Assembly (NCBI RefSeq): GCF_011682235.2
Contig: NZ_CP076718.1
Coordinates: 3,954,400 to 4,018,399, forward strand
Source: Rhodocaloribacter litoris
GTDB taxonomy: Bacteria > Bacteroidota > Rhodothermia > Rhodothermales > ISCAR-4553
Direction of reading: 5' to 3'
DNA length: 64,000 nucleotides
The notes below the pieces were generated by a model. It was given only the letters and a program-made list of their open reading frames with translations, ran no database searches and was not told the DNA's origin. Below, piece after piece: positions 1 through 64,000 of this stretch (positions are counted from its first letter, which is position 1; each line of letters starts with the position of its first letter). A program made the position numbers and the translations under genes.

Positions 1-233
1 TAACCGAGCTCCAGCCCGGCGCTGATGGGCGCCTTGCCGTCTACCTTGAAGGCGTCCATGTTGAAGTTGAAGGGGGATCGCTCGTTGTCTCCCAGGTAGC
101 TGGACAGCCCCACCTCGGGCTTTATGTAGAATGATTTGTCGGGACGTACGTTTTGCCCCTGGAGGCTTACCGGCCCCAGCAACAGGGCCAGCAGGGTAAA
201 GATCAGGGGATGGAAAGATCGGGGTCGTTTCAT
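1..233 (-). CDS. Outer-membrane beta-barrel protein, N-terminal part (cut by window edge)
   Basis: The first 77 residues of a protein that runs off the left edge. It starts with ATG at 233 and has a clear Sec signal peptide: basic MKRPRSF, then a Leu-rich core, with likely cleavage near LQGQ. The mature part reads SFYIKPEVGLSSYLGDN and later ISAGLELGY. These alternating aromatic and glycine residues are typical of a first transmembrane strand in a Bacteroidota outer-membrane beta-barrel. The exact family cannot be told from this fragment. The signal peptide and secretion are seen directly; the barrel assignment is inferred. Confidence 0.6.
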   Translation of the reverse strand, partial: MKRPRSFHPLIFTLLALLLGPVSLQGQNVRPDKSFYIKPEVGLSSYLGDNERSPFNFNMDAFKVDGKAPISAGLELG

Positions 234-711
234 GACGAATTCTATGGATGATGAACAGGCCAACGATGATCGGGAAATCAGAGCAGGCGCGTTGCGGGCC
301 ATGCTCGACAGGAAAGTAGCGCCGGACGGGTGCGGGTGTCTGTAGGCGATACGGGAGAGGGTGTGTCAGACGGTCCGGTGCCTTCGGGTAGGAAGGAGAT
401 GAAGTAACCTGTCAGAAAGATCTTACACGAAAACGGGCACCGGGACGAGGAACGTTGCCGGCTGCCCGGAGCCGTTGCCGGTGCGATTCGGGCAGGGCAA
501 CCCGAACCCCGGGGTCCTCCGGCTTTAGGTGACGGGCGAAAGGTCGATACCCGAGACGGATGGACGGCTCAGGTGCCTTCAGGTTGGAAAAGGGACGGTT
601 ACGTCATGAAGGCCGTGAGCCCGCATTGCCGGCCGCAGGTGCCCGCTGCTGCGTCAGATTTCCCATCTTGAGTGCCACCCCGGTCCTGTGTTCCATGAGC
701 CGCACATAGAC
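234..711. other. Intergenic region with an imperfect 18-bp direct repeat
   Basis: A 478-bp gap between two divergent genes. I see no convincing gene in it. Two copies of an 18-mer beginning GGTGCCTTC lie at 377-394 and 572-589 with two mismatches, both on the plus strand. The gap must hold promoters for the outer-membrane gene and the HDOD gene, but I could not place either with confidence. Confidence 0.4.
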
Positions 712-1602
712 ATGACGGATACGCCTGTGGTGACCGGACTGCCCGGAGAACCGGACCTTTCCCTCCAGTTTCCTCCCCTTCCGAGATCGGTGGCGGAGGT
801 CATGATCATGATGGCCGAGGAGAACGACGTTCCGGATACCCCCCGCCTCGTCGAGGTCATGCATACGGATCCGGTGCTGTCCATGGCGGTGTTGCGCCGT
901 GTCAACTCGGCCTACTATGGCCTGCCGCGCCGCATCGGTGAGGTCCGGCAGGCGGTTTTCCTGCTCGGCTTTCACGAGGTGTGTAACCTGGTGCTGGCGG
1001 AGGCCATGCGGGAGCTGGGCGAAATCCTGAACACGCGCGAACAACGCGCGATCTTTCACCGGATGATGCAGCAAAGCCTGGGCACGGCCTTCTTTGCCCA
1101 GCACCTTGCCTTCCATTTCGAACTGCCGCATCGACTGATCGCCTACACGCTGGGGTTGTTGCATGTGGTCGGGCGCCTCGTGCTGCTCTACAACCTGCCC
1201 GACGCCTATGAGGCACTCTGGGCGACGAGCCGGGCCGGGACCGGGCCCCTTCCCGAGGAAGAGCGGGGGCTTCTGGGCTGCGACCACCAGGTGCTGACCG
1301 TGAAGGCCTGCCAGGCCTGGAACCTGCCCGATACCGTCACGACGGTGCTGGGGGGGCTGCCGGATCCGTCCGCTCTGGAACGGAAGGAACATCAGGCGCT
1401 GGCGTGGACGGTGGTCGTCGGCGCGGCGGCGACGAGCCGGCTCTGGACGCCGCAACCCGGACGAGAGACCGAAGCGAGGTGGCAACGAGGCGTGGCGAGC
1501 CTGGCGGCGCTCGTGGAGGTCACCCCCGCCATGCTCGTGGCATTGCTCGATGCGCAACGTGAACCGGCACTTCAGTATATTGCCTCGATGGAGGCCTCCT
1601 GA
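712..1602 (+). CDS. HDOD domain protein
   Basis: A 296-residue cytoplasmic protein made almost entirely of one HDOD domain, a non-catalytic relative of HD phosphohydrolases found in bacterial signalling proteins. Typical features are an early PPLPRSV segment, then a helix with DPVLSMAVLRRVNSAYYG, then the AVFLLGF segment, all in the first 110 residues. The second half has the LGLLHVVGRLVL helix but lacks a full catalytic HD pair. No receiver, EAL or GGDEF domain is attached, so any partner is encoded elsewhere. ATG 712 is chosen; an in-frame GTG at 688 would add eight residues. The exact role is not known. Confidence 0.8.
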   Translation: MTDTPVVTGLPGEPDLSLQFPPLPRSVAEVMIMMAEENDVPDTPRLVEVMHTDPVLSMAVLRRVNSAYYGLPRRIGEVRQAVFLLGFHEVCNLVLAEAMRELGEILNTREQRAIFHRMMQQSLGTAFFAQHLAFHFELPHRLIAYTLGLLHVVGRLVLLYNLPDAYEALWATSRAGTGPLPEEERGLLGCDHQVLTVKACQAWNLPDTVTTVLGGLPDPSALERKEHQALAWTVVVGAAATSRLWTPQPGRETEARWQRGVASLAALVEVTPAMLVALLDAQREPALQYIASMEAS

Positions 1603-1638
1603 TCGGGCCGTCTCGCTCATCTGTTCTTCGCCGGACCC

Positions 1639-2550
1639 ATGGCGCCTTGCCGTGCATTCCTGTTCCTTTGCTGGCTCGGGGTGGTGACCCTTTTTGCCCC
1701 GGAAGCCGGTGCGCAGAAGGCCGTACCGCCGCTGACCGGCCGTGTGGTCGACGAGGCCGGTATCCTTTCGCCCGAGACGGAGCGCCTCCTGGCCGGGCTG
1801 CTGGCCGAACACGAGGCCGCCACGGGCAACCAGGTCGCCGTCCTCACCGTCCCCTCGCTCGATGGCGAGAACCTGGAGGACTACAGCCTGCGCGTGGCGC
1901 GAACCTGGGCCCTGGGCACGGCCGAGCACGACAACGGGGTGCTGTTGCTCGTCGCCGTCGCGGACCGCAAGCTCCGCATCGAGGTGGGGCTGGGGCTGGA
2001 AGGGGCCCTGCCCGATGCGGTGGCTGCCCGCATCATCCGGCACGAGATGACCCCGCGCTTCCGGAACGGCGACTTCGACGGGGGTGTCGTGGCTGGCGTG
2101 CAGGCCATCGTCGGGGCCATCGAGGGCACGTACACGCCGCCGGAGGACCCTGCCGGGAAGCCGCCGTTCTGGGCCGGCCTCATCTTTCTCGTCGTGCCCT
2201 GCCTGTTTGCCTTTTTCGGGCTGATCTCGCACGGCTGCGGGCGGTGGTTCCTTTTCGGCGTCCTGATGCCCTTCTTCTGGGTGGTCGGGTCGCTGCTTTT
2301 CGGCTTTACCTACGGGGGGTGGATCGTGCTGCTGCTCTACGTCGTCGCGTTTGTCGCGCTGACGCGCCACCCCGGGGTGCAGGCCGTCTCGGAGAAGTTG
2401 AAGGCGGGCCAGAAGGCGAAGGTGGGACCGTTCACGTTCACGGCCGGCAGCGGCGGCTTTGCAGGCGGGGGCGGCGGGGGCTTCGGCGGTGGTGGTTTCA
2501 GCGGCGGCGGGGGTTCCTTCGGGGGCGGAGGTGCTTCGGGAGGCTGGTGA
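1639..2550 (+). CDS. TPM-domain membrane protein (YgcG family)
   Basis: A 303-residue protein with a signal peptide (residues 1-25, ending EAGAQ) and a TPM domain at about 30-165. The domain is recognisable from VVDEAGILSPETERLL, a segment with VAVLTVPSLDG, and the DNGVLLLVAVADRKLRIEVG block. Two membrane segments follow at about 175-240, and the tail is a flexible run of Gly, Ser and Phe. This is the usual architecture of YgcG-type proteins, anchored with the TPM domain outside the membrane. TPM domains of the plant relative TLP18.3 have acid phosphatase activity, but the bacterial role is unsettled. The gene follows the HDOD gene by 36 bp and may share its transcript. Confidence 0.82.
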   Translation: MAPCRAFLFLCWLGVVTLFAPEAGAQKAVPPLTGRVVDEAGILSPETERLLAGLLAEHEAATGNQVAVLTVPSLDGENLEDYSLRVARTWALGTAEHDNGVLLLVAVADRKLRIEVGLGLEGALPDAVAARIIRHEMTPRFRNGDFDGGVVAGVQAIVGAIEGTYTPPEDPAGKPPFWAGLIFLVVPCLFAFFGLISHGCGRWFLFGVLMPFFWVVGSLLFGFTYGGWIVLLLYVVAFVALTRHPGVQAVSEKLKAGQKAKVGPFTFTAGSGGFAGGGGGGFGGGGFSGGGGSFGGGGASGGW

Positions 2551-2555
2551 TCGCC

Positions 2556-2583
2556 GGGCGGGGTGGGCAGAAGAGCCCCGCCC
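2556..2583. terminator. Hairpin between convergent genes
   Basis: Perfect 8-bp arms GGGCGGGG (2556-2563) and CCCCGCCC (2576-2583) sit between the stop codons of the convergent TPM and VOC genes. There is no T-run, so this is a GC-rich bidirectional terminator candidate rather than a classical one. Confidence 0.45.
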
Positions 2584-2588
2584 CTGCA

Positions 2589-3020
2589 TCAGTCCTGTTC
2601 GATTTCGAGGACGAGGCCGTCGGTGTCGCGGACGAAGAGGCGGCCCCGGGTTTCCTGGTAGGGATAGGCGGCGGCGTCGAGGCGGGAGCGAAGGGCGTGC
2701 CAGGCCCGGCGGGGGAGGCGGAACCCCAGGTGATGCAGCCCGCCCCGGCCGGGGATAGACGGGTGGGCCAGTTCCGGCATCTCGATGAGTTCCAGGATGT
2801 CATGTCCCCGGGCATCGGTCAGCAGGGCCCGGCGTCGTCCTTCGCGTATCGGGTCGGGTTCGATGGTGCGGAGCGTCAGCCCGAGCAGGTCCACGTAGAA
2901 GGCGACGGCTTCGTCGAGCCGGGTGGTCAGGACGGCCGCGTGGTCGAGGTGCACGGGCGTCAGGGGGGCGCTTTCGGAGCCTGGTGCCGGCGTGGTCGTG
3001 GAAGTCGTGGGGGCGGTCAT
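2589..3020 (-). CDS. VOC family protein (glyoxalase / epimerase-like)
   Basis: A 143-residue protein with a 25-residue Thr/Pro/Ser-rich lead and a single vicinal-oxygen-chelate domain. The four expected metal-ligand positions look present: His in LDHAAV, Glu in DILELIE, His in GLHHLGF and Glu in LVLEIEQ. The pattern resembles methylmalonyl-CoA epimerase and glyoxalase I relatives, but the substrate cannot be fixed from sequence alone. The gene lies 28 bp downstream of the large TPR/sigma-54 regulator in the same direction and may be cotranscribed with it. Confidence 0.72.
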   Translation of the reverse strand: MTAPTTSTTTPAPGSESAPLTPVHLDHAAVLTTRLDEAVAFYVDLLGLTLRTIEPDPIREGRRRALLTDARGHDILELIEMPELAHPSIPGRGGLHHLGFRLPRRAWHALRSRLDAAAYPYQETRGRLFVRDTDGLVLEIEQD

Positions 3021-3048
3021 GGCATGCTCGGATTGGGATGCTACCGGA

Positions 3049-6000
3049 TCAATTGGCCTGGAGGACGGAGGCGCCGGTGTGCCCGGCCGGGCGCTGCTGG
3101 AACCGTGCGGGGTCGATGCCGAGGCGTTTCATCTTTTTGTAGAGTCCCTGGCGTGTCAGGCCGAGGACGTCGGCGGCGGCGGTCACCTGGCCGCCCGTCT
3201 CGGTGAGGACACGCTCGATGAGGGCTTTTTCGGTGCCGGCCAGGACGTCGTCCAGGTTGTATTCGGAGCGCAGGATCAGGTCGTGGGGACCGGGGGGTGG
3301 GGTCGGGGTGCCTTCCACGGCGTCCAGGAGCGTGGGGGAGAGGTCCTCGAGGTCGATCGTCGGGGCCGGTTCACTGCTCACGTAGACGAGGGCGCGTTCG
3401 ATCTCGTTGCGGAGCTGGCGGACGTTACCGGGCCAGTCGTAGCGCAGCAAGGCATCCAGGGCGCGGTTGGTGATGGAGGCCACGGGGGTGCCGGCCGGGC
3501 GCAGTTGCTGGAGGAAATGGCGGACGAGCAGGGGGATCTCTTCCCGCCGCTCCCGCAGGGGCGGAACCCGCAGGGGGATCACGTTGAGCCGGTAATAGAG
3601 GTCCTGGCGGAACCGGCCCGCCCGGATCAGCGCTTCGAGATCCTGGTTGGTGGCTGCGATGATGCGGACGTTGACCTGTACGGGCCGCCGGGCACCGAGC
3701 GGGAAGATTTCGCCTTCCTGGAGGAACCGCAGCAGCTTCGGCTGCACGTCGAGGGGCAGGTCGGCGATTTCGTCGAGGAAGAGGGTGCCGCCGGCGGCCT
3801 CGCGGATGACGCCGGCGTGGGCGCGGACGGCCCCGGTGAAAGCCCCTTTTTCATGACCGAAGAGGTGGCTTTCGAAGAGTTCGCGCGGGACGGTCGAACA
3901 GTTGAAGGCCAGGAAGCGGGCGTGTTTGCGCTCGCTGGTGGCGTGGACGGCACGGGCGATGAGTTCCTTGCCGGTGCCGCTTTCGCCGGTGATGAGCACG
4001 GGGCTGTGGCTGGCCCGGATGCGGTGGATCTGTCGCGCCACCTGGCGCATGGCCGCGCTGGCATAGACGAAGTCTTTCAGGGGGATCTCCGGTTCGCCGT
4101 TGTGGGCGACGTCGTCCGGCAGGGCAGCAGTGAGCCGGCGGGCGCGTAGCCGGGCATGGTCGAGGGCGAGGGCCGCCACGGGCAGCCAGGGACGGAGGCG
4201 GGCTTCGGCCACCTCCCAGGCGGGGTCATCCTCCCCGGCGGCGACGCCGAAGAAGAAGGCCGGGCCGGAGGCCGTGTCGCACGGGCCGTGCGCATGCAGG
4301 CGCAGCCACACGACGGCCCCCTGCCGGCTTCGGGGCTCGGTCGGGGACGGAAAGGCGAGGTCGTCGGGAGGGGTGCCGTGCTGGTGCAGGAGCGACCAGC
4401 CCGCGTCTTCGTGGAAGGTGTAGAGGCCCAGCCAGCGGTTCGGGAGCAACCGTTCGGCGGCCTGCAACCATGCCTCGGCCACGAGTTCGACGGAAAGGGA
4501 GGCCTGGGCGAGCGAGGCGCCGAGCGCGGTTTCCGGCATCTCCGGGGTCCCTTCGGCGCCGGTGGGCCAGGCCGCCTGGAGGGCGCGGGCCTCGTCGAGC
4601 TCGGGCCGGGCCTGCAGGCGGCTGAAGGTGAGCACGGCGGTATCGAGCAGCGGGCGCGTCTGGGCGGGGGCCACGCTCCGGCCCAGCCGGGCCAGGGCCA
4701 GCTGCATCCGGGCCGTCTGGTAGACGTCTCCGATGAGGGAATAGGCCGAGAGGGCCTGGGTGAAGTAGGCGCGGGCCTCGTCCGCATGTCCTTCGGTGCG
4801 GGCGAGGTGGCCCAGCGCGTAGAAGCGGCGGGCGGCGAAGGGCAGCAGGCTGAAATACTCGCCCAGCGTTTCGCTTTCGCGCAGGTATTCACGGGCCCGG
4901 CCCAGCTCGCCCCGGTCGGCGTAGAGGTGGGCCAGGTGGAGGAGGGTTTCGAGGCGGCGCCCGTCATGGGCGGCTTCCCGGGCGCTGTGATAGGCCCGGT
5001 GGGCCCATTCGGTGGCCCGTTCGTGTTGTCCCTGCCGTTCGAGGAGCTGGCTTCGTACGAGGGCAACGGAGGCGGCGGCCGACTGGTGCCGGCGGTGGTG
5101 CAGGCGCCGGAGCAGCTCGTCGAGCAGGTCGCCGGCGGTGGCGTGGTCTCCCCGGATGAGGGCCAGGCGGGCCCGGTATTCGAGGAGGTAGGCGTCGGCA
5201 TCCGGGATGCCGGTGGTGGCCCGCCGGGCGCGGTCGATGAGCCGGTCGGCGCCGTCGAGGTCGCCTTTGCGGATGAGGGCGCGGAGGTGACTGCGGAAGG
5301 CGTCGAGCAGTGGCCGGCCGGCGCTTGCCGCGTCGCCGGCCAGCAGGTGTTCGGCGGCGCGGGCGCTTTCGAGGACGGTTTCCGGGGCGCGGCCGAGGTC
5401 GGCGTCCAGGAGGGCCTGGTAGGCCAGCGCACGTCCCCGCGCCATGGGGTCGTCGGTCGTGTGGGCGAGGGCGGCGAGGCGATCCAGGTGCAGGCGGGCG
5501 CAGGCATAGCGCCCCTGGAAGCGGTCGAGCCGGGTGTGCAGGTCCTGGAGCCAGAGGGTGGCCTGCACGTCCTGCAGGGTTTCCTCCAGCACCGCGGCCT
5601 CGTCCAGGGCCTGGCGCATCAGCTGCACCTCGTCGATGCCGAAGTAGGCGTGGGCCTGTCCCAGCAGCGTCCAGCACCGGCCGCCGGCGTTGAGGGCCTG
5701 GCGGAAAAGGCGTTCGGCCCGGTCGAAGAAATAGAGGGCACGGGCGTCGTCGTAGGTTGCCACGTCCTCCCAGGCGTGGGCCCAGCCCAGCCACAGGGCC
5801 ACCTCGGCCCGCACGTTCGGGTCGACGTCCTTCCGGTCGATGAGGGGTTCATGGGGGGCCAGCAGGGCGTGGGCCCGGCGGGCATCCCCGTGGCGCAGCA
5901 GCCGCACCCGCGCCATCAGCGTCCGGAGCACAACCAGCCCCGTGTCCTCGCCGTCCGCACCGGTTCCGGGCGGAAGCAGGGGCTCCACCATCCGCGCCAC

Positions 6001-6063
6001 GTCGGCCACCCGCCCTTCGGCGAGCAGCCCCCGCGCCATCGCTATGGTCTGGGTGTGTTTCAA
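3049..6063 (-). CDS. TPR-containing sigma-54-dependent transcriptional activator
   Basis: A 1004-residue regulator. Residues 1-480 are a helical solenoid of TPR-like repeats. About 510-640 looks like a diverged GAF-type sensor domain. A complete AAA+ activator domain follows, with Walker A GESGTGKE near 692, the sigma-54 contact loop GAFTGA near 738 and Walker B LFLDEIADLP near 760. A Fis-type helix-turn-helix ends the protein (about 955-985, AADVLGLTRQGLYKKMKRLG). An intact GAFTGA loop implies real activation of RpoN promoters. No receiver domain is present, so the signal is probably a protein or ligand bound by the TPR or GAF part. The start is uncertain: TTG at 6063 keeps the first helix whole, whereas ATG at 6039 would remove eight residues. 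Confidence 0.88.
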   Translation of the reverse strand: MKHTQTIAMARGLLAEGRVADVARMVEPLLPPGTGADGEDTGLVVLRTLMARVRLLRHGDARRAHALLAPHEPLIDRKDVDPNVRAEVALWLGWAHAWEDVATYDDARALYFFDRAERLFRQALNAGGRCWTLLGQAHAYFGIDEVQLMRQALDEAAVLEETLQDVQATLWLQDLHTRLDRFQGRYACARLHLDRLAALAHTTDDPMARGRALAYQALLDADLGRAPETVLESARAAEHLLAGDAASAGRPLLDAFRSHLRALIRKGDLDGADRLIDRARRATTGIPDADAYLLEYRARLALIRGDHATAGDLLDELLRRLHHRRHQSAAASVALVRSQLLERQGQHERATEWAHRAYHSAREAAHDGRRLETLLHLAHLYADRGELGRAREYLRESETLGEYFSLLPFAARRFYALGHLARTEGHADEARAYFTQALSAYSLIGDVYQTARMQLALARLGRSVAPAQTRPLLDTAVLTFSRLQARPELDEARALQAAWPTGAEGTPEMPETALGASLAQASLSVELVAEAWLQAAERLLPNRWLGLYTFHEDAGWSLLHQHGTPPDDLAFPSPTEPRSRQGAVVWLRLHAHGPCDTASGPAFFFGVAAGEDDPAWEVAEARLRPWLPVAALALDHARLRARRLTAALPDDVAHNGEPEIPLKDFVYASAAMRQVARQIHRIRASHSPVLITGESGTGKELIARAVHATSERKHARFLAFNCSTVPRELFESHLFGHEKGAFTGAVRAHAGVIREAAGGTLFLDEIADLPLDVQPKLLRFLQEGEIFPLGARRPVQVNVRIIAATNQDLEALIRAGRFRQDLYYRLNVIPLRVPPLRERREEIPLLVRHFLQQLRPAGTPVASITNRALDALLRYDWPGNVRQLRNEIERALVYVSSEPAPTIDLEDLSPTLLDAVEGTPTPPPGPHDLILRSEYNLDDVLAGTEKALIERVLTETGGQVTAAADVLGLTRQGLYKKMKRLGIDPARFQQRPAGHTGASVLQAN

Positions 6064-6104
6064 CGGCTTTCACCGTAAGCGTTGTGTCCCGGGCGTTCGG
6101 GAGC

Positions 6105-6123
6105 GTCAACGTGCCGCGTTGAC
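6105..6123. repeat. Inverted repeat upstream of the sigma-54 activator gene
   Basis: Arms GTCAACG (6105-6111) and CGTTGAC (6117-6123) pair perfectly around a 5-nt loop, with one further pair outside. The element lies between the end of the suf operon and the regulator start codon. It could be an operator or an RNA hairpin; it lacks the T-run of an intrinsic terminator. Confidence 0.4.
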
Positions 6124-6125
6124 GT

Positions 6126-6458
6126 TCAAAGGAAGCCCAGCTCCAGCTTGGCCTCGTCGGACATCATCTCGATGGTGAACGGCGGGTCGAAGGTGAGCTC
6201 TACCCGCACGTCTTCGACGGCCGGGATGGCCCGGATCCGCTGCTCCACCTCGTAGGGGAGGTAGCCGGCCGCCGGGCAGTTCGGCGCCGTCAGTGTCATC
6301 TTCACGAAGACCGTGTTGTCCGGGTTGGCCCGGATCTCGTAGATCAGGCCCAGGTCGTAGATGTTGACGGGGATCTCCGGGTCGTAGACCGAGCGGATGG
6401 CTTCGATCACCTGCTCGCTCAGCCCGGCGGGGGATTCGTCATAGATCTCGGTGCTCAT
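6126..6458 (-). CDS. sufT: MIP18/DUF59 family Fe-S assembly protein, SufT-like
   Basis: A 110-residue protein of the MIP18 (DUF59, PaaD-like) family that accompanies SUF iron-sulphur assembly. The family hallmarks are visible: VYDPEIPVNIYDLGLIY near residues 24-40, and a conserved cysteine in TAPNCPAAG (Cys61). Family members help maturation or delivery of Fe-S clusters rather than catalysing sulphur transfer. It is the last gene of the sufBCDSE cluster, 20 bp after sufE, so translation with the operon is expected. The N-terminal extension seen in some SufT proteins is absent, so the symbol is assigned by context. Confidence 0.85.
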   Translation of the reverse strand: MSTEIYDESPAGLSEQVIEAIRSVYDPEIPVNIYDLGLIYEIRANPDNTVFVKMTLTAPNCPAAGYLPYEVEQRIRAIPAVEDVRVELTFDPPFTIEMMSDEAKLELGFL

Positions 6459-6478
6459 CGTTCCGGGAGGGTTGGTGC

Positions 6479-6934
6479 TTATGCCTTCTGGCCGCGCGGC
6501 GCGGCCGAGACGTTCTCACCGCCGAGGGCCACGGCATACAGCTTCATCTGTCTGATCATCGCGTCGAGCCCGTTCTTTCGGGTCGGCGAGAGGTGTTCCT
6601 TCATCCCGATGCGGTCGAGGAAGGACAGGTCGGCGTGGGCGATGGCTTCGGGGGGCTGGCCGTTGAGCACCCGCACCAGCAGGGCGATCAGGCCCTTGGT
6701 GATCAGGGCGTCGCTGTCGGCCTTGAAGACGATGCGGCCGTTGTCCCGCTCGGCCCGGAGCCACACCTGCGCCTGGCAACCGCGCACCTTGTATTCGTCC
6801 GTCCTGTACGCGTCCTCGATCAGCGGCAACGAACGGCCCTGTTCGATCAGGTGCTCGTACTTGCCCATCCAGTCGTCGAACAGGCTGAACTCCTCGACGA
6901 TGGCCTCGGCGCGTTCCGCGATGGTGTCTTTCAC
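6479..6934 (-). CDS. sufE: Cysteine desulfuration protein SufE
   Basis: A 151-residue sulphur acceptor that takes persulphide from SufS and passes it to the SufBCD scaffold. The catalytic cysteine is in VRGCQAQVWL (Cys53), the standard SufE context, and the C-terminal helical region fits family length. The GTG at 6934 is chosen because the protein then begins at the family-typical KDTIAERAEAIVEEF segment. The same frame stays open far upstream through the repeat and sufS, but that extension is not SufE-like. Between sufS and this start codon lies a block of degenerate heptamer repeats. Confidence 0.9.
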   Translation of the reverse strand: MKDTIAERAEAIVEEFSLFDDWMGKYEHLIEQGRSLPLIEDAYRTDEYKVRGCQAQVWLRAERDNGRIVFKADSDALITKGLIALLVRVLNGQPPEAIAHADLSFLDRIGMKEHLSPTRKNGLDAMIRQMKLYAVALGGENVSAAPRGQKA

Positions 6935-6944
6935 GGGATTGTGG

Positions 6945-6986
6945 GGTTGCAGATTGCAGATTAAAGATTGCAGATGGCGGATGCTG
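6945..6986. repeat. Degenerate heptamer tandem repeat between sufS and sufE
   Basis: Six 7-bp units, reading on the plus strand GGTTGCA, GATTGCA, GATTAAA, GATTGCA, GATGGCG, GATGCTG. They occupy nearly the whole 53-bp gap between the sufS stop codon and the sufE start codon. The consensus unit GATTGCA differs from the CGTTGAA units at 9621 and 44475, but the 7-bp period is the same. Confidence 0.75.
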
Positions 6987-6987
6987 G

Positions 6988-8238
6988 TCAGCCAAAAAGC
7001 TTCTTGACCCGGTGGATGCCTTCCACGAGCCGGTCGATCTCGTCGCGGGTGTTGTAGAGGGCGAAGGAGGCGCGCACGGTGCCGGGGATGCCGAAGCGCT
7101 GCATGAGCGGCTGCGTACAGTGGTGGCCGGTGCGCACGGCGATGCCGAGGCGGTCCAGGATGGTGCCGGTGTCGTACGGATGGATGTCGCCGACGAGGAA
7201 GGAGACGACAGCGGCTTTGTGGGCTGCCGTACCGATGATCCGCACGCCGTCGATCTCGGTGAGGCGCTCGGTGGCGTAGGCGAGCAGGTCGTGTTCGTGC
7301 CGGGCGATGGCATCGTAGCCGATCGAAGCCAGGTAGTCGATGGCGGCGGCCAGGCCGATGGCACCGGCGATGTGGGGGGTGCCCGCCTCGAACTTGTGCG
7401 GCGGTTCGTTGAAGGTGGTGCCGTCGAACGAGACCGTCTCGATCATGTCGCCGCCGCCCTGGTAGGGGGGCAGGCGGTCGAGCCACGGCGTCTTCGCGTA
7501 GAGGACACCCAGCCCCGTGGGGCCGAACATCTTGTGGCTGGAGAAGCAGTAGAAGTCGCAGCCGAGGGCCCGCACGTCCACGGCCATGTGGGGCACGGCC
7601 TGGGCGCCGTCGATCAGCACGGGGATGCCAAGTGCGTGTGCGTCCCGGATGGCCTGCCGGACCGGGTTGACCGTGCCGAGCGTGTTCGAGACGTGCACGA
7701 GGGCGACGAGCTTCGTCCGCTCGCCGAGCAGGGCCAGGTACTCTTCGTAAATCAGCTCGCCGGTGTCGTCGACCGGGGCGACGCGGAGGCGGGCGCCGGT
7801 GCGCCGGCACAGGAGCTGCCAGGGCACGATGTTCGAGTGGTGCTCCATGGCCGAGACGACGATCTCGTCGCCGGGCCGGACGGCCAGCCGCCCATAGGCA
7901 TCCGCCACCAGGTTGACGGCTTCGGTGGTGCCGCGCGTGAAGACGATCTCCTGCGGGCCGGTGGCGTTGATCAGCCGGGCCACCCGCGCGCGAGCCGCTT
8001 CGTAGGCGTCGGTGGCCTGCTGGCTGAGCGTGTGCACGCCCCGGTGAACGTTGCTGTTCTCCCGCTCGTAGTAGGCCCGCAGCCGGTCGATCACCGGCCG
8101 GGGTTTCTGCGACGTGGCCGCATTGTCGAAATAGACCAGGGGGTGTCCGTGGATCTCCTGGTGAAGGGCCGGGAAGTCGGCCCGGATCCGCTCCACGTCG
8201 AACGTCGTCTCGAGGGCTGTCGGGGCCGGGGTTGCCAT
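6988..8238 (-). CDS. sufS: Cysteine desulfurase SufS
   Basis: A 416-residue class V, PLP-dependent enzyme that converts cysteine to alanine and loads a persulphide for Fe-S assembly. The PLP lysine is in CFSSHKMFGP (Lys236) and the active-site cysteine in RTGHHCTQPL (Cys374), the short-loop arrangement of group II (SufS-type) desulfurases that need SufE. ATG at 8238 is used; a GTG at 8250 would add four residues. It lies 40 bp after sufD and upstream of sufE, its usual partner. Confidence 0.95.
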   Translation of the reverse strand: MATPAPTALETTFDVERIRADFPALHQEIHGHPLVYFDNAATSQKPRPVIDRLRAYYERENSNVHRGVHTLSQQATDAYEAARARVARLINATGPQEIVFTRGTTEAVNLVADAYGRLAVRPGDEIVVSAMEHHSNIVPWQLLCRRTGARLRVAPVDDTGELIYEEYLALLGERTKLVALVHVSNTLGTVNPVRQAIRDAHALGIPVLIDGAQAVPHMAVDVRALGCDFYCFSSHKMFGPTGLGVLYAKTPWLDRLPPYQGGGDMIETVSFDGTTFNEPPHKFEAGTPHIAGAIGLAAAIDYLASIGYDAIARHEHDLLAYATERLTEIDGVRIIGTAAHKAAVVSFLVGDIHPYDTGTILDRLGIAVRTGHHCTQPLMQRFGIPGTVRASFALYNTRDEIDRLVEGIHRVKKLFG

Positions 8239-8278
8239 GGGGCACCTCACAGGGCTGGGGTGAAAGAGGGGGCCGGGG

Positions 8279-9610
8279 TCAGTCCAGCCGCAACGCGATG
8301 ACCTCGTCGAGGTGGGTGCGCAGCGGCTCGATCCGGATCTCGTCGATGACGTCGCGGGCGAAGGCCAGCAGCAGCACCTTGCGGGCCTGCTCCGCGGTCA
8401 GGCCGCGGGTGCGCAGGTAGAAGAGGGCCTCGCGGTCGAGCTGGCCCGTGGTGGCGCCGTGGCTGCACTTGACGTCGTCGGCGTAGATCTCCAGTTCCGG
8501 CTTCGAATACATCTGGGCCGTCTCGCTCAGGAGCACGCTCTTGTTCGACTGGTAGGCGTTGATCTGCTGCGCGTCCGGGCGGACGTACACCTTGCCGTTG
8601 AAGACGCCCGTGGCCTGGTCGTCCAGGATGCCCTTGAACAGCTCGTTGCTGAAGCAGCGGGGCCGGGCGTGGTCCACCAGGGTGTGGTTGTCGACGTGCA
8701 GCTTGCCCTTACCCAGGAACAGGCCCAGCAGGTGCGTCTCGCAGTTTTCGCCGTCGGGCAGGTAGCCGTGGTTGTTCCGGACGACGTCGCCGCTGAGCGT
8801 GATCGTGTTCGTCGACGCATAGCTGCCGGTTGCCTGGTAAAGGTGCCGCGTATCGACCTGGGAGGCGTTCGGGCCTTCGTCCTGGATCAGGTAGGTGTCC
8901 ACGTGGGCGTTCGGGCCGGTGTAGAGCTCCGTCACCCCGCTGGTGAACGTCCTCGTCCCGGAGAGGGCATGGCGGCTCTCGATCAGGTGCAGCCGGGCCC
9001 CTTCCTCGACGACGACGAGCTGGCGCGGCTGGAGGAACAGGGGCTCGTCCGTGCGGACCAGGCTGATCACGTGGACCGGCTTCTCGACGACGGTGCGGGC
9101 CGGCACGTGGATGAACAGCCCGTCGTGAACGAATGCCGTGTTCAGCGCGGTAAAGGCGTCTCCGGCGGGGTCGGCGTAGCGGCCGAAATGGCGGTTGAAG
9201 ACTTCGGCATGGGACTCGGCGGCCCCGGCCAGGCTCGTCACGGCGACGCCTTCCGGCAGGCCGTCGAGCGCGGAGAGGGCCGGCACGAACCGGCCGTTGA
9301 GGAGCACCACCCGGTAGGCGTCGAGGTCCGGGATCAGGAACGGCGCCAGTTCGTCGGGGTTCAGCGCGGCCTCCGGTGCCAGGCGCACCGCGTAGTCGCG
9401 CCGGAGCACGTCCGTGATGGGGGTGTATTTCCAGGCTTCTGCCTTGCGGGCCGGGAAGCCGAGCCGCTTGAAGTGGGCGATGGCCTCCTGCCGGAGCCGC
9501 TGCAGGTGCGGGTTGCTGCCGTTGAGGGTATGGCCTGCGTGTACCTCGAAGGCGGCCAGGAACCGGTCCTCCGGGCGGGCGGCGGTGTCTTTTTCGAGGG
9601 TCGTCAGCAT
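8279..9610 (-). CDS. sufD: Fe-S cluster assembly protein SufD
   Basis: A 443-residue SufBD-family protein, the partner of SufB in the SufBC2D scaffold. It has the right-handed beta-helix core and the C-terminal helical part with CSHGATTGQLDREALFYLRTRGL, shared by SufB and SufD, which contains the conserved Cys-Ser-His. The N-terminal third is more variable, as expected for SufD. It sits between sufC and sufS. The short gap upstream consists almost entirely of heptamer repeats, which end about 10 nt before the ATG. Confidence 0.94.
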   Translation of the reverse strand: MLTTLEKDTAARPEDRFLAAFEVHAGHTLNGSNPHLQRLRQEAIAHFKRLGFPARKAEAWKYTPITDVLRRDYAVRLAPEAALNPDELAPFLIPDLDAYRVVLLNGRFVPALSALDGLPEGVAVTSLAGAAESHAEVFNRHFGRYADPAGDAFTALNTAFVHDGLFIHVPARTVVEKPVHVISLVRTDEPLFLQPRQLVVVEEGARLHLIESRHALSGTRTFTSGVTELYTGPNAHVDTYLIQDEGPNASQVDTRHLYQATGSYASTNTITLSGDVVRNNHGYLPDGENCETHLLGLFLGKGKLHVDNHTLVDHARPRCFSNELFKGILDDQATGVFNGKVYVRPDAQQINAYQSNKSVLLSETAQMYSKPELEIYADDVKCSHGATTGQLDREALFYLRTRGLTAEQARKVLLLAFARDVIDEIRIEPLRTHLDEVIALRLD

Positions 9611-9620
9611 AAATTCTATA

Positions 9621-9673
9621 GCGTTACGCGTTGGGCGTTAAACGTTGAACGTTGAACGTTAAACGTTGGACGT

Positions 9674-9676
<3 letters not shown>
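9621..9676. repeat. Heptamer tandem repeat between sufC and sufD
   Basis: Eight consecutive 7-bp units related to ACGTTGA: GCGTTAC, GCGTTGG, GCGTTAA, ACGTTGA (twice), ACGTTAA, ACGTTGG and ACGTTTA. The last unit overlaps the sufC TAA stop codon (9674-9676). The array fills the sufC-sufD gap and is closely related in sequence to the array at 44475. It looks like the short tandemly repeated heptanucleotide elements known from cyanobacteria and some other bacteria. Confidence 0.85.
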
Positions 9677-10432
<756 letters not shown>

Positions 10433-10486
10433 CTCGTTTTCCGTACGTTTGGAGGGGTTGTTCGGTGAAAACAGGGCGACGGCCGA

Positions 10487-11947
10487 TCAGCCGACGGAGC
10501 CTTCGAGCTCGATGTCGAGCAGCTTGCGGGCTTCGACGGCGAACTCCATCGGGAGCTGGGCCAGGATCTCCTGGCAGAAGCCGTTGACGATCAGCTTGAT
10601 GGCGTCCTGTTCGCTGATGCCGCGCTGCTGGCAGTAGAAGATCTGGTCCTCGCCGACCTTCGAGGTCGTGGCTTCATGCTCGACCTGGGCCGTCGGGTTG
10701 TGGATCTCGAGATAGGGGAAGGTGTGGGCGCCGCAGGTGGAGCCGAGCAGCATCGAGTCGCACTGCGAGAAGTTGCGGGCGTGGTCGGCGTTGCGGTTCA
10801 CCTTCACCAGGCCGCGGTAGCTGTTGTTCGAGAAGCCGGCCGAGATGCCCTTCGAGATGATCGTGCTCCGGGTGTGCTTGCCCAGATGGATCATCTTCGT
10901 GCCGGTGTCGGCCTGCTGGTGGCCTTTCGTGAAGGCCACCGAGTAGAACTCGCCGACGGCGTGGTCGCCCTTGAGGATGACGCTCGGGTACTTCCACGTG
11001 ATGGCCGAGCCGGTCTCGAGCTGCGTCCACGAGATCTTCGACCGCTCGCCGGCGCAGATGCCGCGTTTGGTGACGAAGTTATAGACGCCGCCCCGGCCCT
11101 TGCGGTCGCCGGGGTACCAGTTCTGGATGGTCGAGTACTTGACCTCGGCGTCGCGGTGCGCGATGATCTCGACGACGGCCGCGTGGAGCTGGTGCTCGTC
11201 GCGCATGGGCGCGGTGCAGCCTTCGAGGTAGCTCACGTAGGCGCCTTCTTCGGCGATGATGAGCGTGCGCTCGAACTGCCCGGTGCCCGCCTCGTTGATG
11301 CGGAAGTAGGTGGAGAGCTCCATCGGGCAACGCACGCCCTTCGGGATGTAGCAGAAGGACCCGTCGGAGAAGACGGCCGAGTTGAGGGCGGCGTAGAAGT
11401 TGTCCGTGTAGGGCACGACCGAGCCCATGTACTTGCGCACCAGTTCGGGGTGCTTCTGCACGGCCTCGCCGAAGGAGCAGAAGATGATGCCGAGCTTTTC
11501 GAGCTCCTCTTTGAAGGTGGTGGCCACCGAGACGCTGTCCATGACCACGTCGACGGCCACCCCGGCCAGGCGCTTCTGCTCTTCGAGCGGGATCCCCAGC
11601 CGGTTGAACGTCTCGATGATCTCGGGATCGACCTCGTCGAGGCTGTTGTACTTCGGCCGCCGTTTCGGGGCGGCGTAGTAGCTGATGGCCTGGAAGTCGA
11701 TGTCCGGATACCTGAGGTGCGCCCAGCGGGGATAGGCCGCCTTCTGCTGGAGCGACTGCCAGTGGCGGAAGGCCCGGAGCCGCCATTCGAGCATCCATTC
11801 GGGCTCTTCCTTCCGGGCCGAGATGAAGCGGATGATGTCTTCGTTGAGCCCGCGCGGTGCCAGCTCGGCTTCGATCGGCGTCACAAAGCCGTAGGCATAC
11901 TCGCGCTCGGCCACTTCCTGGAGGAAATCGGTTTCCGTGTTGCTCAT
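10487..11947 (-). CDS. sufB: Fe-S cluster assembly scaffold SufB
   Basis: A 486-residue core scaffold protein on which the cluster is built. The start is the ATG at 11947 giving [12 protein letters not shown]; a longer frame from 11992 adds 15 residues unlike SufB. Family blocks are easy to see: [23 protein letters not shown], the tract with [12 protein letters not shown], and the C-terminal [20 protein letters not shown], which contains a cysteine placed where cluster assembly occurs. It is the first gene of the suf operon and has a promoter candidate about 160 bp upstream. Confidence 0.96.
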
Positions 11948-12106
11948 GGTGCAGGGCTGGGTTTGAAGGAGAAAGACCGTGCCCGCGAGCACCGGCCTGT
12001 TTTATCTGGACTTAGTCTAGCAAAGCAAGTACGGTGCCGCGCTTTCCCGGGGACGGCAGGGGGGAAAAGGCGTTCCACAACGACAACCTGTTAACTTCCG
12101 TTGACG

Positions 12107-12138
12107 CAAAGATAACGATCGTTTACGCCGGAAGGCAA
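12107..12138 (-). promoter_or_regulatory. Candidate promoter of the suf operon
   Basis: On the minus strand TTGCCT (12138-12133), an 18-bp spacer, then TATCTTTG (12114-12107), a match to the Bacteroidota TAnnTTTG downstream box. This would give a transcript start near 12100 and a leader of about 150 nt before sufB. No IscR- or SufR-like operator was recognised beside it. Confidence 0.5.
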
Positions 12139-12284
12139 TGTCAACGACCGATTACAGCACGCCCGCCACGCCTTTCCGTTCCCTTCTTAACGCGACTTTA
12201 ACGCGGAAACACCGGCCGGGGCCGCGGGTATGCATGCCTCGGAGCCACCGGCCCCACCGCTGTCGAAAAACCGTCTCGCATCCT

Positions 12285-12617
12285 ATGGAAATCACCATCA
12301 CCGACCGTGCCCGGACCAGGATCCGGGACGTCGCCCGCAACGAGGGCGTCGACCTGGGCACGACGTACCTCCGCATCGCCGTCGTGCCGGGGGGATGCTC
12401 GGGGCTGACGTACGACCTGGGCTGGGATACCACCCGGCAGGAGACCGATCACTACGCCGAGGTCGACGGTGTGCGCGTGCTCATCGATCGGAAAAGCTTG
12501 CTCTACCTCGAAGGCTCCGAGCTGGATTTCACCGACGGGCTCGAAGGCAAGGGATTTCACTTCATTAACCCGCAGGCCATCCGCACGTGCGCCTGCGGCG
12601 AGTCCTTCGGGCTTTGA
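12285..12617 (+). CDS. sufA: A-type Fe-S carrier protein (HesB/IscA/SufA family)
   Basis: A 110-residue A-type carrier that receives clusters from SufBCD and delivers them to apoproteins. The three conserved cysteines are present: Cys38 in PGGCSGL and Cys102/Cys104 in the C-terminal TCACGES. ATG 12285 starts the domain directly (MEITITDRARTRIR). The upstream in-frame extension from 12138 is Arg/Pro-rich and unlike the family. The gene is divergent from sufBCDSE across about 340 bp, so the two are probably co-regulated. SufA, IscA and ErpA cannot be told apart surely by sequence; the symbol rests on context. Confidence 0.88.
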   Translation: MEITITDRARTRIRDVARNEGVDLGTTYLRIAVVPGGCSGLTYDLGWDTTRQETDHYAEVDGVRVLIDRKSLLYLEGSELDFTDGLEGKGFHFINPQAIRTCACGESFGL

Positions 12618-12656
12618 GGACTTCCCGCGGCCGGCGGTTTCACGGATCCGGGCCGC

Positions 12657-13124
12657 TCAGGCCTGTTTTTGCTCCCGGTGGATCGGCATGAGGAGGACGG
12701 GGCGGGTTGCGTGCTCCACCACGTCGCGCGTCACGCTGCCCAGCAGCAACCGCTCCAGTCGCCCGTGATGGCGTTTGCCCAGCACGATCAGGTCCACCGC
12801 CTCCGCTTCGGCTTCGTCCAGGATGGTGGCGGCCGGCTCCCCTTTGCGCAGCGCGGCCCGCACCGGCCGGCTGAAACGCTCGACGAGGAACGCGTGGAAC
12901 TCGTGCTCCTCGGCCCGTTCGATGTTTTCCTGCACCGCGGGGTCGTAGACCACGTACGACAGATCACCGAAGCCCGACATGGGGTCGATCGGGAGGGGTG
13001 TGGCGGGCGCAGTGGCAAAGACGTGCAGGACGAGCAGCTCGGCTTCGAGGCGCGTGGACAGCGTTTCGACGGCCCGGGTGACCTCGACCGGCTCTTCCAG
13101 GTCGACGGCGAAGAGGATCTTCAT
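12657..13124 (-). CDS. Universal stress protein (UspA family)
   Basis: A 155-residue single-domain Usp. It begins MKILFAVDLEEPVEV and ends with the nucleotide-binding signature: a glycine in LGKRHHGRLERLLLGSVTRDV, matching G-2X-G-9X-G-S/T apart from a His at the second position, then ARPVLLMP-like TRPVLLMP. Such proteins bind ATP or related nucleotides and support stress survival. It is convergent with the A-type carrier gene, and only about 40 bp separate the stop codons. The 222 bp upstream, shared with the divergent serine hydrolase gene, shows no clear promoter. Confidence 0.87.
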   Translation of the reverse strand: MKILFAVDLEEPVEVTRAVETLSTRLEAELLVLHVFATAPATPLPIDPMSGFGDLSYVVYDPAVQENIERAEEHEFHAFLVERFSRPVRAALRKGEPAATILDEAEAEAVDLIVLGKRHHGRLERLLLGSVTRDVVEHATRPVLLMPIHREQKQA

Positions 13125-13346
13125 GGGCGGGGTGGAAAAGGCCGCATGACGCGGCGTACGTGGGCGGTTCCGGTGCGAGCACATGATACGACGCGGCGCT
13201 GCCGACCTCAACAGCCGGCCGGGTGGTTCGATCCGGAAAAGGCTTGCATACCGGCCGCGTCGTGCTTTTTTTCCGGGAAAGTCGCCCCCTGCTGATCCCC
13301 TCACGGCATCCCGTTTTTTCCACCCCACCCAGACGGACGGCACGAC

Positions 13347-14519
13347 ATGATCCACGGTTATCGCGGGCGGTGGCTCGGCGCTCTCCTGTTCTTCCCGCTC
13401 CTGGTGCATCCGGGCCTTGCCCAGGATGTGACGTATTTCCCCGGTCCCGGCGACGACTGGGAGCGGCGCCCGCCCGAGGCCGTCGGCATGGATCCGGCCC
13501 GCGTGGACTCGGCCGTGGCTTTTGCGCTGGCCGGCGAAAGCCCCGACCCGCGTGACCTGGCCGAGATGATTGCGCTCAGCTTCGCCCGCGAACCGTACAA
13601 CGACATCATTGGCCCGACGAAGCCGCGCGGCGGGCCGGCGGGGCTCATCCTGCGCCACGGCTACCTTGTCGCCGAATGGGGCGATACCCGCCGCGTCGAC
13701 ATGACCTTCAGCGTCACGAAAAGCTTTCTCTCGACGGTCGTCGGGCTGGCCTTCGACCGGGGGCTCATCCGCCGCCTCGACGACCCCGTGCGCGCGTACG
13801 TGCCCACCGGCCACTTCGATTCGCCCCACAACGCGAAGATCACCTGGGACCATCTTCTCCGGCAAACGAGCGCATGGGAGGGCACGCTCTGGGGCAAACC
13901 CGACTGGGCGGACCGTCCCGTTGGCGACGATCCGAACGCCTGGCCGCACCGGCCGCTGCCCGAGCCGGGGACGGTCTGGAAATACAACGACGTGCGCGTC
14001 AACGTGCTGGCGCTGGCGGTGCTGCACGTCTGGCGTCGCCCGTTGCCGGTGGTGCTGCGGGAGCTTGTCATGGATCCCATCGGTGCCTCGAACACCTGGC
14101 GGTGGGAGGGCTACGAAAATTCCTGGGTGACGCTCGACGGCCTGCGCGTCCAGTCGGTCAGCGGTGGTGGACACTGGGGCGGCGGTATGTTCATCAGCGC
14201 CCGCGACATGGCCCGCTTCGGCTACCTCACCCTCCGGCGCGGCCGCTGGGGCGAGCAGATCATCTTCTCCGAACGGTGGTACGACCTGGCCACCACCCCG
14301 ACCGGTCCCAACCCCGGCTACGGTTTCATGAACTGGTTCCTCAACACGGACCGGCAACTGCTGCCGTCCGCCCCCGAGACGGCCTTCGCCCACCTGGGTG
14401 CCGGAACGAACATGGTCTACGTCGATCCCGAGCACGACCTGGTCGTCGTGGCCCGGTGGCTCCGGCGCGACCGGCTCGACGGCCTCGTGCAGCGTGTGCT
14501 GGCGGCTGTGCAGGAGTAG
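13347..14519 (+). CDS. Secreted serine hydrolase, beta-lactamase/PBP4-like fold
   Basis: A 390-residue protein with a signal peptide (residues 1-26, cleavage near GLAQD). The serine beta-lactamase-like domain has the SxxK motif SVTK (Ser122, Lys125) and the tyrosine motif YND (Tyr212). The third motif is HLGAG near 353 rather than KTG, as is common in the class C-like esterase and peptidase branch (Pfam Beta-lactamase). It likely acts in the periplasm or outside the cell. Substrate specificity cannot be inferred; a resistance role is not indicated. It stands alone between two short intergenic gaps. Confidence 0.82.
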   Translation: MIHGYRGRWLGALLFFPLLVHPGLAQDVTYFPGPGDDWERRPPEAVGMDPARVDSAVAFALAGESPDPRDLAEMIALSFAREPYNDIIGPTKPRGGPAGLILRHGYLVAEWGDTRRVDMTFSVTKSFLSTVVGLAFDRGLIRRLDDPVRAYVPTGHFDSPHNAKITWDHLLRQTSAWEGTLWGKPDWADRPVGDDPNAWPHRPLPEPGTVWKYNDVRVNVLALAVLHVWRRPLPVVLRELVMDPIGASNTWRWEGYENSWVTLDGLRVQSVSGGGHWGGGMFISARDMARFGYLTLRRGRWGEQIIFSERWYDLATTPTGPNPGYGFMNWFLNTDRQLLPSAPETAFAHLGAGTNMVYVDPEHDLVVVARWLRRDRLDGLVQRVLAAVQE

Positions 14520-14594
14520 GGGCCGGATGGGCGTTCGTCTTCGTTCCCGCCGTCTCCGTATATTGAGGCGATCCGTGAACCATCCCGTGCGTCC

Positions 14595-15791
14595 ATGAGC
14601 GAGCCAGACCGGGCCGGGCACCTGCTGGCCGAGGCGCTGCTCCGCGCCACCGTCGGGGCGTTTGCGAAAGCGATGTGGCGGCCGGTGCTCGTCAACCCGG
14701 AGGCCCTGCCGGCGCGCGGGCCGTGCTTTTTCTACGGCAACCACTCGAACATGCTCGATGCGTTCGTGCTGAACGCCTTCACCCGGTTCGGGCAGTGCAC
14801 GGCCGGGGTGATGACGCGCGAGCGGTTCCGGGGCGGGCTGGCCACCTGGGCCTTCCGGCGCATCGGGCTGCTGCCGACGCAGAAGCGGCTGGCCGAGCCG
14901 CCCCTCATCCGGGGCGTCTACCGGCTCCTCGAGGCCGGGCGGGCGGTGGTCATCTACCCCGAGGGCGGGCAGCGCTGGACCGGCCGGCCGATGCCGTGGA
15001 TCGAGGCAACGGCCAAGCTGTTCGTCCGCTGCGGCGTACCCGTCTACCCCGTCCGCACGCACGGCTCGTACCTGGGCTGGCCCCGCTGGGCGGACCACCC
15101 GCGCCCGGCCCGCCTGTTCGTCGAGATCCTCCCCCCGCTCACGTTCGACCGGGCGACACCGCTGGACGAGGCGCTGGCGCGGCTCCGGGCGCCCATCGCC
15201 GCGCACGACGACGCCGTCTTCCCGCCCGAGAGCCGCCCGCGCCGCGCCTACCGCCCGGCCGCCGGCCTCCACCGCCTCCTCTACCGCGACCCCGACACGG
15301 GCACGTACGGCGGCCTGTCCTCGCCCGACGGCACCCACGTCGTCAACCGCGCCGGCACGCTCCGCCTCCGCATGCTCTCGGACAGCACCCTCGTCGACGA
15401 GCGCACGGGCGCACGCCACACCACCGGCGACCTCTACGAGCGCATCCGCGCCCTCCCGCTCGAGAAGGACCGTGACGGCGCCCTGCTCCGCGACCGGGTC
15501 GCGCTCCACACCGAGCGAGCGTATCCTCACCTCGTGCCCCACGGCACCGTGACGGCCACCCTCTACGACGACGCCCTCCGCCTCGAAGGCCCGGACGTGC
15601 GCCGCACCGTCCCGCTCGAAGCGCTCCGCTATGCCGACATCGAGCGGAACTACAAGCTCCAGCTTACCTTCTCCGACGAGATGCTCCAGCTCGGCTTCAC
15701 GGGGGCGGGGAGCGCCCTGGCCTGGCTCGACGCCCTGGCCCGCCTCCGCCCCGACGTCACCGCCACCGTCACCGAACGCGCCGCCGCATGA
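14595..15791 (+). CDS. PlsC-like acyltransferase with an extra C-terminal domain
   Basis: A 398-residue protein. Residues about 25-200 form a PlsC/LPLAT acyltransferase domain with the catalytic NHSNMLD (His50, Asp55) and the acceptor-site motif PEGGQR (122-127). Such enzymes transfer acyl groups to lysophosphatidic acid or related acceptors at the inner membrane. Residues about 220-398 form a second region I do not recognise; it is rich in short beta-type stretches such as THVVNRAGTLRLRML and may be a lipid- or protein-binding module. The stop codon overlaps the next start (ATGA at 15788), so the symporter gene is translationally coupled. A TATATTG hexamer-plus-G occurs 35 bp upstream of the ATG. 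Confidence 0.8.
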   Translation: MSEPDRAGHLLAEALLRATVGAFAKAMWRPVLVNPEALPARGPCFFYGNHSNMLDAFVLNAFTRFGQCTAGVMTRERFRGGLATWAFRRIGLLPTQKRLAEPPLIRGVYRLLEAGRAVVIYPEGGQRWTGRPMPWIEATAKLFVRCGVPVYPVRTHGSYLGWPRWADHPRPARLFVEILPPLTFDRATPLDEALARLRAPIAAHDDAVFPPESRPRRAYRPAAGLHRLLYRDPDTGTYGGLSSPDGTHVVNRAGTLRLRMLSDSTLVDERTGARHTTGDLYERIRALPLEKDRDGALLRDRVALHTERAYPHLVPHGTVTATLYDDALRLEGPDVRRTVPLEALRYADIERNYKLQLTFSDEMLQLGFTGAGSALAWLDALARLRPDVTATVTERAAA

Positions 15792-17179
15792 CCGCCTGGA
15801 CGCACGCCCTGACCCTCGGCCAGTTTATGTTCGACGTCGCCGTCGTGGGCGGGCTGCTCCTCGCCGGCGTGGCCCTGCGCCGGTACGTCGCCTTCTTCCA
15901 GCGCTACCTCATCCCGGCCAACCTGATCGCCGGGTTCGCGGGCCTCATTCTCGGCCCGGAGCTGCTGGGCTGGCTCGACTTCTCGCTCGAGCGGATGGGC
16001 GTCTACGTCTACCACCTGCTGGCCCTCACCTTCATCGGCGTGGGGCTCCAGGGGGGGATGGAGAAGCATTCGCGGGGGGCGCTCCACCTGGGGTTCATCC
16101 AGATCATGACGTTCCTGCTGCAGGCGCTCGTCGGGTTGGCGGTGGTGCTGGGGATGGTCTACCTGGTCGATCCCGACCTGGTGCCGGCGGCCGGGATGCT
16201 CCTGCCGCTGGGTTTCGGGATGGGGCCCGGCATCGCCTATACCATCGGGCAGTCGTGGGAGGCGTACGGCTTCCCCGAGGGCGGGGCCATCGGGCTGACG
16301 GTGGCGGCCATCGGCTTCCTCGTGGCCTACTTCACCGGCATCGCCCTGGTGCGCCGGGGCATCCGGCGCGGGCACGCCGCCCTGGTGCGCGAGGCCGACA
16401 CGCTCGACGCCGCCACGCGCACGGGCGTGGTGCAAGACCAACCGCCCGTGGCCGCCCGCCTGACGTTCATGCCGGGCGCCGTCGAGCCGCTGACGGTGCA
16501 CCTGGCGCTGATCGCCGTCCTCTACCTGGGCACCTACGGCCTGACGCGGCTGCTGGCCGCCGGGCTGACGGCCGCCGGGCTGGCCCACGAGGTGCCCACG
16601 CTGTGGTCGTTCCACTTCATCCTGGCCAACCTGCTGGCCTTCGGGCTGCGCCGCCTGATGCGCCGCCACCGCGTGGACCACGTCCTCGACGAGGGCTTCC
16701 TCCACCGCATCACCGGGGTGCTGTGCGACTTCCTCATCGCCGCCTCCATCATGGCCATCAGCCTGCGCATCGCCTGGGACTACCTCGGCCCCATCCTGCT
16801 GATGTGCGCCGTGGGCACGCTCGTCACGTACGCCGCGATCAAGTACGTCGCCCAGCGCGTCTTTTCCGACTACCCGTTCGAGCGGTTCGTGGGCATCTAC
16901 GGCGAGATGACGGGCACCATCAGCTCGGGCCTGGCGCTGGTGCGCGTGGCCGACCCGGAGCTGGCCTCGCCCGTGGCGCAGGATCTGGTCCTGAGCAGCG
17001 GCATCGCCCTGGCCTTTGGCTTCCCGCTCCTCGTCGTCATCAACCTGCCGTTCACGGCCTTCGGCGGCGCCCTCACGGGCTACGGCGTCGTCGCCGGGAT
17101 CGTGCTGGCCTACCTGGCCTTCGTCTTCCTGCTCTGGCGCCGCTTCGGCCTGCGCCGCGAAAAGGTGATGTCGTTCTGA
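15788..17179 (+). CDS. Sodium/glutamate symporter family transporter (GltS-like)
   Basis: A 463-residue integral membrane protein with about eleven hydrophobic segments in two halves, each opening with the pattern of a GltS-type inverted repeat. The first half has RYLIPANLIAGFAGLILG and a re-entrant-like GFGMGPGIAYTIG. The second has GEMTGTISSGLALVRVADPE. These glycine/serine-rich loops are where GltS binds sodium and substrate. A dicarboxylate or amino-acid substrate is likely, but glutamate itself is not proven. It is translationally coupled to the preceding acyltransferase gene through a 4-bp overlap. Confidence 0.82.
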   Translation: MTAWTHALTLGQFMFDVAVVGGLLLAGVALRRYVAFFQRYLIPANLIAGFAGLILGPELLGWLDFSLERMGVYVYHLLALTFIGVGLQGGMEKHSRGALHLGFIQIMTFLLQALVGLAVVLGMVYLVDPDLVPAAGMLLPLGFGMGPGIAYTIGQSWEAYGFPEGGAIGLTVAAIGFLVAYFTGIALVRRGIRRGHAALVREADTLDAATRTGVVQDQPPVAARLTFMPGAVEPLTVHLALIAVLYLGTYGLTRLLAAGLTAAGLAHEVPTLWSFHFILANLLAFGLRRLMRRHRVDHVLDEGFLHRITGVLCDFLIAASIMAISLRIAWDYLGPILLMCAVGTLVTYAAIKYVAQRVFSDYPFERFVGIYGEMTGTISSGLALVRVADPELASPVAQDLVLSSGIALAFGFPLLVVINLPFTAFGGALTGYGVVAGIVLAYLAFVFLLWRRFGLRREKVMSF

Positions 17180-17322
17180 CTTGTTGGCGTCTGCGGGGGG
17201 ATGCCTATCCTGCCGGCCCAGCAGTCTGTACCGGCGGCAGGGCGGGAGGATTTCCTCGGAGAAAATCCGTATACTCCGGCGCGTCTGTCGTTATTGTTGA
17301 ACCGTTGAACCGGAGATAGACC

Positions 17323-17424
17323 ATGGGGAAAGGAGACAAGCGCACGCGGCGCGGTAAGATCTGGCGGGGTACGTTCGGGAAGGCACGCCCGAAGAAAGGC
17401 AAGAAAAAGCGCCGGAGCCGATGA
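17323..17424 (+). CDS. 30S ribosomal protein THX (bTHX)
   Basis: A 33-residue, very basic protein reading [20 protein letters not shown], then [13 protein letters not shown]. It matches the small-subunit protein THX of Thermus thermophilus nearly residue for residue over the first 20 positions ([20 protein letters not shown] from memory). In Thermus, THX sits in the 30S head and stabilises 16S rRNA. The gene is preceded by a short GTTGAACC direct duplication (17296-17311) and a TATACT hexamer about 50 bp upstream. It is a short single gene, easy to miss. Confidence 0.92.
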
Positions 17425-17740
17425 CCGTGGCCTGCCGCACGGTGGAATCCCTTCGTTGAGCTGCCGTGCGGTGTGGAAGGAGAAAGGCCCTTCGAGCCGG
17501 CCGGCGGGGATCCTTTCGGAGAGAGGGGAGACGCCGGCCGGTTGTCGTTCTGTGCGTCGCCGGCGCCGCGGGCGGACGGCGTGTGCGCACCACGCGTGAG
17601 ACATCGGCCGCCGGACCGGGCAGCCTTGCCGGTGAGGTGCCGTTGCCGCGCGTCTTGCCTTAAAGGCTGGAATCGGGTACTATGGAGAGCTCCTTCGCGG
17701 AACGTTTTCCCACCACCCACCAACCGGCGGAGGTAAGGTC
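17425..17740. other. Intergenic region with a hairpin after the THX gene
   Basis: A 316-bp gap. CCGCACGG (17435-17442) and CCGTGCGG (17464-17471) can pair around a 21-nt loop shortly after the THX stop codon, a weak terminator candidate without a T-run. The rest should include the promoter of the next gene; I see no further gene or clear signal. Confidence 0.35.
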
Positions 17741-20700
17741 ATGGTTTTTCGCACCCTGTTCCGGCTCGCGGGCTTCTGGCTTGGCGGGCTTCTTCTCTTG
17801 GTGGCGGCCCCCCATGTCCGGGCCCAGGCGACAGTCGACGTGGCGGCCCTGAAGTCGCTTCAGTGGCGGCCCATCGGCCCGGCGAACATGGGCGGGCGCG
17901 TCACGGACATCGCCGGCATCCCCGGCGACCCCAACACCTTCTATGTGGCGGGAGCCGACGGCGGCCTGTTCAAGACGACGAACGCCGGCACCACCTTCGA
18001 AGCCCTTTTCACGGATGAACGGGCCTATTCCGTCGGTGCCGTGGCCGTGGCGCCGTCCAACCCCGAGGTCGTCTGGCTGGGCACCGGGGAAGGGGATCCG
18101 CGCAACAGCGTCGGCTACGGATGGGGCGTCTACCGCTCCGTCGATGGCGGCAAGACGTGGACCCACCTGGGGCTCGAAAAGACCGAGCGTATCAAGCGCG
18201 TGCGCGTCCACCCGCACGATCCCGATGTGGCCTGGGTCTGTGCGCTGGGGCGGGCATGGGGGCCCAACCCCGAGCGGGGTGTCTTCAAGACCACCGACGG
18301 CGGCCGGACCTGGCGCCACGTCCTCGCCATCGACGAGGATACCGGCTGCTCCGACCTCGACCTGGAGTGGGCCAACCCGAACATCCTGTACGCCGGCATG
18401 TGGACTTTCCGCCGCCGTCCCTGGCGCTTCGACGACGGCGGCAAGCAGACGGCCCTCTACAGGTCCACCGACGGCGGCGAGACGTGGACGAAGGTGACGG
18501 GTAAAGGGATGCCGAAGGGGCCGATGGCCCGCATCGGCGTGGCCGTGGCCCAGAGTGCTCCCCACATCGTGTACCTGATCACCGAGACGCCCGAGGAAGG
18601 CACCCTCTTCCGTTCCGACGACCGGGGCGCCACCTGGCGCATGGTGAACGACGACCGCAACATCAACTTCCGCCCGTTCTACTACAGCGACGTCCGCGTC
18701 GACCCGACCGACCCCGACGTCGTCTACGCACTCTCGGGCGGGCTGTTCAAGTCGGTCGACGGGGGCAAGACGTTCGAGCGCATCGCCCGCGACGTGCACG
18801 GCGACCACCAGGCCCTCTGGATCGACCCGCTGAACCCGAAACGCCTCCTCAGCGGGAGCGACGGCGGCTTCCAGGTTTCGTACGACGCCGGCGCCACGTT
18901 CGACATCATCAACAACGTGGAGCTGTCCCAGTTCTACCAGATCTACGTGGACGACCGCGACCCCTACTACGTGTGCGGCGGGTTGCAGGACAACGGCACC
19001 TGGTGCGGGCCGAGCAACTCGCTCCGGGGCGAGCGCGGTATCCTCAAGCGCGACTGGTACGGCCTGGCCGGCGGCGACGGGTACTACGCCATCCCCATTC
19101 CCGGGCGCGAGCACGAGGCCTACGCCAACCTGCAGGGCGGCGTCATCTTCCATGTCGACAGCCGGGTGGGCAACGTGCGCACCATCCATCCCTATCCCGC
19201 CATCATCGGCTCCGCCGGCGACGCCATCGCCGGGCACCGCTACCGCTTCAACTGGGATTCGCCCATCCTCATCTCGCCCCACGACCCGAACACGGTCTAC
19301 TTCGGTGGTAACGTGGTCTTCCGGACGACCGACGCCGGCTACACCTGGGAGGTCATCAGCCCGGACCTGACGAACGACGACAAGAGCAAGCAGCAGTCCT
19401 CGGGCGGGGAAATCTACCAGGACAACACCGCCGCCGAGTTCCACAACACGATCCTGACCATCGCCGAATCGCCCCTGCAGCAGGGCGTTCTGTGGGTGGG
19501 CACGGACGACGGCAACGTCTGGATCTCACGCGACGCCGGGGCTAACTGGACCAACGTGACCGATCGCATCGACGGCTTCCCGGCCTTCGGCTGGGTCGGC
19601 AAGATCCACGCCTCCGAGCATGAGGCCGGCACGGCCTTCGTCGCTGTGGACCAGCATCGCATGGACGACTTCCGCCCCTATGCGTTCATGACGACCGACT
19701 ACGGGCGGACGTGGACGAAGATCAGCGACGGCCTGCCCGCCGACGACTACGTGAAGGTCGTGCGCCAGGACCCGCGCAACCCGAACCTGCTCTATGCCGG
19801 GATGGAGCACGGCATCTTCGCCTCGTGGGACCGGGGGCGGACCTGGCATGCGATCCGCAACAACCTGCCCCCGGTCTCCGTGCGCGACCTGCGGGTGCAG
19901 GCCCGGGAAGGTGACCTGGTGGTGGGCACGCACGGGCGCGGCGCCTGGATCCTCGACGACATCCGCCCCCTCCAGGACCTGGCCGAAGTCCGGAACAAGA
20001 CCGCGCACCTGTTCCCCGTGCGGACGGCCACGCGCTGGCACCTGGACGACCGCCTGGAGAACCAGGGACAGCGCCGCTACCGGGCCCCGAATCCGGCCTA
20101 CGGCGCCTACCTCAACCTGTACCTGGCCGAGACGCCGGACACGCCGGTGGAGGTGACCATCGCCGACGACCGGGGGAACGTCGTGCGCACCTTTACCGAC
20201 TCGACGGCCCGGGCGGGGATTCACCGCCTCGTCTGGGACCTGACGTACGACGGCCCCACGCCGCTGAAGGGGGAGCGCGGCGGCTTCTTCGGTGGCGGGT
20301 CGCTGCGCCCGATGGCGCCACCGGGCACGTACACCGCCACGGTGAAGGTGGCCGGAACGACCCTCTCCGCCCCTGTCACCGTCCGCCCCGATCCCCGGCT
20401 GGACCTGACGCCGGAGGACTACCGGGCCCAGCTCGACGCGGTGACGGCCCTGCGCGAACTGCTCTCGGAAACCCACCGGATGCTCAACGCCACGGCTGAC
20501 CTGAAGGAACAGCTTCAGGACCTGAAGACCCGGCTCGACCGGCTCGACGACGGGGCCGCCGGGGCCACCGATGCCGCCGCCCTGCCGCAACCCGCCGGTG
20601 TGCGCGACGCCATCGACGAGACGCTGGAAGCGATCGACACCTTCCGGGCCACCTTGCAGCGGCCCCCGCCGGCGATGAACTACCGGCAGCGGCCGCGCCT

Positions 20701-20908
20701 GCGCGAGGAGATCAGCCGGCTGATGCGGGCCATCAACGAGGCCAGCGCCCGGCCCACGACACCCCAGCTGGTTCGCCTCGAAGAACTGCGTGCCGAGACG
20801 GATCAGGCCCGTGCCGCCTTCGACCGCCTGCTCGACGAGCGCATCGCCGCGCTCAATGCCATGGTGAAGGAGGTGCCCCAGATCGTCGTGGGTGCCGGCC
20901 GCCCGTGA
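17741..20908 (+). CDS. Secreted BNR/VPS10-like beta-propeller protein
   Basis: A 1055-residue protein with a signal peptide (residues 1-29, ending HVRAQ). Residues about 40-760 are built from repeated sialidase-type Asp boxes, for example SVDGGKTW, TTDGGRTW, STDGGETW, SRDAGANW and TTDYGRTW. This is the VPS10/sortilin- or xyloglucanase-like beta-propeller common in Bacteroidota. Residues about 780-870 are a beta-sandwich with DRGNVVRTF; the rest, to about 1040, is helical and probably coiled coil. Despite frequent glycosyl-hydrolase labels, no catalytic residues can be assigned, so a binding or scaffold role is equally possible. Confidence 0.83.
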   Translation: MVFRTLFRLAGFWLGGLLLLVAAPHVRAQATVDVAALKSLQWRPIGPANMGGRVTDIAGIPGDPNTFYVAGADGGLFKTTNAGTTFEALFTDERAYSVGAVAVAPSNPEVVWLGTGEGDPRNSVGYGWGVYRSVDGGKTWTHLGLEKTERIKRVRVHPHDPDVAWVCALGRAWGPNPERGVFKTTDGGRTWRHVLAIDEDTGCSDLDLEWANPNILYAGMWTFRRRPWRFDDGGKQTALYRSTDGGETWTKVTGKGMPKGPMARIGVAVAQSAPHIVYLITETPEEGTLFRSDDRGATWRMVNDDRNINFRPFYYSDVRVDPTDPDVVYALSGGLFKSVDGGKTFERIARDVHGDHQALWIDPLNPKRLLSGSDGGFQVSYDAGATFDIINNVELSQFYQIYVDDRDPYYVCGGLQDNGTWCGPSNSLRGERGILKRDWYGLAGGDGYYAIPIPGREHEAYANLQGGVIFHVDSRVGNVRTIHPYPAIIGSAGDAIAGHRYRFNWDSPILISPHDPNTVYFGGNVVFRTTDAGYTWEVISPDLTNDDKSKQQSSGGEIYQDNTAAEFHNTILTIAESPLQQGVLWVGTDDGNVWISRDAGANWTNVTDRIDGFPAFGWVGKIHASEHEAGTAFVAVDQHRMDDFRPYAFMTTDYGRTWTKISDGLPADDYVKVVRQDPRNPNLLYAGMEHGIFASWDRGRTWHAIRNNLPPVSVRDLRVQAREGDLVVGTHGRGAWILDDIRPLQDLAEVRNKTAHLFPVRTATRWHLDDRLENQGQRRYRAPNPAYGAYLNLYLAETPDTPVEVTIADDRGNVVRTFTDSTARAGIHRLVWDLTYDGPTPLKGERGGFFGGGSLRPMAPPGTYTATVKVAGTTLSAPVTVRPDPRLDLTPEDYRAQLDAVTALRELLSETHRMLNATADLKEQLQDLKTRLDRLDDGAAGATDAAALPQPAGVRDAIDETLEAIDTFRATLQRPPPAMNYRQRPRLREEISRLMRAINEASARPTTPQLVRLEELRAETDQARAAFDRLLDERIAALNAMVKEVPQIVVGAGRP

Positions 20909-20924
20909 CGACCGGCCGGGCGGC
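20898..20924. terminator. Hairpin spanning two convergent stop codons
   Basis: GCCGCCCG (20898-20905) pairs with CGGGCGGC (20917-20924). The element covers the end of the propeller gene and abuts the mtaB stop codon. It has no T-run in either direction. Confidence 0.4.
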
Positions 20925-22262
20925 TCAGCCCAGCGGGACGAAGGCGGCCTCGCCGTCGACGCCGGCCGTTTCGGCCTCCAGGGTACCGTCCGGGGCCGGT
21001 GCTCCGAGACGGACGGGTTCGATCCGGCCCTCGAAGGCCGGGTCGTAGGGACGACGCACCCGGATGTAGTTGTCCGTGAAGCCGTGCATCCACCCGTCCC
21101 GGTTATCTCCTTCCCAGAGGACCGGCCGCACGGTGCCGATGTGCTCCCGGTAGAACGCCTGGCGCTTCTTCTCGGAGAGGAGCCGGAGCCGGCGGTTGCG
21201 CCGGGCGCGCTCGGGTTTCGGCACCGGGGTGCCGCCGGCGCGGTCGGGGTGGTCCACCGCCGCCGTGTGCGGGCGTTCCGAGTAGGTGAAGACGTGGAGG
21301 TAGGAGACGGGCAGCGCGTCCAGAAAGTGCCAGGTGTTCTCGAAGCGTTCCGCCGTCTCGGCCGGAAAACCGACGATGACGTCGACGCCAATGCAGGCGT
21401 GTGGCATCCGGTCCCTGATGCGGGCGACGCGCTCGGCGTAGAGCGCCCGCCGGTAGCGACGCCGCATCTTGCCCAGTACGAAGTCGTCCCCGCTCTGCAG
21501 GGGGATGTGGAAGTGCGGCTGAAACTTTTCCGAGGCGGCCACGAAGTCGATGATCTCGTCCGAGAGCAGGTTGGGTTCGATGGACGAGATGCGGTAGCGT
21601 TCGATGCCCTCGACGGCGTCGAGCGCCCGCAGCAGGTCGAGCAGGGTCAGGCCGTGTTCCTGCCCGTAGAGGCCGATGTTGACCCCGCTCAGGACGATCT
21701 CCTTGTAGCCCCGGGCGGCGATCTCACGGGCCTGCGCGATCGTGGGTTCGAGCGGGTGGGAGCGGCTTCGACCCCGGGCCAGCGGGATCGTGCAGAAGGA
21801 GCAGCTGTAGTCGCAGCCGTCCTGCACTTTCAGGAAGGCCCGGGTGCGCTCGCCGGACGAGTAGGCCGGTCCGAAGTCGGTTACGTCGTCGATGCAGGAG
21901 ACGGCCACCTGCGTCTGTTCCCGCTTCGAGAAGTCGTCGAGGATGTCGAAGATCCGGAACTTTTCCCGGGCGCCGAGCACGGCGTCGACGCCGGGAAGGG
22001 CGGCGATCTCCCCGGGGCGGAGCTGGGCGTAGCATCCGGTCACGATGATGAAGGCGCCGGGGCTGGCACGGCGGGCGCGGCGGATGACCTGCCGGCACTT
22101 GCGCTCGGCTTCCTCCGTCACGGTGCACGTGTTGATGACCGTCACGTCCGCCGGCGATCCGAACGGCGTGACCTCGAAGTCGTGCGCCTCGAACGTGCGG
22201 GCCAGCGTGCTCGTCTCCGCGTAGTTGAGCTTGCAGCCGAGGGTGTAGAACGAAACTTTCAC
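20925..22262 (-). CDS. mtaB: tRNA (N6-threonylcarbamoyladenosine-37-C2)-methylthiotransferase MtaB
   Basis: A 445-residue radical-SAM methylthiotransferase that adds a methylthio group to t6A37 of ANN-decoding tRNAs. The N-terminal domain has the three auxiliary-cluster cysteines (Cys10 in TLGCKLN, Cys46 in NTCTV, Cys77 in VTGCYAQ). The radical-SAM motif CDYSCSFC is at 150-157, with the MtaB-type context KVQDGC. A TRAM-like domain ends the protein. GTG 22262 is chosen because it gives the family N-terminus KVSFYTLGCKLN; longer upstream starts add unrelated sequence. Length and motifs separate it from MiaB and RimO. Confidence 0.92.
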   Translation of the reverse strand: MKVSFYTLGCKLNYAETSTLARTFEAHDFEVTPFGSPADVTVINTCTVTEEAERKCRQVIRRARRASPGAFIIVTGCYAQLRPGEIAALPGVDAVLGAREKFRIFDILDDFSKREQTQVAVSCIDDVTDFGPAYSSGERTRAFLKVQDGCDYSCSFCTIPLARGRSRSHPLEPTIAQAREIAARGYKEIVLSGVNIGLYGQEHGLTLLDLLRALDAVEGIERYRISSIEPNLLSDEIIDFVAASEKFQPHFHIPLQSGDDFVLGKMRRRYRRALYAERVARIRDRMPHACIGVDVIVGFPAETAERFENTWHFLDALPVSYLHVFTYSERPHTAAVDHPDRAGGTPVPKPERARRNRRLRLLSEKKRQAFYREHIGTVRPVLWEGDNRDGWMHGFTDNYIRVRRPYDPAFEGRIEPVRLGAPAPDGTLEAETAGVDGEAAFVPLG

Positions 22263-22401
22263 GGGCGGGACCGGAAGAAAGAATTCACCGGGAAGCCCCA
22301 CATGAACGAATCGGGATGTCGTACGTTTCAGCCCCTGGCCCGCCCGGGTCGATCTTCCGGAAAATCCATCATCCATGCGGCCGTAGGGCCGCCAGAGGTC
22401 C

Positions 22402-23112
22402 GTGTTTGCTCGCGAAGGCTATCTTTTGATTCTCGCTGCCGCCGTGCTGGCGCTGGTACTGGCCCTGATCGGCCTGCAGTTCGGCACCGCCGTGCGGGTG
22501 GTGCTCGGGGGGCTGGGGGTGCTGGTCCTGGGGTTTACGCTCTATTTCTTTCGTGATCCGCAGCGGACGCCCCCTCCCGGGGCCGGGCACCTCATCCTGG
22601 CGCCGGCCGACGGCAAGGTGGTCCAGATCGTGGACGTGGAGGAGCCGCTGTACCTGAAAGGACCGGCCCGCCAGGTCTCGATCTTTCTTTCCCCGCTGGA
22701 CGTGCACGTCAACCGGGTACCGGCCGACGGGGTGATCGAGTTCGTCCGCTACGTGCCGGGAGACTACCTGGTGGCGTGGCATCCCAAGGCGAGCGAGAAG
22801 AACGAGCGCTCCGAACTGGGGTTGCGGCATCGGGGCGGAACGAAGATCCTTTTCAAGCAGATCGCCGGGGCGGTGGCGCGGCGCATCGTCTTCCACGTGC
22901 AAGAGGGGGACACGGTGCAGGCCGGCGAGCGTTTCGGCATCGTCAAGTTCGGCTCGCGGATGGATGTGCTGGTGCCGCCGGGCATCCCCATCGACGTGCA
23001 GGTGGGGGACCGCGTGCGGGCCGGCGAGACGATCCTCGGCCGCCTGCCGGCCGCACCGCCCGGGGGCGCGCCGGTTGCCGCGGCCGAAGCCGGGGAGGAG
23101 GCGGCCCGCTGA
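22402..23112 (+). CDS. psd: Phosphatidylserine decarboxylase (Psd, short type)
   Basis: A 236-residue proenzyme that decarboxylates phosphatidylserine to phosphatidylethanolamine at the inner membrane. Two membrane segments occupy residues 8-50, followed by the RDPxR motif. The self-cleavage site is FGSR (Gly184-Ser185), which yields the pyruvoyl-bearing alpha chain; short Psd enzymes use GS here rather than LGST. The start is GTG at 22402. The stop codon overlaps the pssA ATG (TGATG), so the two steps of the pathway are translated together. Confidence 0.92.
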   Translation: MFAREGYLLILAAAVLALVLALIGLQFGTAVRVVLGGLGVLVLGFTLYFFRDPQRTPPPGAGHLILAPADGKVVQIVDVEEPLYLKGPARQVSIFLSPLDVHVNRVPADGVIEFVRYVPGDYLVAWHPKASEKNERSELGLRHRGGTKILFKQIAGAVARRIVFHVQEGDTVQAGERFGIVKFGSRMDVLVPPGIPIDVQVGDRVRAGETILGRLPAAPPGGAPVAAAEAGEEAAR

Positions 23113-23972
23113 TGCTGCGTCTTCGCCAACCTCGCCGCGACCCCGCCCGCAAGCAGCGCCGCTTTCGCCAGCGGCTGCGGGCCTACCGGGAGAAGCGCTA
23201 CGGCCGTCGCCGGCGCCAGATTCCCCGGGCCGCCGTCCCGTCCTTCTTCACCCTGATGAACCTCCTGAGCGGGTTCATCGCCATCGCACAGGTCTACGAG
23301 GGGCGGTTCGAGCACGCCTGCTGGTTCATCGTCCTGGCCGGCTTCTTCGACCTGCTCGACGGCATGGTGGCCCGCCTGTCCAACGGCACCAGCCTCTTCG
23401 GCGTCGAGCTCGACTCGCTCAGCGACGTGGTTTCCTTCGGGGTGGCGCCGGGGTTTCTCGTCTACGTCTTCGGGCTGCGCGAATTCGGCCTGCTGGGGCT
23501 GGTCGTGGCCGCACTACCGGCCGTCTGCGGGGCCGTCCGCCTGGCCCGCTTCAACACGACCTTCGACGGGGAGAAGAAGGACTATTTCATCGGGCTGCCG
23601 ATCCCGGTGCAGGCCATCGTGGTGGTGACGCTCATCCTCAACGTCAACGACGCGGCCTGGTTCAACGAGTACAGCCTGAACAACCTGTCCGTCCTGATCC
23701 CGATCATCGTCGTGCTGGCCGGGTTGATGGTCTCGACGATCCGTTTCGACGCCGTGCCCAGGCCCTCGGCCTGGTACATCCGCACGCACCCGCGCAAGGC
23801 GGCCGCCTACGCCGTGGCGCTGTTGCTGGTGATCTTTCTCCAGCAGATCGGCCTGCTCCTGGTGCTGACGGCCTACCTGTTTCACGGCATCGGCCGGGCG
23901 ACGTACAACCTCGTGCGGGCCATTCTGGAGACGCCGCTCGACGAGGGGGCACCCGAGCACGAGAAGGCCTGA
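23112..23972 (+). CDS. pssA: CDP-diacylglycerol--serine O-phosphatidyltransferase
   Basis: A 286-residue membrane enzyme that makes phosphatidylserine from CDP-diacylglycerol and serine, the step before Psd. The CDP-alcohol phosphotransferase signature is complete (Asp83, Gly84, Ala87, Arg88, Gly97, Asp101, Asp105). A basic 40-residue N-terminus (RRRRQIPRA) precedes about eight hydrophobic segments. It overlaps psd by one base, and the pair forms a compact phosphatidylethanolamine operon. Confidence 0.92.
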   Translation: MLRLRQPRRDPARKQRRFRQRLRAYREKRYGRRRRQIPRAAVPSFFTLMNLLSGFIAIAQVYEGRFEHACWFIVLAGFFDLLDGMVARLSNGTSLFGVELDSLSDVVSFGVAPGFLVYVFGLREFGLLGLVVAALPAVCGAVRLARFNTTFDGEKKDYFIGLPIPVQAIVVVTLILNVNDAAWFNEYSLNNLSVLIPIIVVLAGLMVSTIRFDAVPRPSAWYIRTHPRKAAAYAVALLLVIFLQQIGLLLVLTAYLFHGIGRATYNLVRAILETPLDEGAPEHEKA

Positions 23973-24037
23973 ACGCCCTCCGGCACGGCCTTGCGCGAAA
24001 TCCTGGCGAAGCCGGGCAACATCGGGCCGGAATGGAC

Positions 24038-24045
24038 TATCTTTG
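24038..24045 (+). promoter_or_regulatory. Candidate downstream promoter box for purS
   Basis: TATCTTTG matches the Bacteroidota TAnnTTTG box exactly and lies 47 bp before the purS ATG. No good upstream TTG box is visible at the usual distance, so the assignment is tentative. Confidence 0.4.
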
Positions 24046-24091
24046 CACGGGCTCGCCCCGTCGCCACACGGATTCAACGCTGTAGCACGAC

Positions 24092-24358
24092 ATGTACAAG
24101 GCCAACATCCACATTACGCTTCGTCCTTCCATCCTCGACCCGCAGGGGAAAGCCACCCATCAGGCGCTGGTGCAACTCGGCTTTCAGGAGGTGGAACAGG
24201 TTCGCATCGGCAAATATATTGAACTGTGGGTGGAAGCGACGGACGCGGCCGAGGCGGAACGGGTGGCCCGGCAGGCGTGTGAGAAGCTGCTGGCGAATCC
24301 GGTGATGGAGGACTTCACCATCTCGCTGGAGCCGGTGGCTTCCGGGGCGGCCGGATAA
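24092..24358 (+). CDS. purS: Phosphoribosylformylglycinamidine synthase subunit PurS
   Basis: An 88-residue subunit of the three-part FGAM synthase (PurS, PurQ, PurL) in de novo purine synthesis. It begins YKANIHITLRPSILDPQG and has the conserved RIGKYIEL strand, as in Bacillus PurS. PurS dimers bridge the glutaminase PurQ and the synthase PurL. Neither purQ nor purL is next to it, so the genes are dispersed here. Its presence implies a short-form PurL elsewhere in the genome. Confidence 0.93.
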   Translation: MYKANIHITLRPSILDPQGKATHQALVQLGFQEVEQVRIGKYIELWVEATDAAEAERVARQACEKLLANPVMEDFTISLEPVASGAAG

Positions 24359-24438
24359 GGCCGCGATCCGGATCGTGGAAAACGGCGCCGGGCTTCCCGG
24401 ACGTCGTTCGTTGCCGGATTCAGGGGGAACGTAGAACG

Positions 24439-24795
24439 ATGCAGGGCAGCAACGTGGATCTTTTCTCGATGCTTCGCTCCGGGGGAAACCCACGGCTTTT
24501 GGCCACGCCCGCCCCGGCCGAACCCGACGTGGCGGTGGCGGAGGAAGAGGAGACGGAGGAGCATCTGGACACACCGTGGCGGGTGATCCTCTACAACGAC
24601 GACGTGCACACCTTCGAGGAGGTGATCCTGCAACTGGTGAAAGCCACCGGCTACAGCATGGCCCGGGCCGAGGAACTGGTCTGGAAAGTGCATACGGAAG
24701 GGAAGGCGGCCGTCTTCGAGGGCAGCTTTGAGGAGTGCTTCCGGGTGCAGGCCGTGCTCAACGAGATCGCCCTCGTCACCGAACTGGAAGGGTGA
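24439..24795 (+). CDS. clpS: ATP-dependent Clp protease adaptor ClpS
   Basis: A 118-residue adaptor that delivers N-degron substrates to the Clp protease ATPase. After an acidic, Ala/Pro-rich lead (residues 1-45) comes the ClpS core, with the substrate-binding signature LYNDDVHTFEEV and the later HTEGKAAVFEG motif. No clpA or clpC lies beside it. ATG 24439 follows a GGGGGAAC stretch that may serve as a weak ribosome site. The gene is about 80 bp after purS and may share its transcript. Confidence 0.93.
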   Translation: MQGSNVDLFSMLRSGGNPRLLATPAPAEPDVAVAEEEETEEHLDTPWRVILYNDDVHTFEEVILQLVKATGYSMARAEELVWKVHTEGKAAVFEGSFEECFRVQAVLNEIALVTELEG

Positions 24796-24886
24796 TTGCT
24801 GCGGCCGTCGCCCGGTTGGACGGCGCCGGTCTTCGGGGATCCCGGTTCCCTCTTGCGGAAACGGGCACGCTTCCCCCCTCCACACC

Positions 24887-27800
24887 TCATCGCCGGGCCG
24901 TTTCGGGCGGCGGGGGCTGTACGACGAGCGTGCCGGTGGGCGAGTGGCCGTTGACGGACGGCTCGTACATCATCTCGCCCCGAACGGGGGGGTGGACGAA
25001 CGTGCCGGGGGTGGTGGCGCGGGCCACATAGGTGTAGGTGTGCTCGCCGCGCTGGAGGTAGTCGGCGAAGAGGAGGACGCGGTCGTCGTGGATCTCGGCG
25101 TGGTTGAACGAGCCCCACCAGCGTTCTGTGCCGGTGTTCCGGATCGCGGTGCGATCGGTCGTTTCGAAGGCGGCGTTGAGGGCTTCGAGCCCGGCCGGGA
25201 GGGCATCGTCCACCACCACGTAGTGCCGGTCGGCGGGGCTGGTCAGGCGCAGGGTGACGCGCACGAGGTCCCCGGCCTGGAGCGTGATGCGTTCTTCCCC
25301 GCTGGTCATCGGGCGGCCTACGGGGCGGCCCTGGCGGTCGAGGCGCTGGATCGTTCGGGCCAGGCGAAGGCCGTTATCCCGGGCCGGCAGCGGGACGTCC
25401 CGGTAGGTTTCGAGCATGAGGGAATAGTAGAGCCGCCCCGTGCCGATCTTTTTGATTTCGACGGGGGCGGGGTTGCCGGGCGGCAGTTCGTCGAGCCCCA
25501 TCTCGGCCGAGGCGACCTTGAAGGAGCGTCCTTCGAACATCTCGCGGATCAGGGGCTGGCCGGCCACCCGTGCCTCGGCGATGAAGTCGGGCCGGTTTTT
25601 TTCGAAGGAGGCGAAGTAGGTGGCCAGGGCCTCGACGACGGCGGCGTTGTCCTGTGTGGTGGCCCAGTGGCCGGGCCCGCGCCGGTTCATCAGGTAGCGG
25701 ATCATGCGCTCGGCAAGCTGCCGTGTGTCTTCGGAGGGGTCGGCCTCGATGAGGGCCGTCATGCCGTAGGCCGTGGCCCGTGCGTCGGAGGCGAAGATCC
25801 ATCGCCAGGCCGGATCCTGGGGGACGGAGAAGTAGGCCTGGCCGCCTTCGAGGCGGATGCGGCTCTTGATGCGGTCGAGGAGGCGGGGGCGGAGCTGGCT
25901 CAGCACGCGGCTGTTGGCCCGCACGACGGTGCGCAGCAGGAGGCTCTGGCCTTCGACGCTCGAGCGGGGATCGCGCAGCAGCGTCTCGGCCAGCGTGTAG
26001 GTTTCGTCTTCGAGGAAGCGGTCGTGGCGGGCGAGGGTGTAGAGCATGAAGGCCCGCACGTCGTTCCACACGACCGGGTCGTAGTAGGCCGGGCGGTCGC
26101 TCCGGTTGCGGACCTGCCGTTCGAGCGCGGCAACGGCGGCGGCGGTCAGGTCGCGGGGTACGTCGAAGCCGGCGCTTCGGGCCTCGGCCAGGGCAAGCAC
26201 CACGTAGGCGCTCACGTACGGCGCCGGGTGGGCCCCGCCCGGCCACAGGCTGAACCCCTCGCCGGTCCAGTAGTCGTTCAGCAGCGAGAGCCATTTCCGG
26301 ATCTCCGAGGCCCGGTTGCCGTCGAGGGCGTTGAGGTCGAAGGCGGTGAGCAGGTTGTCGGCCAGCAGGAGGGGGCGGATGCGCGAGGTGCGCTGTTCGA
26401 GGCAGCCGTACGGGTATTCGAACAGGAAGCGGGAGGCGCCGTCGAGGCCGACGAGGGCCGTGCCGGAGAGCCGGACGGTGAACCGGCCGAGGCCGGGGAG
26501 CATGTTGGAGGGGAGGCGCACGGCTTCCCGGGCTTCGCCCTCGGTGGAGGTGAAGGTGGCCGTGGTTTCCCGGGTCAGCGGGAGGCGCACGGGCAGGGGC
26601 CACCGAAGGGCGTCGCGCTCGCGTCCCATCACGGCTTCGAAGGTGAGCTGGGCCGTGCCGACCTGCTCGACGGCCCAGGTGAAGCGAACCTCTTTCGTCT
26701 CCCCGGCGGCCAGGGGAAGCTGGTGGGTGGCCGGTCCGGTGAGCGTCAGCCCGCTGGCCCGGGCGCTTACGGTGACGGTGCCGTCCTCGTCCGTCCGGTT
26801 CGAGACGAGCACGCCGGCCTCGAACGTGTCGCCCCGGCGGGCGAAGCGGGGCAGCGCCGGCTGGAGCACGAGCGGCTGGGAGACGAGCACGTCCCGCGTG
26901 CCGGCGCCGAAGCGGTTGCCCTCGGCGACGGCGGTCGCCATCAGGCGGAAGGTGGTCAGGCTCTGGGGCAGGGTGAAGGTGACCTCGGCGCGGCCGTTGC
27001 GGTCGGTGCGAAGCGCGGGTGCCCAGTGGGCCAGGGGGCGGAAGTCCTGCCGGAGCATGTAGTCGGCCTCGCCGCCGCCGCCGCCCATGTCTTCCGCCTT
27101 CTGGCCATAGCTGCGTTGTCGCACGAGGTGGGCGCGGGTTTCGGTCGTGATCACCTTGAGGGGGCGGGGGCCGTAGAAGGCCTCGAACGGGTCGGGCAGG
27201 CGGTAGCCGATGAGGTTGAGCACACCGGCGTCGACGGCGGCAAAGGTGACTTCGGCCGGCACCCCGCGCCCGGCGGCATCCCGGACCCGGATCGTGACGG
27301 TGACCTCCTCGCCCGGCCGGAAGTCGGCTGCCTCGGGTTCGAGTTCGACGGCCAGGCGGCGCACACCGGGATCCACGCGGATACCGGCATAGCCGATCTT
27401 GAAACCGGGTGCCCCGACGTCGGCGGCGGCCGACGGGGCGGCGGTGCGGCCCTGGAGCAGGATCACGCTCACGTACACGTTCGGCAGGTGTGCCTCGGTG
27501 AGCGGCACGCTGATCTGGGGAGCACTTCCCACGAGCGTCTCCACCCGGCTCGACAGGATGCCGTCCCGCTCGACGGTGATGAGGGCCGTGGCCGATTCAT
27601 AGGGCGACTGAACCAGGAACCGGGCCGTCTCGCCCGGGCGGTAGACGGGGCGCTCCGGGATGAGCTCAATACGGTCGTCGTCGGTGCGGGCCCAGGCGAC
27701 GTACCCCGCGCCGGTGGCATAGAAATAGGCTTCGGAGCGGATGGGGTTGCCGCGCATGTCCGTGCCGGTGGCGCGGATGACGTAGCTGCCTCCCTGCTGG

Positions 27801-30706
27801 ATGGGGATGTGGAGCCGCCGGGCCCGGCCCGCCTCGGTGTCCAGGCGTTGCCGGCCGTGGGACTCCTCGGTGCGCTCGGTACGCCAGCGCAGCCGCCCGT
27901 CGAAGCCCACCTCGCGCACGCTGTGCCACTGCTGCCGGATCACCTCCACGGTGAGCCCTCGGGCCGCCACGGGACGCCCCGCCGGGTCGACCGTCGCCAC
28001 GTCCACCGTGATTTCACGGGTGCGGGACAGGTCGAGAAACGTGGTGGCGGGCTTGAGGCCGATGTAGAAAAGGCCGGGGTGCAGCGGCACGACGGTGCGG
28101 GCGGAGAGCTCCTGCCGGGCCGGATCCGTAACGGTGGCTTCGAAGACGAGGTCGGCGCCGGTGCCCGACGCCCGGCCGGGCAGCGGCAGTCGGACGTGCA
28201 GCCGGCCCTCCTCGTCGAGAAGGGTATCGCCCCGGGCCAGGATCTCGTGCGGGTTGTCTTCGCCCGGCACGCCGAAACGGTAGCCCGGCAGGCCGGGCGG
28301 GGTGTAGGTTCCCGGGGTGCGGGTGAGGGTGTAACGGACCGGCTGGCCGCCCATCGCGGCGCCGAAGAGGTAGCGGCCCGCGATGCGTCCTTCGAAGAAG
28401 TCGCCCGCCACGTAGGCCGGTGCGGCCGCCCGGGCATCGACGCTGAAGGTGGCCGTGCGGAAGGCGTCGACGCGGAAGTGGCCCCGTGCGATGTCGCTGC
28501 GCTCGGAAGGCGATGGCACATCGCCAAAGGGGCGGCCGGCGGCGCTGGTGTCGCTGGCGTAGGCCACACGGACGGTGTAGGCGCCAAGGGCCGCACCGGT
28601 GGGGACGGTCCAGGAGAGGTCGAACGTGCCGAGGGCGCCGGGCTGCAGGCGGCGGTCGAGCAACCGCTCGTCTCGCGGGCTCTCGATGAAGAGACGGATG
28701 CTGTCGGTGACCGGCTTCCAGTCGCCGTCGGTGCGGGTGCGCAAAATGCCCTTGAGGTGGACCGTCTCGCCGGTCCGGTAGAGCCCCCGGTCCGAGAAGA
28801 TGCTGCCGGCGTCGGTGCGTTCCTCGGGCCACCAGGCGTAGTCGACGTCGAAGCGGTAGGGCTCAAGGCCGTCGCCGGCGACGCTGGTCGTGAAGGCCAC
28901 GTCGGAGCCGTGTTCGACGATCACGTACTGGACGGGGCTTTCATACGGGCTGGGTTTGCGCAGGCCGAGGCGGGCCCAGCCGGGGGTGATGACCTGCCCC
29001 TGGGCATCGGTGGTGCCTTCCCAGACGATCCGGTTCGCGGCATTGCGGATCGTGACGCGGGCCCCCGGCACCGGCCGGGCCGTGGCCAGTTCGGTGACGA
29101 AGATCAGGTTCTGGAACGGGCTGAACTTGGCCGTCACGCCAAGCCGGGTGACCTGGGCCAGGGCGCGGAACGAACGGGCCTCGCCCCGCGCGTGCCCGCC
29201 AGCCGACCGCGGCATCTGGAGGTGGACGGCCACGATCCCGGTGCTGTCCCCCCCCGCAGGGGCGGCGATGAGGTGGGGAGACAGCGGCAGCGGTACCACG
29301 GTGGGGCGGCTACGGGCGGCGGGAAAGGCGATCCGCTCGGTGGCCGGCACCGCCGGCGGCGCTTCCATGCCCGCGGGCAGGTCCCCGTAGTAGTGCAGCG
29401 GGTCGTAGACCCGGAGGTGTGGCACGATCTCGTCGGGCGCGAGCCGGCGCATCCCGACGCGGGCCTCGCCGATGCCCGTGACGCGGACGGGCAGGGCGGG
29501 CCGCTCGCTCGCCTCGATGAGGAGCAGGCCTTCCGGCATGCGAAGCGACGGTGCGTAGGCCCGGGTCCGGAAGGTCGCCTCGGCGTGCTCCAGCGTCTGG
29601 CCGAAAGTGTCGGTGAGCCCTTCGATGCGCAGCCGGTAGCGGGTCTCCGGCGCCCACATGGGCGGAAGCGGGTGGACCGTGCTGACCCGGTCGTCCTGGG
29701 CTTCGATGCCCGGCGGCCATTCGACGGCCGGGGTGATGGTGAGCGCCCGGCGCAGATCCCCGAACCGGACAGGGTTGGAGAACGTGAGGGTGAGGCCCCG
29801 GGCGGGGTCGAAAGCCTCGTCCCGCTCCTGCCCCGTCACGCTGACTTCGCGCAGTTCGAGCGGGCCATAGGTGGAGAAGCGCAGGCGCGTCGTCTCGGCC
29901 ATCCCGAGCGGGCCGGCGGCCGAGGGGAGGCCGGCCGCCAGCACGACCTCGTAGGCCGTGGCGGGTTCGAGCGGGGCCTCCGGCACGAGCACGAGCGTCG
30001 TGCTGTCTTCGCCGGCGTGGAGCGTCACGGGCACCGGGCGCCGGGGAGATTGCCGTTCCAGCCGTACGAACTCCGCCGCGCGCGCCACATCGACGGGCTG
30101 GTTGAAGGTCAGTCGCAGGGGCCGGGCCGGGTCGACGTGCCGGGCCCCGTCGGCGGGCACGGACGCGTTCAGCCGGGGACGGGGCGTCTCGAAGGTCCAG
30201 GTGAAAGACGGGTCGAGTACCTCGCCGTCGAGGGCCTGCAGCCCGGCAGCCACGACGACCCGGAAGGCGGTGGCCGCCGGCAGCGGCACCGCCGGCTCGA
30301 AGACGAGCGTCTGCGTGCCGGACCACCGGAGCGTGCCGGGAACGGCGGGCTCCAGCACCAGCGCTTCCGGCGGCACCTCGGGAGCTGCCCCGAGCGGCAC
30401 CATCGGACGGCTGAACGTCACGGCGACGACCGTCTCGTCGCTCAGCGCCGCCATCGTTCCGTAGGGCGTGGCACTCAGCGGGCGAAGCGGGCCGTCCAGC
30501 TCCGGAATGAAGGCCGCCTGGCCCGGGGCCGTCTCCAGCGGAATACTCTCGGCGGCAAACACGACCGGGTACGGCGGAGGCCGTTGCTCCGGACCACAGC
30601 CGGCCACCTGCAACACCATACCCAGAAGCAGGAGCACGAACGGCAGGCCGTGCAGGCCACGGGTGCGTGAGGCGATGTGAGGCTGAGGGGTCACGGCATT
30701 GGCCAT
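24887..30706 (-). CDS. Bacterial alpha-2-macroglobulin family lipoprotein
   Basis: A 1939-residue protease trap. A lipoprotein signal peptide ends at VAGC (Cys37), so it is lipid-anchored and probably periplasmic. An Ig-like N-terminal series follows (FTFETP-like repeats, about 70-450), then the macroglobulin domains. The thioester motif is YGCLEQ (Cys near 1434), the CLEQ variant used by the E. coli homologue. The bait region and thioester domain let such proteins trap attacking proteases. ATG 30706 is chosen because it places the signal peptide at the N-terminus; the frame extends to 30952. The usual partner pbpC is not in the window. A 1980-codon open frame on the opposite strand is a high-GC shadow. 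Confidence 0.93.
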   Translation of the reverse strand: MANAVTPQPHIASRTRGLHGLPFVLLLLGMVLQVAGCGPEQRPPPYPVVFAAESIPLETAPGQAAFIPELDGPLRPLSATPYGTMAALSDETVVAVTFSRPMVPLGAAPEVPPEALVLEPAVPGTLRWSGTQTLVFEPAVPLPAATAFRVVVAAGLQALDGEVLDPSFTWTFETPRPRLNASVPADGARHVDPARPLRLTFNQPVDVARAAEFVRLERQSPRRPVPVTLHAGEDSTTLVLVPEAPLEPATAYEVVLAAGLPSAAGPLGMAETTRLRFSTYGPLELREVSVTGQERDEAFDPARGLTLTFSNPVRFGDLRRALTITPAVEWPPGIEAQDDRVSTVHPLPPMWAPETRYRLRIEGLTDTFGQTLEHAEATFRTRAYAPSLRMPEGLLLIEASERPALPVRVTGIGEARVGMRRLAPDEIVPHLRVYDPLHYYGDLPAGMEAPPAVPATERIAFPAARSRPTVVPLPLSPHLIAAPAGGDSTGIVAVHLQMPRSAGGHARGEARSFRALAQVTRLGVTAKFSPFQNLIFVTELATARPVPGARVTIRNAANRIVWEGTTDAQGQVITPGWARLGLRKPSPYESPVQYVIVEHGSDVAFTTSVAGDGLEPYRFDVDYAWWPEERTDAGSIFSDRGLYRTGETVHLKGILRTRTDGDWKPVTDSIRLFIESPRDERLLDRRLQPGALGTFDLSWTVPTGAALGAYTVRVAYASDTSAAGRPFGDVPSPSERSDIARGHFRVDAFRTATFSVDARAAAPAYVAGDFFEGRIAGRYLFGAAMGGQPVRYTLTRTPGTYTPPGLPGYRFGVPGEDNPHEILARGDTLLDEEGRLHVRLPLPGRASGTGADLVFEATVTDPARQELSARTVVPLHPGLFYIGLKPATTFLDLSRTREITVDVATVDPAGRPVAARGLTVEVIRQQWHSVREVGFDGRLRWRTERTEESHGRQRLDTEAGRARRLHIPIQQGGSYVIRATGTDMRGNPIRSEAYFYATGAGYVAWARTDDDRIELIPERPVYRPGETARFLVQSPYESATALITVERDGILSSRVETLVGSAPQISVPLTEAHLPNVYVSVILLQGRTAAPSAAADVGAPGFKIGYAGIRVDPGVRRLAVELEPEAADFRPGEEVTVTIRVRDAAGRGVPAEVTFAAVDAGVLNLIGYRLPDPFEAFYGPRPLKVITTETRAHLVRQRSYGQKAEDMGGGGGEADYMLRQDFRPLAHWAPALRTDRNGRAEVTFTLPQSLTTFRLMATAVAEGNRFGAGTRDVLVSQPLVLQPALPRFARRGDTFEAGVLVSNRTDEDGTVTVSARASGLTLTGPATHQLPLAAGETKEVRFTWAVEQVGTAQLTFEAVMGRERDALRWPLPVRLPLTRETTATFTSTEGEAREAVRLPSNMLPGLGRFTVRLSGTALVGLDGASRFLFEYPYGCLEQRTSRIRPLLLADNLLTAFDLNALDGNRASEIRKWLSLLNDYWTGEGFSLWPGGAHPAPYVSAYVVLALAEARSAGFDVPRDLTAAAVAALERQVRNRSDRPAYYDPVVWNDVRAFMLYTLARHDRFLEDETYTLAETLLRDPRSSVEGQSLLLRTVVRANSRVLSQLRPRLLDRIKSRIRLEGGQAYFSVPQDPAWRWIFASDARATAYGMTALIEADPSEDTRQLAERMIRYLMNRRGPGHWATTQDNAAVVEALATYFASFEKNRPDFIAEARVAGQPLIREMFEGRSFKVASAEMGLDELPPGNPAPVEIKKIGTGRLYYSLMLETYRDVPLPARDNGLRLARTIQRLDRQGRPVGRPMTSGEERITLQAGDLVRVTLRLTSPADRHYVVVDDALPAGLEALNAAFETTDRTAIRNTGTERWWGSFNHAEIHDDRVLLFADYLQRGEHTYTYVARATTPGTFVHPPVRGEMMYEPSVNGHSPTGTLVVQPPPPETARR

Positions 30707-30893
30707 GGATAACGAGAACGCAGGCCTCCGGGGCTGGCCGGCATCGTCCCGGATACAGGGGGCGCCTTCCGGTTCCGGAGACCGAAAAAACACCGGTTGC
30801 TCCGCCTGCACCGCGAAGACGTTCGTATGGAGACGCAGACCGTATCCGGGTGGACCGGTCAGGTCCGCGAAGGTTTCGTGACGTTTCCAGAAC

Positions 30894-30933
30894 GAAAAAT
30901 AAAAGAGTCCGGCACCCACTGCAGGCCGGACCC
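30894..30933 (-). terminator. Intrinsic terminator after the dihaem cytochrome gene
   Basis: On the minus strand GTCCGGC and GCCGGAC form a stem around an 11-nt loop, followed directly by CTTTTATTTTT. It ends about 20 bp after the cytochrome stop codon and would separate that gene from the alpha-2-macroglobulin gene. In the 249-bp gap that follows I see no clear promoter. Confidence 0.78.
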
Positions 30934-30955
30934 TCAAAATTAATGAGAACAAAGC

Positions 30956-31849
30956 TTATCGGTTGGCCACGGGCGCCTCGGTGCGGGGGGGTAGAACCTG
31001 AAGATAACGATAAATCGCTTCCACTTCCTCATCGTACAGATGCGAAAAGTGGGGCCAGGGCATCCAGTGGGGATCGAGGGTGCGCCCGTCCGGCGTGACG
31101 CCGCCACGCAGGGCCGTGGCGAACTGTACCAGGGTCCAGTCCCGGACTACGCCGAGGTCGGGGCCGTACGGCCCGGCGGGGTCCGGGTGGGGGGCGCCAT
31201 GGAGGTCGGCCCCGTGGCAGGCGATGCACAGCGTTCGGGTGCGGTACTGCCCGTAGGCGGTGGTGGGGCCCATCGGCGGCGCCGTCGCCGGGCGCCCGGC
31301 GGGGGAGGTCATGAGCTCGGGCATCGTGAGCGGGTTGAAGGTGGCCACCATCCGGCCGACGAGGCCCAGTTCCGTCGCCGGCAGTTCGTTGTCGACGGGG
31401 GGGAGGGTTTTCAGATAGGCGATCATCGCGCCGAGTTCATCGTCGGCGAGGTGGGTGTACAGGTCGGCCGGCATGATCAGCAGGCCCCGGCCCTGCGGGT
31501 TCACCCCGTGGCGCAGGGCCCGCTCCCAGTCGGCATCGCGGTAGCCGGTGCCGATGCCGCCGCGCCCGGCGGTCAGGTTTGCAGCCACGATCCGGGCAAA
31601 CGGCATCCCGTCGACCAGCACCTTGCCGCCCAGGTCGGGACCGTGGCATTCCGCGCAGGCGTGGGTTCGGACGAGATGGGCACCCCGGGCCCGTGTCGCC
31701 GAATCGGCGCGTACGGGAAGGGGGCTTTCGGCGAAGGTGTACGTTCGGTTGAATTTCATCCCACCCGCAACGTAGGCGAAAGCCCCGAAGAGCAGCAGCA
31801 GGCCTGCCAGGCCGCCGAGAACGATGCCGGTCCATTTCAAAACGCGCAT
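30956..31849 (-). CDS. Membrane-anchored dihaem cytochrome c
   Basis: A 297-residue c-type cytochrome. An N-terminal hydrophobic segment (residues 8-30, LGGLAGLLLLFGAFAYVAGG) serves as signal-anchor. Two haem c sites follow, CAECH (65-69) and CIACH (208-212), each in its own cytochrome c domain with Met-bearing segments (LLIMPAD, HWMPWPHFSHL) that may supply the sixth ligand. It probably shuttles electrons in the periplasm. ATG 31849 is used; upstream residues of the longer frame are Arg/Ser-rich and unlike a cytochrome. A good promoter lies about 165 bp upstream and an intrinsic terminator directly downstream. Confidence 0.88.
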   Translation of the reverse strand: MRVLKWTGIVLGGLAGLLLLFGAFAYVAGGMKFNRTYTFAESPLPVRADSATRARGAHLVRTHACAECHGPDLGGKVLVDGMPFARIVAANLTAGRGGIGTGYRDADWERALRHGVNPQGRGLLIMPADLYTHLADDELGAMIAYLKTLPPVDNELPATELGLVGRMVATFNPLTMPELMTSPAGRPATAPPMGPTTAYGQYRTRTLCIACHGADLHGAPHPDPAGPYGPDLGVVRDWTLVQFATALRGGVTPDGRTLDPHWMPWPHFSHLYDEEVEAIYRYLQVLPPRTEAPVANR

Positions 31850-32012
31850 GGGTGCCTCCCGGGGAAGGTTTCTGGAGGGTTGACGGGTCCGCTGGCCTAC
31901 GGAGCACGTGCGGGGTGAAAGGATCGGCACAGCGGACGAACGGGACCGGCATGGAACAGACAGGATGCCGGATGAGGTGCCGGGTCCGGGAGGCAGGCCG
32001 TCGGACCCTCCG

Positions 32013-32041
32013 AAGGTAAGGCTACCTGCGAACGATGTCAA
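32013..32041 (-). promoter_or_regulatory. Promoter candidate for the dihaem cytochrome gene
   Basis: On the minus strand TTGACA (32041-32036), a 17-bp spacer and TACCTT (32018-32013) followed by CG. This is a perfect -35 hexamer with a reasonable -10. The leader to the start codon would be about 155 nt. Confidence 0.55.
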
Positions 32042-32079
32042 CGCGGGGAACCGCGACGGGAATCAAACGGGAGATGCGC

Positions 32080-32107
32080 TTGAAAAGGTTCTGTTTTTTC
32101 TTATCAT
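32080..32107 (+). promoter_or_regulatory. Promoter candidate for the P460-like lipoprotein gene
   Basis: TTGAAA (32080-32085), a 16-bp T-rich spacer and TATCAT (32102-32107). It points away from the cytochrome promoter at 32013 and leaves a leader of about 90 nt. Confidence 0.42.
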
Positions 32108-32203
32108 AACGTCACGATGTCGCATGGTGCAAAACATCGGGCAAGCCGGATGCCCCGGGGCACCCGGCCGTACAGCTTTCCACCCCGACCTGAGAGGCGT
32201 GAT

Positions 32204-32770
32204 ATGAACCGCATCCCCGCCCTGCCGATCTGCTGCCCGCTCCTGGTTCTGTTCGTCCTGGCCGCCTGCGGTGGCCGGCAGGAGCCTGCGGAGACCCCCG
32301 AGACCCCGGCAACCACCATGGAGACGGCCATGCCGGCGCCGCCGGACACCACGGGCGCCGCCGTGTGGGCCTACCTCCAGGAAGTCGGATACCGGGACAA
32401 CTGGGCACGATGGCCCGGAAAGGGCGAACTCTATGCCGGGCAGGAACCGCACGGTATGCTGCTGACGACCTACCTGAACCCCGCCGCCCGGGAAGCCCTG
32501 ACGGCCCGGGCCGGCACCATGCCGCCCGGCGCCATCATCGTGAAGGAGAACTACATGCCGGACAGCACGCTGGCCGCCGTCACGGTGATGTACAAGGTGG
32601 CGGGCTACAATCCCGCACACAACGACTGGTTCTTCTCGAAGCACCTGCCGGACGGGACGCTCGACCGCTCGCCGGAGGGCATGGCCCTGGAGGGCCGTGT
32701 GCCGGGTTGCCAGAACTGCCACGGAGGCCGTAAGGCCAACGACTACATCTTCACCGGGGCACTGCGTTGA
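32204..32770 (+). CDS. Cytochrome P460-like lipoprotein with a haem-binding site
   Basis: A 188-residue lipoprotein (lipobox LAAC, Cys22) with a Pro/Thr-rich linker to about residue 48. The folded part resembles the cytochrome P460 family: a W-rich entry (NWARWPGKGELYAGQEPHG), a beta-rich core with IIVKENY, and a single haem motif CQNCH near the C-terminus. P460 proteins bind a modified c-type haem and some oxidise hydroxylamine, but many homologues have no known substrate. The gene is divergent from the dihaem cytochrome gene, which suggests the two may form one electron-transfer unit. Confidence 0.72.
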   Translation: MNRIPALPICCPLLVLFVLAACGGRQEPAETPETPATTMETAMPAPPDTTGAAVWAYLQEVGYRDNWARWPGKGELYAGQEPHGMLLTTYLNPAAREALTARAGTMPPGAIIVKENYMPDSTLAAVTVMYKVAGYNPAHNDWFFSKHLPDGTLDRSPEGMALEGRVPGCQNCHGGRKANDYIFTGALR

Positions 32771-32793
32771 GCCGCAGGGGCCGGCCGGGGCGG

Positions 32794-34200
32794 TCAGATC
32801 ACCTTGCGCTTCCACCGGCCCTGCCGGAAGGCCAGCACGCCGAGGACGGCCAGGATCGCCTGGGCGATGGCAATGGCGGCGAAGACCCCGTTCGGCCCCA
32901 TCTCCAGGGGACGTGCCAGGAGGTAAGCCAGCGGGATCTGGATCAGCCAGAAGCACACCAGGTTGATCCAGGTGGGGGTGTCGGTGTCCCCGGCCCCGTT
33001 GAAAGCCTGAACGACGACCATCCCGAACGCCCAGAACACGTAGCTGTAGCTCACGATCCGGAGGCAGGCCGTGCCGTACGGAATCACCGCCGGGTCCGTC
33101 GTGAACAGCATGACGAGGGGCGTGGCGACGAACTGGATCGCCAGGGCCACCAGCCCGAGGAACGCCGTGTTCACGAAGGCGGTGATCCAGACGGCCCGTG
33201 CGGCGCGCTCGGGTTTTTTCGCCCCCAGGTTCTGGCCCACCAGCGTGGCCGCCGCGTTGCCCAGGCCCCACGACGGCAACAGGGCGAAGATGATGACCCG
33301 CACGGCGATGGTATAGCCGGCCACAGCGGCACTTCCGAAGGTGGCGATGATGCGGATCACCCCGAGCCAGCTGGCCGTTCCGATCAGGTATTGCAGGATG
33401 CCGGTGCCCGAGACGCGCAGCAGCCGCCGGATCACCCCCGGATCCGGCCGCAGATGATGCCGCCGGATCCGGATCCGGCTTCGCCCGCGCAGCAGCGCAT
33501 GGCACTGGTAGCCCACCCCGATGCCGCGCCCGACGGCCGTGGCCACCGCCGCCCCGGTGACGCCCAGCTCGGGGAACGGCCCCCAGCCGAAGATGAAGAG
33601 CGGGTCCAGTACGATGTTGAGCACGTTGGCGAGCCAGAGCGCCCGCATCGCCAGGGCGGCGTCGCCGGCGCCCCGGAAGATGGCGTTGATCAGGAAGAGA
33701 AACAGGATCGTCGTATTGGTGCCGAGCAGCACGGCAGTGTAGCCGGTCCCGGCCGCCACGACATGTTCCGTGGCGCCCATGAGCCGGAGCAACTCCGGGG
33801 CATAGCCGATGCCGAGGGCCGCTACCGGAAGCGAGAACACCAGGCTGACGGCCAGGGCCTGTACGGCGGCGGCCGCCGCCCCTTCCGGGTCCCTTTCCCC
33901 GATGCGGCGGGCCACCATCGCGGCCGCCGCCATGCTCAGCCCGATGCCGACGGCGAAGACGAGGATCACCAGCGAGGCCGCCAGGCCCACCGCGGCCACC
34001 GCGTCCGCCCCGAGGCGCCCCACGAAAAAGATGTCGGCCACCTCGAAGACGGCCTGCATGAACATTTCGAGAACCATCGGGACGGACAGGAGCAGGATGG
34101 CCCGCCCCAGGCTGCCCTCGGTGAAATCGTAGGGGACCCCGCGAATGGACGCCCGCAGGTCCGCCCACAGCGAGCGGTTCGACGAGACGGAGGAAGACAT
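32794..34200 (-). CDS. MATE family efflux transporter
   Basis: A 468-residue membrane protein with twelve hydrophobic segments in two homologous halves, typical of MATE (NorM-type) exporters. Each half has the family pattern of a first helix such as RAILLLSVPMVLEMFMQAVFEVADIFFVGRLG, and a GAGDT-containing loop in the second half. These antiporters expel cationic drugs or metabolites in exchange for sodium or protons. Substrate is unknown. A TAGTTTG box sits about 25 bp upstream of the ATG. It is convergent with the P460 gene. Confidence 0.9.
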   Translation of the reverse strand: MSSSVSSNRSLWADLRASIRGVPYDFTEGSLGRAILLLSVPMVLEMFMQAVFEVADIFFVGRLGADAVAAVGLAASLVILVFAVGIGLSMAAAAMVARRIGERDPEGAAAAAVQALAVSLVFSLPVAALGIGYAPELLRLMGATEHVVAAGTGYTAVLLGTNTTILFLFLINAIFRGAGDAALAMRALWLANVLNIVLDPLFIFGWGPFPELGVTGAAVATAVGRGIGVGYQCHALLRGRSRIRIRRHHLRPDPGVIRRLLRVSGTGILQYLIGTASWLGVIRIIATFGSAAVAGYTIAVRVIIFALLPSWGLGNAAATLVGQNLGAKKPERAARAVWITAFVNTAFLGLVALAIQFVATPLVMLFTTDPAVIPYGTACLRIVSYSYVFWAFGMVVVQAFNGAGDTDTPTWINLVCFWLIQIPLAYLLARPLEMGPNGVFAAIAIAQAILAVLGVLAFRQGRWKRKVI

Positions 34201-34674
34201 GGGAACACGATCTGGGTGATGAGGCCGGGCAAACTAAGCCCGACCCGGCGACAGGAGTGTGTCATCCGGACCGCGAACCGGAACCGGGCAGGGGAAGAAG
34301 CCCCGGGCCGGGAACGGTCGATCATGCCGGGGGATAGGCCGGAAACGAACGGCGGCACGGCGGAGCGCATGCGACCGCCGGTTCGGGAACGGAACCTGCC
34401 CGGGCGGCCGCGTAACACCAGCCGTTCAGCAGGCGATCTGCGGTGCTGCGGCGAGGGGCGTGACGAGGAGGTCGTGCGGGCGCATCGGTCGCTTCCTGGC
34501 GGTTGAAGGGAAACAGGGTTTGCCGGCGGACGACCGGCAGTTGAAAAGGTTGCAGAACCTCCGATTTTTTCAAACGGGCCGCCGGCGCACCGTGTGGCTG
34601 GCTGAAGCCCGGCGGGGCGATGAACGGCCGGTGTGGGCAAGCCGAAACATGAATCTTCCAATCCAGTCCGGCAG
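34201..34674. other. Intergenic region between MATE and Ppx genes
   Basis: A 474-bp gap between divergent genes with no open frame that looks real. The one visible element is an imperfect inverted repeat at 34541-34573, beginning TTGAAAAGGTT and ending TTTTTTCAA around GGTTGCAGAACC. It could be a promoter region or an RNA hairpin for the Ppx/GppA gene. Confidence 0.35.
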
Positions 34675-36306
34675 ATGACGCAGCAGGAAACGGCGGGGCA
34701 TGGTATCCGCAGGACGGCACAACCCTCGGATCCGGGCGAAGACGGAGGCCTGCACCCCGTTCGGGTGTGTGTCATCGACCTGGGAACGAACTCGTTCCAC
34801 ACAGTCATCGTCGACGCGTACCCGAACGGGGCCTTCAAGGTGATCGACCGGCTCAAGGACATGGTGCGCCTGGGCGAGGGAGGGCTGGTGGCGCATCGCC
34901 TCACCGGGGAAGCCATGGAACGGGGGGTGCAGGCGCTCCGGCGCATCCGCCTGCTGGCCGAAGGGTGGGGGGTGAGCGAGTATCTGGCCTACGCGACGAG
35001 CGCCATCCGGGAGGCCGAGAACGGCGGCGACTTCATCGCGCGTGTGCAGGCGGAGGTGGGCCTGCACATTCGCCCGATCAGCGGCAACCTGGAGGCCACG
35101 CTCATCTACAAAGGCGTCCGTCGCGCCGTCTCGATGCCGGAGCCGGCCCTGCTGGTCGACATCGGCGGGGGATCGACCGAGTTCATCGTGGGCACGAGCC
35201 GGAAGTTGCACTACGCCGCGAGCCTCAAGCTCGGAGCGGCCCGCATGACGGAACGGTTTCTTCACACCGACCCGGTCGAGAAGCAGGAGTTCAGGGCGTT
35301 GCGGGCCTATTACCGGGAGCAACTGGCGCCCGTCTACGCGGCGGTGCGGGCGCACGGTGCCCGCGAGATCGTCGGATCTTCGGGCACGATGGAAAACCTG
35401 GCGCAGGTCTACCTCCATCTCCAGGGCCTTTCCGGGGCGTCACCGTTTCACGAGGTCTTCGATCCGAAGGCGTTTCGCCAGGTCACGAAGAAGATCATGC
35501 GTTCGACGCGGGCGGAGCGGGCCGCGATGCCGGGCATCGACGAGAAGCGGATCGACCAGATCGTTGCCGGGGCGATGCTCGTCGATGTGTTGCTGAAGGA
35601 CCTGGAGGTCGAGCGGCTACGCCTTTCTCCGAACGCCCTGCGGGAGGGGATGGTGGTCCATTTCATCGAGCAGAACAGCAAGCGCCTGCGCCGCCTGGCC
35701 CCGTTCACCGACGTGCGGCGGCGGAGCGTCTACGAGCTGGGTTTCCGGTTCCGGTGGGAGCAGGAGCATGCGCGCCACGTGGCGGCGCTGGCCCTCGAGC
35801 TGTTCGATGTCTGCCACCCGCTGCATGGGCTGGACGAAGACGCCCGCGAGCTGCTCGAATACGCTGCGCTGCTGCACGACGTCGGCTACCACATCAGCCA
35901 CCGGCGTCATCACAAGCACACCTGTTATCTGATCCGGCATGCCGACCTGCGCGGTTTTCAGCCCGAGGAGGTGGCCGTCATCGCGTGTGTGGCCCGGTAT
36001 CACCGGCGGGCGTTCCCGAAGAAGTCGCACCGGGTGTTCGGGAAGCTCTCGAAGGAGCACCGGCGGCTGGTGCGGCAGCTCGCGGCCCTGCTGCGCCTGG
36101 CCGAGGGGCTCGACCGCAGCCACTTCCAGAACGTGACGCGCCTCGACGCCCGGCTGTTGGACGAGGCGCTGCACCTGCGGCTCGAAACGAAGGCCGATCC
36201 GGAACTCGAGGTCTGGGGGGCCCGGCATGCCGCCGATCTGTTCGAGGCCACGTTCGGGCGGGGGATCGAGGTGACGGCCGCCCGCCTGCCGGAGACGGGG
36301 CCGTAG
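34675..36306 (+). CDS. Ppx/GppA family phosphatase
   Basis: A 543-residue protein of the ASKHA-fold exopolyphosphatase family. It has the P-loop-like start VCVIDLGTNSFHTVIVD, the second phosphate motif LLVDIGGGSTEFIVG and the EATLIYKGV segment. The C-terminal half is an HD-like domain (LLEYAALLHDVGYHIS with HD), as in long Ppx/GppA proteins. The enzyme hydrolyses inorganic polyphosphate and/or pppGpp, linking it to the stringent response. ATG 34675 is used; GTG 34633 would add 14 residues. It is the gene directly before the complex I operon. Confidence 0.9.
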   Translation: MTQQETAGHGIRRTAQPSDPGEDGGLHPVRVCVIDLGTNSFHTVIVDAYPNGAFKVIDRLKDMVRLGEGGLVAHRLTGEAMERGVQALRRIRLLAEGWGVSEYLAYATSAIREAENGGDFIARVQAEVGLHIRPISGNLEATLIYKGVRRAVSMPEPALLVDIGGGSTEFIVGTSRKLHYAASLKLGAARMTERFLHTDPVEKQEFRALRAYYREQLAPVYAAVRAHGAREIVGSSGTMENLAQVYLHLQGLSGASPFHEVFDPKAFRQVTKKIMRSTRAERAAMPGIDEKRIDQIVAGAMLVDVLLKDLEVERLRLSPNALREGMVVHFIEQNSKRLRRLAPFTDVRRRSVYELGFRFRWEQEHARHVAALALELFDVCHPLHGLDEDARELLEYAALLHDVGYHISHRRHHKHTCYLIRHADLRGFQPEEVAVIACVARYHRRAFPKKSHRVFGKLSKEHRRLVRQLAALLRLAEGLDRSHFQNVTRLDARLLDEALHLRLETKADPELEVWGARHAADLFEATFGRGIEVTAARLPETGP

Positions 36307-36349
36307 GGTGGGGGCGGGCGACGTTTCCGCGTCTTTACCGGATCTTTTC

Positions 36350-36379
36350 TTGCCGATGCGGTGCGGGTTGGCTAATTTG
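36350..36379 (+). promoter_or_regulatory. Promoter candidate for the nuoJKLM-nhaD-pcd-nuoN operon
   Basis: TTGCCG (36350-36355), a 17-bp spacer and TAATTTG (36373-36379), resembling the Bacteroidota downstream box. It would start transcription near 36386, about 100 nt before nuoJ. Confidence 0.55.
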
Positions 36380-36485
36380 CGCGCCGTGCGCTTTCCGGCG
36401 ACGTAAGCGGCTGGCCGGACGCGTAGGCGCCTGCAGCCGCCCCGGGTGTGCGCCGTGCCCCCGCCATCTGACCACCACCCCTTCC

Positions 36486-36995
36486 ATGATCGCGCAATTT
36501 CTCTTTTTTCTGCTGGCGATCGTAGCCGTGACGGCGGCACTGGGTATGCTGCTGTCGCGCAACCCGGTCACGAGCGCGCTGTGGCTGATTCTGAACCTGT
36601 TCTGCATCGCCGGGCTGTACCTGACGCTGCACGCGCAGTTCATCGCCGTGATCCAGGTGCTGGTCTATGCCGGTGCGATCATGGTGCTGTTTCTGTTCGT
36701 GATCATGCTGCTCAACCTGGCGGCGCTGCCGGCCTTCCGCCAGGTGGACCTGCGGCGGGGGGTGGCCTTCGTGCTGGTGATGGGGGTGCTGGCCGAGCTG
36801 GCCTACATCACGGCGATGGCGGCCGGTGTCCTGCCCGAGCCGGTTCCGCCCGAGCAGGCGGCACAGACGGGCTACGCCGCGGAGATCGCCAAGGAGCTCT
36901 TTACGCGCTATGCCCTCCCGTTCGAGATGGTGGGGGTGCTGTTGCTGGCGGCCACCATCGGCGCGGTGATGTTCGCCAAGCGTCGTTTCGTCTGA
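36486..36995 (+). CDS. nuoJ: NADH-quinone oxidoreductase subunit J
   Basis: A 169-residue membrane subunit (Nqo10) of respiratory complex I with five hydrophobic segments. Family marks are the early TAALGMLLSRNPVTSALWLI and the transmembrane-3 segment YAGAIMVLFLFVIMLLN with its pi-bulge region. It lies in the membrane arm between the quinone module and the antiporter subunits. It is the first gene of this partial complex I operon; nuoA-nuoI are not in the window. Confidence 0.94.
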   Translation: MIAQFLFFLLAIVAVTAALGMLLSRNPVTSALWLILNLFCIAGLYLTLHAQFIAVIQVLVYAGAIMVLFLFVIMLLNLAALPAFRQVDLRRGVAFVLVMGVLAELAYITAMAAGVLPEPVPPEQAAQTGYAAEIAKELFTRYALPFEMVGVLLLAATIGAVMFAKRRFV

Positions 36996-37049
36996 CGCCC
37001 GGCCGCCCGCGGGGCCGGTGTCGAACCCGAAACCGAAGTCCTTCTCCCA

Positions 37050-37349
37050 ATGGATATTTCCTGGTATCTGGCGCTGAGTGCGGTGCTCTTTACCATCGGG
37101 GTGCTGGGGGTGCTGCTGCGCCGCAACGCCATCATCATCCTGATGTCGGTGGAGCTGATGCTCAACGCCGTCAACCTGACGCTGGTGGCCTTCAGCCAGG
37201 CGCTGGGGGACGTGGCCGGGCAGGTGCTCGTGTTCTTCGCCATCTCGGTGGCTGCGGCCGAGGCGGCCATCGGGCTGGCCATCGTGATTGCCATCTTCCG
37301 CGGCAAGCTGACCGTGGACGTGACCCAGATCAACCTGTTCAAGTATTAA
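37050..37349 (+). CDS. nuoK: NADH-quinone oxidoreductase subunit K
   Basis: A 99-residue subunit (Nqo11) with three transmembrane helices. The two conserved glutamates of the proton path are present, one in [11 protein letters not shown] and one in [11 protein letters not shown]. It is related to the MrpC/MnhC antiporter subunits. It begins 54 bp after nuoJ and precedes nuoL, the usual order. Confidence 0.95.
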
Positions 37350-37404
37350 CGAACGGCTTCCGGTGGCCGGTTGTCCGCCGGTCGCCGGCCCGTCTCCCGC
37401 CTTT

Positions 37405-39390
37405 ATGGAACCAGACCTGCTTGTACGGCTGATCCTGCTCCTGCCGCTGGCGGGCGCCGTCTTCAACGGGGTGCTGCCGCTTTTCATGCCCGGCCTGCGG
37501 CGACGGGAAACCCTCCTCGGGAGCGTCGGGACGGCCGTGGTGGCCCTCCCCTTCGTGCTGGCCGTCTATCTCTTCGTCACCTACGGCGGCGAGCCGGTCG
37601 TGACCACGTTCTTCACCTGGATGGCCGCCGGGGATCTGAGCGTCTCGTTCGCCTACCGTATCGACGAGCTCTCGCTCCTGATGACGCTCATCGTCACCGG
37701 CGTCGGGGGGCTCATCCATCTCTATTCCATCGGCTACATGCACGGTGACCCCGGGTTCTGGCGCTTCTTCGCGTACCTGAACCTGTTCATTTTCATGATG
37801 CTCAACCTGGTGCTGGGGGACAACCTGCCGGTGCTGTTCCTCGGCTGGGAGGGCGTCGGGCTGTGTTCCTACCTGCTGATCGGGTTCTGGTACACCGACC
37901 TGAAGAACAGTGCCGCCGCCAACAAGGCGTTCATCATGAACCGGGTGGGGGACTTCGCCTTCCTGCTGGCGATGTTCATCCTCTTTCGCGAGCTGGGCAG
38001 CCTGGACTTCGACGTGATCCTGTCGGAAGGGCCGGGCATGTCGCAGGCGGCGGTCAACTGGGTCGTCCTGTTGCTGTTCTTCGGGGCCACGGGCAAGAGC
38101 GCGCAGATCCCGCTCTACACGTGGTTGCCGGACGCCATGGCCGGTCCGACGCCCGTCTCGGCCCTCATCCATGCCGCCACGATGGTCACGAGCGGGCTCT
38201 ACCTGCTGGCCCGCCTGTCGCCGCTGGTGCTCTCCGCGCCGGGGATCATGGCGCTCGTGGCCGTCATCGGGGCGACGACGGCGCTCGTGGCGGCGACGAT
38301 CGCCATCACGCAGAACGACATCAAGAAGGTGCTGGCCTATTCGACGGTCTCGCAGCTCGGCTACATGTTTCTGGCCTCGGGCGTGGGGGCCTTCTTCGTG
38401 GCGATCTTTCACGTGATGACGCATGCGTTCTTCAAGGGCTGCCTGTTCCTGGGGTCCGGCAGCGTCATTCACGCGATGCACCATGTGGAGCATGAGGTGG
38501 CGCACCACGGCAAGGGGCACCTGGACCCGCAGGACATGCGCACGATGGGCGGGTTGAAGCGGTACATGCCGACGACGCGCCTGACGTTTCTGCTTTCGAC
38601 GCTGGCCATCGCCGGGATTCCGCTCTTCTCGGGTTTCTTCTCGAAAGACGAGATCCTGTTCAAGGCGTTCGAATACGGCTACGACGGGCACGCCTATGCC
38701 TGGTTCGCCTGGGGCGTGGGCGTTTTGACGGCGTTCCTGACGGCCGTCTACATGACGCGCTGCTACGTGCTGACCTTCGAGGGCCGGCCGCGCTGGCCCC
38801 TGGCGGAGACGGTGCACCCGCACGAGTCGCCCTGGATGATGACGGTGCCCCTGTGGGTGCTGGGCTTCCTGTCCGTGGTGGGGGGCTTTCTGGGGTTGCC
38901 CGGTGTGATCGCACACGGCGAGTTGAACTGGATCCACCACTGGCTGGCGGGCGAGCACGGTCCGGTCGCCGAAGCCGCGGTGCACGGGCATGTCCCCCTG
39001 GCGCTCGAGTGGGGGCTCATCGGCCTCGGTGCGCTGATCGCCCTGGTCGGGGTGGGGCTGGCCTGGCAGTGGTACGCGCAGCACGGGCTGGCCTTCGACG
39101 CCCGCCTGAAAGAGCGTTTCGGCCGGCTCTACCGGTGGGCCGCGGAACTGTACCACGTGGACGACTTCTACCGGGCCACGTTCGTCCGCCTGGTCATCGG
39201 CGGGGCGGAGAAAGGGCTGGCGCCGTTCGACCAGCGGGTCGTCGACGGGCTCGTCAACGGCGTGGCCCGTATGACGCGCGGCCTCGGCCTGGCCCTGCGC
39301 TACCTCCAGACCGGCCTCGTGCAGGCCTATGCCGTGGCCGTCGTGCTCGGGGTGGTGCTCATCATCGCCCTGATGCTCTTTGGTTCCTAG
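37405..39390 (+). CDS. nuoL: NADH-quinone oxidoreductase subunit L
   Basis: A 661-residue proton-pumping subunit (Nqo12), the most distal of the membrane arm. The key antiporter-type motif includes the segment EGVGLCSYLLIGFWY, the conserved lysine region PTPVSALIHAATMV, and the TM12-type stretch AYSTVSQLGYM. The C-terminal extension (about 500-661) forms the long lateral helix typical of NuoL. ATG 37405 is used; the longer frame adds 14 residues that fall in the intergenic gap. It is about 55 bp after nuoK. Confidence 0.95.
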   Translation: MEPDLLVRLILLLPLAGAVFNGVLPLFMPGLRRRETLLGSVGTAVVALPFVLAVYLFVTYGGEPVVTTFFTWMAAGDLSVSFAYRIDELSLLMTLIVTGVGGLIHLYSIGYMHGDPGFWRFFAYLNLFIFMMLNLVLGDNLPVLFLGWEGVGLCSYLLIGFWYTDLKNSAAANKAFIMNRVGDFAFLLAMFILFRELGSLDFDVILSEGPGMSQAAVNWVVLLLFFGATGKSAQIPLYTWLPDAMAGPTPVSALIHAATMVTSGLYLLARLSPLVLSAPGIMALVAVIGATTALVAATIAITQNDIKKVLAYSTVSQLGYMFLASGVGAFFVAIFHVMTHAFFKGCLFLGSGSVIHAMHHVEHEVAHHGKGHLDPQDMRTMGGLKRYMPTTRLTFLLSTLAIAGIPLFSGFFSKDEILFKAFEYGYDGHAYAWFAWGVGVLTAFLTAVYMTRCYVLTFEGRPRWPLAETVHPHESPWMMTVPLWVLGFLSVVGGFLGLPGVIAHGELNWIHHWLAGEHGPVAEAAVHGHVPLALEWGLIGLGALIALVGVGLAWQWYAQHGLAFDARLKERFGRLYRWAAELYHVDDFYRATFVRLVIGGAEKGLAPFDQRVVDGLVNGVARMTRGLGLALRYLQTGLVQAYAVAVVLGVVLIIALMLFGS

Positions 39391-39411
39391 CGAAGTGGAG
39401 CAAACCCTGAT

Positions 39412-41025
39412 ATGCCCTTAACCTCGATCGTCATCTTTCTGCCCCTGGTGGGGGCCCTGGTGATCCTGGCGCTGCGGCAGGCCGGCGCGATCCGGTGGGC
39501 GGCCCTTCTGACCACGGTGGTCACGTTTCTCGTGTCGCTGGGGCTGTGGGCGGGCTTCGACCCGTCGGTCACCACGGCGCAGCTCGTCGACCAGTCCGCC
39601 GCCTGGTTCCCCGAGCGCTTCGACGTGAAATACTTCGTCGGCGTCGACGGGCTGAGCCTGCTGCTGGTGCTGCTGACGACGCTGCTCGGTCCTATCGTGG
39701 TACTCTCGTCCTGGACCTACATCGAGAAGTACCAGAAGGGCTATTACATCCTCCTGCTCATCCTCCAGACGGGCATCACGGGTGTCTTCACCGCCTACGA
39801 CGTCATCCTCTTCTACATCTTCTTCGAGCTGACGCTCATTCCGATGTATTTCATCATCGGCATCTGGGGCGGGGAGGACCGGATCTATGCGGCCGTCAAG
39901 TTTGTGCTCTACACGATGGTCGGCTCGCTGCTGATGCTCGTGGCGATCCTGTACCTGGGCTATCAGGCCGGGCAGGCCGTCAATGGCGGCGTCTTCACCA
40001 CCGACTGGTACAAGCTGCTCGAATACAACGTGCCGCTGGCCGACCAGACCTGGCTCTTCTTCCTCTTTGCCTTCTCGTTTGCCATCAAGGTGCCGCTTTT
40101 CCCGCTGCACACGTGGTTGCCGGATGCGCACGTGCAGGCGCCCACGGGCGGCTCGGTGATCCTGGCCGGTGTGCTGCTGAAGATGGGGACCTACGGGCTG
40201 GTGCGCTTCTGCCTGCCCTTCTTTCCGAATGCGGCCCGGGAGTATGCGATGCTCTTTGCCGTGCTGGCCGTCATCGGGATCGTCTACGGCGCGATGGTCT
40301 CGCGGGCCCAGCCGGATGCCAAGAAGCTCGTCGCCTACTCGTCGGTGAGCCACCTGGGCTTTGTGGTGCTGGGCCTTTTCGCTTTCACCGTCGAGGCCAT
40401 GCAGGGCGCCATGATCCAGATGATCAACCACGGCCTCTCCACGGGCGCGCTCTTCCTGATCGTCGGCATGCTCTACGAGCGCCGGCACACCCGGCTGATG
40501 GCCGACTTCGGCGGCATCGCCCGGACGGTGCCCGTGCTCTCGTTCTTCATGATCCTGACGGTGCTGGCCTCGGCCGGCCTGCCCGGCCTGAACGGCTTCG
40601 TGGGCGAGTTCATGATCCTGGCCGGGTCGTTCAAGAGCACCGTCGTTGGCCGCCCGCTGCTGATCGCGCTGGCGACGACCGGCGTCATCCTGGCGGCGGT
40701 CTACCTGCTGTGGATGGTCTACCGGACGTTCTGGGGGCCGATTACGCAGGAGGCCAACCGGACCATGAAGGACCTGAACGCCCGCGAGGTGGCCCTGCTC
40801 GTGCCGCTGGCGGTGCTCATGGTGGTGCTCGGCCTGGCGCCGACCCCCTTCCTGAAGACGAGCGAACCGGCCACGCGCTTCCTGCTGGAGACCATCGAAC
40901 AGAAGCGCCTGGCCGCACAGCAGGCCGATCCCGGCGTGCCCGTGCTGGCGGACCGCCTCCGCGACGCGGACCGTCCCGCCGAAGTCGAAGCGCCCGGCCC
41001 CGGCCCGGTCCCCCCTCGAGACTGA
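39412..41025 (+). CDS. nuoM: NADH-quinone oxidoreductase subunit M
   Basis: A 537-residue proton-pumping membrane subunit (Nqo13), homologous to NuoL and Mrp antiporters. The conserved pump residues sit in FFELTLIPMYFIIG (Glu), the LHTWLPDAHVQAPTGGSVILAG block and the KKLVAYSSVSHLGFV helix. A Pro/Glu-rich tail of about 30 residues follows the last helix. It is the last subunit before the two inserted genes nhaD and pcd. Confidence 0.95.
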   Translation: MPLTSIVIFLPLVGALVILALRQAGAIRWAALLTTVVTFLVSLGLWAGFDPSVTTAQLVDQSAAWFPERFDVKYFVGVDGLSLLLVLLTTLLGPIVVLSSWTYIEKYQKGYYILLLILQTGITGVFTAYDVILFYIFFELTLIPMYFIIGIWGGEDRIYAAVKFVLYTMVGSLLMLVAILYLGYQAGQAVNGGVFTTDWYKLLEYNVPLADQTWLFFLFAFSFAIKVPLFPLHTWLPDAHVQAPTGGSVILAGVLLKMGTYGLVRFCLPFFPNAAREYAMLFAVLAVIGIVYGAMVSRAQPDAKKLVAYSSVSHLGFVVLGLFAFTVEAMQGAMIQMINHGLSTGALFLIVGMLYERRHTRLMADFGGIARTVPVLSFFMILTVLASAGLPGLNGFVGEFMILAGSFKSTVVGRPLLIALATTGVILAAVYLLWMVYRTFWGPITQEANRTMKDLNAREVALLVPLAVLMVVLGLAPTPFLKTSEPATRFLLETIEQKRLAAQQADPGVPVLADRLRDADRPAEVEAPGPGPVPPRD

Positions 41026-41056
41026 CCTTCCTGATCACCGGCTCTCTGACGATCGC

Positions 41057-42649
41057 ATGAAGACATCGTTGTTGCTCGTCCGTCTGGCCCGGTCCCTGGG
41101 GCGGGCCGGGGTACTGCTTCTCCTGATGCTGGCCTGGTCGGGCCCGTACGATGCACGGGCACAGGAAGCCGTACCGGAGACGCCCGTCGTCGCGGACACG
41201 GTGCAGGATGGAGCCGTGGCGCGTCCGGAGGCGCCCGCGGCGGAGCCGGCCCAGGAGGCCGGGGCGGCGGTGCAGGAGGCGGAAGCACACGGCGAGCACG
41301 CCTCGCCGCCGGTGTGGCTGGTGCTGCCGTTCGTGGCCATCCTGCTCATGATCGCCACCGGGCCGCTCTTCTACCCGCATCACTGGCATCATCACTATCC
41401 GAAGTATGCCGTCGGGCTGGGGCTCGTCGTCGTCTTCTACTACATCTTCGGGATGGGCACCGTGGTGCCCGTGCAGCACGCGCTCGACGAATACCTTTCG
41501 TTCATCGCGCTGGTGGCCTCGCTCTTCATCGCGGCCAGCGGCATCTTCGTGAGCATCAACGCGAAGGGGACGCCGCGCAACAACATCATCCTGCTCTTCG
41601 GGGCCTCGGTCATCGCCAACCTGATCGCCACGACCGGCTCGGCGATGCTGTTCATCCGCTCCTACATGCGGCTGAACAAAGGGCGGCTGAAGGCCTACCA
41701 CATCATCTTCTTCATCTTCCTCGTGGCCAACGTGGGGGGGGCGCTGACCCCCATCGGCGACCCGCCGCTGTTTCTCGGCTTCCTGCGCGGGGTGCCCTTC
41801 TTCTGGACGCTCACGCACGTCTGGTACATCTGGCTGCCGACGACCATCCTGATCCTGGCCGTCTTCTACGTCTTCGACAAACGGAACAAGCTGGAGAGCC
41901 CCGATCCGGAGCCGGGCAAGCCCATCCTCAGCCTGCAGGGGACGAAAAGCTTCTTCTGGGTGCTTTTGATCATCCTGCTCGTCTTCGTCGATCCCAACGT
42001 CTTCCCCTGGGTGCCGAGCCCGAAGAACCTGCACCTGCCCTTCGGCTTCCACCTGCCGCTGGGGATCCGGGAGATCGGGATGTTCCTGGTGGCGTTTCTG
42101 GCCTACAAGACGGCCGACCGGGAGGCGCTGGCAAAGAACGAGTTCAACTTTGAGCCCATCCGGGAGGTGGGCTGGCTGTTCCTGGGCATCTTCGCCACGA
42201 TGCAGCCGGCCCTGGAGCTCATCAGCGAGTTTGCCCAACACCACGCCGAGGACCTGACCGTCGGCATGTTCTACTGGGGAACCGGCATGCTGTCCGGCAT
42301 CCTGGACAACGCGCCGACGTACCTCAACTTCGTGGCCGCCGCGATGGGCAAGTTCGGCCTCGACGTGAACCTGCCGGCCCACGTGAAGGATTTCGCCCTG
42401 CCGGAGATGGCCCACCCGGATTCGTGGCACTTCCTGCAGGCGATCTCGGTGGCGGCGGTCTTCTTCGGGGCAATGAGCTATATCGGGAACGCGCCCAACT
42501 TCATGGTGAAGGCCATTGCCGAGGCGAACGGGGTCGAGACGCCCTCGTTCATGGGCTACATCGTCCGGTACTCGATCCCGATCCTGATCCCGATCTATTT
42601 CGTCATCTACGTCATCTTCTACAGCGGGTGGGTGCTGAGCATCAACTGA
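41057..42649 (+). CDS. nhaD: NhaD-type Na+/H+ antiporter inserted in the complex I operon
   Basis: A 530-residue transporter of the NhaD/ion-transporter superfamily. About eleven hydrophobic helices follow a signal-like segment and an 80-residue Ala/Glu/Pro-rich lead. The family core is clear: a conserved NVGGALTPIGDPPLFLGFLRG block in the first half, and GILDNAPTYLNFVAAAMG plus FFGAMSYIGNAPNFMVKAIAE in the second. NhaD exports sodium in exchange for protons. The gene sits between nuoM and nuoN, as reported for Rhodothermus marinus. Cotranscription with a proton pump suggests a link between the proton gradient and sodium homeostasis in a salt-loving thermophile. Confidence 0.93.
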   Translation: MKTSLLLVRLARSLGRAGVLLLLMLAWSGPYDARAQEAVPETPVVADTVQDGAVARPEAPAAEPAQEAGAAVQEAEAHGEHASPPVWLVLPFVAILLMIATGPLFYPHHWHHHYPKYAVGLGLVVVFYYIFGMGTVVPVQHALDEYLSFIALVASLFIAASGIFVSINAKGTPRNNIILLFGASVIANLIATTGSAMLFIRSYMRLNKGRLKAYHIIFFIFLVANVGGALTPIGDPPLFLGFLRGVPFFWTLTHVWYIWLPTTILILAVFYVFDKRNKLESPDPEPGKPILSLQGTKSFFWVLLIILLVFVDPNVFPWVPSPKNLHLPFGFHLPLGIREIGMFLVAFLAYKTADREALAKNEFNFEPIREVGWLFLGIFATMQPALELISEFAQHHAEDLTVGMFYWGTGMLSGILDNAPTYLNFVAAAMGKFGLDVNLPAHVKDFALPEMAHPDSWHFLQAISVAAVFFGAMSYIGNAPNFMVKAIAEANGVETPSFMGYIVRYSIPILIPIYFVIYVIFYSGWVLSIN

Positions 42650-42662
42650 TCCGGAGACAGCC

Positions 42663-42953
42663 ATGGCGGAACCCCTGCGTCCGAGCGAGATCGAAGCCGC
42701 CCTGCAAGACCTGCCGGGGTGGCGCTACGAGGCAGACCGGCTGACGAAGACGTTCATTTTCTCCAGTTTTCGCGAAGCCGTCGGTTTCATTGTGCGCCTG
42801 GCCTTCGAGGCCGAGGCGCTGAACCACCACCCGGAGCTGACGAACGTCTACAACCGCGTCACACTGGCGCTTACGACCCACGACGCGGGCAACCGGGTCA
42901 CGGTGCGCGATGTGCGCCTGGCCCGGGCCATCGAAGCTTTCAACTGGACCTGA
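42663..42953 (+). CDS. Pterin-4a-carbinolamine dehydratase-like protein (PCD)
   Basis: A 96-residue PCD/DCoH family protein. The catalytic pattern is present: a pair of histidines in EALNHHPEL followed by VYNRV, and a later THDAG. These are the residues that dehydrate carbinolamine after aromatic amino-acid hydroxylation; other PCD-family members act in molybdopterin metabolism or as accessory proteins. No hydroxylase gene is near. The gene lies between nhaD and nuoN, as in Rhodothermus marinus, and its reason for being inside the complex I operon is unknown. Confidence 0.9.
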   Translation: MAEPLRPSEIEAALQDLPGWRYEADRLTKTFIFSSFREAVGFIVRLAFEAEALNHHPELTNVYNRVTLALTTHDAGNRVTVRDVRLARAIEAFNWT

Positions 42954-42963
42954 CTGCGATTGT

Positions 42964-44469
42964 ATGGAGCTTGCACAGGCATACGACGCCCTGCCGGCCG
43001 ATCTGGTACGGACGCTCCCGCTGGTACTGATCGTGCTGGCCGGGCTGGCGGCGGTCGTCATCGATGCGTTCCGGAACAACCATGCCTCGATTCCGTGGCT
43101 GAGCGTCGCCGCGCTGGTCGTGGGGATCGTGTGGGAGGCGGCGGGCCTCCGGGCGCCGGCCGGAACGGCCTACTTCGACCTGATCCGCGTCGGTGGTTTC
43201 GCCTCGTTCGTCAACATCGTGGTGATGGGAGCCGGGGTGCTGACGATCCTCCTCTCGGTGTCCTATCTGGAGCGCATCCGTCACCATCACGGGGAAGTCT
43301 ATGCCCTGCTGCTCTTTGCCACGGCCGGCATGATGCTGCTCGGCGCGGCGAACAACCTGATCGCCGTCTTCGTCGGGCTGGAGACGATGTCGGTGTGCCT
43401 GTACATTCTGACCGGGCTGGTCCGTGAGGATGCCGGGGCCATCGAGGGCGCCCTCAAGTATTTCCTGCTGGGGGCTTTCGCCACCGGCTTCTTTCTCTAC
43501 GGCATCGCTCTGCTCTATGGCGCCACCGGGACGATGTACCTGCCGGCGATGCGGGAAGGGCTGGCCGCCGGCGGGGAGGCGCTTGGAGCCAGCCGCGAGG
43601 TGCTCTTCTGGGCCGGCGTGGCGATGCTGCTGATCGGCTTCCTGTTCAAGGTCAGCGCCGTGCCGTTCCACATGTGGACGCCCGATGCCTACCAGGGCGC
43701 CCCGACGACGCTCACCGGCTACATGTCCACGGCGTCGAAGGCGGCGGCGTTCGCCTCGCTCATCCTGGTGCTCTACTTCGCCCTGCCCGGCGAGCGGTGG
43801 AGCCTGGTGCTGGCCATCGTGGCCCTCATCACGATGGTGCTGGGCAACGTGCTGGCGCTGGCGCAGGCCAACGTCAAGCGGATGCTGGCCTACTCGTCCA
43901 TCGCCCACGCCGGGTACGTGCTGGTCGGGCTGGCCGCCGGCTCGACGGCCGGCTACAGCGGGGCGCTTTTCTACCTGCTCGTCTACACCGTGATGAACAT
44001 CGGTGCCTTCGGGGTCATGGCCCTGCTCGAATGGGACGGCAAGGTGGGGCGGGAGCAGACGCTCGACTCGCTCGCGGGCGTGGGTTTCCGCCGTCCCCTG
44101 CTGGGCGTGACGATGGGCTTTTTCATGTTCAGCCTCACCGGTTTTCCGCCGCTGGGGGGCTTCCTCGGCAAGTACGCCGTCTTCGCGCCGGCCGTCGAGG
44201 CGGGGCTGACGTGGCTGGTGGTCGTCGGCGTGCTGGCCAGCGCCGCTTCGGGATACTATTACCTGCGGGTGCTCTACGTCTTCTGGATGAAGTCGCCGGA
44301 CGAGGAGCCGGAGCCGGTGCGCCGGGCTGCGTTCCCCGTTCCCCGCGTGGCGGCGGCCGTGCTGGTCGCCTGCGCCGTGCTGCTGGTCCTCCTCGGCGTC
44401 ACCCCGGCTCTGCTCGACCTGACGGGCGCCTTTTTCGAAGGCACCCGTGCCATGGCCGGGTTGCCGTGA
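42964..44469 (+). CDS. nuoN: NADH-quinone oxidoreductase subunit N
   Basis: A 501-residue membrane subunit (Nqo14), the third antiporter-like pump of complex I. The helix-lysine pattern in FKVSAVPFHMWTPDAYQGAPT and the segment VKRMLAYSSIAHAGYVLVGL are diagnostic. ATG 42964 is chosen, starting MELAQAYDALPADL; the longer frame overlaps pcd. It closes the operon; the stop codon is followed within 6 bp by a heptamer repeat array. Confidence 0.94.
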   Translation: MELAQAYDALPADLVRTLPLVLIVLAGLAAVVIDAFRNNHASIPWLSVAALVVGIVWEAAGLRAPAGTAYFDLIRVGGFASFVNIVVMGAGVLTILLSVSYLERIRHHHGEVYALLLFATAGMMLLGAANNLIAVFVGLETMSVCLYILTGLVREDAGAIEGALKYFLLGAFATGFFLYGIALLYGATGTMYLPAMREGLAAGGEALGASREVLFWAGVAMLLIGFLFKVSAVPFHMWTPDAYQGAPTTLTGYMSTASKAAAFASLILVLYFALPGERWSLVLAIVALITMVLGNVLALAQANVKRMLAYSSIAHAGYVLVGLAAGSTAGYSGALFYLLVYTVMNIGAFGVMALLEWDGKVGREQTLDSLAGVGFRRPLLGVTMGFFMFSLTGFPPLGGFLGKYAVFAPAVEAGLTWLVVVGVLASAASGYYYLRVLYVFWMKSPDEEPEPVRRAAFPVPRVAAAVLVACAVLLVLLGVTPALLDLTGAFFEGTRAMAGLP

Positions 44470-44474
44470 AGGGG

Positions 44475-44539
44475 CGTTGAACGTTGAGCGTTGAACGTTG
44501 AACGTTAAACGTTGAACGTGTAACGTGTAACGTTCAACG
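44475..44539. repeat. Heptamer tandem repeat after nuoN
   Basis: Nine 7-bp units starting CGTTGAA: CGTTGAA, CGTTGAG, CGTTGAA, CGTTGAA, CGTTAAA, CGTTGAA, CGTGTAA, CGTGTAA, CGTTCAA, then CG. It spans most of the 94-bp gap between nuoN and the next gene. The unit matches the array in the sufC-sufD gap. Confidence 0.85.
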
Positions 44540-44563
44540 CGCACCACACACCGCCTCACCGGC

Positions 44564-45148
44564 ATGGAAACGCTGCTGCTCGACCTGATTCCGCATGCCC
44601 CGCAGATGGGGTTGTACGTGCGGCCGCACATCCCGGCGGATAAGCTCCGCAACGCCCTCCGGGATTATGCGGAGACGATCCAGGCCGGGGACGTGCTGGC
44701 CCTCTACGACGCCACGCTGATGGGCAGCGCCCGCGACGGCGCCGTCTTCACCGCCGACCGCTTCGTCTTCCAGAACAACAACCTCGAACCGCCCCAGGAA
44801 GTCCGCTATGCCGATCTGGTGCGCGTCGTCACCACGAAGAAGTTCCTCGGCGGGCGGAAAGTCGAGATCGACGTGAACCGGGGACGGGCCACGGTGACAC
44901 TGACGATCGATTTCTCGGGCAAGCCCGAGGCGGCCGAATACGTGGCCCGCTTCCTGAACGAGGCCATGCTCCACGGTGCCATGGAGGAGATGGAAGGGCG
45001 TGCCCGCGAAACGGAACGGGTGTTTCCGCGGCCCGGCATCCGGACGGATCTCGAGGCCGTCCGCGCCGCACTCGACGAACTGCACGAACAGGAACTGCTC
45101 TCGGCCGAGGACTGGCACAAACTCCGCCGGTGTATCGGGCTCGAATGA
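44564..45148 (+). CDS. Conserved hypothetical protein, PH-like domain
   Basis: A 194-residue protein I cannot name. Residues about 30-135 read like a small pleckstrin-homology-type barrel: GDVLALYDATLMGSARDGAVFTADRFVFQNNN, then a strand RKVEIDVN and ATVTLTIDFSG. This is followed by a helix (PEAAEYVARFLNEAM) and a polar C-terminal helical tail. Bacterial PH-like domains often bind lipids or proteins at the membrane. It stands between the complex I operon with its heptamer tail and sodA, both on the same strand, and no function is assigned. Confidence 0.7.
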   Translation: METLLLDLIPHAPQMGLYVRPHIPADKLRNALRDYAETIQAGDVLALYDATLMGSARDGAVFTADRFVFQNNNLEPPQEVRYADLVRVVTTKKFLGGRKVEIDVNRGRATVTLTIDFSGKPEAAEYVARFLNEAMLHGAMEEMEGRARETERVFPRPGIRTDLEAVRAALDELHEQELLSAEDWHKLRRCIGLE

Positions 45149-45186
45149 GCGGCAACGACACAGATTCGTGAAAACATCCCGCCCGT

Positions 45187-45225
45187 TGATCCGTTGAAAA
45201 AAGCGAAACCCATCGCAACGGATCA
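45187..45225. repeat. Perfect inverted repeat in the sodA leader
   Basis: Ten-base arms TGATCCGTTG (45187-45196) and CAACGGATCA (45216-45225) flank a 19-nt loop. The repeat ends about 10 nt before the Shine-Dalgarno stretch TGGAGGA (45234-45240) of sodA. It could be an RNA hairpin or an operator for a redox or metal regulator. Confidence 0.6.
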
Positions 45226-45243
45226 CTCAAAACTGGAGGAACC

Positions 45244-45873
45244 ATGGCACATACACTTCCCCCCCTGCCGTATCCCTACGATGCGCTCGAACCGCACATC
45301 GACGCGCGCACGATGGAGATCCACCATACGAAGCACCATCAGGGCTACGTGAACAACCTCAACAAGGCGCTCGAAGGGCACGCGGACCTGCAGGCCAAGA
45401 GCATCGAGGACCTGCTCCGTGGGATCGATCAGGTGCCCGAGCGCATCCGCACGGCCGTGCGGAACAACGGCGGCGGCCACGCCAACCACAGCCTGTTCTG
45501 GACCATCATGTCGCCCGACGGGGGCGGCACCCCGGGCGGCAGCCTGGCCGAGGCCATCAACGAGACCTTCGGCTCCTTCGACGCCTTCAAGGAGAAGTTC
45601 GCGGCCGAGGCCGCCGGGCGCTTCGGCAGCGGCTGGGCCTGGCTCGTCGTCGACGAGGACGGCAAGCTGCGTCTCTACAGCACCGCCAACCAGGACAGCC
45701 CCTACATGCAGGGCCACACGCCCATCCTGGGGCTGGACGTGTGGGAGCATGCCTACTACCTGCACTACCAGAACCGTCGCCCCGACTACATCAACGCCTG
45801 GTGGAACGTGGTGAACTGGGCGCAGGTCGCCAAAAATTACGAGGCCGCCCGCAGCGCCGTCGTCGCCGGCTGA
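45244..45873 (+). CDS. sodA: Superoxide dismutase, Mn-type
   Basis: A 209-residue cytosolic superoxide dismutase. The four metal ligands are His27, His82, Asp165 and His169 ([11 protein letters not shown]). Gln150 in ANQDSP, in the position that marks manganese enzymes, and the GGGHANHS loop point to manganese rather than iron. No signal peptide is present. A GGAGG ribosome site precedes the ATG by 4 nt, preceded by a 10-bp inverted repeat. A strong terminator follows. Confidence 0.94.
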
Positions 45874-45898
45874 GGCGGGCAGGCGGTAACATTCTGGC

Positions 45899-45941
45899 GA
45901 GAAAAGGGCAGGGGAGCACGCGCCTCCGCTGCCCTTTTCTC
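45899..45941. terminator. Strong bidirectional intrinsic terminator after sodA
   Basis: Perfect 13-bp arms GAGAAAAGGGCAG (45899-45911) and CTGCCCTTTTCTC (45929-45941), with a secondary GGGAG/CTCC stem inside. The T-rich end follows on the plus strand and an A-rich arm serves the minus strand. Confidence 0.88.
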
Positions 45942-46038
45942 TGTGGTTTCGGGTTTCTGAATTTTCACGGGCCCGGCACCCGCCTCGCCGGTATATTGCG
46001 TTTCGTCCGTTTCACACCAAAAGAAATAACGACACCGT

Positions 46039-46938
<900 letters not shown>

Positions 46939-46946
46939 GACCTTTT

Positions 46947-48056
46947 TTACGGTATCAGGTGCCGGACGTGCCGGTACGCGCGTGCGGTCTCGTGTTGCAG
47001 GGCGCGGGTGAGGGAGCGGGCGAGGAGCCGTCCGGGCGGGCCGCCGGCAAACGCACCGGCGACGGCATAGAGCATGGCCGGGCTGATGGCCGGTGCATTC
47101 GCGATGGCGAACACGGGTTCCCACGTGCTGGGCCGGAACTTGGCTTTGAAGGCCTCCAGCCCGCGGAAGTTGTAGAAGCGGTTCGCGTGGGCGCGCATCC
47201 ACCCCAGCGCCGACCGGAGCCAGAGCGGGGGGAGGTGCTCCGTGGTGCCGGGGCGCCGCGCGAGGGGGGCGAGGCCAAGCGTGAGGCACCGGCTCCCGGC
47301 CTGTGCCACCGCCCGTGTGCAGGCATCTACGAGGAGCTCCGACGTGCCGTTCACGGCGGCGTGTCCGCGGACGATCTGTTCCACCAGCCAGCCGCGCCGG
47401 CCCGGAATCGGGGCGGCCACGAGGAATGCGATCACCTGGCCCCGGCACGCGGCGACGAAGAAGCGGCGGTCCAGCGGCCGTGCGAGCGTGTCGGTTTCGA
47501 TGAGGAAGTGGAGCGGCGGGAGCCCCCGTGTCTCCAGCCACGCGTTCAGGCACTGCCGGAGTGCCGGGTTGTCCCGCGCCTGTTCGGGCGTCCACTCCGC
47601 CACGGTCACCCCTTTGTTCCTGGCCCGGTTCACCTGAGCGCGCAGCGAGGCATGCCCGTGCAGCATCTCGGGCCACCGGCGGGGATCCCACACGGGCTGT
47701 CCCCCGATGGGCAGGATCGCATGACGGGCAGCGTCCCGGGAGGGGGGTGACGGATACCCGGCCGGCACCGGGCGGTAGATCCGGCGCAGGCGGGTTTCCG
47801 CTCCGAAGTAGCACACGCGCGCTCCCTCACGGCCGGCGTCCCGTTCGAACTCGGCCGCCACGTCGGCGAGCCGGTGTCCGGGGCAGACCGGCTCGCCGCC
47901 TACCACCCGGACGTTCCGGTACGGCACATAGCCGACCACCGCATCGCCCGCCTCCGAGAACCACAGGGTGAATCCCGGATTCAGGATCTGATAACAGGTC
48001 GTGCCCGTGCCGAAAGCCAGGATGAGCGCCCGGGCCCGTTCCAGATCGGAGGACAT
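46947..48056 (-). CDS. LPG-synthase-like aminoacyl/acyl transferase (DUF2156, MprF C-terminal type)
   Basis: A 369-residue protein like the soluble C-terminal half of MprF, which transfers lysine to phosphatidylglycerol. Recognisable segments are FTLWFSEAGDAVVGYVPYRN, a GNAT-fold core with RARNKGVTVAEW, and the loop that ends in FYNFRGLEAFKAKFRP. The flippase half of MprF is missing, so the product is either a stand-alone transferase or an enzyme for another lipid or peptide. It is read 28 bp downstream of rny and convergent with menB. Confidence 0.75.
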   Translation of the reverse strand: MSSDLERARALILAFGTGTTCYQILNPGFTLWFSEAGDAVVGYVPYRNVRVVGGEPVCPGHRLADVAAEFERDAGREGARVCYFGAETRLRRIYRPVPAGYPSPPSRDAARHAILPIGGQPVWDPRRWPEMLHGHASLRAQVNRARNKGVTVAEWTPEQARDNPALRQCLNAWLETRGLPPLHFLIETDTLARPLDRRFFVAACRGQVIAFLVAAPIPGRRGWLVEQIVRGHAAVNGTSELLVDACTRAVAQAGSRCLTLGLAPLARRPGTTEHLPPLWLRSALGWMRAHANRFYNFRGLEAFKAKFRPSTWEPVFAIANAPAISPAMLYAVAGAFAGGPPGRLLARSLTRALQHETARAYRHVRHLIP

Positions 48057-48084
48057 CGGCGGCCATGGGGTCCGGTGCCGTGTA

Positions 48085-49785
<1,701 letters not shown>

Positions 49786-49892
49786 GGTCGTCAGGATGTT
49801 GGTGAAAGAGGCGCCGCGGGAAAAAGGCCCCGGAGACCGGGAGCGGTGTGGCCGGAGCGTGTAGGCCCGGGGCGCCGAAGACAGTACACAAA

Positions 49893-49943
49893 TAGAAAAT
49901 GCCCCGATAGGTTCCGGAACCGGTCCGGGTCCTACCGGGGCAT
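49893..49943 (-). terminator. Intrinsic terminator downstream of the 6S RNA
   Basis: On the minus strand a 12-bp stem, TGCCCCGGTAGG against CCTATCGGGGCA with one G-T pair, encloses a second small hairpin and is followed by TTTTCTATTT. It ends about 110 bp before the rny start codon. Confidence 0.8.
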
Positions 49944-49956
49944 GGCCTCAAAGGCC

Positions 49957-50166
49957 GGCACCGGCCCGCAACGAAGGGTTATGAAGAACCTCCTTCATAC
50001 CACACAGTGGGTGCCGCTCGGGTTCTTCGCAACTTCCACGGCTTTTCCGACAGGGGAAAAAACCCCGGAAGGCCGGGGATGTGGCCTGTTGTCCAAACCC
50101 GAAGGGGGGCTCCCTCAAGTAAAGCTGTTAAGGTTCTTACTTGTGCGTTCGTTGCGGGACTGTGCC
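49957..50166 (-). ncRNA. ssrS: 6S RNA
   Basis: A 210-nt RNA gene between zapA and rny, a common place for 6S RNA. Its ends pair over GGCAC and CCCGCAACGAA (5' side) with TTCGTTGCGGG and GTGCC (3' side). Inside, the 5' strand of the central region contains AAGTAAG ... TTTACTT and the 3' strand contains ATGAAG ... CTTCAT, the two small hairpins expected beside the open bubble that mimics a promoter. A long apical stem ends in CCCCGG and CCGGGG around CCUU. 6S RNA binds the housekeeping RNA polymerase in slow growth. It has a promoter 8 nt upstream and a terminator downstream. I cannot run a covariance search, but the overall fold fits. Confidence 0.85.
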
Positions 50167-50173
50167 CGGGACC

Positions 50174-50203
50174 AATATAGAGGGGCGGCCGGGCGGGGTG
50201 CAA
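50174..50203 (-). promoter_or_regulatory. Promoter of the 6S RNA gene
   Basis: On the minus strand TTGCAC (50203-50198), an 18-bp spacer and TATATT (50179-50174). The predicted start lies 8 nt downstream, at the first paired base of the RNA. Confidence 0.72.
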
Positions 50204-50240
50204 GCGTTCGCGGGATTTTCGCACCGCGGCGCCGGGCGGC

Positions 50241-50531
50241 TCAGGGACCGGCGAGGGCCTCGCGGAGCTGTTCGTTCAGCAGGTCGAGGTCGTTGGTGAG
50301 GGCTTCGTCCTGTGCGGTGAAGCCTTCGCGTGCGGCGAAGAGCTCGTCGGCGAGGGCGAGGGCTGTCATCAGGGCGGCCGTCAGTTCGCTCTGCTCGGGA
50401 TGGGCGGTCCGGAAGGCGTCGAGCTTTTCCTCGACGTAGGCAGCTGCCGCGCGCATCCGGTCTTCCAGTTCCGGTGCAACGCGGAGGCCATAGTTCCGTC
50501 CCTGCAGTTGCACGCGAATGGTTTTTTCCAT
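50241..50531 (-). CDS. zapA: Cell division protein ZapA
   Basis: A 96-residue FtsZ-ring-associated protein. The N-terminal globular part starts MEKTIRVQLQGRNYGLRV and continues with APELEDRMRAAAAYVEEKL. The rest is a long coiled-coil helix (about 60-96). ZapA cross-links FtsZ filaments at mid-cell. ATG 50531 is used; the upstream extension adds five residues. The gene follows a small coiled-coil gene in the same direction and is followed by the 6S RNA gene. Confidence 0.85.
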   Translation of the reverse strand: MEKTIRVQLQGRNYGLRVAPELEDRMRAAAAYVEEKLDAFRTAHPEQSELTAALMTALALADELFAAREGFTAQDEALTNDLDLLNEQLREALAGP

Positions 50532-50567
50532 GGCGGGAAGGGGCATGCGGTCGTGGTCCGGGGCCGT

Positions 50568-50933
50568 TCAGGCCGGGCCGTCTTCGGCTTCGGCTTCGAG
50601 GTAGCGGTCGATGGCTTCGATGAAGCCCTTGATTTTGCGCTCGAGCACGGCCGGGTCTTCGTCGAGGCCGAGGCGGGGGGCCGGGTCGCGGCTTTCGAGG
50701 GCGGCGATGCGCTCGGTGAGCCGCTCGTTCTCGGCCCGGAGGCGGTGCAGCTCGCGGGCGGCTTCCTCCACCCGTGCGCGCAGGCGTTCCAGCGATTTTC
50801 GGCTTTTCAGGTGGATGGGGCCCCGGCGCTTGCGTGCGGCGGTGGGGTCCGATGTCTGAGCCCCGGTCTCGGCCGGGTTTTCGTTCTCGGGCGCGGTGGC
50901 GCGGTGGTTGCCTTTCTTGGACCGGTCGTTCAT
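50568..50933 (-). CDS. Hypothetical coiled-coil protein next to zapA
   Basis: A 121-residue hydrophilic protein. The first 45 residues are polar and disordered (rich in Asn, Pro, Arg, Lys). A continuous heptad helix follows (LERLRARVEEAARELHRLRAENERLTERIAALES, about 48-82), and a short acidic C-terminal helix. I do not recognise the family by sequence. Its place directly upstream of zapA resembles the small coiled-coil ZapB-type partners of ZapA, but this is inference. A TATATTG hexamer lies about 55 bp before its ATG. Confidence 0.72.
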   Translation of the reverse strand: MNDRSKKGNHRATAPENENPAETGAQTSDPTAARKRRGPIHLKSRKSLERLRARVEEAARELHRLRAENERLTERIAALESRDPAPRLGLDEDPAVLERKIKGFIEAIDRYLEAEAEDGPA

Positions 50934-50999
50934 GGTGCGGTCAGTTTCGTGAAGACGCCGGGCCGTCGTGGGCGAGGCCGGCCCCGGCCCAATATACGG

Positions 51000-53465
51000 C
51001 TATTGCCGGAGCTCGGCTCCGTGTTCCGCCGTCAGCCGCTCCAGGATCGTGTTCATGCAGGCATCGACCTCCTCGTCGGTGAGGGTGCGGTCGGCGCCGA
51101 AGCGCAGGGCGAAGGCCACACTTTTCTTGCCCTCGGGGATACCCGGACCGGCATACAGGTCGAAGACGGTGGCCTGCTGCAGCAGCGGGCGCCCGGCCTG
51201 GCGGATCGTTTCGAGCAGGAGGCCGGCCGGCCGGTCGCGCTCGACGAGGACGGCCAGGTCACGCTCTACGACGGGAAAGCGGCTGATCTCCGCGTAGCGT
51301 TCCTGCAGGAACGGCGCCGCCCGCTCGACGAGCGCCTGCCAGTTCAACTCCGCCACGAACACGGGTTCCTTCAGGTCGTACGTTTCGGTGAGCGCATCGG
51401 CCAGGCGGGCAAGGTAGCCCAGGTGGACGTTGCCGCTGTGGACGGTGAGGCGGTAGGCCGTCAGCGGTCCCGGCGTGTGGTCGGGCGTCATGGTCACGTC
51501 CGGCACGCGCAGGATCTCCAGCAGGGCCTCGACGTCCCCTTTGAGGTCGAAGAAGTCGGCCGGGCGGGGCGGTTCGTCCCACCGGATACCCGTGCGGGGG
51601 CCGCTGAGGGCGAGGAGGAACGTCTCGTGTTCGGCATAGCCGGGCACGTAGGAGCCGTCGTCCGAGCGGAAGTAGACGTGGCCGAACTCCATGAAGCGGA
51701 GGACGTGTTGCCCGTGGTTCCGGTTGTGCGCCATCACCTGGAGCAGGCCGGGCAGGAGGGTGGGGCGGAGCGCCGCCATCTCCTGTGAGATCGGGTTGAG
51801 CGTCTCGACGAGGCCCTTCACGCCGGAGAACCCGAGCAGGGCCGGCGCGAAGAAACGTTCGGCCGTCTCGCGCCGCATCATCGAGTTCGTATAGACCTCC
51901 CGGTAGCCCAGGCTGCTCAGGAGGGCCAGCGTGCGTCGCCGGAGCGTGTGGGCCGGCGCCTCGCGCGGGGTGAAGACAGGGAGGGCGGAATGGGTCGGTT
52001 CGGGGATCCGGTCGAAGCCGTAGAGGCGGCCCACCTCTTCGATGACGTCGATTTCGCGCTCCACGTCCGGCCGGAACGAAGGGACGCGGCACGCGAGCAC
52101 GCCCGGCGTTTCCTCGGCCGGTTCGAAGCCGATGGCCGTGAGCAGGCGCTGCACCGTTTCGCCGGGGATGCTCACCCCGAGGATGCGGGCGAGGCGGTGC
52201 AGGCGAAGCCGGACCGTGCGACGCGGCACCGGCCGGGGATGGACGTCCACCAGGCCGGGAACGACCTCGCCCCCGCCGAGCGCGGCCATGAGGTGGGCCG
52301 CCCGGGCAGCGGCCCAGACCTGCCCCTCGGGGTCCACGCCCCGCTCGAACCGGTAGGAGGCGTCGGTGGCGAGCTGCAGGGCCTTCGCCGTGCGCCGGAT
52401 GGTCGCGGGGTCGAAGTAGGCGCTTTCGATCAGGACGTTCGTCGTCGCCTCACCGACTTCCGAGTTCTGCCCGCCCATCACCCCGGCGATGGCGACGTCC
52501 CGCTCGGCGTCGGCGATCATGAGCGTGCCGGCCGGCAGGTGCCGCGTTTTGTCGTCCAGCGTGACGAAGGGTTGCTCCTGCCGGGTGAAGCGCACGATGA
52601 TCCGTTGCCCGGCGATCCGGTCGAAGTCGAACGCATGCAGCGGCTGGCCGCATTCGTACATCACGTAGTTGGTGATGTCCACGATGTTGTTGCGCGGGCG
52701 CAGGCCGACGGCTTCGAGCCGGCGCCGGAGCCAGGCGGGGGACTCCCGCACGGTGACGCCGCGTACGAGCATCGCCACGTACCGGCCGCACCCCTCCGGC
52801 GCCTCGATCGTGACGTGGACGTGCCGGGCCGCCTCGCCGCCGGGCTCGGGCAGGGGCACCTCTGGGCGCCGAAGCGGGGCGCCGACGAGTGCCGCCACGT
52901 CCCGCGCCACGCCCAGATGGCTGACCGCGTCGGGGCGGTTGGGGGTGACGGCCACATCCAGGACGACGTCGCGGGCCGCCCGGCCCCGGGCTTCCAGGTA
53001 TTCTGCAAAAGGCTGACCGGCCGGGGCGTCCTCGTCCAGCACCATGATGCCGCTGTGGTCGTCGGAGAGGCCGAGCTCGTCTTCGGCGCAGATCATCCCC
53101 ATCGACACCGCCCCCCGGATCTTGGCCTGCTCGATCTTGAACGTCTTGCCGGGGTGCTTCGGGTGGGGCAGGACCGCGCCGGGGGTGGCCACGGGCACCT
53201 TCTGCCCGGCGGCCACGTTGGGTGCCCCGCAGACGATCTGTACGGTCACACCGTCGCCCAGGTCGACCCGGCAGAGGGTCAGCCGGTCGGCGTTCGGGTG
53301 GGAGGCCACCTCGAGTACGTGCCCGACGACCACGCCGTCGAACGCGGGGCCGGTGGCCTCCACGGCCTCCACCTCGAGCCCGGCCATCGTCAGCCGGTCG
53401 GCAAGTGCCTCGGGGGACAGGCCGTGGTCTACGTAGTCCTTGAGCCAGGAATAGCTGATTTTCAT
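51000..53465 (-). CDS. pheT: Phenylalanyl-tRNA synthetase beta subunit
   Basis: An 821-residue beta subunit of the alpha2-beta2 enzyme that charges tRNA-Phe. The domain order is standard: a tRNA-binding domain (about 40-150, with HPNADRLTLCRVDLG), B3/B4 editing domain, B5 domain, a synthetase core-like domain, and an anticodon-binding ferredoxin-like domain at the end (about 725-821). It begins about 55 bp after pheS and is probably controlled with it by the leader attenuator at 54591-54732. Confidence 0.96.
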   Translation of the reverse strand: MKISYSWLKDYVDHGLSPEALADRLTMAGLEVEAVEATGPAFDGVVVGHVLEVASHPNADRLTLCRVDLGDGVTVQIVCGAPNVAAGQKVPVATPGAVLPHPKHPGKTFKIEQAKIRGAVSMGMICAEDELGLSDDHSGIMVLDEDAPAGQPFAEYLEARGRAARDVVLDVAVTPNRPDAVSHLGVARDVAALVGAPLRRPEVPLPEPGGEAARHVHVTIEAPEGCGRYVAMLVRGVTVRESPAWLRRRLEAVGLRPRNNIVDITNYVMYECGQPLHAFDFDRIAGQRIIVRFTRQEQPFVTLDDKTRHLPAGTLMIADAERDVAIAGVMGGQNSEVGEATTNVLIESAYFDPATIRRTAKALQLATDASYRFERGVDPEGQVWAAARAAHLMAALGGGEVVPGLVDVHPRPVPRRTVRLRLHRLARILGVSIPGETVQRLLTAIGFEPAEETPGVLACRVPSFRPDVEREIDVIEEVGRLYGFDRIPEPTHSALPVFTPREAPAHTLRRRTLALLSSLGYREVYTNSMMRRETAERFFAPALLGFSGVKGLVETLNPISQEMAALRPTLLPGLLQVMAHNRNHGQHVLRFMEFGHVYFRSDDGSYVPGYAEHETFLLALSGPRTGIRWDEPPRPADFFDLKGDVEALLEILRVPDVTMTPDHTPGPLTAYRLTVHSGNVHLGYLARLADALTETYDLKEPVFVAELNWQALVERAAPFLQERYAEISRFPVVERDLAVLVERDRPAGLLLETIRQAGRPLLQQATVFDLYAGPGIPEGKKSVAFALRFGADRTLTDEEVDACMNTILERLTAEHGAELRQ

Positions 53466-53522
53466 GGTGAAGCACGTGGAGGGCCGCAGGTCTCCGGCCG
53501 GGCCCGGAGCCGGCGGCCTGGT

Positions 53523-54551
53523 TTAGAACTGTTCCAGGAACCGGACATCGTTCTCGTAGAAGAGGCGGATGTCCTTGATGTCATAACGGAGCATGGCGAT
53601 GCGTTCGATGCCCATCCCGAAGGCGTACCCGGTGTAGCGCTCGGGGTCGACGTTCACGGCTTCGAGGACGTTGGGATCCACCATGCCGCAACCGAGGATT
53701 TCGAGCCACCGGCCGCCGGCGGGATCCGCCGGGTCGGGCCACCAGATGTCCACCTCGGCACTTGGCTCGGTGAAGGGGAAGAAGCTCGGGCGGAAGCGCA
53801 TCTTCACGTCGTCGCCGAAGAGGGCCCGGGCAAAGACGTGAAGGATCTGTTTGAGATCCCCCAGGGTGACGCCTTCGTCCACACACAGGCCCTCGACCTG
53901 GTGAAAGAGGCAGTAGGATTTGTAGGAGATCGACTCGTTGCGGTAGACACGCCCGGGCACGATGACGCGGTAGGGCGGCGGCTGCGACTCCATGACGCGG
54001 ATCTGCACAGGAGAGGTATGGGTGCGCAGCAGGATGCCGCCATGGGGCCGGTCCGGGGGTTCCAGGAAGAACGTATCCTGCATGTCCCGCGCCGGGTGAT
54101 CCGGGGGGAAGTTGAGCGCTGTGAAGTTGTGCCAGTCGTCCTCGATCTCGGGTCCTTCGGCCACGTCGAAGCCGTAGCTGCCGAAGACCCGCTTGATGTC
54201 TTCGAGCGTCCGGGTGAGCGGGTGGATCGAGCCCGTGAGCGGGCGTCTTCCCGGGAGCGTCAGGTCGATCTCGGGTTTCGGAGTGGTGCGTGCCGTCCGG
54301 AGGCGTGCCTTCGCTTCCTCGATCCGTTCCTCGACGCGGCGCTTGAGCAGGTTGACCTGCCGGCCGAAAGCCTTCCGCTCGTCCGGAGGGACCGAGGGGA
54401 TCTGTTTCAACAACTCGGTGATGCGCCCCTGCTTGCGGCTCAGGTAGGCGATCCGGAAGCGGTCCACCGCCTCCTCCGAGTCGAGCGGCGCGGCCTCGAT
54501 GGCCTGCCGCAGCGCTTCGAACTGGTCGGGCATGGTGATGTTCTCTGTCAT
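53523..54551 (-). CDS. pheS: Phenylalanyl-tRNA synthetase alpha subunit
   Basis: A 342-residue catalytic subunit. The N-terminal coiled coil (about 1-85) is followed by the class II core with motif 2 ([23 protein letters not shown]) and motif 3 ([16 protein letters not shown]). ATG 54551 gives the family-typical [19 protein letters not shown] start; the frame extends upstream without conserved sequence. A leader peptide with two Phe codons and an intrinsic terminator lie 40-180 bp upstream. Confidence 0.95.
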
Positions 54552-54590
54552 GGAGTCCCTTCGATGGTGCGTTGCCGGGCCGGGGCGAAC

Positions 54591-54627
54591 AAAAAAATCC
54601 CGCCGGGCCTGTGAAACAGGGGCGGGA
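54591..54627 (-). terminator. Attenuator terminator upstream of pheS
   Basis: On the minus strand TCCCGCC pairs with GGCGGGA across an inner CCTGT/ACAGG stem, and the hairpin is followed immediately by TTTTTTTG. It lies between the Phe leader peptide stop codon and pheS, so it can regulate readthrough into pheST. Confidence 0.88.
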
Positions 54628-54675
54628 CGAGGGTGCGCCCGGGGCGCACGAACAGGGCCGGCCGGCACCGCCTGT

Positions 54676-54732
54676 CTACAGACCGAGCAGGAGCGAGCCG
54701 GTGAAAAATCGGTGGAGCGGGGAGGGGGTCAT
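54676..54732 (-). CDS. pheST leader peptide (Phe-rich attenuator peptide)
   Basis: An 18-residue open frame [18 protein letters not shown] with two adjacent Phe codons (TTT TTC) at positions 9-10. Its ATG overlaps the rplT stop codon (ATGA), which would couple its translation to the end of rplT. The stop codon is followed directly by ACAGGCGG, which can pair with part of the terminator stem (CCGCCCCTGT) to make an anti-terminator. This is the classical design of Phe-codon attenuation, as in E. coli pheM-pheST, but the peptide sequence is different. It is too short for ordinary gene calls. Confidence 0.78.
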
Positions 54733-55076
54733 GACCGGACTTCCTCGACGACGCGGGTGAAAGCCTTCGGATCGTGCACGGCCAGGTCCGCCAGCACCTT
54801 CCGGTTCAGCCGGACGTCGGCCTTGCGCAGGGCTCCCATCAGCTTCGAGTATGTGGTGCCGTTGAGGCGGGCGGCCGCGTTGATGCGCGTGATCCACAGG
54901 CGGCGAAACTGGCGCTTGCGCTGGCGACGATCCCGGTACTGGTATTGCAATGCCTTCTCGACCGCGTGCTTGGCGACCGTGTAGATCTTGCTCCGGCGAC
55001 CCCAGTAGCCTTTGGCCATCTGCAGGATCTTCTTGCGGCGCCGGCGCGAGGCGACGTTGTTCGTTGCGCGTGGCAT
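54729..55076 (-). CDS. rplT: 50S ribosomal protein L20
   Basis: A 115-residue primary rRNA-binding protein needed early in 50S assembly. It starts [30 protein letters not shown] and carries [18 protein letters not shown] in the globular domain. In many bacteria L20 also represses its own operon by binding the mRNA leader. The ATG is preceded by TTTAGGAGAACC. Its stop overlaps the start of the Phe leader peptide. Confidence 0.96.
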
Positions 55077-55104
55077 GGTTCTCCTAAAGCTTGCGGGTTC
55101 TCCT
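55077..55104 (-). promoter_or_regulatory. Duplicated ribosome-binding motif before rplT
   Basis: On the minus strand AGGAGAACC occurs twice, exactly, at 55085-55077 (directly before the rplT ATG) and 55104-55096, 19 nt apart. The upstream copy has no start codon. The gap upstream also has a 6-bp hairpin, CGTGCC with GGCACG (55119-55136). Confidence 0.5.
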
Positions 55105-55175
55105 GGGGATGCGTGTCCCGTGCCCGGTGTGGCACGAAACGCGGGGGCGCGTCCGGGTGCGCCGGCTGCGACGCC

Positions 55176-55370
55176 TCAGCGCCCGAGCAGGCGCTTCATG
55201 CGCGCCTCGTCGGTCGCGTCGACCAGCGTGCTCGTGCGCAGGTTACGCTTGCGCTTGGGCGACTTCTTCGTCAGAATGTGGCTGTGGTAAGCCTTCTTGC
55301 GGCGCAGGCGGCCCGAAGCGGTCTGCTTGAACCGCTTCTTCGCACCGCTGTTGGTTTTCATCTTGGGCAT
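55176..55370 (-). CDS. rpmI: 50S ribosomal protein L35
   Basis: A 64-residue basic protein starting [20 protein letters not shown], with the typical [13 protein letters not shown] segment. ATG 55370 is chosen; the longer frame from 55421 adds 17 residues that are not L35. It is the middle gene of infC-rpmI-rplT. Confidence 0.96.
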
Positions 55371-55427
55371 ATCGACACCTCTGGTCCAACGTATGCGCCC
55401 GGCGGGCGAGGTCGTGCTCAAACCATG

Positions 55428-55464
55428 TGAAAAGAGCGGTGTTCCAGGTCCGGAGCCCCGCTCT
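55428..55464 (-). terminator. Terminator-like hairpin between infC and rpmI
   Basis: On the minus strand AGAGCGG pairs with CCGCTCT around an 18-nt loop, followed by TTTTC. It lies about 60 bp before rpmI inside an otherwise single operon, so it is more likely an attenuator for rpmI-rplT (for example under L20 control) than a final terminator. Confidence 0.55.
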
Positions 55465-55585
55465 CACAGGAAGTTATGAGCCTTGAAAACTACGGTTTTT
55501 GAACCGCGCGTGCAACACACCTCTCCCCCTGCCCCGGCCGGCGGGAGGGAATTTCCCATGAAGCCGGCATCCCGAACCGGTGGCC

Positions 55586-56134
55586 TCACGTTTTCTTCTT
55601 GTGCGGCGCCAGGATCGTCGTCATCCGGCGACCCTCCATCCGGGGGGGCTGGTCGATCTTGGCCAGGTCGGACAACTCCTCGATGAAGCGCCGGAGCAGG
55701 TCCATCCCGTGGTCCTTGTAGATGATGTTCCGGCCCCGGAACTGAACATAGGCGCGCACCTTGTTCCCGCTTTCGAGGAAGTTCCGGGCGTGCTTGGTCT
55801 TGAACTCGAAGTCGTGCGTGTCGGTGTGCGGGCCGAAACGAATCTCCTTCATCTCGACCGTCTGCGACTTCTTCCGCTGCTCCTTCTCTTTCTTCTGCTG
55901 CTCGTACCGGTACTTCCCGTAGTCGATGATCTTGCAGACCGGCGGGTCGGCACTCGGTGCGATCTCGACCAGGTCGAGTTCCTGCTCGCGGGCCATGCGC
56001 AGCGCGTCTTCGAGGTCGTAGATGCCGTGGTTGCCCTGGGGATCGACCACGCGCACCCGGGGGGCCCGGATCTGTTCGTTGATGCGTACTCGTTTCGTAG
56101 CGATGGTTCTCTGGCGGTTTGGTGGAACGGACAC
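55586..56134 (-). CDS. infC: Translation initiation factor IF-3
   Basis: A 182-residue initiation factor that checks start codons on the 30S subunit. The N-domain begins near TKRVRINEQIRAPRVRVVD, and the C-domain carries EMKEIRFGPHTDTHDFEFKTKHARNFLESG. The start is uncertain: GTG 56134 gives MSVPPNRQRTIATKRV. An ATC at 56104 is a plausible non-canonical start, since infC in many bacteria uses AUU-type codons for autoregulation. The Rhodothermota form is not known to me. Confidence 0.95.
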   Translation of the reverse strand: MSVPPNRQRTIATKRVRINEQIRAPRVRVVDPQGNHGIYDLEDALRMAREQELDLVEIAPSADPPVCKIIDYGKYRYEQQKKEKEQRKKSQTVEMKEIRFGPHTDTHDFEFKTKHARNFLESGNKVRAYVQFRGRNIIYKDHGMDLLRRFIEELSDLAKIDQPPRMEGRRMTTILAPHKKKT

Positions 56135-56203
56135 GGCGAGGGCAGGGGGCCGCTCGCCGGCGGAAAATTAAAGCAAAAAAACAGAGGATACCTACCGTTC
56201 GGG

Positions 56204-56241
56204 CCGAAACCGCCGGTGTTTTCTGGAAACCGGCGTTTCGG
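56204..56241 (-). promoter_or_regulatory. Strong hairpin upstream of infC
   Basis: CCGAAAC (56204-56210) pairs with GTTTCGG (56235-56241), with an inner GCCGG/CCGGC extension, and an A/T-rich stretch lies on its infC side. It may be the terminator of the carboxylase gene or part of the infC leader. The TTTTTTTG run (minus strand) follows about 15 nt later, so termination is not certain. Confidence 0.4.
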
Positions 56242-56287
56242 TAAAGAAACGTGACGCCGGAGGCCGGTCGGAGGTTTCCCGCGGGGT

Positions 56288-57982
56288 TCAGGTCTGGATG
56301 ACGCCCACGTTGAAGCGTAGCCGTTCGGGGTTGTGGTCGGCCATCTCGATGCCCCGGCTGATCCAGCGGCGTGTGTCGACCGGGTCGATGATCTCGTCCA
56401 CCCAGAGCCGGGCGGCGGCGTAGCGCGGCTGCATGTGTTCCTCGTAGCGGGCTTCGATGGCGCGCAGCAGGGCCTGCTGCTCTTCTTCGGAGGGTTCCTT
56501 GCCCTGGCGTTTGAGCTTGGCGATCTGGATCTGGAGCAGGGTCCGGGCGGCCTGTTGCCCGCCCATGACGGAGATGCGGGCGGTCGGCCAGGCCAGCATC
56601 AGGCGCGGGTCGTAGGCCCGGCCGCACATGGCGTAGTTGCCCGCCCCGAACGAGTTGCCCACCACGATGGTGAACTTGGGCACAACCGAGTTGGCCACGG
56701 CGTTGACCATTTTGGCGCCGTCCTTGATGATGCCGCCGTGCTCGGCCCGGGTGCCCACCATGAAGCCGGTTACGTCCTGCAGGAACACCAGCGGGATGTA
56801 CTTCTGGTTGCAGTTCATGATGAAGCGGGCGGCTTTGTCCGCGGCATCCGAATAGATGACGCCGCCGGCCTGCAGCTCGTCCGTGTGGGCCTTTTTGCCC
56901 ATGCGGGCGCGGGTCATCTTACGCTGGTTGGCCACGATGCCCACGCTCCACCCGTCGATGCGGGCATAGCCGGTGATGAGGGACTTGCCGTAGCCCGCCT
57001 TGTACTCGGTCCAGCTTCCGGCGTCGACGAGGCGGGCCAGGATGTCGTACATGTCGTAGGGCAGATGGGGCTCGGGGGGCATGAGGCCGTAGATCTCGTG
57101 CGGGTCGTAGGCGGGTTCGGCCGGGGTGGTGCGGTTGAAGCCGAAGCGCGGGCGGGGTCCGAGCTTGTCCACCAGGTCGCGGATCGTCGCCAGGCAGGTC
57201 GCGTCGTCCGGCATCTGGTAGTCGGTTACGCCGGAGATCTGGGAGTGCGTCTGGGCGCCGCCGAGGGTCTGAATGTCCACGTCTTCGCCGATGGCCGCCT
57301 TTACCAGGAAGGGGCCGGCGAGGAAGACCGAGCCGGTTCCCTCGACGATGAGGGCCTCGTCGCTCATGATGGGCAGGTAGGCCCCGCCGGCCACACAGCT
57401 CCCCATGATGGCGGCGATCTGCGGGATCCCCCGGCTCGAGAGCACGGCGTTGTTGCGGAAGATGCGCCCGAAATGCTCCTTGTCGGGAAAGATCTCGTCC
57501 TGCATGGGCAGGAAGACGCCGGCCGAGTCGACCAGGTAGATGATGGGCAGGTGGTTCTCGAGGGCGATCTCCTGGGCCCGCAGGTTCTTTTTGGCCGTGA
57601 TCGGAAACCAGGCGCCGGCTTTGACGGTGGCGTCGTTGGCCACGATCATGCACAGCCGCCCGCAGACGTGTCCCAGGCCCATGACGGTGCCGCCGGCCGG
57701 GCATCCGCCTTCCTCCTCATACAGGCCGTCGCCGGCGAAGAGGCCCAGCTCCATGAAGTCGTCGGGGTCGTCGACGAGGGCGGCAATCCGCTCGCGGGCG
57801 GTCATCTTGCCCCGCCGGTGCTCCCGCTCGATGCGTTTCGGGCCGCCACCCAGGCGGATGCGCCCGGCGGCCTGCCGGAGCTCGTCGAGCAGGGCCCGGT
57901 AGCGGGCGGCACGTTCCTGAAAGGCGGGCTGGTCCGTGGGCGCCGGGGCGCCGAGGGAAGCAGAGACGGGCACGGCGGTCAT
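56288..57982 (-). CDS. Acyl-CoA carboxylase carboxyltransferase subunit (MccB-like)
   Basis: A 564-residue biotin-dependent carboxyltransferase beta subunit. Two crotonase-like halves are visible: the first with GSCVAGGAYLPIMSDEALIV and the second with GNSFGAGNYAMCGRAYDPRLMLAWPTARISVMGGQQAARTL. The second block is closest to methylcrotonyl-CoA carboxylase beta, though propionyl or acyl-CoA carboxylase is possible. The enzyme moves carboxyl from biotin to acyl-CoA; its biotin carboxylase alpha subunit is not in the window. ATG 57982 is used instead of GTG 57988. Confidence 0.9.
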   Translation of the reverse strand: MTAVPVSASLGAPAPTDQPAFQERAARYRALLDELRQAAGRIRLGGGPKRIEREHRRGKMTARERIAALVDDPDDFMELGLFAGDGLYEEEGGCPAGGTVMGLGHVCGRLCMIVANDATVKAGAWFPITAKKNLRAQEIALENHLPIIYLVDSAGVFLPMQDEIFPDKEHFGRIFRNNAVLSSRGIPQIAAIMGSCVAGGAYLPIMSDEALIVEGTGSVFLAGPFLVKAAIGEDVDIQTLGGAQTHSQISGVTDYQMPDDATCLATIRDLVDKLGPRPRFGFNRTTPAEPAYDPHEIYGLMPPEPHLPYDMYDILARLVDAGSWTEYKAGYGKSLITGYARIDGWSVGIVANQRKMTRARMGKKAHTDELQAGGVIYSDAADKAARFIMNCNQKYIPLVFLQDVTGFMVGTRAEHGGIIKDGAKMVNAVANSVVPKFTIVVGNSFGAGNYAMCGRAYDPRLMLAWPTARISVMGGQQAARTLLQIQIAKLKRQGKEPSEEEQQALLRAIEARYEEHMQPRYAAARLWVDEIIDPVDTRRWISRGIEMADHNPERLRFNVGVIQT

Positions 57983-58060
57983 GAACACAGGGGGACGATG
58001 ACGAGGGCGGAATGGAAAGCCGCCGGAAGACGGGGGCCCAAGTTAGCTTGCAGAGCAGCC

Positions 58061-58091
58061 AAAAAAAAGCCCGGCCGGCGTGGTCCGGGCT
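58061..58091 (-). terminator. Intrinsic terminator after the CsbD-like gene
   Basis: On the minus strand AGCCCGG pairs with CCGGGCT and is followed by an eight-T run. It ends about 50 bp downstream of the CsbD-like stop codon, before the carboxylase gene. Confidence 0.88.
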
Positions 58092-58138
58092 GGGGGGTAC
58101 TCCATCGAGGGGGATCGGGGCGGGAGGGGCAGGGACCC

Positions 58139-58333
58139 TTACAGGAATGCGGAGATCTTCTGGATGATTTCCGAACGGGGTTCGCCCGTCTTTTCGTGGA
58201 TGAGGTTCACCATTTTATTCAGGTTCCCGCGCGCCTTCTTCATCTCCTTGTCGCCGAACTCGTGCTCGCTCCAGATCGACTGGATCTGGGACTTGACACG
58301 CCGCCAGCTTTCGTTCATGGACTCGGTCGCCAT
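58139..58333 (-). CDS. CsbD-like small stress protein
   Basis: A 64-residue helical protein reading MATESMNESWRRVKSQIQS, then EFGDKEMKKARGNLNKMVNLI and EKTGEPRSEIIQKI. The central Lys/Gly/Asn-rich helix and C-terminal KTG segment resemble the CsbD family of general stress proteins, small helical proteins common in Bacteroidota. Assignment is by weak pattern only. The ATG at 58333 follows a strong GGAGGT site at the right distance. A perfect 5-bp inverted repeat (TTGTC/GACAA, 58371-58384) lies about 40 bp upstream. Confidence 0.68.
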   Translation of the reverse strand: MATESMNESWRRVKSQIQSIWSEHEFGDKEMKKARGNLNKMVNLIHEKTGEPRSEIIQKISAFL

Positions 58334-58499
58334 ATTACCTCCGTGATAGGGTCCAGGGAAGACTACGATCTTGTCTAGAGACAACGAGAGGCCCCGGCGG
58401 GTTTCATTTTAACTGAAACTTCGTTATTTAGCCGGGTTCAATTCGAACCGTCGTGCGTATATCGCCGCTTTTCTCTTTTCCGCAAAAAGGAGGCGGCGT

Positions 58500-58967
58500 T
58501 CAGAGGGCGATCTGGAAATATCCGGGCCAGAGCATCAGGATGAGCACGACGAGCCACAGGAGATGACCGAGGCCGGTGCCCATCGAGAGCTTTTTCTGGT
58601 GCCGGGTGAAGGCCTCGCCATCTTCGCGGGCTACGGCGCCGAGCAGCCCGCGGGCGGCGGGCTGTACCAGGAAGGTGTGCAGCAGCAGCAGCACGACGAG
58701 GAGCAGCAGGCTGGTGTGGTAGACCGGCCCGTAGACGCGGAAACCGCCGCCGGCGAAAAAGGCCCCCAGGGCAAACAGCAAGGTGAGGACCAGGAACAGC
58801 CGGAGCTGCCGCACGGTGCGTAGCAGGTCTTCGGCGGCCGTATGACCGGGTTCCCCACCCAGGCGGACGACCAGCCGGGCCTGGGCGTTCAGGCGCAACC
58901 CCAGCCCGAACCAGGCCGCCGCGGCGACGATGTGCAGGAGGACGAAGAGCGACTTGAGGAGCAGCAT
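58500..58967 (-). CDS. Small integral membrane protein, four helices
   Basis: A 155-residue membrane protein with four hydrophobic helices at about 1-22, 52-76, 80-101 and 128-150. The first helix carries LHIVAAAAWFGLGL, which resembles the small DUF2269/CopD-like membrane family. A charged Asp/Glu and Arg/His loop lies between helix 3 and 4. No catalytic or metal motif is evident. A TATCTTCAG box lies about 25 bp upstream of the ATG. Function unknown. Confidence 0.62.
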   Translation of the reverse strand: MLLLKSLFVLLHIVAAAAWFGLGLRLNAQARLVVRLGGEPGHTAAEDLLRTVRQLRLFLVLTLLFALGAFFAGGGFRVYGPVYHTSLLLLVVLLLLHTFLVQPAARGLLGAVAREDGEAFTRHQKKLSMGTGLGHLLWLVVLILMLWPGYFQIAL

Positions 58968-59072
58968 ACCGGTCCCGGGTTGAACGAGAGAAACACCCTG
59001 AAGATAGGGGTTTCCGGGTAAAACGGAGAAGCCTGCATGACTTCTTAACAGCCTGCCCCGCCGGGGTGTGGG

Positions 59073-59801
59073 TCAGGCCTTGCCGCCCGGCTCGAACAGG
59101 TGGCGAATCAGCTTACGCTTCGCCACGGGCAACAGCGTCGGCTCGTAGGGAAAGTCCAGGGTGCTCTCGACAAAGAACGTCGCCGGGTTGGGCAGATCCG
59201 GCCGCTCGGCCAGCAGCGCCAGTTTGATTCCCTGCGGGGCCGGCTCGATGCCGGCCAGGTCGATCGTCTTGACGTGGGTGGTGCGCAGGCTCCGGTAGCG
59301 CTCGTCGGCCTGCGTGAAGATGGACAGGTTGTATTGCAGGATGTGCAGGCGCCGCGCCGGTCGATCCGGCACGATCACATAGCCCTCCTCGACGTAGGAC
59401 GGCACCAGCCCCACCTCCTCCAGGTGCAGGTTTTCCTCGACGAACTCGAAGATGGTGCGTCCCTCCTCGATGGCATCCTGGATCAGGGGCAGGGCCCACG
59501 TGATCAGGTCCTCGACGAGGGCCAGGTGGCCCCGTTCCGCATCGGGGCGCTCATAGATGAGCCGCCGGGTCTCCAGGTCGATCCCTTTGATCTCGCCCGG
59601 GAGCGCCTGCCGGAGATCATCCAGCCGCCCCTGTACCGTCTGCAGGGTCTGGTACAGGTGGATCAGATCGCCCAGGTACGGATAAATGATGTTGCGCGAG
59701 AAGGCCTGCCGGATCCGCTTCAACTGCCCCAGGATCCGGTATTGCGCCTGTTCGAAATCAGAACCGGCACTCAGAAACTGCTCGAGGCTGAGTCCTGTCA
59801 T
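59073..59801 (-). CDS. Hypothetical soluble protein
   Basis: A 242-residue protein without signal peptide or membrane helices. The first 60 residues are helical (QAQYRILGQLKRIRQAFSRNIIYPYLGDLIHLYQTLQTVQGRLDDL). The middle and end carry mixed strands with an unusual high proline and leucine content. I do not recognise it. It stands alone, divergent from the oxygenase gene, with about 280 bp between them. Confidence 0.6.
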   Translation of the reverse strand: MTGLSLEQFLSAGSDFEQAQYRILGQLKRIRQAFSRNIIYPYLGDLIHLYQTLQTVQGRLDDLRQALPGEIKGIDLETRRLIYERPDAERGHLALVEDLITWALPLIQDAIEEGRTIFEFVEENLHLEEVGLVPSYVEEGYVIVPDRPARRLHILQYNLSIFTQADERYRSLRTTHVKTIDLAGIEPAPQGIKLALLAERPDLPNPATFFVESTLDFPYEPTLLPVAKRKLIRHLFEPGGKA

Positions 59802-60081
59802 GGCACGTCGTGTTTGGCCGGGGTTGGATGCGGGAAGATCAACGCCGGGAAAGCATCCGGGTTCTGCTTCATCCCGCTGGAAAGCCTGTTTTTAAGTGTA
59901 TCGGACGGATCCCCAGCGGCTGAAGGAAGGGCAGAAGGTGGGGAGCGACGGGGCCGAAAAAATTTTGCGGGCCGCCGCGGGAACCGGCAGTCCGGCAACG
60001 GGCTTTATCGCTTCCGTTTTCGGGGCCGGTCGCCCCGTCACGTTTCCCGTGTTCGAGTTCCTTCGGTGGAGCAGGAGGCGT

Positions 60082-60723
60082 ATGCAGGCAGGCGAAGTGC
60101 AGGTGGGCACGGTGGAGGCCGGGGCCGTGTGCGAGGCCGTCGTGCAGGAGCTGGTCGTGCAGGGCTGGTCCGTGCGGAACGACGTCGTGCCGGCGGAGGT
60201 CGTGGGCGGGCTGATCCGGACGGCGCAGGCGGCCTGGGAAGCAGGCGACTACCACCGGGCCGGCGTGGGGCAGGGGGCGGAGCGTGCGGTGCGCCCCGAG
60301 GTCCGCAGCGACCGCATCCTCTGGCTGGATCCCGCCGCGTTGCCGCCGGCCGTCGTCCCCTACTGGGACATCATCACACGGCTGCGCGACTACGTCAACC
60401 GCACGCTCTACCTGGGCCTGCGCGACTTCGAGGCGCATTTTGCCGTCTATCCGCCCGGTTCGTTCTACAAGAAGCATCTCGACCAGTTCGCCGCCACGCG
60501 GCATCGTATGCTCACCTGCCTGCTGTACCTGAATGTGGGCTGGCGCCCGGAGGAGGCGGGCCAGCTGCGCCTGTATCCGGAGGCCGGCGCCCCGGTCGAC
60601 GTGTGGCCCGAGGCGGGTACGTTCGTCTGTTTCCGGAGCGACACGATCTATCACGAGGTGTTGCCTACCCGGCGCGAGCGGCTGAGCCTGACCGGCTGGT
60701 TGCGTCGCCCGTCGGTCTTTTGA
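60082..60723 (+). CDS. 2OG-Fe(II) oxygenase family protein
   Basis: A 213-residue Fe(II)/2-oxoglutarate-dependent oxygenase. The iron-binding pattern is HLD (His132, Asp134) and a distal His191 in IYHEV, with an arginine nearby (Arg198 or Arg200) for 2-oxoglutarate. This is the prolyl 4-hydroxylase-like branch (P4Hc) with a jelly-roll core. The substrate is unknown: tRNA, protein and small-molecule targets all occur. An AGGAGG ribosome site lies 5 nt before ATG 60082, so the long upstream extension is unlikely. Confidence 0.85.
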   Translation: MQAGEVQVGTVEAGAVCEAVVQELVVQGWSVRNDVVPAEVVGGLIRTAQAAWEAGDYHRAGVGQGAERAVRPEVRSDRILWLDPAALPPAVVPYWDIITRLRDYVNRTLYLGLRDFEAHFAVYPPGSFYKKHLDQFAATRHRMLTCLLYLNVGWRPEEAGQLRLYPEAGAPVDVWPEAGTFVCFRSDTIYHEVLPTRRERLSLTGWLRRPSVF

Positions 60724-60735
60724 AGGCCGGGCCGG

Positions 60736-61479
60736 CTAAAACGCGCGTGTATCCAGCTCTTCGGCCAGCTCCGTGCGGGCGAAGTGCCGGCGGGCGTCGG
60801 TGAGGTCGGCGTCGGAGAGGCCCGGCGGCAGGTGGGTCAGCAGCAGGCGTTCCACCCCGGCCCGGGCGGCGATGCGGGCGGCGTCTACGGGGCTGGTATG
60901 GCCGTAGCCCGGCCCGTTGGCCTCGTGCACGAGCAGGTTGGCTCCCCGGGCCAGCCGGGCGATGCTCTCGCACGGCTCGGTGTCGCCCGAGTAGACGACG
61001 GCCCCGCCGCTGGCCTTGCTCTCGACGCGCACGCCGGTGACGGGGACCGTATGCACGCCCGGTGAGGCCGTCACACGCCAGGCGGCGTCCTCGAAGACGG
61101 GGGCTCCCTCGGCCAGGTCGATCTCACGCCAGAGCAGCTCCGGAATGTCCCAGTGCCCGATGTTGAAGGCGGAAAGGCACCGCCAGGCCTGTTCGAGGGC
61201 CGGGGCAATCCCGTAGACCGGCAGGGGCGCCTTACGTCCGGAAAGCCAGATCTTTTCGATGAAGAGCGGGAAGCCGCTGACGTGATCCGGGTGTTCGTGC
61301 GTGATGAAAAGGCCGGAGAGGGTATTCAGGTCGAGGCCGGCAGCCAGCATCCGCTGTACGACGTCGCCGCCGCAATCGATGACGAACGTAGAGGCGCCGT
61401 CGGAGAAGGCCAGCATGGTGGTATGCCGGTGCGGGTCGGTGAGCGCCGCACCGGTCCCGAGCAGGTGAAGCGTGGGCAT
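60736..61479 (-). CDS. MBL-fold hydrolase, ribonuclease Z-like
   Basis: A 247-residue metallo-beta-lactamase-fold hydrolase. The zinc motif THEHPDHVSGF (His61, His63, Asp65, His66) is followed by GDTEPCESIAR and a later LLLTHLPPG with the last His. The pattern is that of the RNase Z/ElaC group. It lacks the full length and flexible arm expected of bacterial tRNase Z, so it may be a related hydrolase instead of the tRNA 3'-end nuclease. ATG 61479 is chosen over the longer frame. Confidence 0.78.
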   Translation of the reverse strand: MPTLHLLGTGAALTDPHRHTTMLAFSDGASTFVIDCGGDVVQRMLAAGLDLNTLSGLFITHEHPDHVSGFPLFIEKIWLSGRKAPLPVYGIAPALEQAWRCLSAFNIGHWDIPELLWREIDLAEGAPVFEDAAWRVTASPGVHTVPVTGVRVESKASGGAVVYSGDTEPCESIARLARGANLLVHEANGPGYGHTSPVDAARIAARAGVERLLLTHLPPGLSDADLTDARRHFARTELAEELDTRAF

Positions 61480-61616
61480 GAAAACGGTGGTGTACCAGGT
61501 CGGAGCATGCGGGGACACGGCGGGGCGGTGCAGGGCAGAACGGTGAAAGCCCGTGTCCCCATCCGTCTATGCCGCAGGGCCACGCGCAAAATCTACACAA
61601 GCGCGTGGAGATGTGC

Positions 61617-62657
61617 CTACTTTTTTCGCTGGATGATGTAGACGGCCAGGTCCATCAGCGCGTCGCGGGCCTCGGTGGGGGGGAAGGTGGTCATCAGCGC
61701 GTGGGCTTCCCGGGCCAGTTCGGTCATCCGGCGCCGCGCGTAGTCGATGCCGCCGTGCCGTTCCACGAAGGCACTCACGGCCCGCACGTCGGCGCGGCTT
61801 TTCTTTTTTTGCCGGACGATCTTCAGGATCCGGCGGCGTTCGGCGTCGTCGGCCTCGCGAAGGGCATGGATGAGCGGCAAGGTCATCTTTTTCTCCTGCA
61901 GGTCGATGCCGAGCGGTTTGCCCACGTCCTGCACGCCGAAGTCGAAGAGGTCGTCCCGGATCTGGAAGGCCAGGCCGAGCTTTTCCCCGATGGTGCGCAG
62001 GCGTGCGATCTCGTCCTCGTCGTCGGTGGCGCTAATGGCGCCGCACGTCGTGCAGGCGGCGATCAGGGAGGCCGTCTTGTCCGAGATGATGCGGAAGTAC
62101 GTGGGTTCGTCGATGTCGAGGTGACGGGTTTTTTCGATCTGGAGCAGCTCGCCCTCGCTCATGCGGCGGACGGCATCCGAGACGGTGTGCAGCAGGGCGT
62201 AGTCCCGGTGTTCGAGGGCCAGCAACAGGCCGCGGCTCAGGAGGAAGTCGCCCAGGAGGACGGCGATCTTGTTCTTCCAGAGGGCGTTGATCGAGAAGAG
62301 GCCGCGCCGGCGTTCGGCATCGTCGACCACGTCGTCGTGGATGAGCGTGGCGGTGTGGAGCAGCTCGACGAGCGCGGCGCCCCGGTAACTGGTTTCGGTG
62401 ATGCCGCCGCACACCTTGGCCGAAAGCAGCACGAGGACGGGCCGGATCCGCTTGCCCTTCTGGCGGAGCACGTACTGCACCACCCGGTCGAGCAGGCCCA
62501 CGTCGGTGCGCATCGCCGCGCGGAAATACCGCCGGAAGTGGTCGAGCTCGGCTTCGACGGGCCGCCGCACGTCCGACAGCGAAACGTCACGGTCGAGCGG
62601 GCGCAGGGCGTTGGCCGGGCTGGCATCGCCCGGATGAACCGACGTGGTCTCTGGCAT
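61617..62657 (-). CDS. Polyprenyl diphosphate synthase
   Basis: A 346-residue all-helical prenyltransferase. The first Asp-rich motif is LIHDDVVDDAERRRG (Asp108, Asp109, Asp112, Asp113) and the second is IRDDLFDFG near residue 230. It probably makes the long-chain isoprenoid tail of menaquinone, which fits menB in the same window, but the chain length is unknown. ATG 62657 is chosen; the longer frame adds 48 unrelated residues. It lies downstream of a metal permease gene. Confidence 0.9.
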   Translation of the reverse strand: MPETTSVHPGDASPANALRPLDRDVSLSDVRRPVEAELDHFRRYFRAAMRTDVGLLDRVVQYVLRQKGKRIRPVLVLLSAKVCGGITETSYRGAALVELLHTATLIHDDVVDDAERRRGLFSINALWKNKIAVLLGDFLLSRGLLLALEHRDYALLHTVSDAVRRMSEGELLQIEKTRHLDIDEPTYFRIISDKTASLIAACTTCGAISATDDEDEIARLRTIGEKLGLAFQIRDDLFDFGVQDVGKPLGIDLQEKKMTLPLIHALREADDAERRRILKIVRQKKKSRADVRAVSAFVERHGGIDYARRRMTELAREAHALMTTFPPTEARDALMDLAVYIIQRKK

Positions 62658-62834
62658 GAAGCGGGGCACTTTCAGAATTTTTTGAAACGACGAAAGCATA
62701 TACGCCGCCCCGCAGGAGAAGTTTGGGGAGGACCTCTGATCGAGGAAGGCACGGGCCACGTGGGGTTCCGGGTCGGGAGGGCCCAAACCCGGCACAGCCA
62801 TCTTCTGCCTCCCCGCCCCTTCGCACCATGCGGG

Positions 62835-63881
62835 TCAGCCGAACCGGTAGGTGCTCCGGCGCAGCAGCGCGAGGAAGAAGGGGACGCCCGTAAGGGCGGT
62901 GATGATGCCGACGGGGAAGTCCTGGGCGGGCAGGATGGCGCGGGCGGCCAGGTCGGCCCAGAGCAGGAAGAGGGCGCCGGCCAGGAAGCTCAGGGGGACG
63001 ACGCGCCGGTGTGCGACGCCGACGAGCGTGCGGACGGCGTGCGGCACGATCAGCCCGACGAAACCGATGGCCCCGGAGGCGGCCACCAGTGTGCCCGTCA
63101 CGAGCGCCGCCAACAGGATCAACAGGCGCTTGATGGTCTCGACGGGGATACCCAGGCTCCGCGCAGGCTCTTCGCCCGTGAGCAGGGCATCGAGCGGGCG
63201 GGCCAGGGCGGTCATGACGAGCAGGCCCAGCAGGGCCGCCGCCGCCGGAAAGGGCAGCATGGTCCAGTGGGCCCCGCTGAGCGAGCCCAGCAGCCAGAAC
63301 AGCACGGCCCGCAGCCGGTTCGGGTCGGGCGAGACGAGCGTCACGAACGAGGTGATCGAGGCCATCAGCGCCGACATAGCCACGCCGGCCAGGAGCAGCC
63401 GCGCCACGGAGACCCGGCTCCCCGTCCGGGCCACCAGGTAGACGACCGTGATCGAGAGCCACCCGCCGAGGAAGGCCGCCAGCGGCATCGTGAGGGCCCG
63501 CGAGAGCACCGGCGGAAGGAAGCCCAGGTAGAACAGGGATGCACCGGCGGAGGCTCCGCTCGAGATGCCCAGGATGTACGGCTCGGCCAGCGGGTTGCGC
63601 ACGAGTGCCTGCATCGCTACGCCGATGACGGCCAGCCCGCCCCCGACGACCATCGCCAGGAGGACCCGGGGCAGCCGCAGATGCCAGACGATCTGCTCGA
63701 CGACCGGCTCCGGCGCAGGCCCCCCGCCGAAGGTAAGCCGGTGGCGCAGCACCCCGTAGACGTCCGCCAGCGACACGGGCTCGCTGCCGAAGGACACGGC
63801 CACACCCACCGAGAGAACGATGAGTGCGACGAGGCCGGCAGCGGTTGGGCACGTCCCGCGTCCCATCAGCAGCTTGCTCAT
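62835..63881 (-). CDS. FecCD-family ABC transporter permease (iron or cobalamin)
   Basis: A 348-residue permease of the BtuC/FecCD family with about ten hydrophobic segments. The family marks are LPRVLLAMVVGGGLAVIGVAMQALVRNPLAEPYILGIS in the first half and the EPARSLGI coupling segment plus FVGLIVPHAVR in the second. It imports cobalamin, haem or ferric siderophores with a binding protein and an ATPase. Its start overlaps the stop codon of the upstream binding-protein gene (ATGA), so they are translated together. Confidence 0.9.
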   Translation of the reverse strand: MSKLLMGRGTCPTAAGLVALIVLSVGVAVSFGSEPVSLADVYGVLRHRLTFGGGPAPEPVVEQIVWHLRLPRVLLAMVVGGGLAVIGVAMQALVRNPLAEPYILGISSGASAGASLFYLGFLPPVLSRALTMPLAAFLGGWLSITVVYLVARTGSRVSVARLLLAGVAMSALMASITSFVTLVSPDPNRLRAVLFWLLGSLSGAHWTMLPFPAAAALLGLLVMTALARPLDALLTGEEPARSLGIPVETIKRLLILLAALVTGTLVAASGAIGFVGLIVPHAVRTLVGVAHRRVVPLSFLAGALFLLWADLAARAILPAQDFPVGIITALTGVPFFLALLRRSTYRFG

Positions 63882-64000
63882 GGCGATCCCGCTCCTGCGG
63901 TATCCGGGAGGAGACCGGGGTGCAACCGCGCCGCCAGGCGGTAGGCTCCCTCGACGAGCCGGGGGCCGGGGCGCAGAAAGAGGGCGGGGGGCAAGCCGTA
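63878..64000 (-). CDS. Periplasmic binding protein of the same ABC importer, C-terminal end (cut by window edge)
   Basis: The last 40 residues of a protein that runs off the right edge, ending in LRPGPRLVEGAYRLAARLHPG. This is the typical C-terminal helix of a BtuF/FepB-like (helical backbone) substrate-binding protein. Overlap of its stop with the permease start (ATGA) supports the pairing. The substrate cannot be told from this fragment. Confidence 0.72.
   Translation of the reverse strand, partial: YGLPPALFLRPGPRLVEGAYRLAARLHPGLLPDTAGAGSP

Follow-up and report, generated by a model that had tools for sequence, protein, structure and literature searches.

The locus analyzed here raises the question of why genes for a Na+/H+ antiporter and a pterin-4a-carbinolamine dehydratase (PCD) should be located between nuoM and nuoN of a respiratory complex I operon. 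The window, i.e., the whole 64,000-nt stretch of DNA that was analyzed, comprises bases 3954400-4018399 of the 4.50 Mb single-contig genome of Rhodocaloribacter litoris.

Layout of the locus and the Rhodothermus marinus precedent

Examination of open reading frames with Pfam and NCBIfam profiles revealed the gene order nuoJ-K-L-M-antiporter-pcd-nuoN on the plus strand (Table 1), in which the complex I membrane-arm genes nuoJ, K, L, M and N lie on one strand in canonical order. The two additional genes were found exactly where the initial annotation had placed them. The spacing of 13 and 10 bp that it gave is right for the antiporter/pcd and pcd/nuoN gaps, and the gap between nuoM and the antiporter gene is 31 bp. 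These short same-strand gaps support a predicted membrane-arm (nqo10-14) operon, and the operon-like layout proposed earlier recurs in nearly all relatives, where the genes are also tightly spaced on the same strand. The genes of the nqoB operon in Rhodothermus marinus are reportedly cotranscribed. The NuoD gene is located at 327836-328999 on the opposite strand, far from the nuo genes of the window; thus, the hydrophilic-arm genes are separate from the nuoJ-N cluster. No sigma-70-like site was detected in 36300-45400 (a promoter type that may not apply to this host), Rfam gave no match within 30-50 kb of the window, and Mrp antiporter genes were absent from the examined window region. A tRNA-Pro called by ARAGORN at 53321-53393 lies inside the 5' part of a same-strand pheT-like ORF and is probably a false positive.

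Table 1. Genes of the complex I locus, numbered from the first base of the window
Feature	Position	Strand	Evidence
nuoJ (nqo10)	36486..36995	+	PF00499, 132.6 bits
nuoK (nqo11)	37050..37349	+	PF00420; NCBIfam NuoK
nuoL (nqo12)	37405..39390	+	TIGR01974, 685.6 bits
nuoM (nqo13)	39412..41025	+	TIGR01972, 602.7 bits
Predicted NhaE-type Na+/H+ antiporter ("nhaD" in the initial annotation), 530 aa	41057..42649	+	PF16980, 440.3 bits; NCBIfam, none; slot shared with Rhodothermus and most of the order
pcd, pterin-4a-carbinolamine dehydratase, 96 aa	42663..42953	+	PF01329, 100.6 bits; sole copy in the genome; catalytic motif
nuoN (nqo14)	42964..44469	+	TIGR01770, 406.5 bits
Gene X, 194 aa, PH-like domain and C-terminal helices	44564..45148	+	No Pfam match at E 0.001; homologues in relatives; structure model

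The precedent in R. marinus that the initial annotation mentioned is real. A complex I operon with nhaD and pcd homologues is attributed to Melo et al. (2005, BBA 1709:95-103, doi 10.1016/j.bbabio.2005.06.003), as cited in PMC8063116, and this was confirmed via the reference list. That operon, nqoB, consists of nqo10-14 plus the two homologues, identical in genes and order to the window, although it belongs to another genus and family. In the genome taken as R. marinus (G037, locus L042), the antiporter, PCD and NuoN are 77%, 75% and 71% identical to their counterparts in the window, respectively. The arrangement is already published for R. marinus; here it occurs in a new genus, and the name given to the antiporter is corrected.

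Identity and turnover of the antiporter

The initial annotation had labeled the antiporter as NhaD-type, a name that the profile searches do not bear out. The protein scores 440 bits against the Pfam profile PF16980, and it matches neither of the NhaD models (TIGR00775 and NF038006) nor any other NCBIfam model even at E=10. As a positive control, the true NhaD of a relative (L069) reached 369 bits on TIGR00775 and exceeded the cut-off of NF038006; the window protein and this NhaD are 25% identical. The R. marinus antiporter was itself later refiled as the founder of the NhaE family (TC 2.A.111) rather than a member of NhaD, and it confers resistance to Na+ but not Li+ and is active at pH 6.5-7.5 (review PMC9408914). 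As far as can be told, this founder is the product of the same locus. The window gene occupies the same slot as the gene of the presumed R. marinus genome, with the high identity given above, which makes it an ortholog, and the protein falls within a single NhaE clade (tree support 99). Thus, the antiporter is predicted to be NhaE (PF16980) and not NhaD. NhaE (R. marinus, Neisseria meningitidis) and NhaD (TC 2.A.62; Vibrio, Halomonas) both belong to the IT superfamily.

The comparison covered about 245 genomes of the class plus others, with genera sampled by hand and many drafts incomplete. Searches for PF16980, PCD, NuoN and NuoM covered 114 genomes of the order, and about 58 loci were examined. 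PCD was found in 106 of the 114 genomes and a PF16980 antiporter above the cut-off in 78. Wherever both extra genes and complex I were present in the examined loci, the order was nuoM-nhaE-pcd-nuoN, and the three successive gaps had medians of 18, 6.5 and 14 bp; NhaE occupies the gap between nuoM and pcd across most of the order. Since the same order is found across dozens of genomes, it is not due to chance. The conservation expected for this lineage holds for most relatives, with three kinds of exception: a family (f12) without the antiporter, one genus with a different antiporter, and lineages that have lost complex I but retain at least one of the two extra genes. The initial annotation had named variation of the gene order among close relatives as evidence against its reading; such variation was indeed found and argues in part against a rigid functional unit.

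In family f12, the order is nuoM-pcd-nuoN, with the antiporter missing from its slot and complex I intact. As f12 is nested within the order on the NuoL+M+N tree, the antiporter was most likely lost in this family. Downstream of nuoN, at a distance of about 2.2 kb, one f12 genome has an MrpA-type gene (L219:15087-17501). In genus g47, the slot of three genomes (G101, G103 and G104) holds a 464-aa true NhaD, 3 bp after nuoM, which scores 369 bits on TIGR00775 and exceeds the cut-off of NF038006, and a congener (G100) retains NhaE there. The NhaD-bearing genomes are nested among NhaE-bearing ones on the complex I tree; judging from these sequences, NhaE of g47 is replaced in place by a member of another antiporter family. 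In the two genomes of family f7 that were examined, NhaE is present and is followed by a homologue of gene X and then a superoxide dismutase gene. No NuoD, NuoM or NuoN was found in f7, and its PCDs, located elsewhere, share only 40-44% identity with that of the window. Thus, NhaE presumably also works without complex I, and f12, having complex I and pcd without the slot antiporter, indicates that the antiporter link is not obligatory. Family f14 (L071:5763-6194 and L072:5579-5911) has a divergent complex I (NuoM about 38% identical) and lacks NhaE; its NhaD is encoded separately, and its pcd is not located near the nuo genes. An apparent nuoM-nhaE fusion in L028 and L034 was discarded: the tblastn alignment ran through a stop codon, and the open-frame lengths correspond to separate genes.

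The sister order of the class likewise keeps nuoM-pcd-nuoN. Some of its genomes have an antisense NhaE between nuoK and nuoL (G144, G148 and G222), and others have an antisense Mrp-type cluster in that position (G139, G179, G189 and G193, e.g., L211:5395-9392; subunit families were checked in G139). Although the Mrp antiporters are multi-subunit systems on the other strand and at another position than the window antiporter, they apparently fill the same role at the locus. In four further sister-order genomes (G145, G149, G154 and G196), NuoD is absent and pcd and NhaE are adjacent, head to head; free-standing copies of NhaE without complex I are found in genera g54, g56, g59 and g68 of this order. 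In a sample of 16 Bacteroidota from outside the class, pcd was never located near nuo genes, and its insertion between nuoM and nuoN is therefore a mark of the class.

With the window antiporter as query, 19 Ignavibacteria-type loci were identified in which NhaE is located next to nuoM, nuoN or both and pcd is absent. In 18 of these, NhaE is directly followed by a gene for an uncharacterised protein of about 121 aa (e.g., L151:7333-7695), which is placed between nhaE and nuoN and also follows NhaE in six further loci without nuo genes nearby. Its structure model is confident and beta-rich (pLDDT 87), with no Pfam family and no fold match in PDB. The possibility that it is a diverged PCD was rejected, as profile comparison revealed no relation, in line with the Pfam and PDB results. 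Among about 45 NhaE genes of Cytophagales, none has a nuo gene within 6 kb. Taken together, the antiporter slot has apparently been occupied, reoccupied and vacated several times among these relatives, and the pattern in which antiporters were placed and exchanged at complex I loci goes beyond the published account that we found.

A dehydratase without phenylalanine hydroxylase

The PCD of the window matches positions 2-90 of the 91 positions of PF01329, i.e., the whole domain of the PCD/DCoH family (PF01329, COG2154), and is close to solved structures of DCoH2 and bacterial PCD. Its motif, E-x3-H-H-P-x5-Y-x9-H-x9-D, is intact (E51, H55, H56, P57, Y63, H73 and D83). The initial annotation had observed that no gene for phenylalanine hydroxylase (PAH) is nearby, and this extends to the whole genome, in which no aromatic amino acid hydroxylase (PF00351) was found. 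A role in recycling for PAH was therefore rejected for this PCD, and a partnership with PAH is not required of all members of the family. The window PCD also differs from the family in that its gene is embedded among complex I genes.

PAH was detected in 74 of the 114 genomes of the order and is absent from family f3 and Rhodothermus (f10), as it is from the window genome. Nearly all genomes of the class have pcd, regardless of whether PAH or complex I is present. The catalytic motif is kept in all sampled families, with one E-to-Q exception, and is intact in each of the 12 sequences that represent PAH-less families. Moreover, the dN/dS values of pcd in two PAH-less pairs (0.04 and 0.10) are similar to those of nuoN. 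The intact motif and the low dN/dS without PAH argue that pcd has a selected catalytic job independent of PAH, that is, that its product is a predicted working enzyme under purifying selection. As pcd is also retained in genomes that have lost complex I, a role solely as a complex I factor is unlikely. A role in molybdenum cofactor metabolism has been proposed for the PCD family (PMC3223725).

Proposed roles of the two genes at the complex I locus

The explanation that we consider moderately probable is that the antiporter is a stand-alone sodium partner of a menaquinone-type complex I, and that PCD is a housekeeping dehydratase fixed in the operon. It combines our observations on gene order, families, conservation, replacements, losses and the catalytic motif with the NhaE activity and complex I behavior described in papers on R. 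marinus. Complex I of R. marinus reduces menaquinone, and Na+/H+ antiport has been postulated for it, with Na+ influx lowering the barrier to H+ efflux (PMC5662883; PMC4607728), although this antiport activity is controversial (PMC5662883). From these data, we infer how NhaE would be coupled to complex I and what PCD would do. The genes for an NhaE-type antiporter and a catalytically intact PCD would have been inserted into the operon of a menaquinone-type complex I, between nuoM and nuoN. The antiporter would be a separate membrane protein produced together with complex I. Complex I would pump H+ out and let Na+ in, and NhaE would use the H+ gradient to drive Na+ back out, keeping sodium balanced at high respiration. 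PCD would be a soluble dehydratase for 4a-hydroxy-tetrahydropterins that became fixed in the operon in the ancestor of the class; it would not be a subunit of complex I, and it would be independent of PAH. The in-place replacement of one antiporter by another argues for a functional link, and the loss in f12 together with the free-standing survival in f7 indicates a partner rather than an obligatory subunit. These patterns suggest that sodium export goes with this complex I, although the sharing of an operon may merely serve expression level.

A less probable alternative is that both genes are passengers, which entered a strong, constitutively expressed respiratory operon and remained there since exit is difficult, with no functional tie to complex I. 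The near-universal pcd, retained with or without PAH and complex I, is consistent with a frozen position, and the survival of NhaE after loss of complex I and its location away from nuo genes in Cytophagales also agree with this alternative. However, passengers would not be expected to be swapped in place for another Na+/H+ antiporter, nor would three kinds of antiporter (NhaE, NhaD and Mrp) be expected at the complex I loci of separate lineages; this distribution fits the return of Na+ better than a pure passenger account.

A function of PCD in the biogenesis of complex I, as a DCoH-like protein or a chaperone and not as a pterin enzyme, is rather improbable. Throughout the class its gene is fixed between nuoM and nuoN, and it is retained without PAH, which would agree with such a function, but its catalytic residues are all kept, pcd remains in the sister-order genomes without NuoD, and the Ignavibacteria complex I operon does without it. 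Finally, it is highly improbable that the antiporter belongs to complex I as a genuine accessory subunit, bound beside NuoM/NuoN and forming an extra ion channel in the membrane arm, as its gene position between those of two antiporter-like subunits and its repeated association with complex I loci might indicate, given the free-standing copies in f7 and four sister-order genera, the replacement by an only 25%-identical protein of another family, the loss in f12 with complex I intact, and the lack of any real nuoM-nhaE fusion.

Movement of Na+ in addition to H+ by complex I in low-potential (menaquinone) chains is a matter of debate, on which the repeated placement of non-homologous Na+/H+ antiporters would be independent evidence, pointing to suitable organisms and gene pairs. 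We extend this only tentatively to the proposal that complex I loci of menaquinone-type Bacteroidota relatives are a recurring home for Na+/H+ antiporters, with NhaE, NhaD and Mrp placed or exchanged independently in the nuoM-nuoN and nuoK-nuoL slots and the 121-aa Ignavibacteria family as a dedicated partner of NhaE. If this is true, the pattern would indicate on genetic grounds that Na+ is imported by these complexes I and that a dedicated exporter is needed. As for PCD, its strong purifying selection without PAH would mark an unknown pterin reaction in a whole bacterial class.

Downstream of nuoN, homologues of gene X in relatives show 43-58% identity; this PH-like gene was not found in the Rhodothermus loci examined, which differ from the window in this respect. 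Its structure model (pLDDT 84) has PH domains as the best PDB folds. A superoxide dismutase gene is also located downstream in the window, and in family f7 gene X remains next to nhaE with the nuo genes gone.
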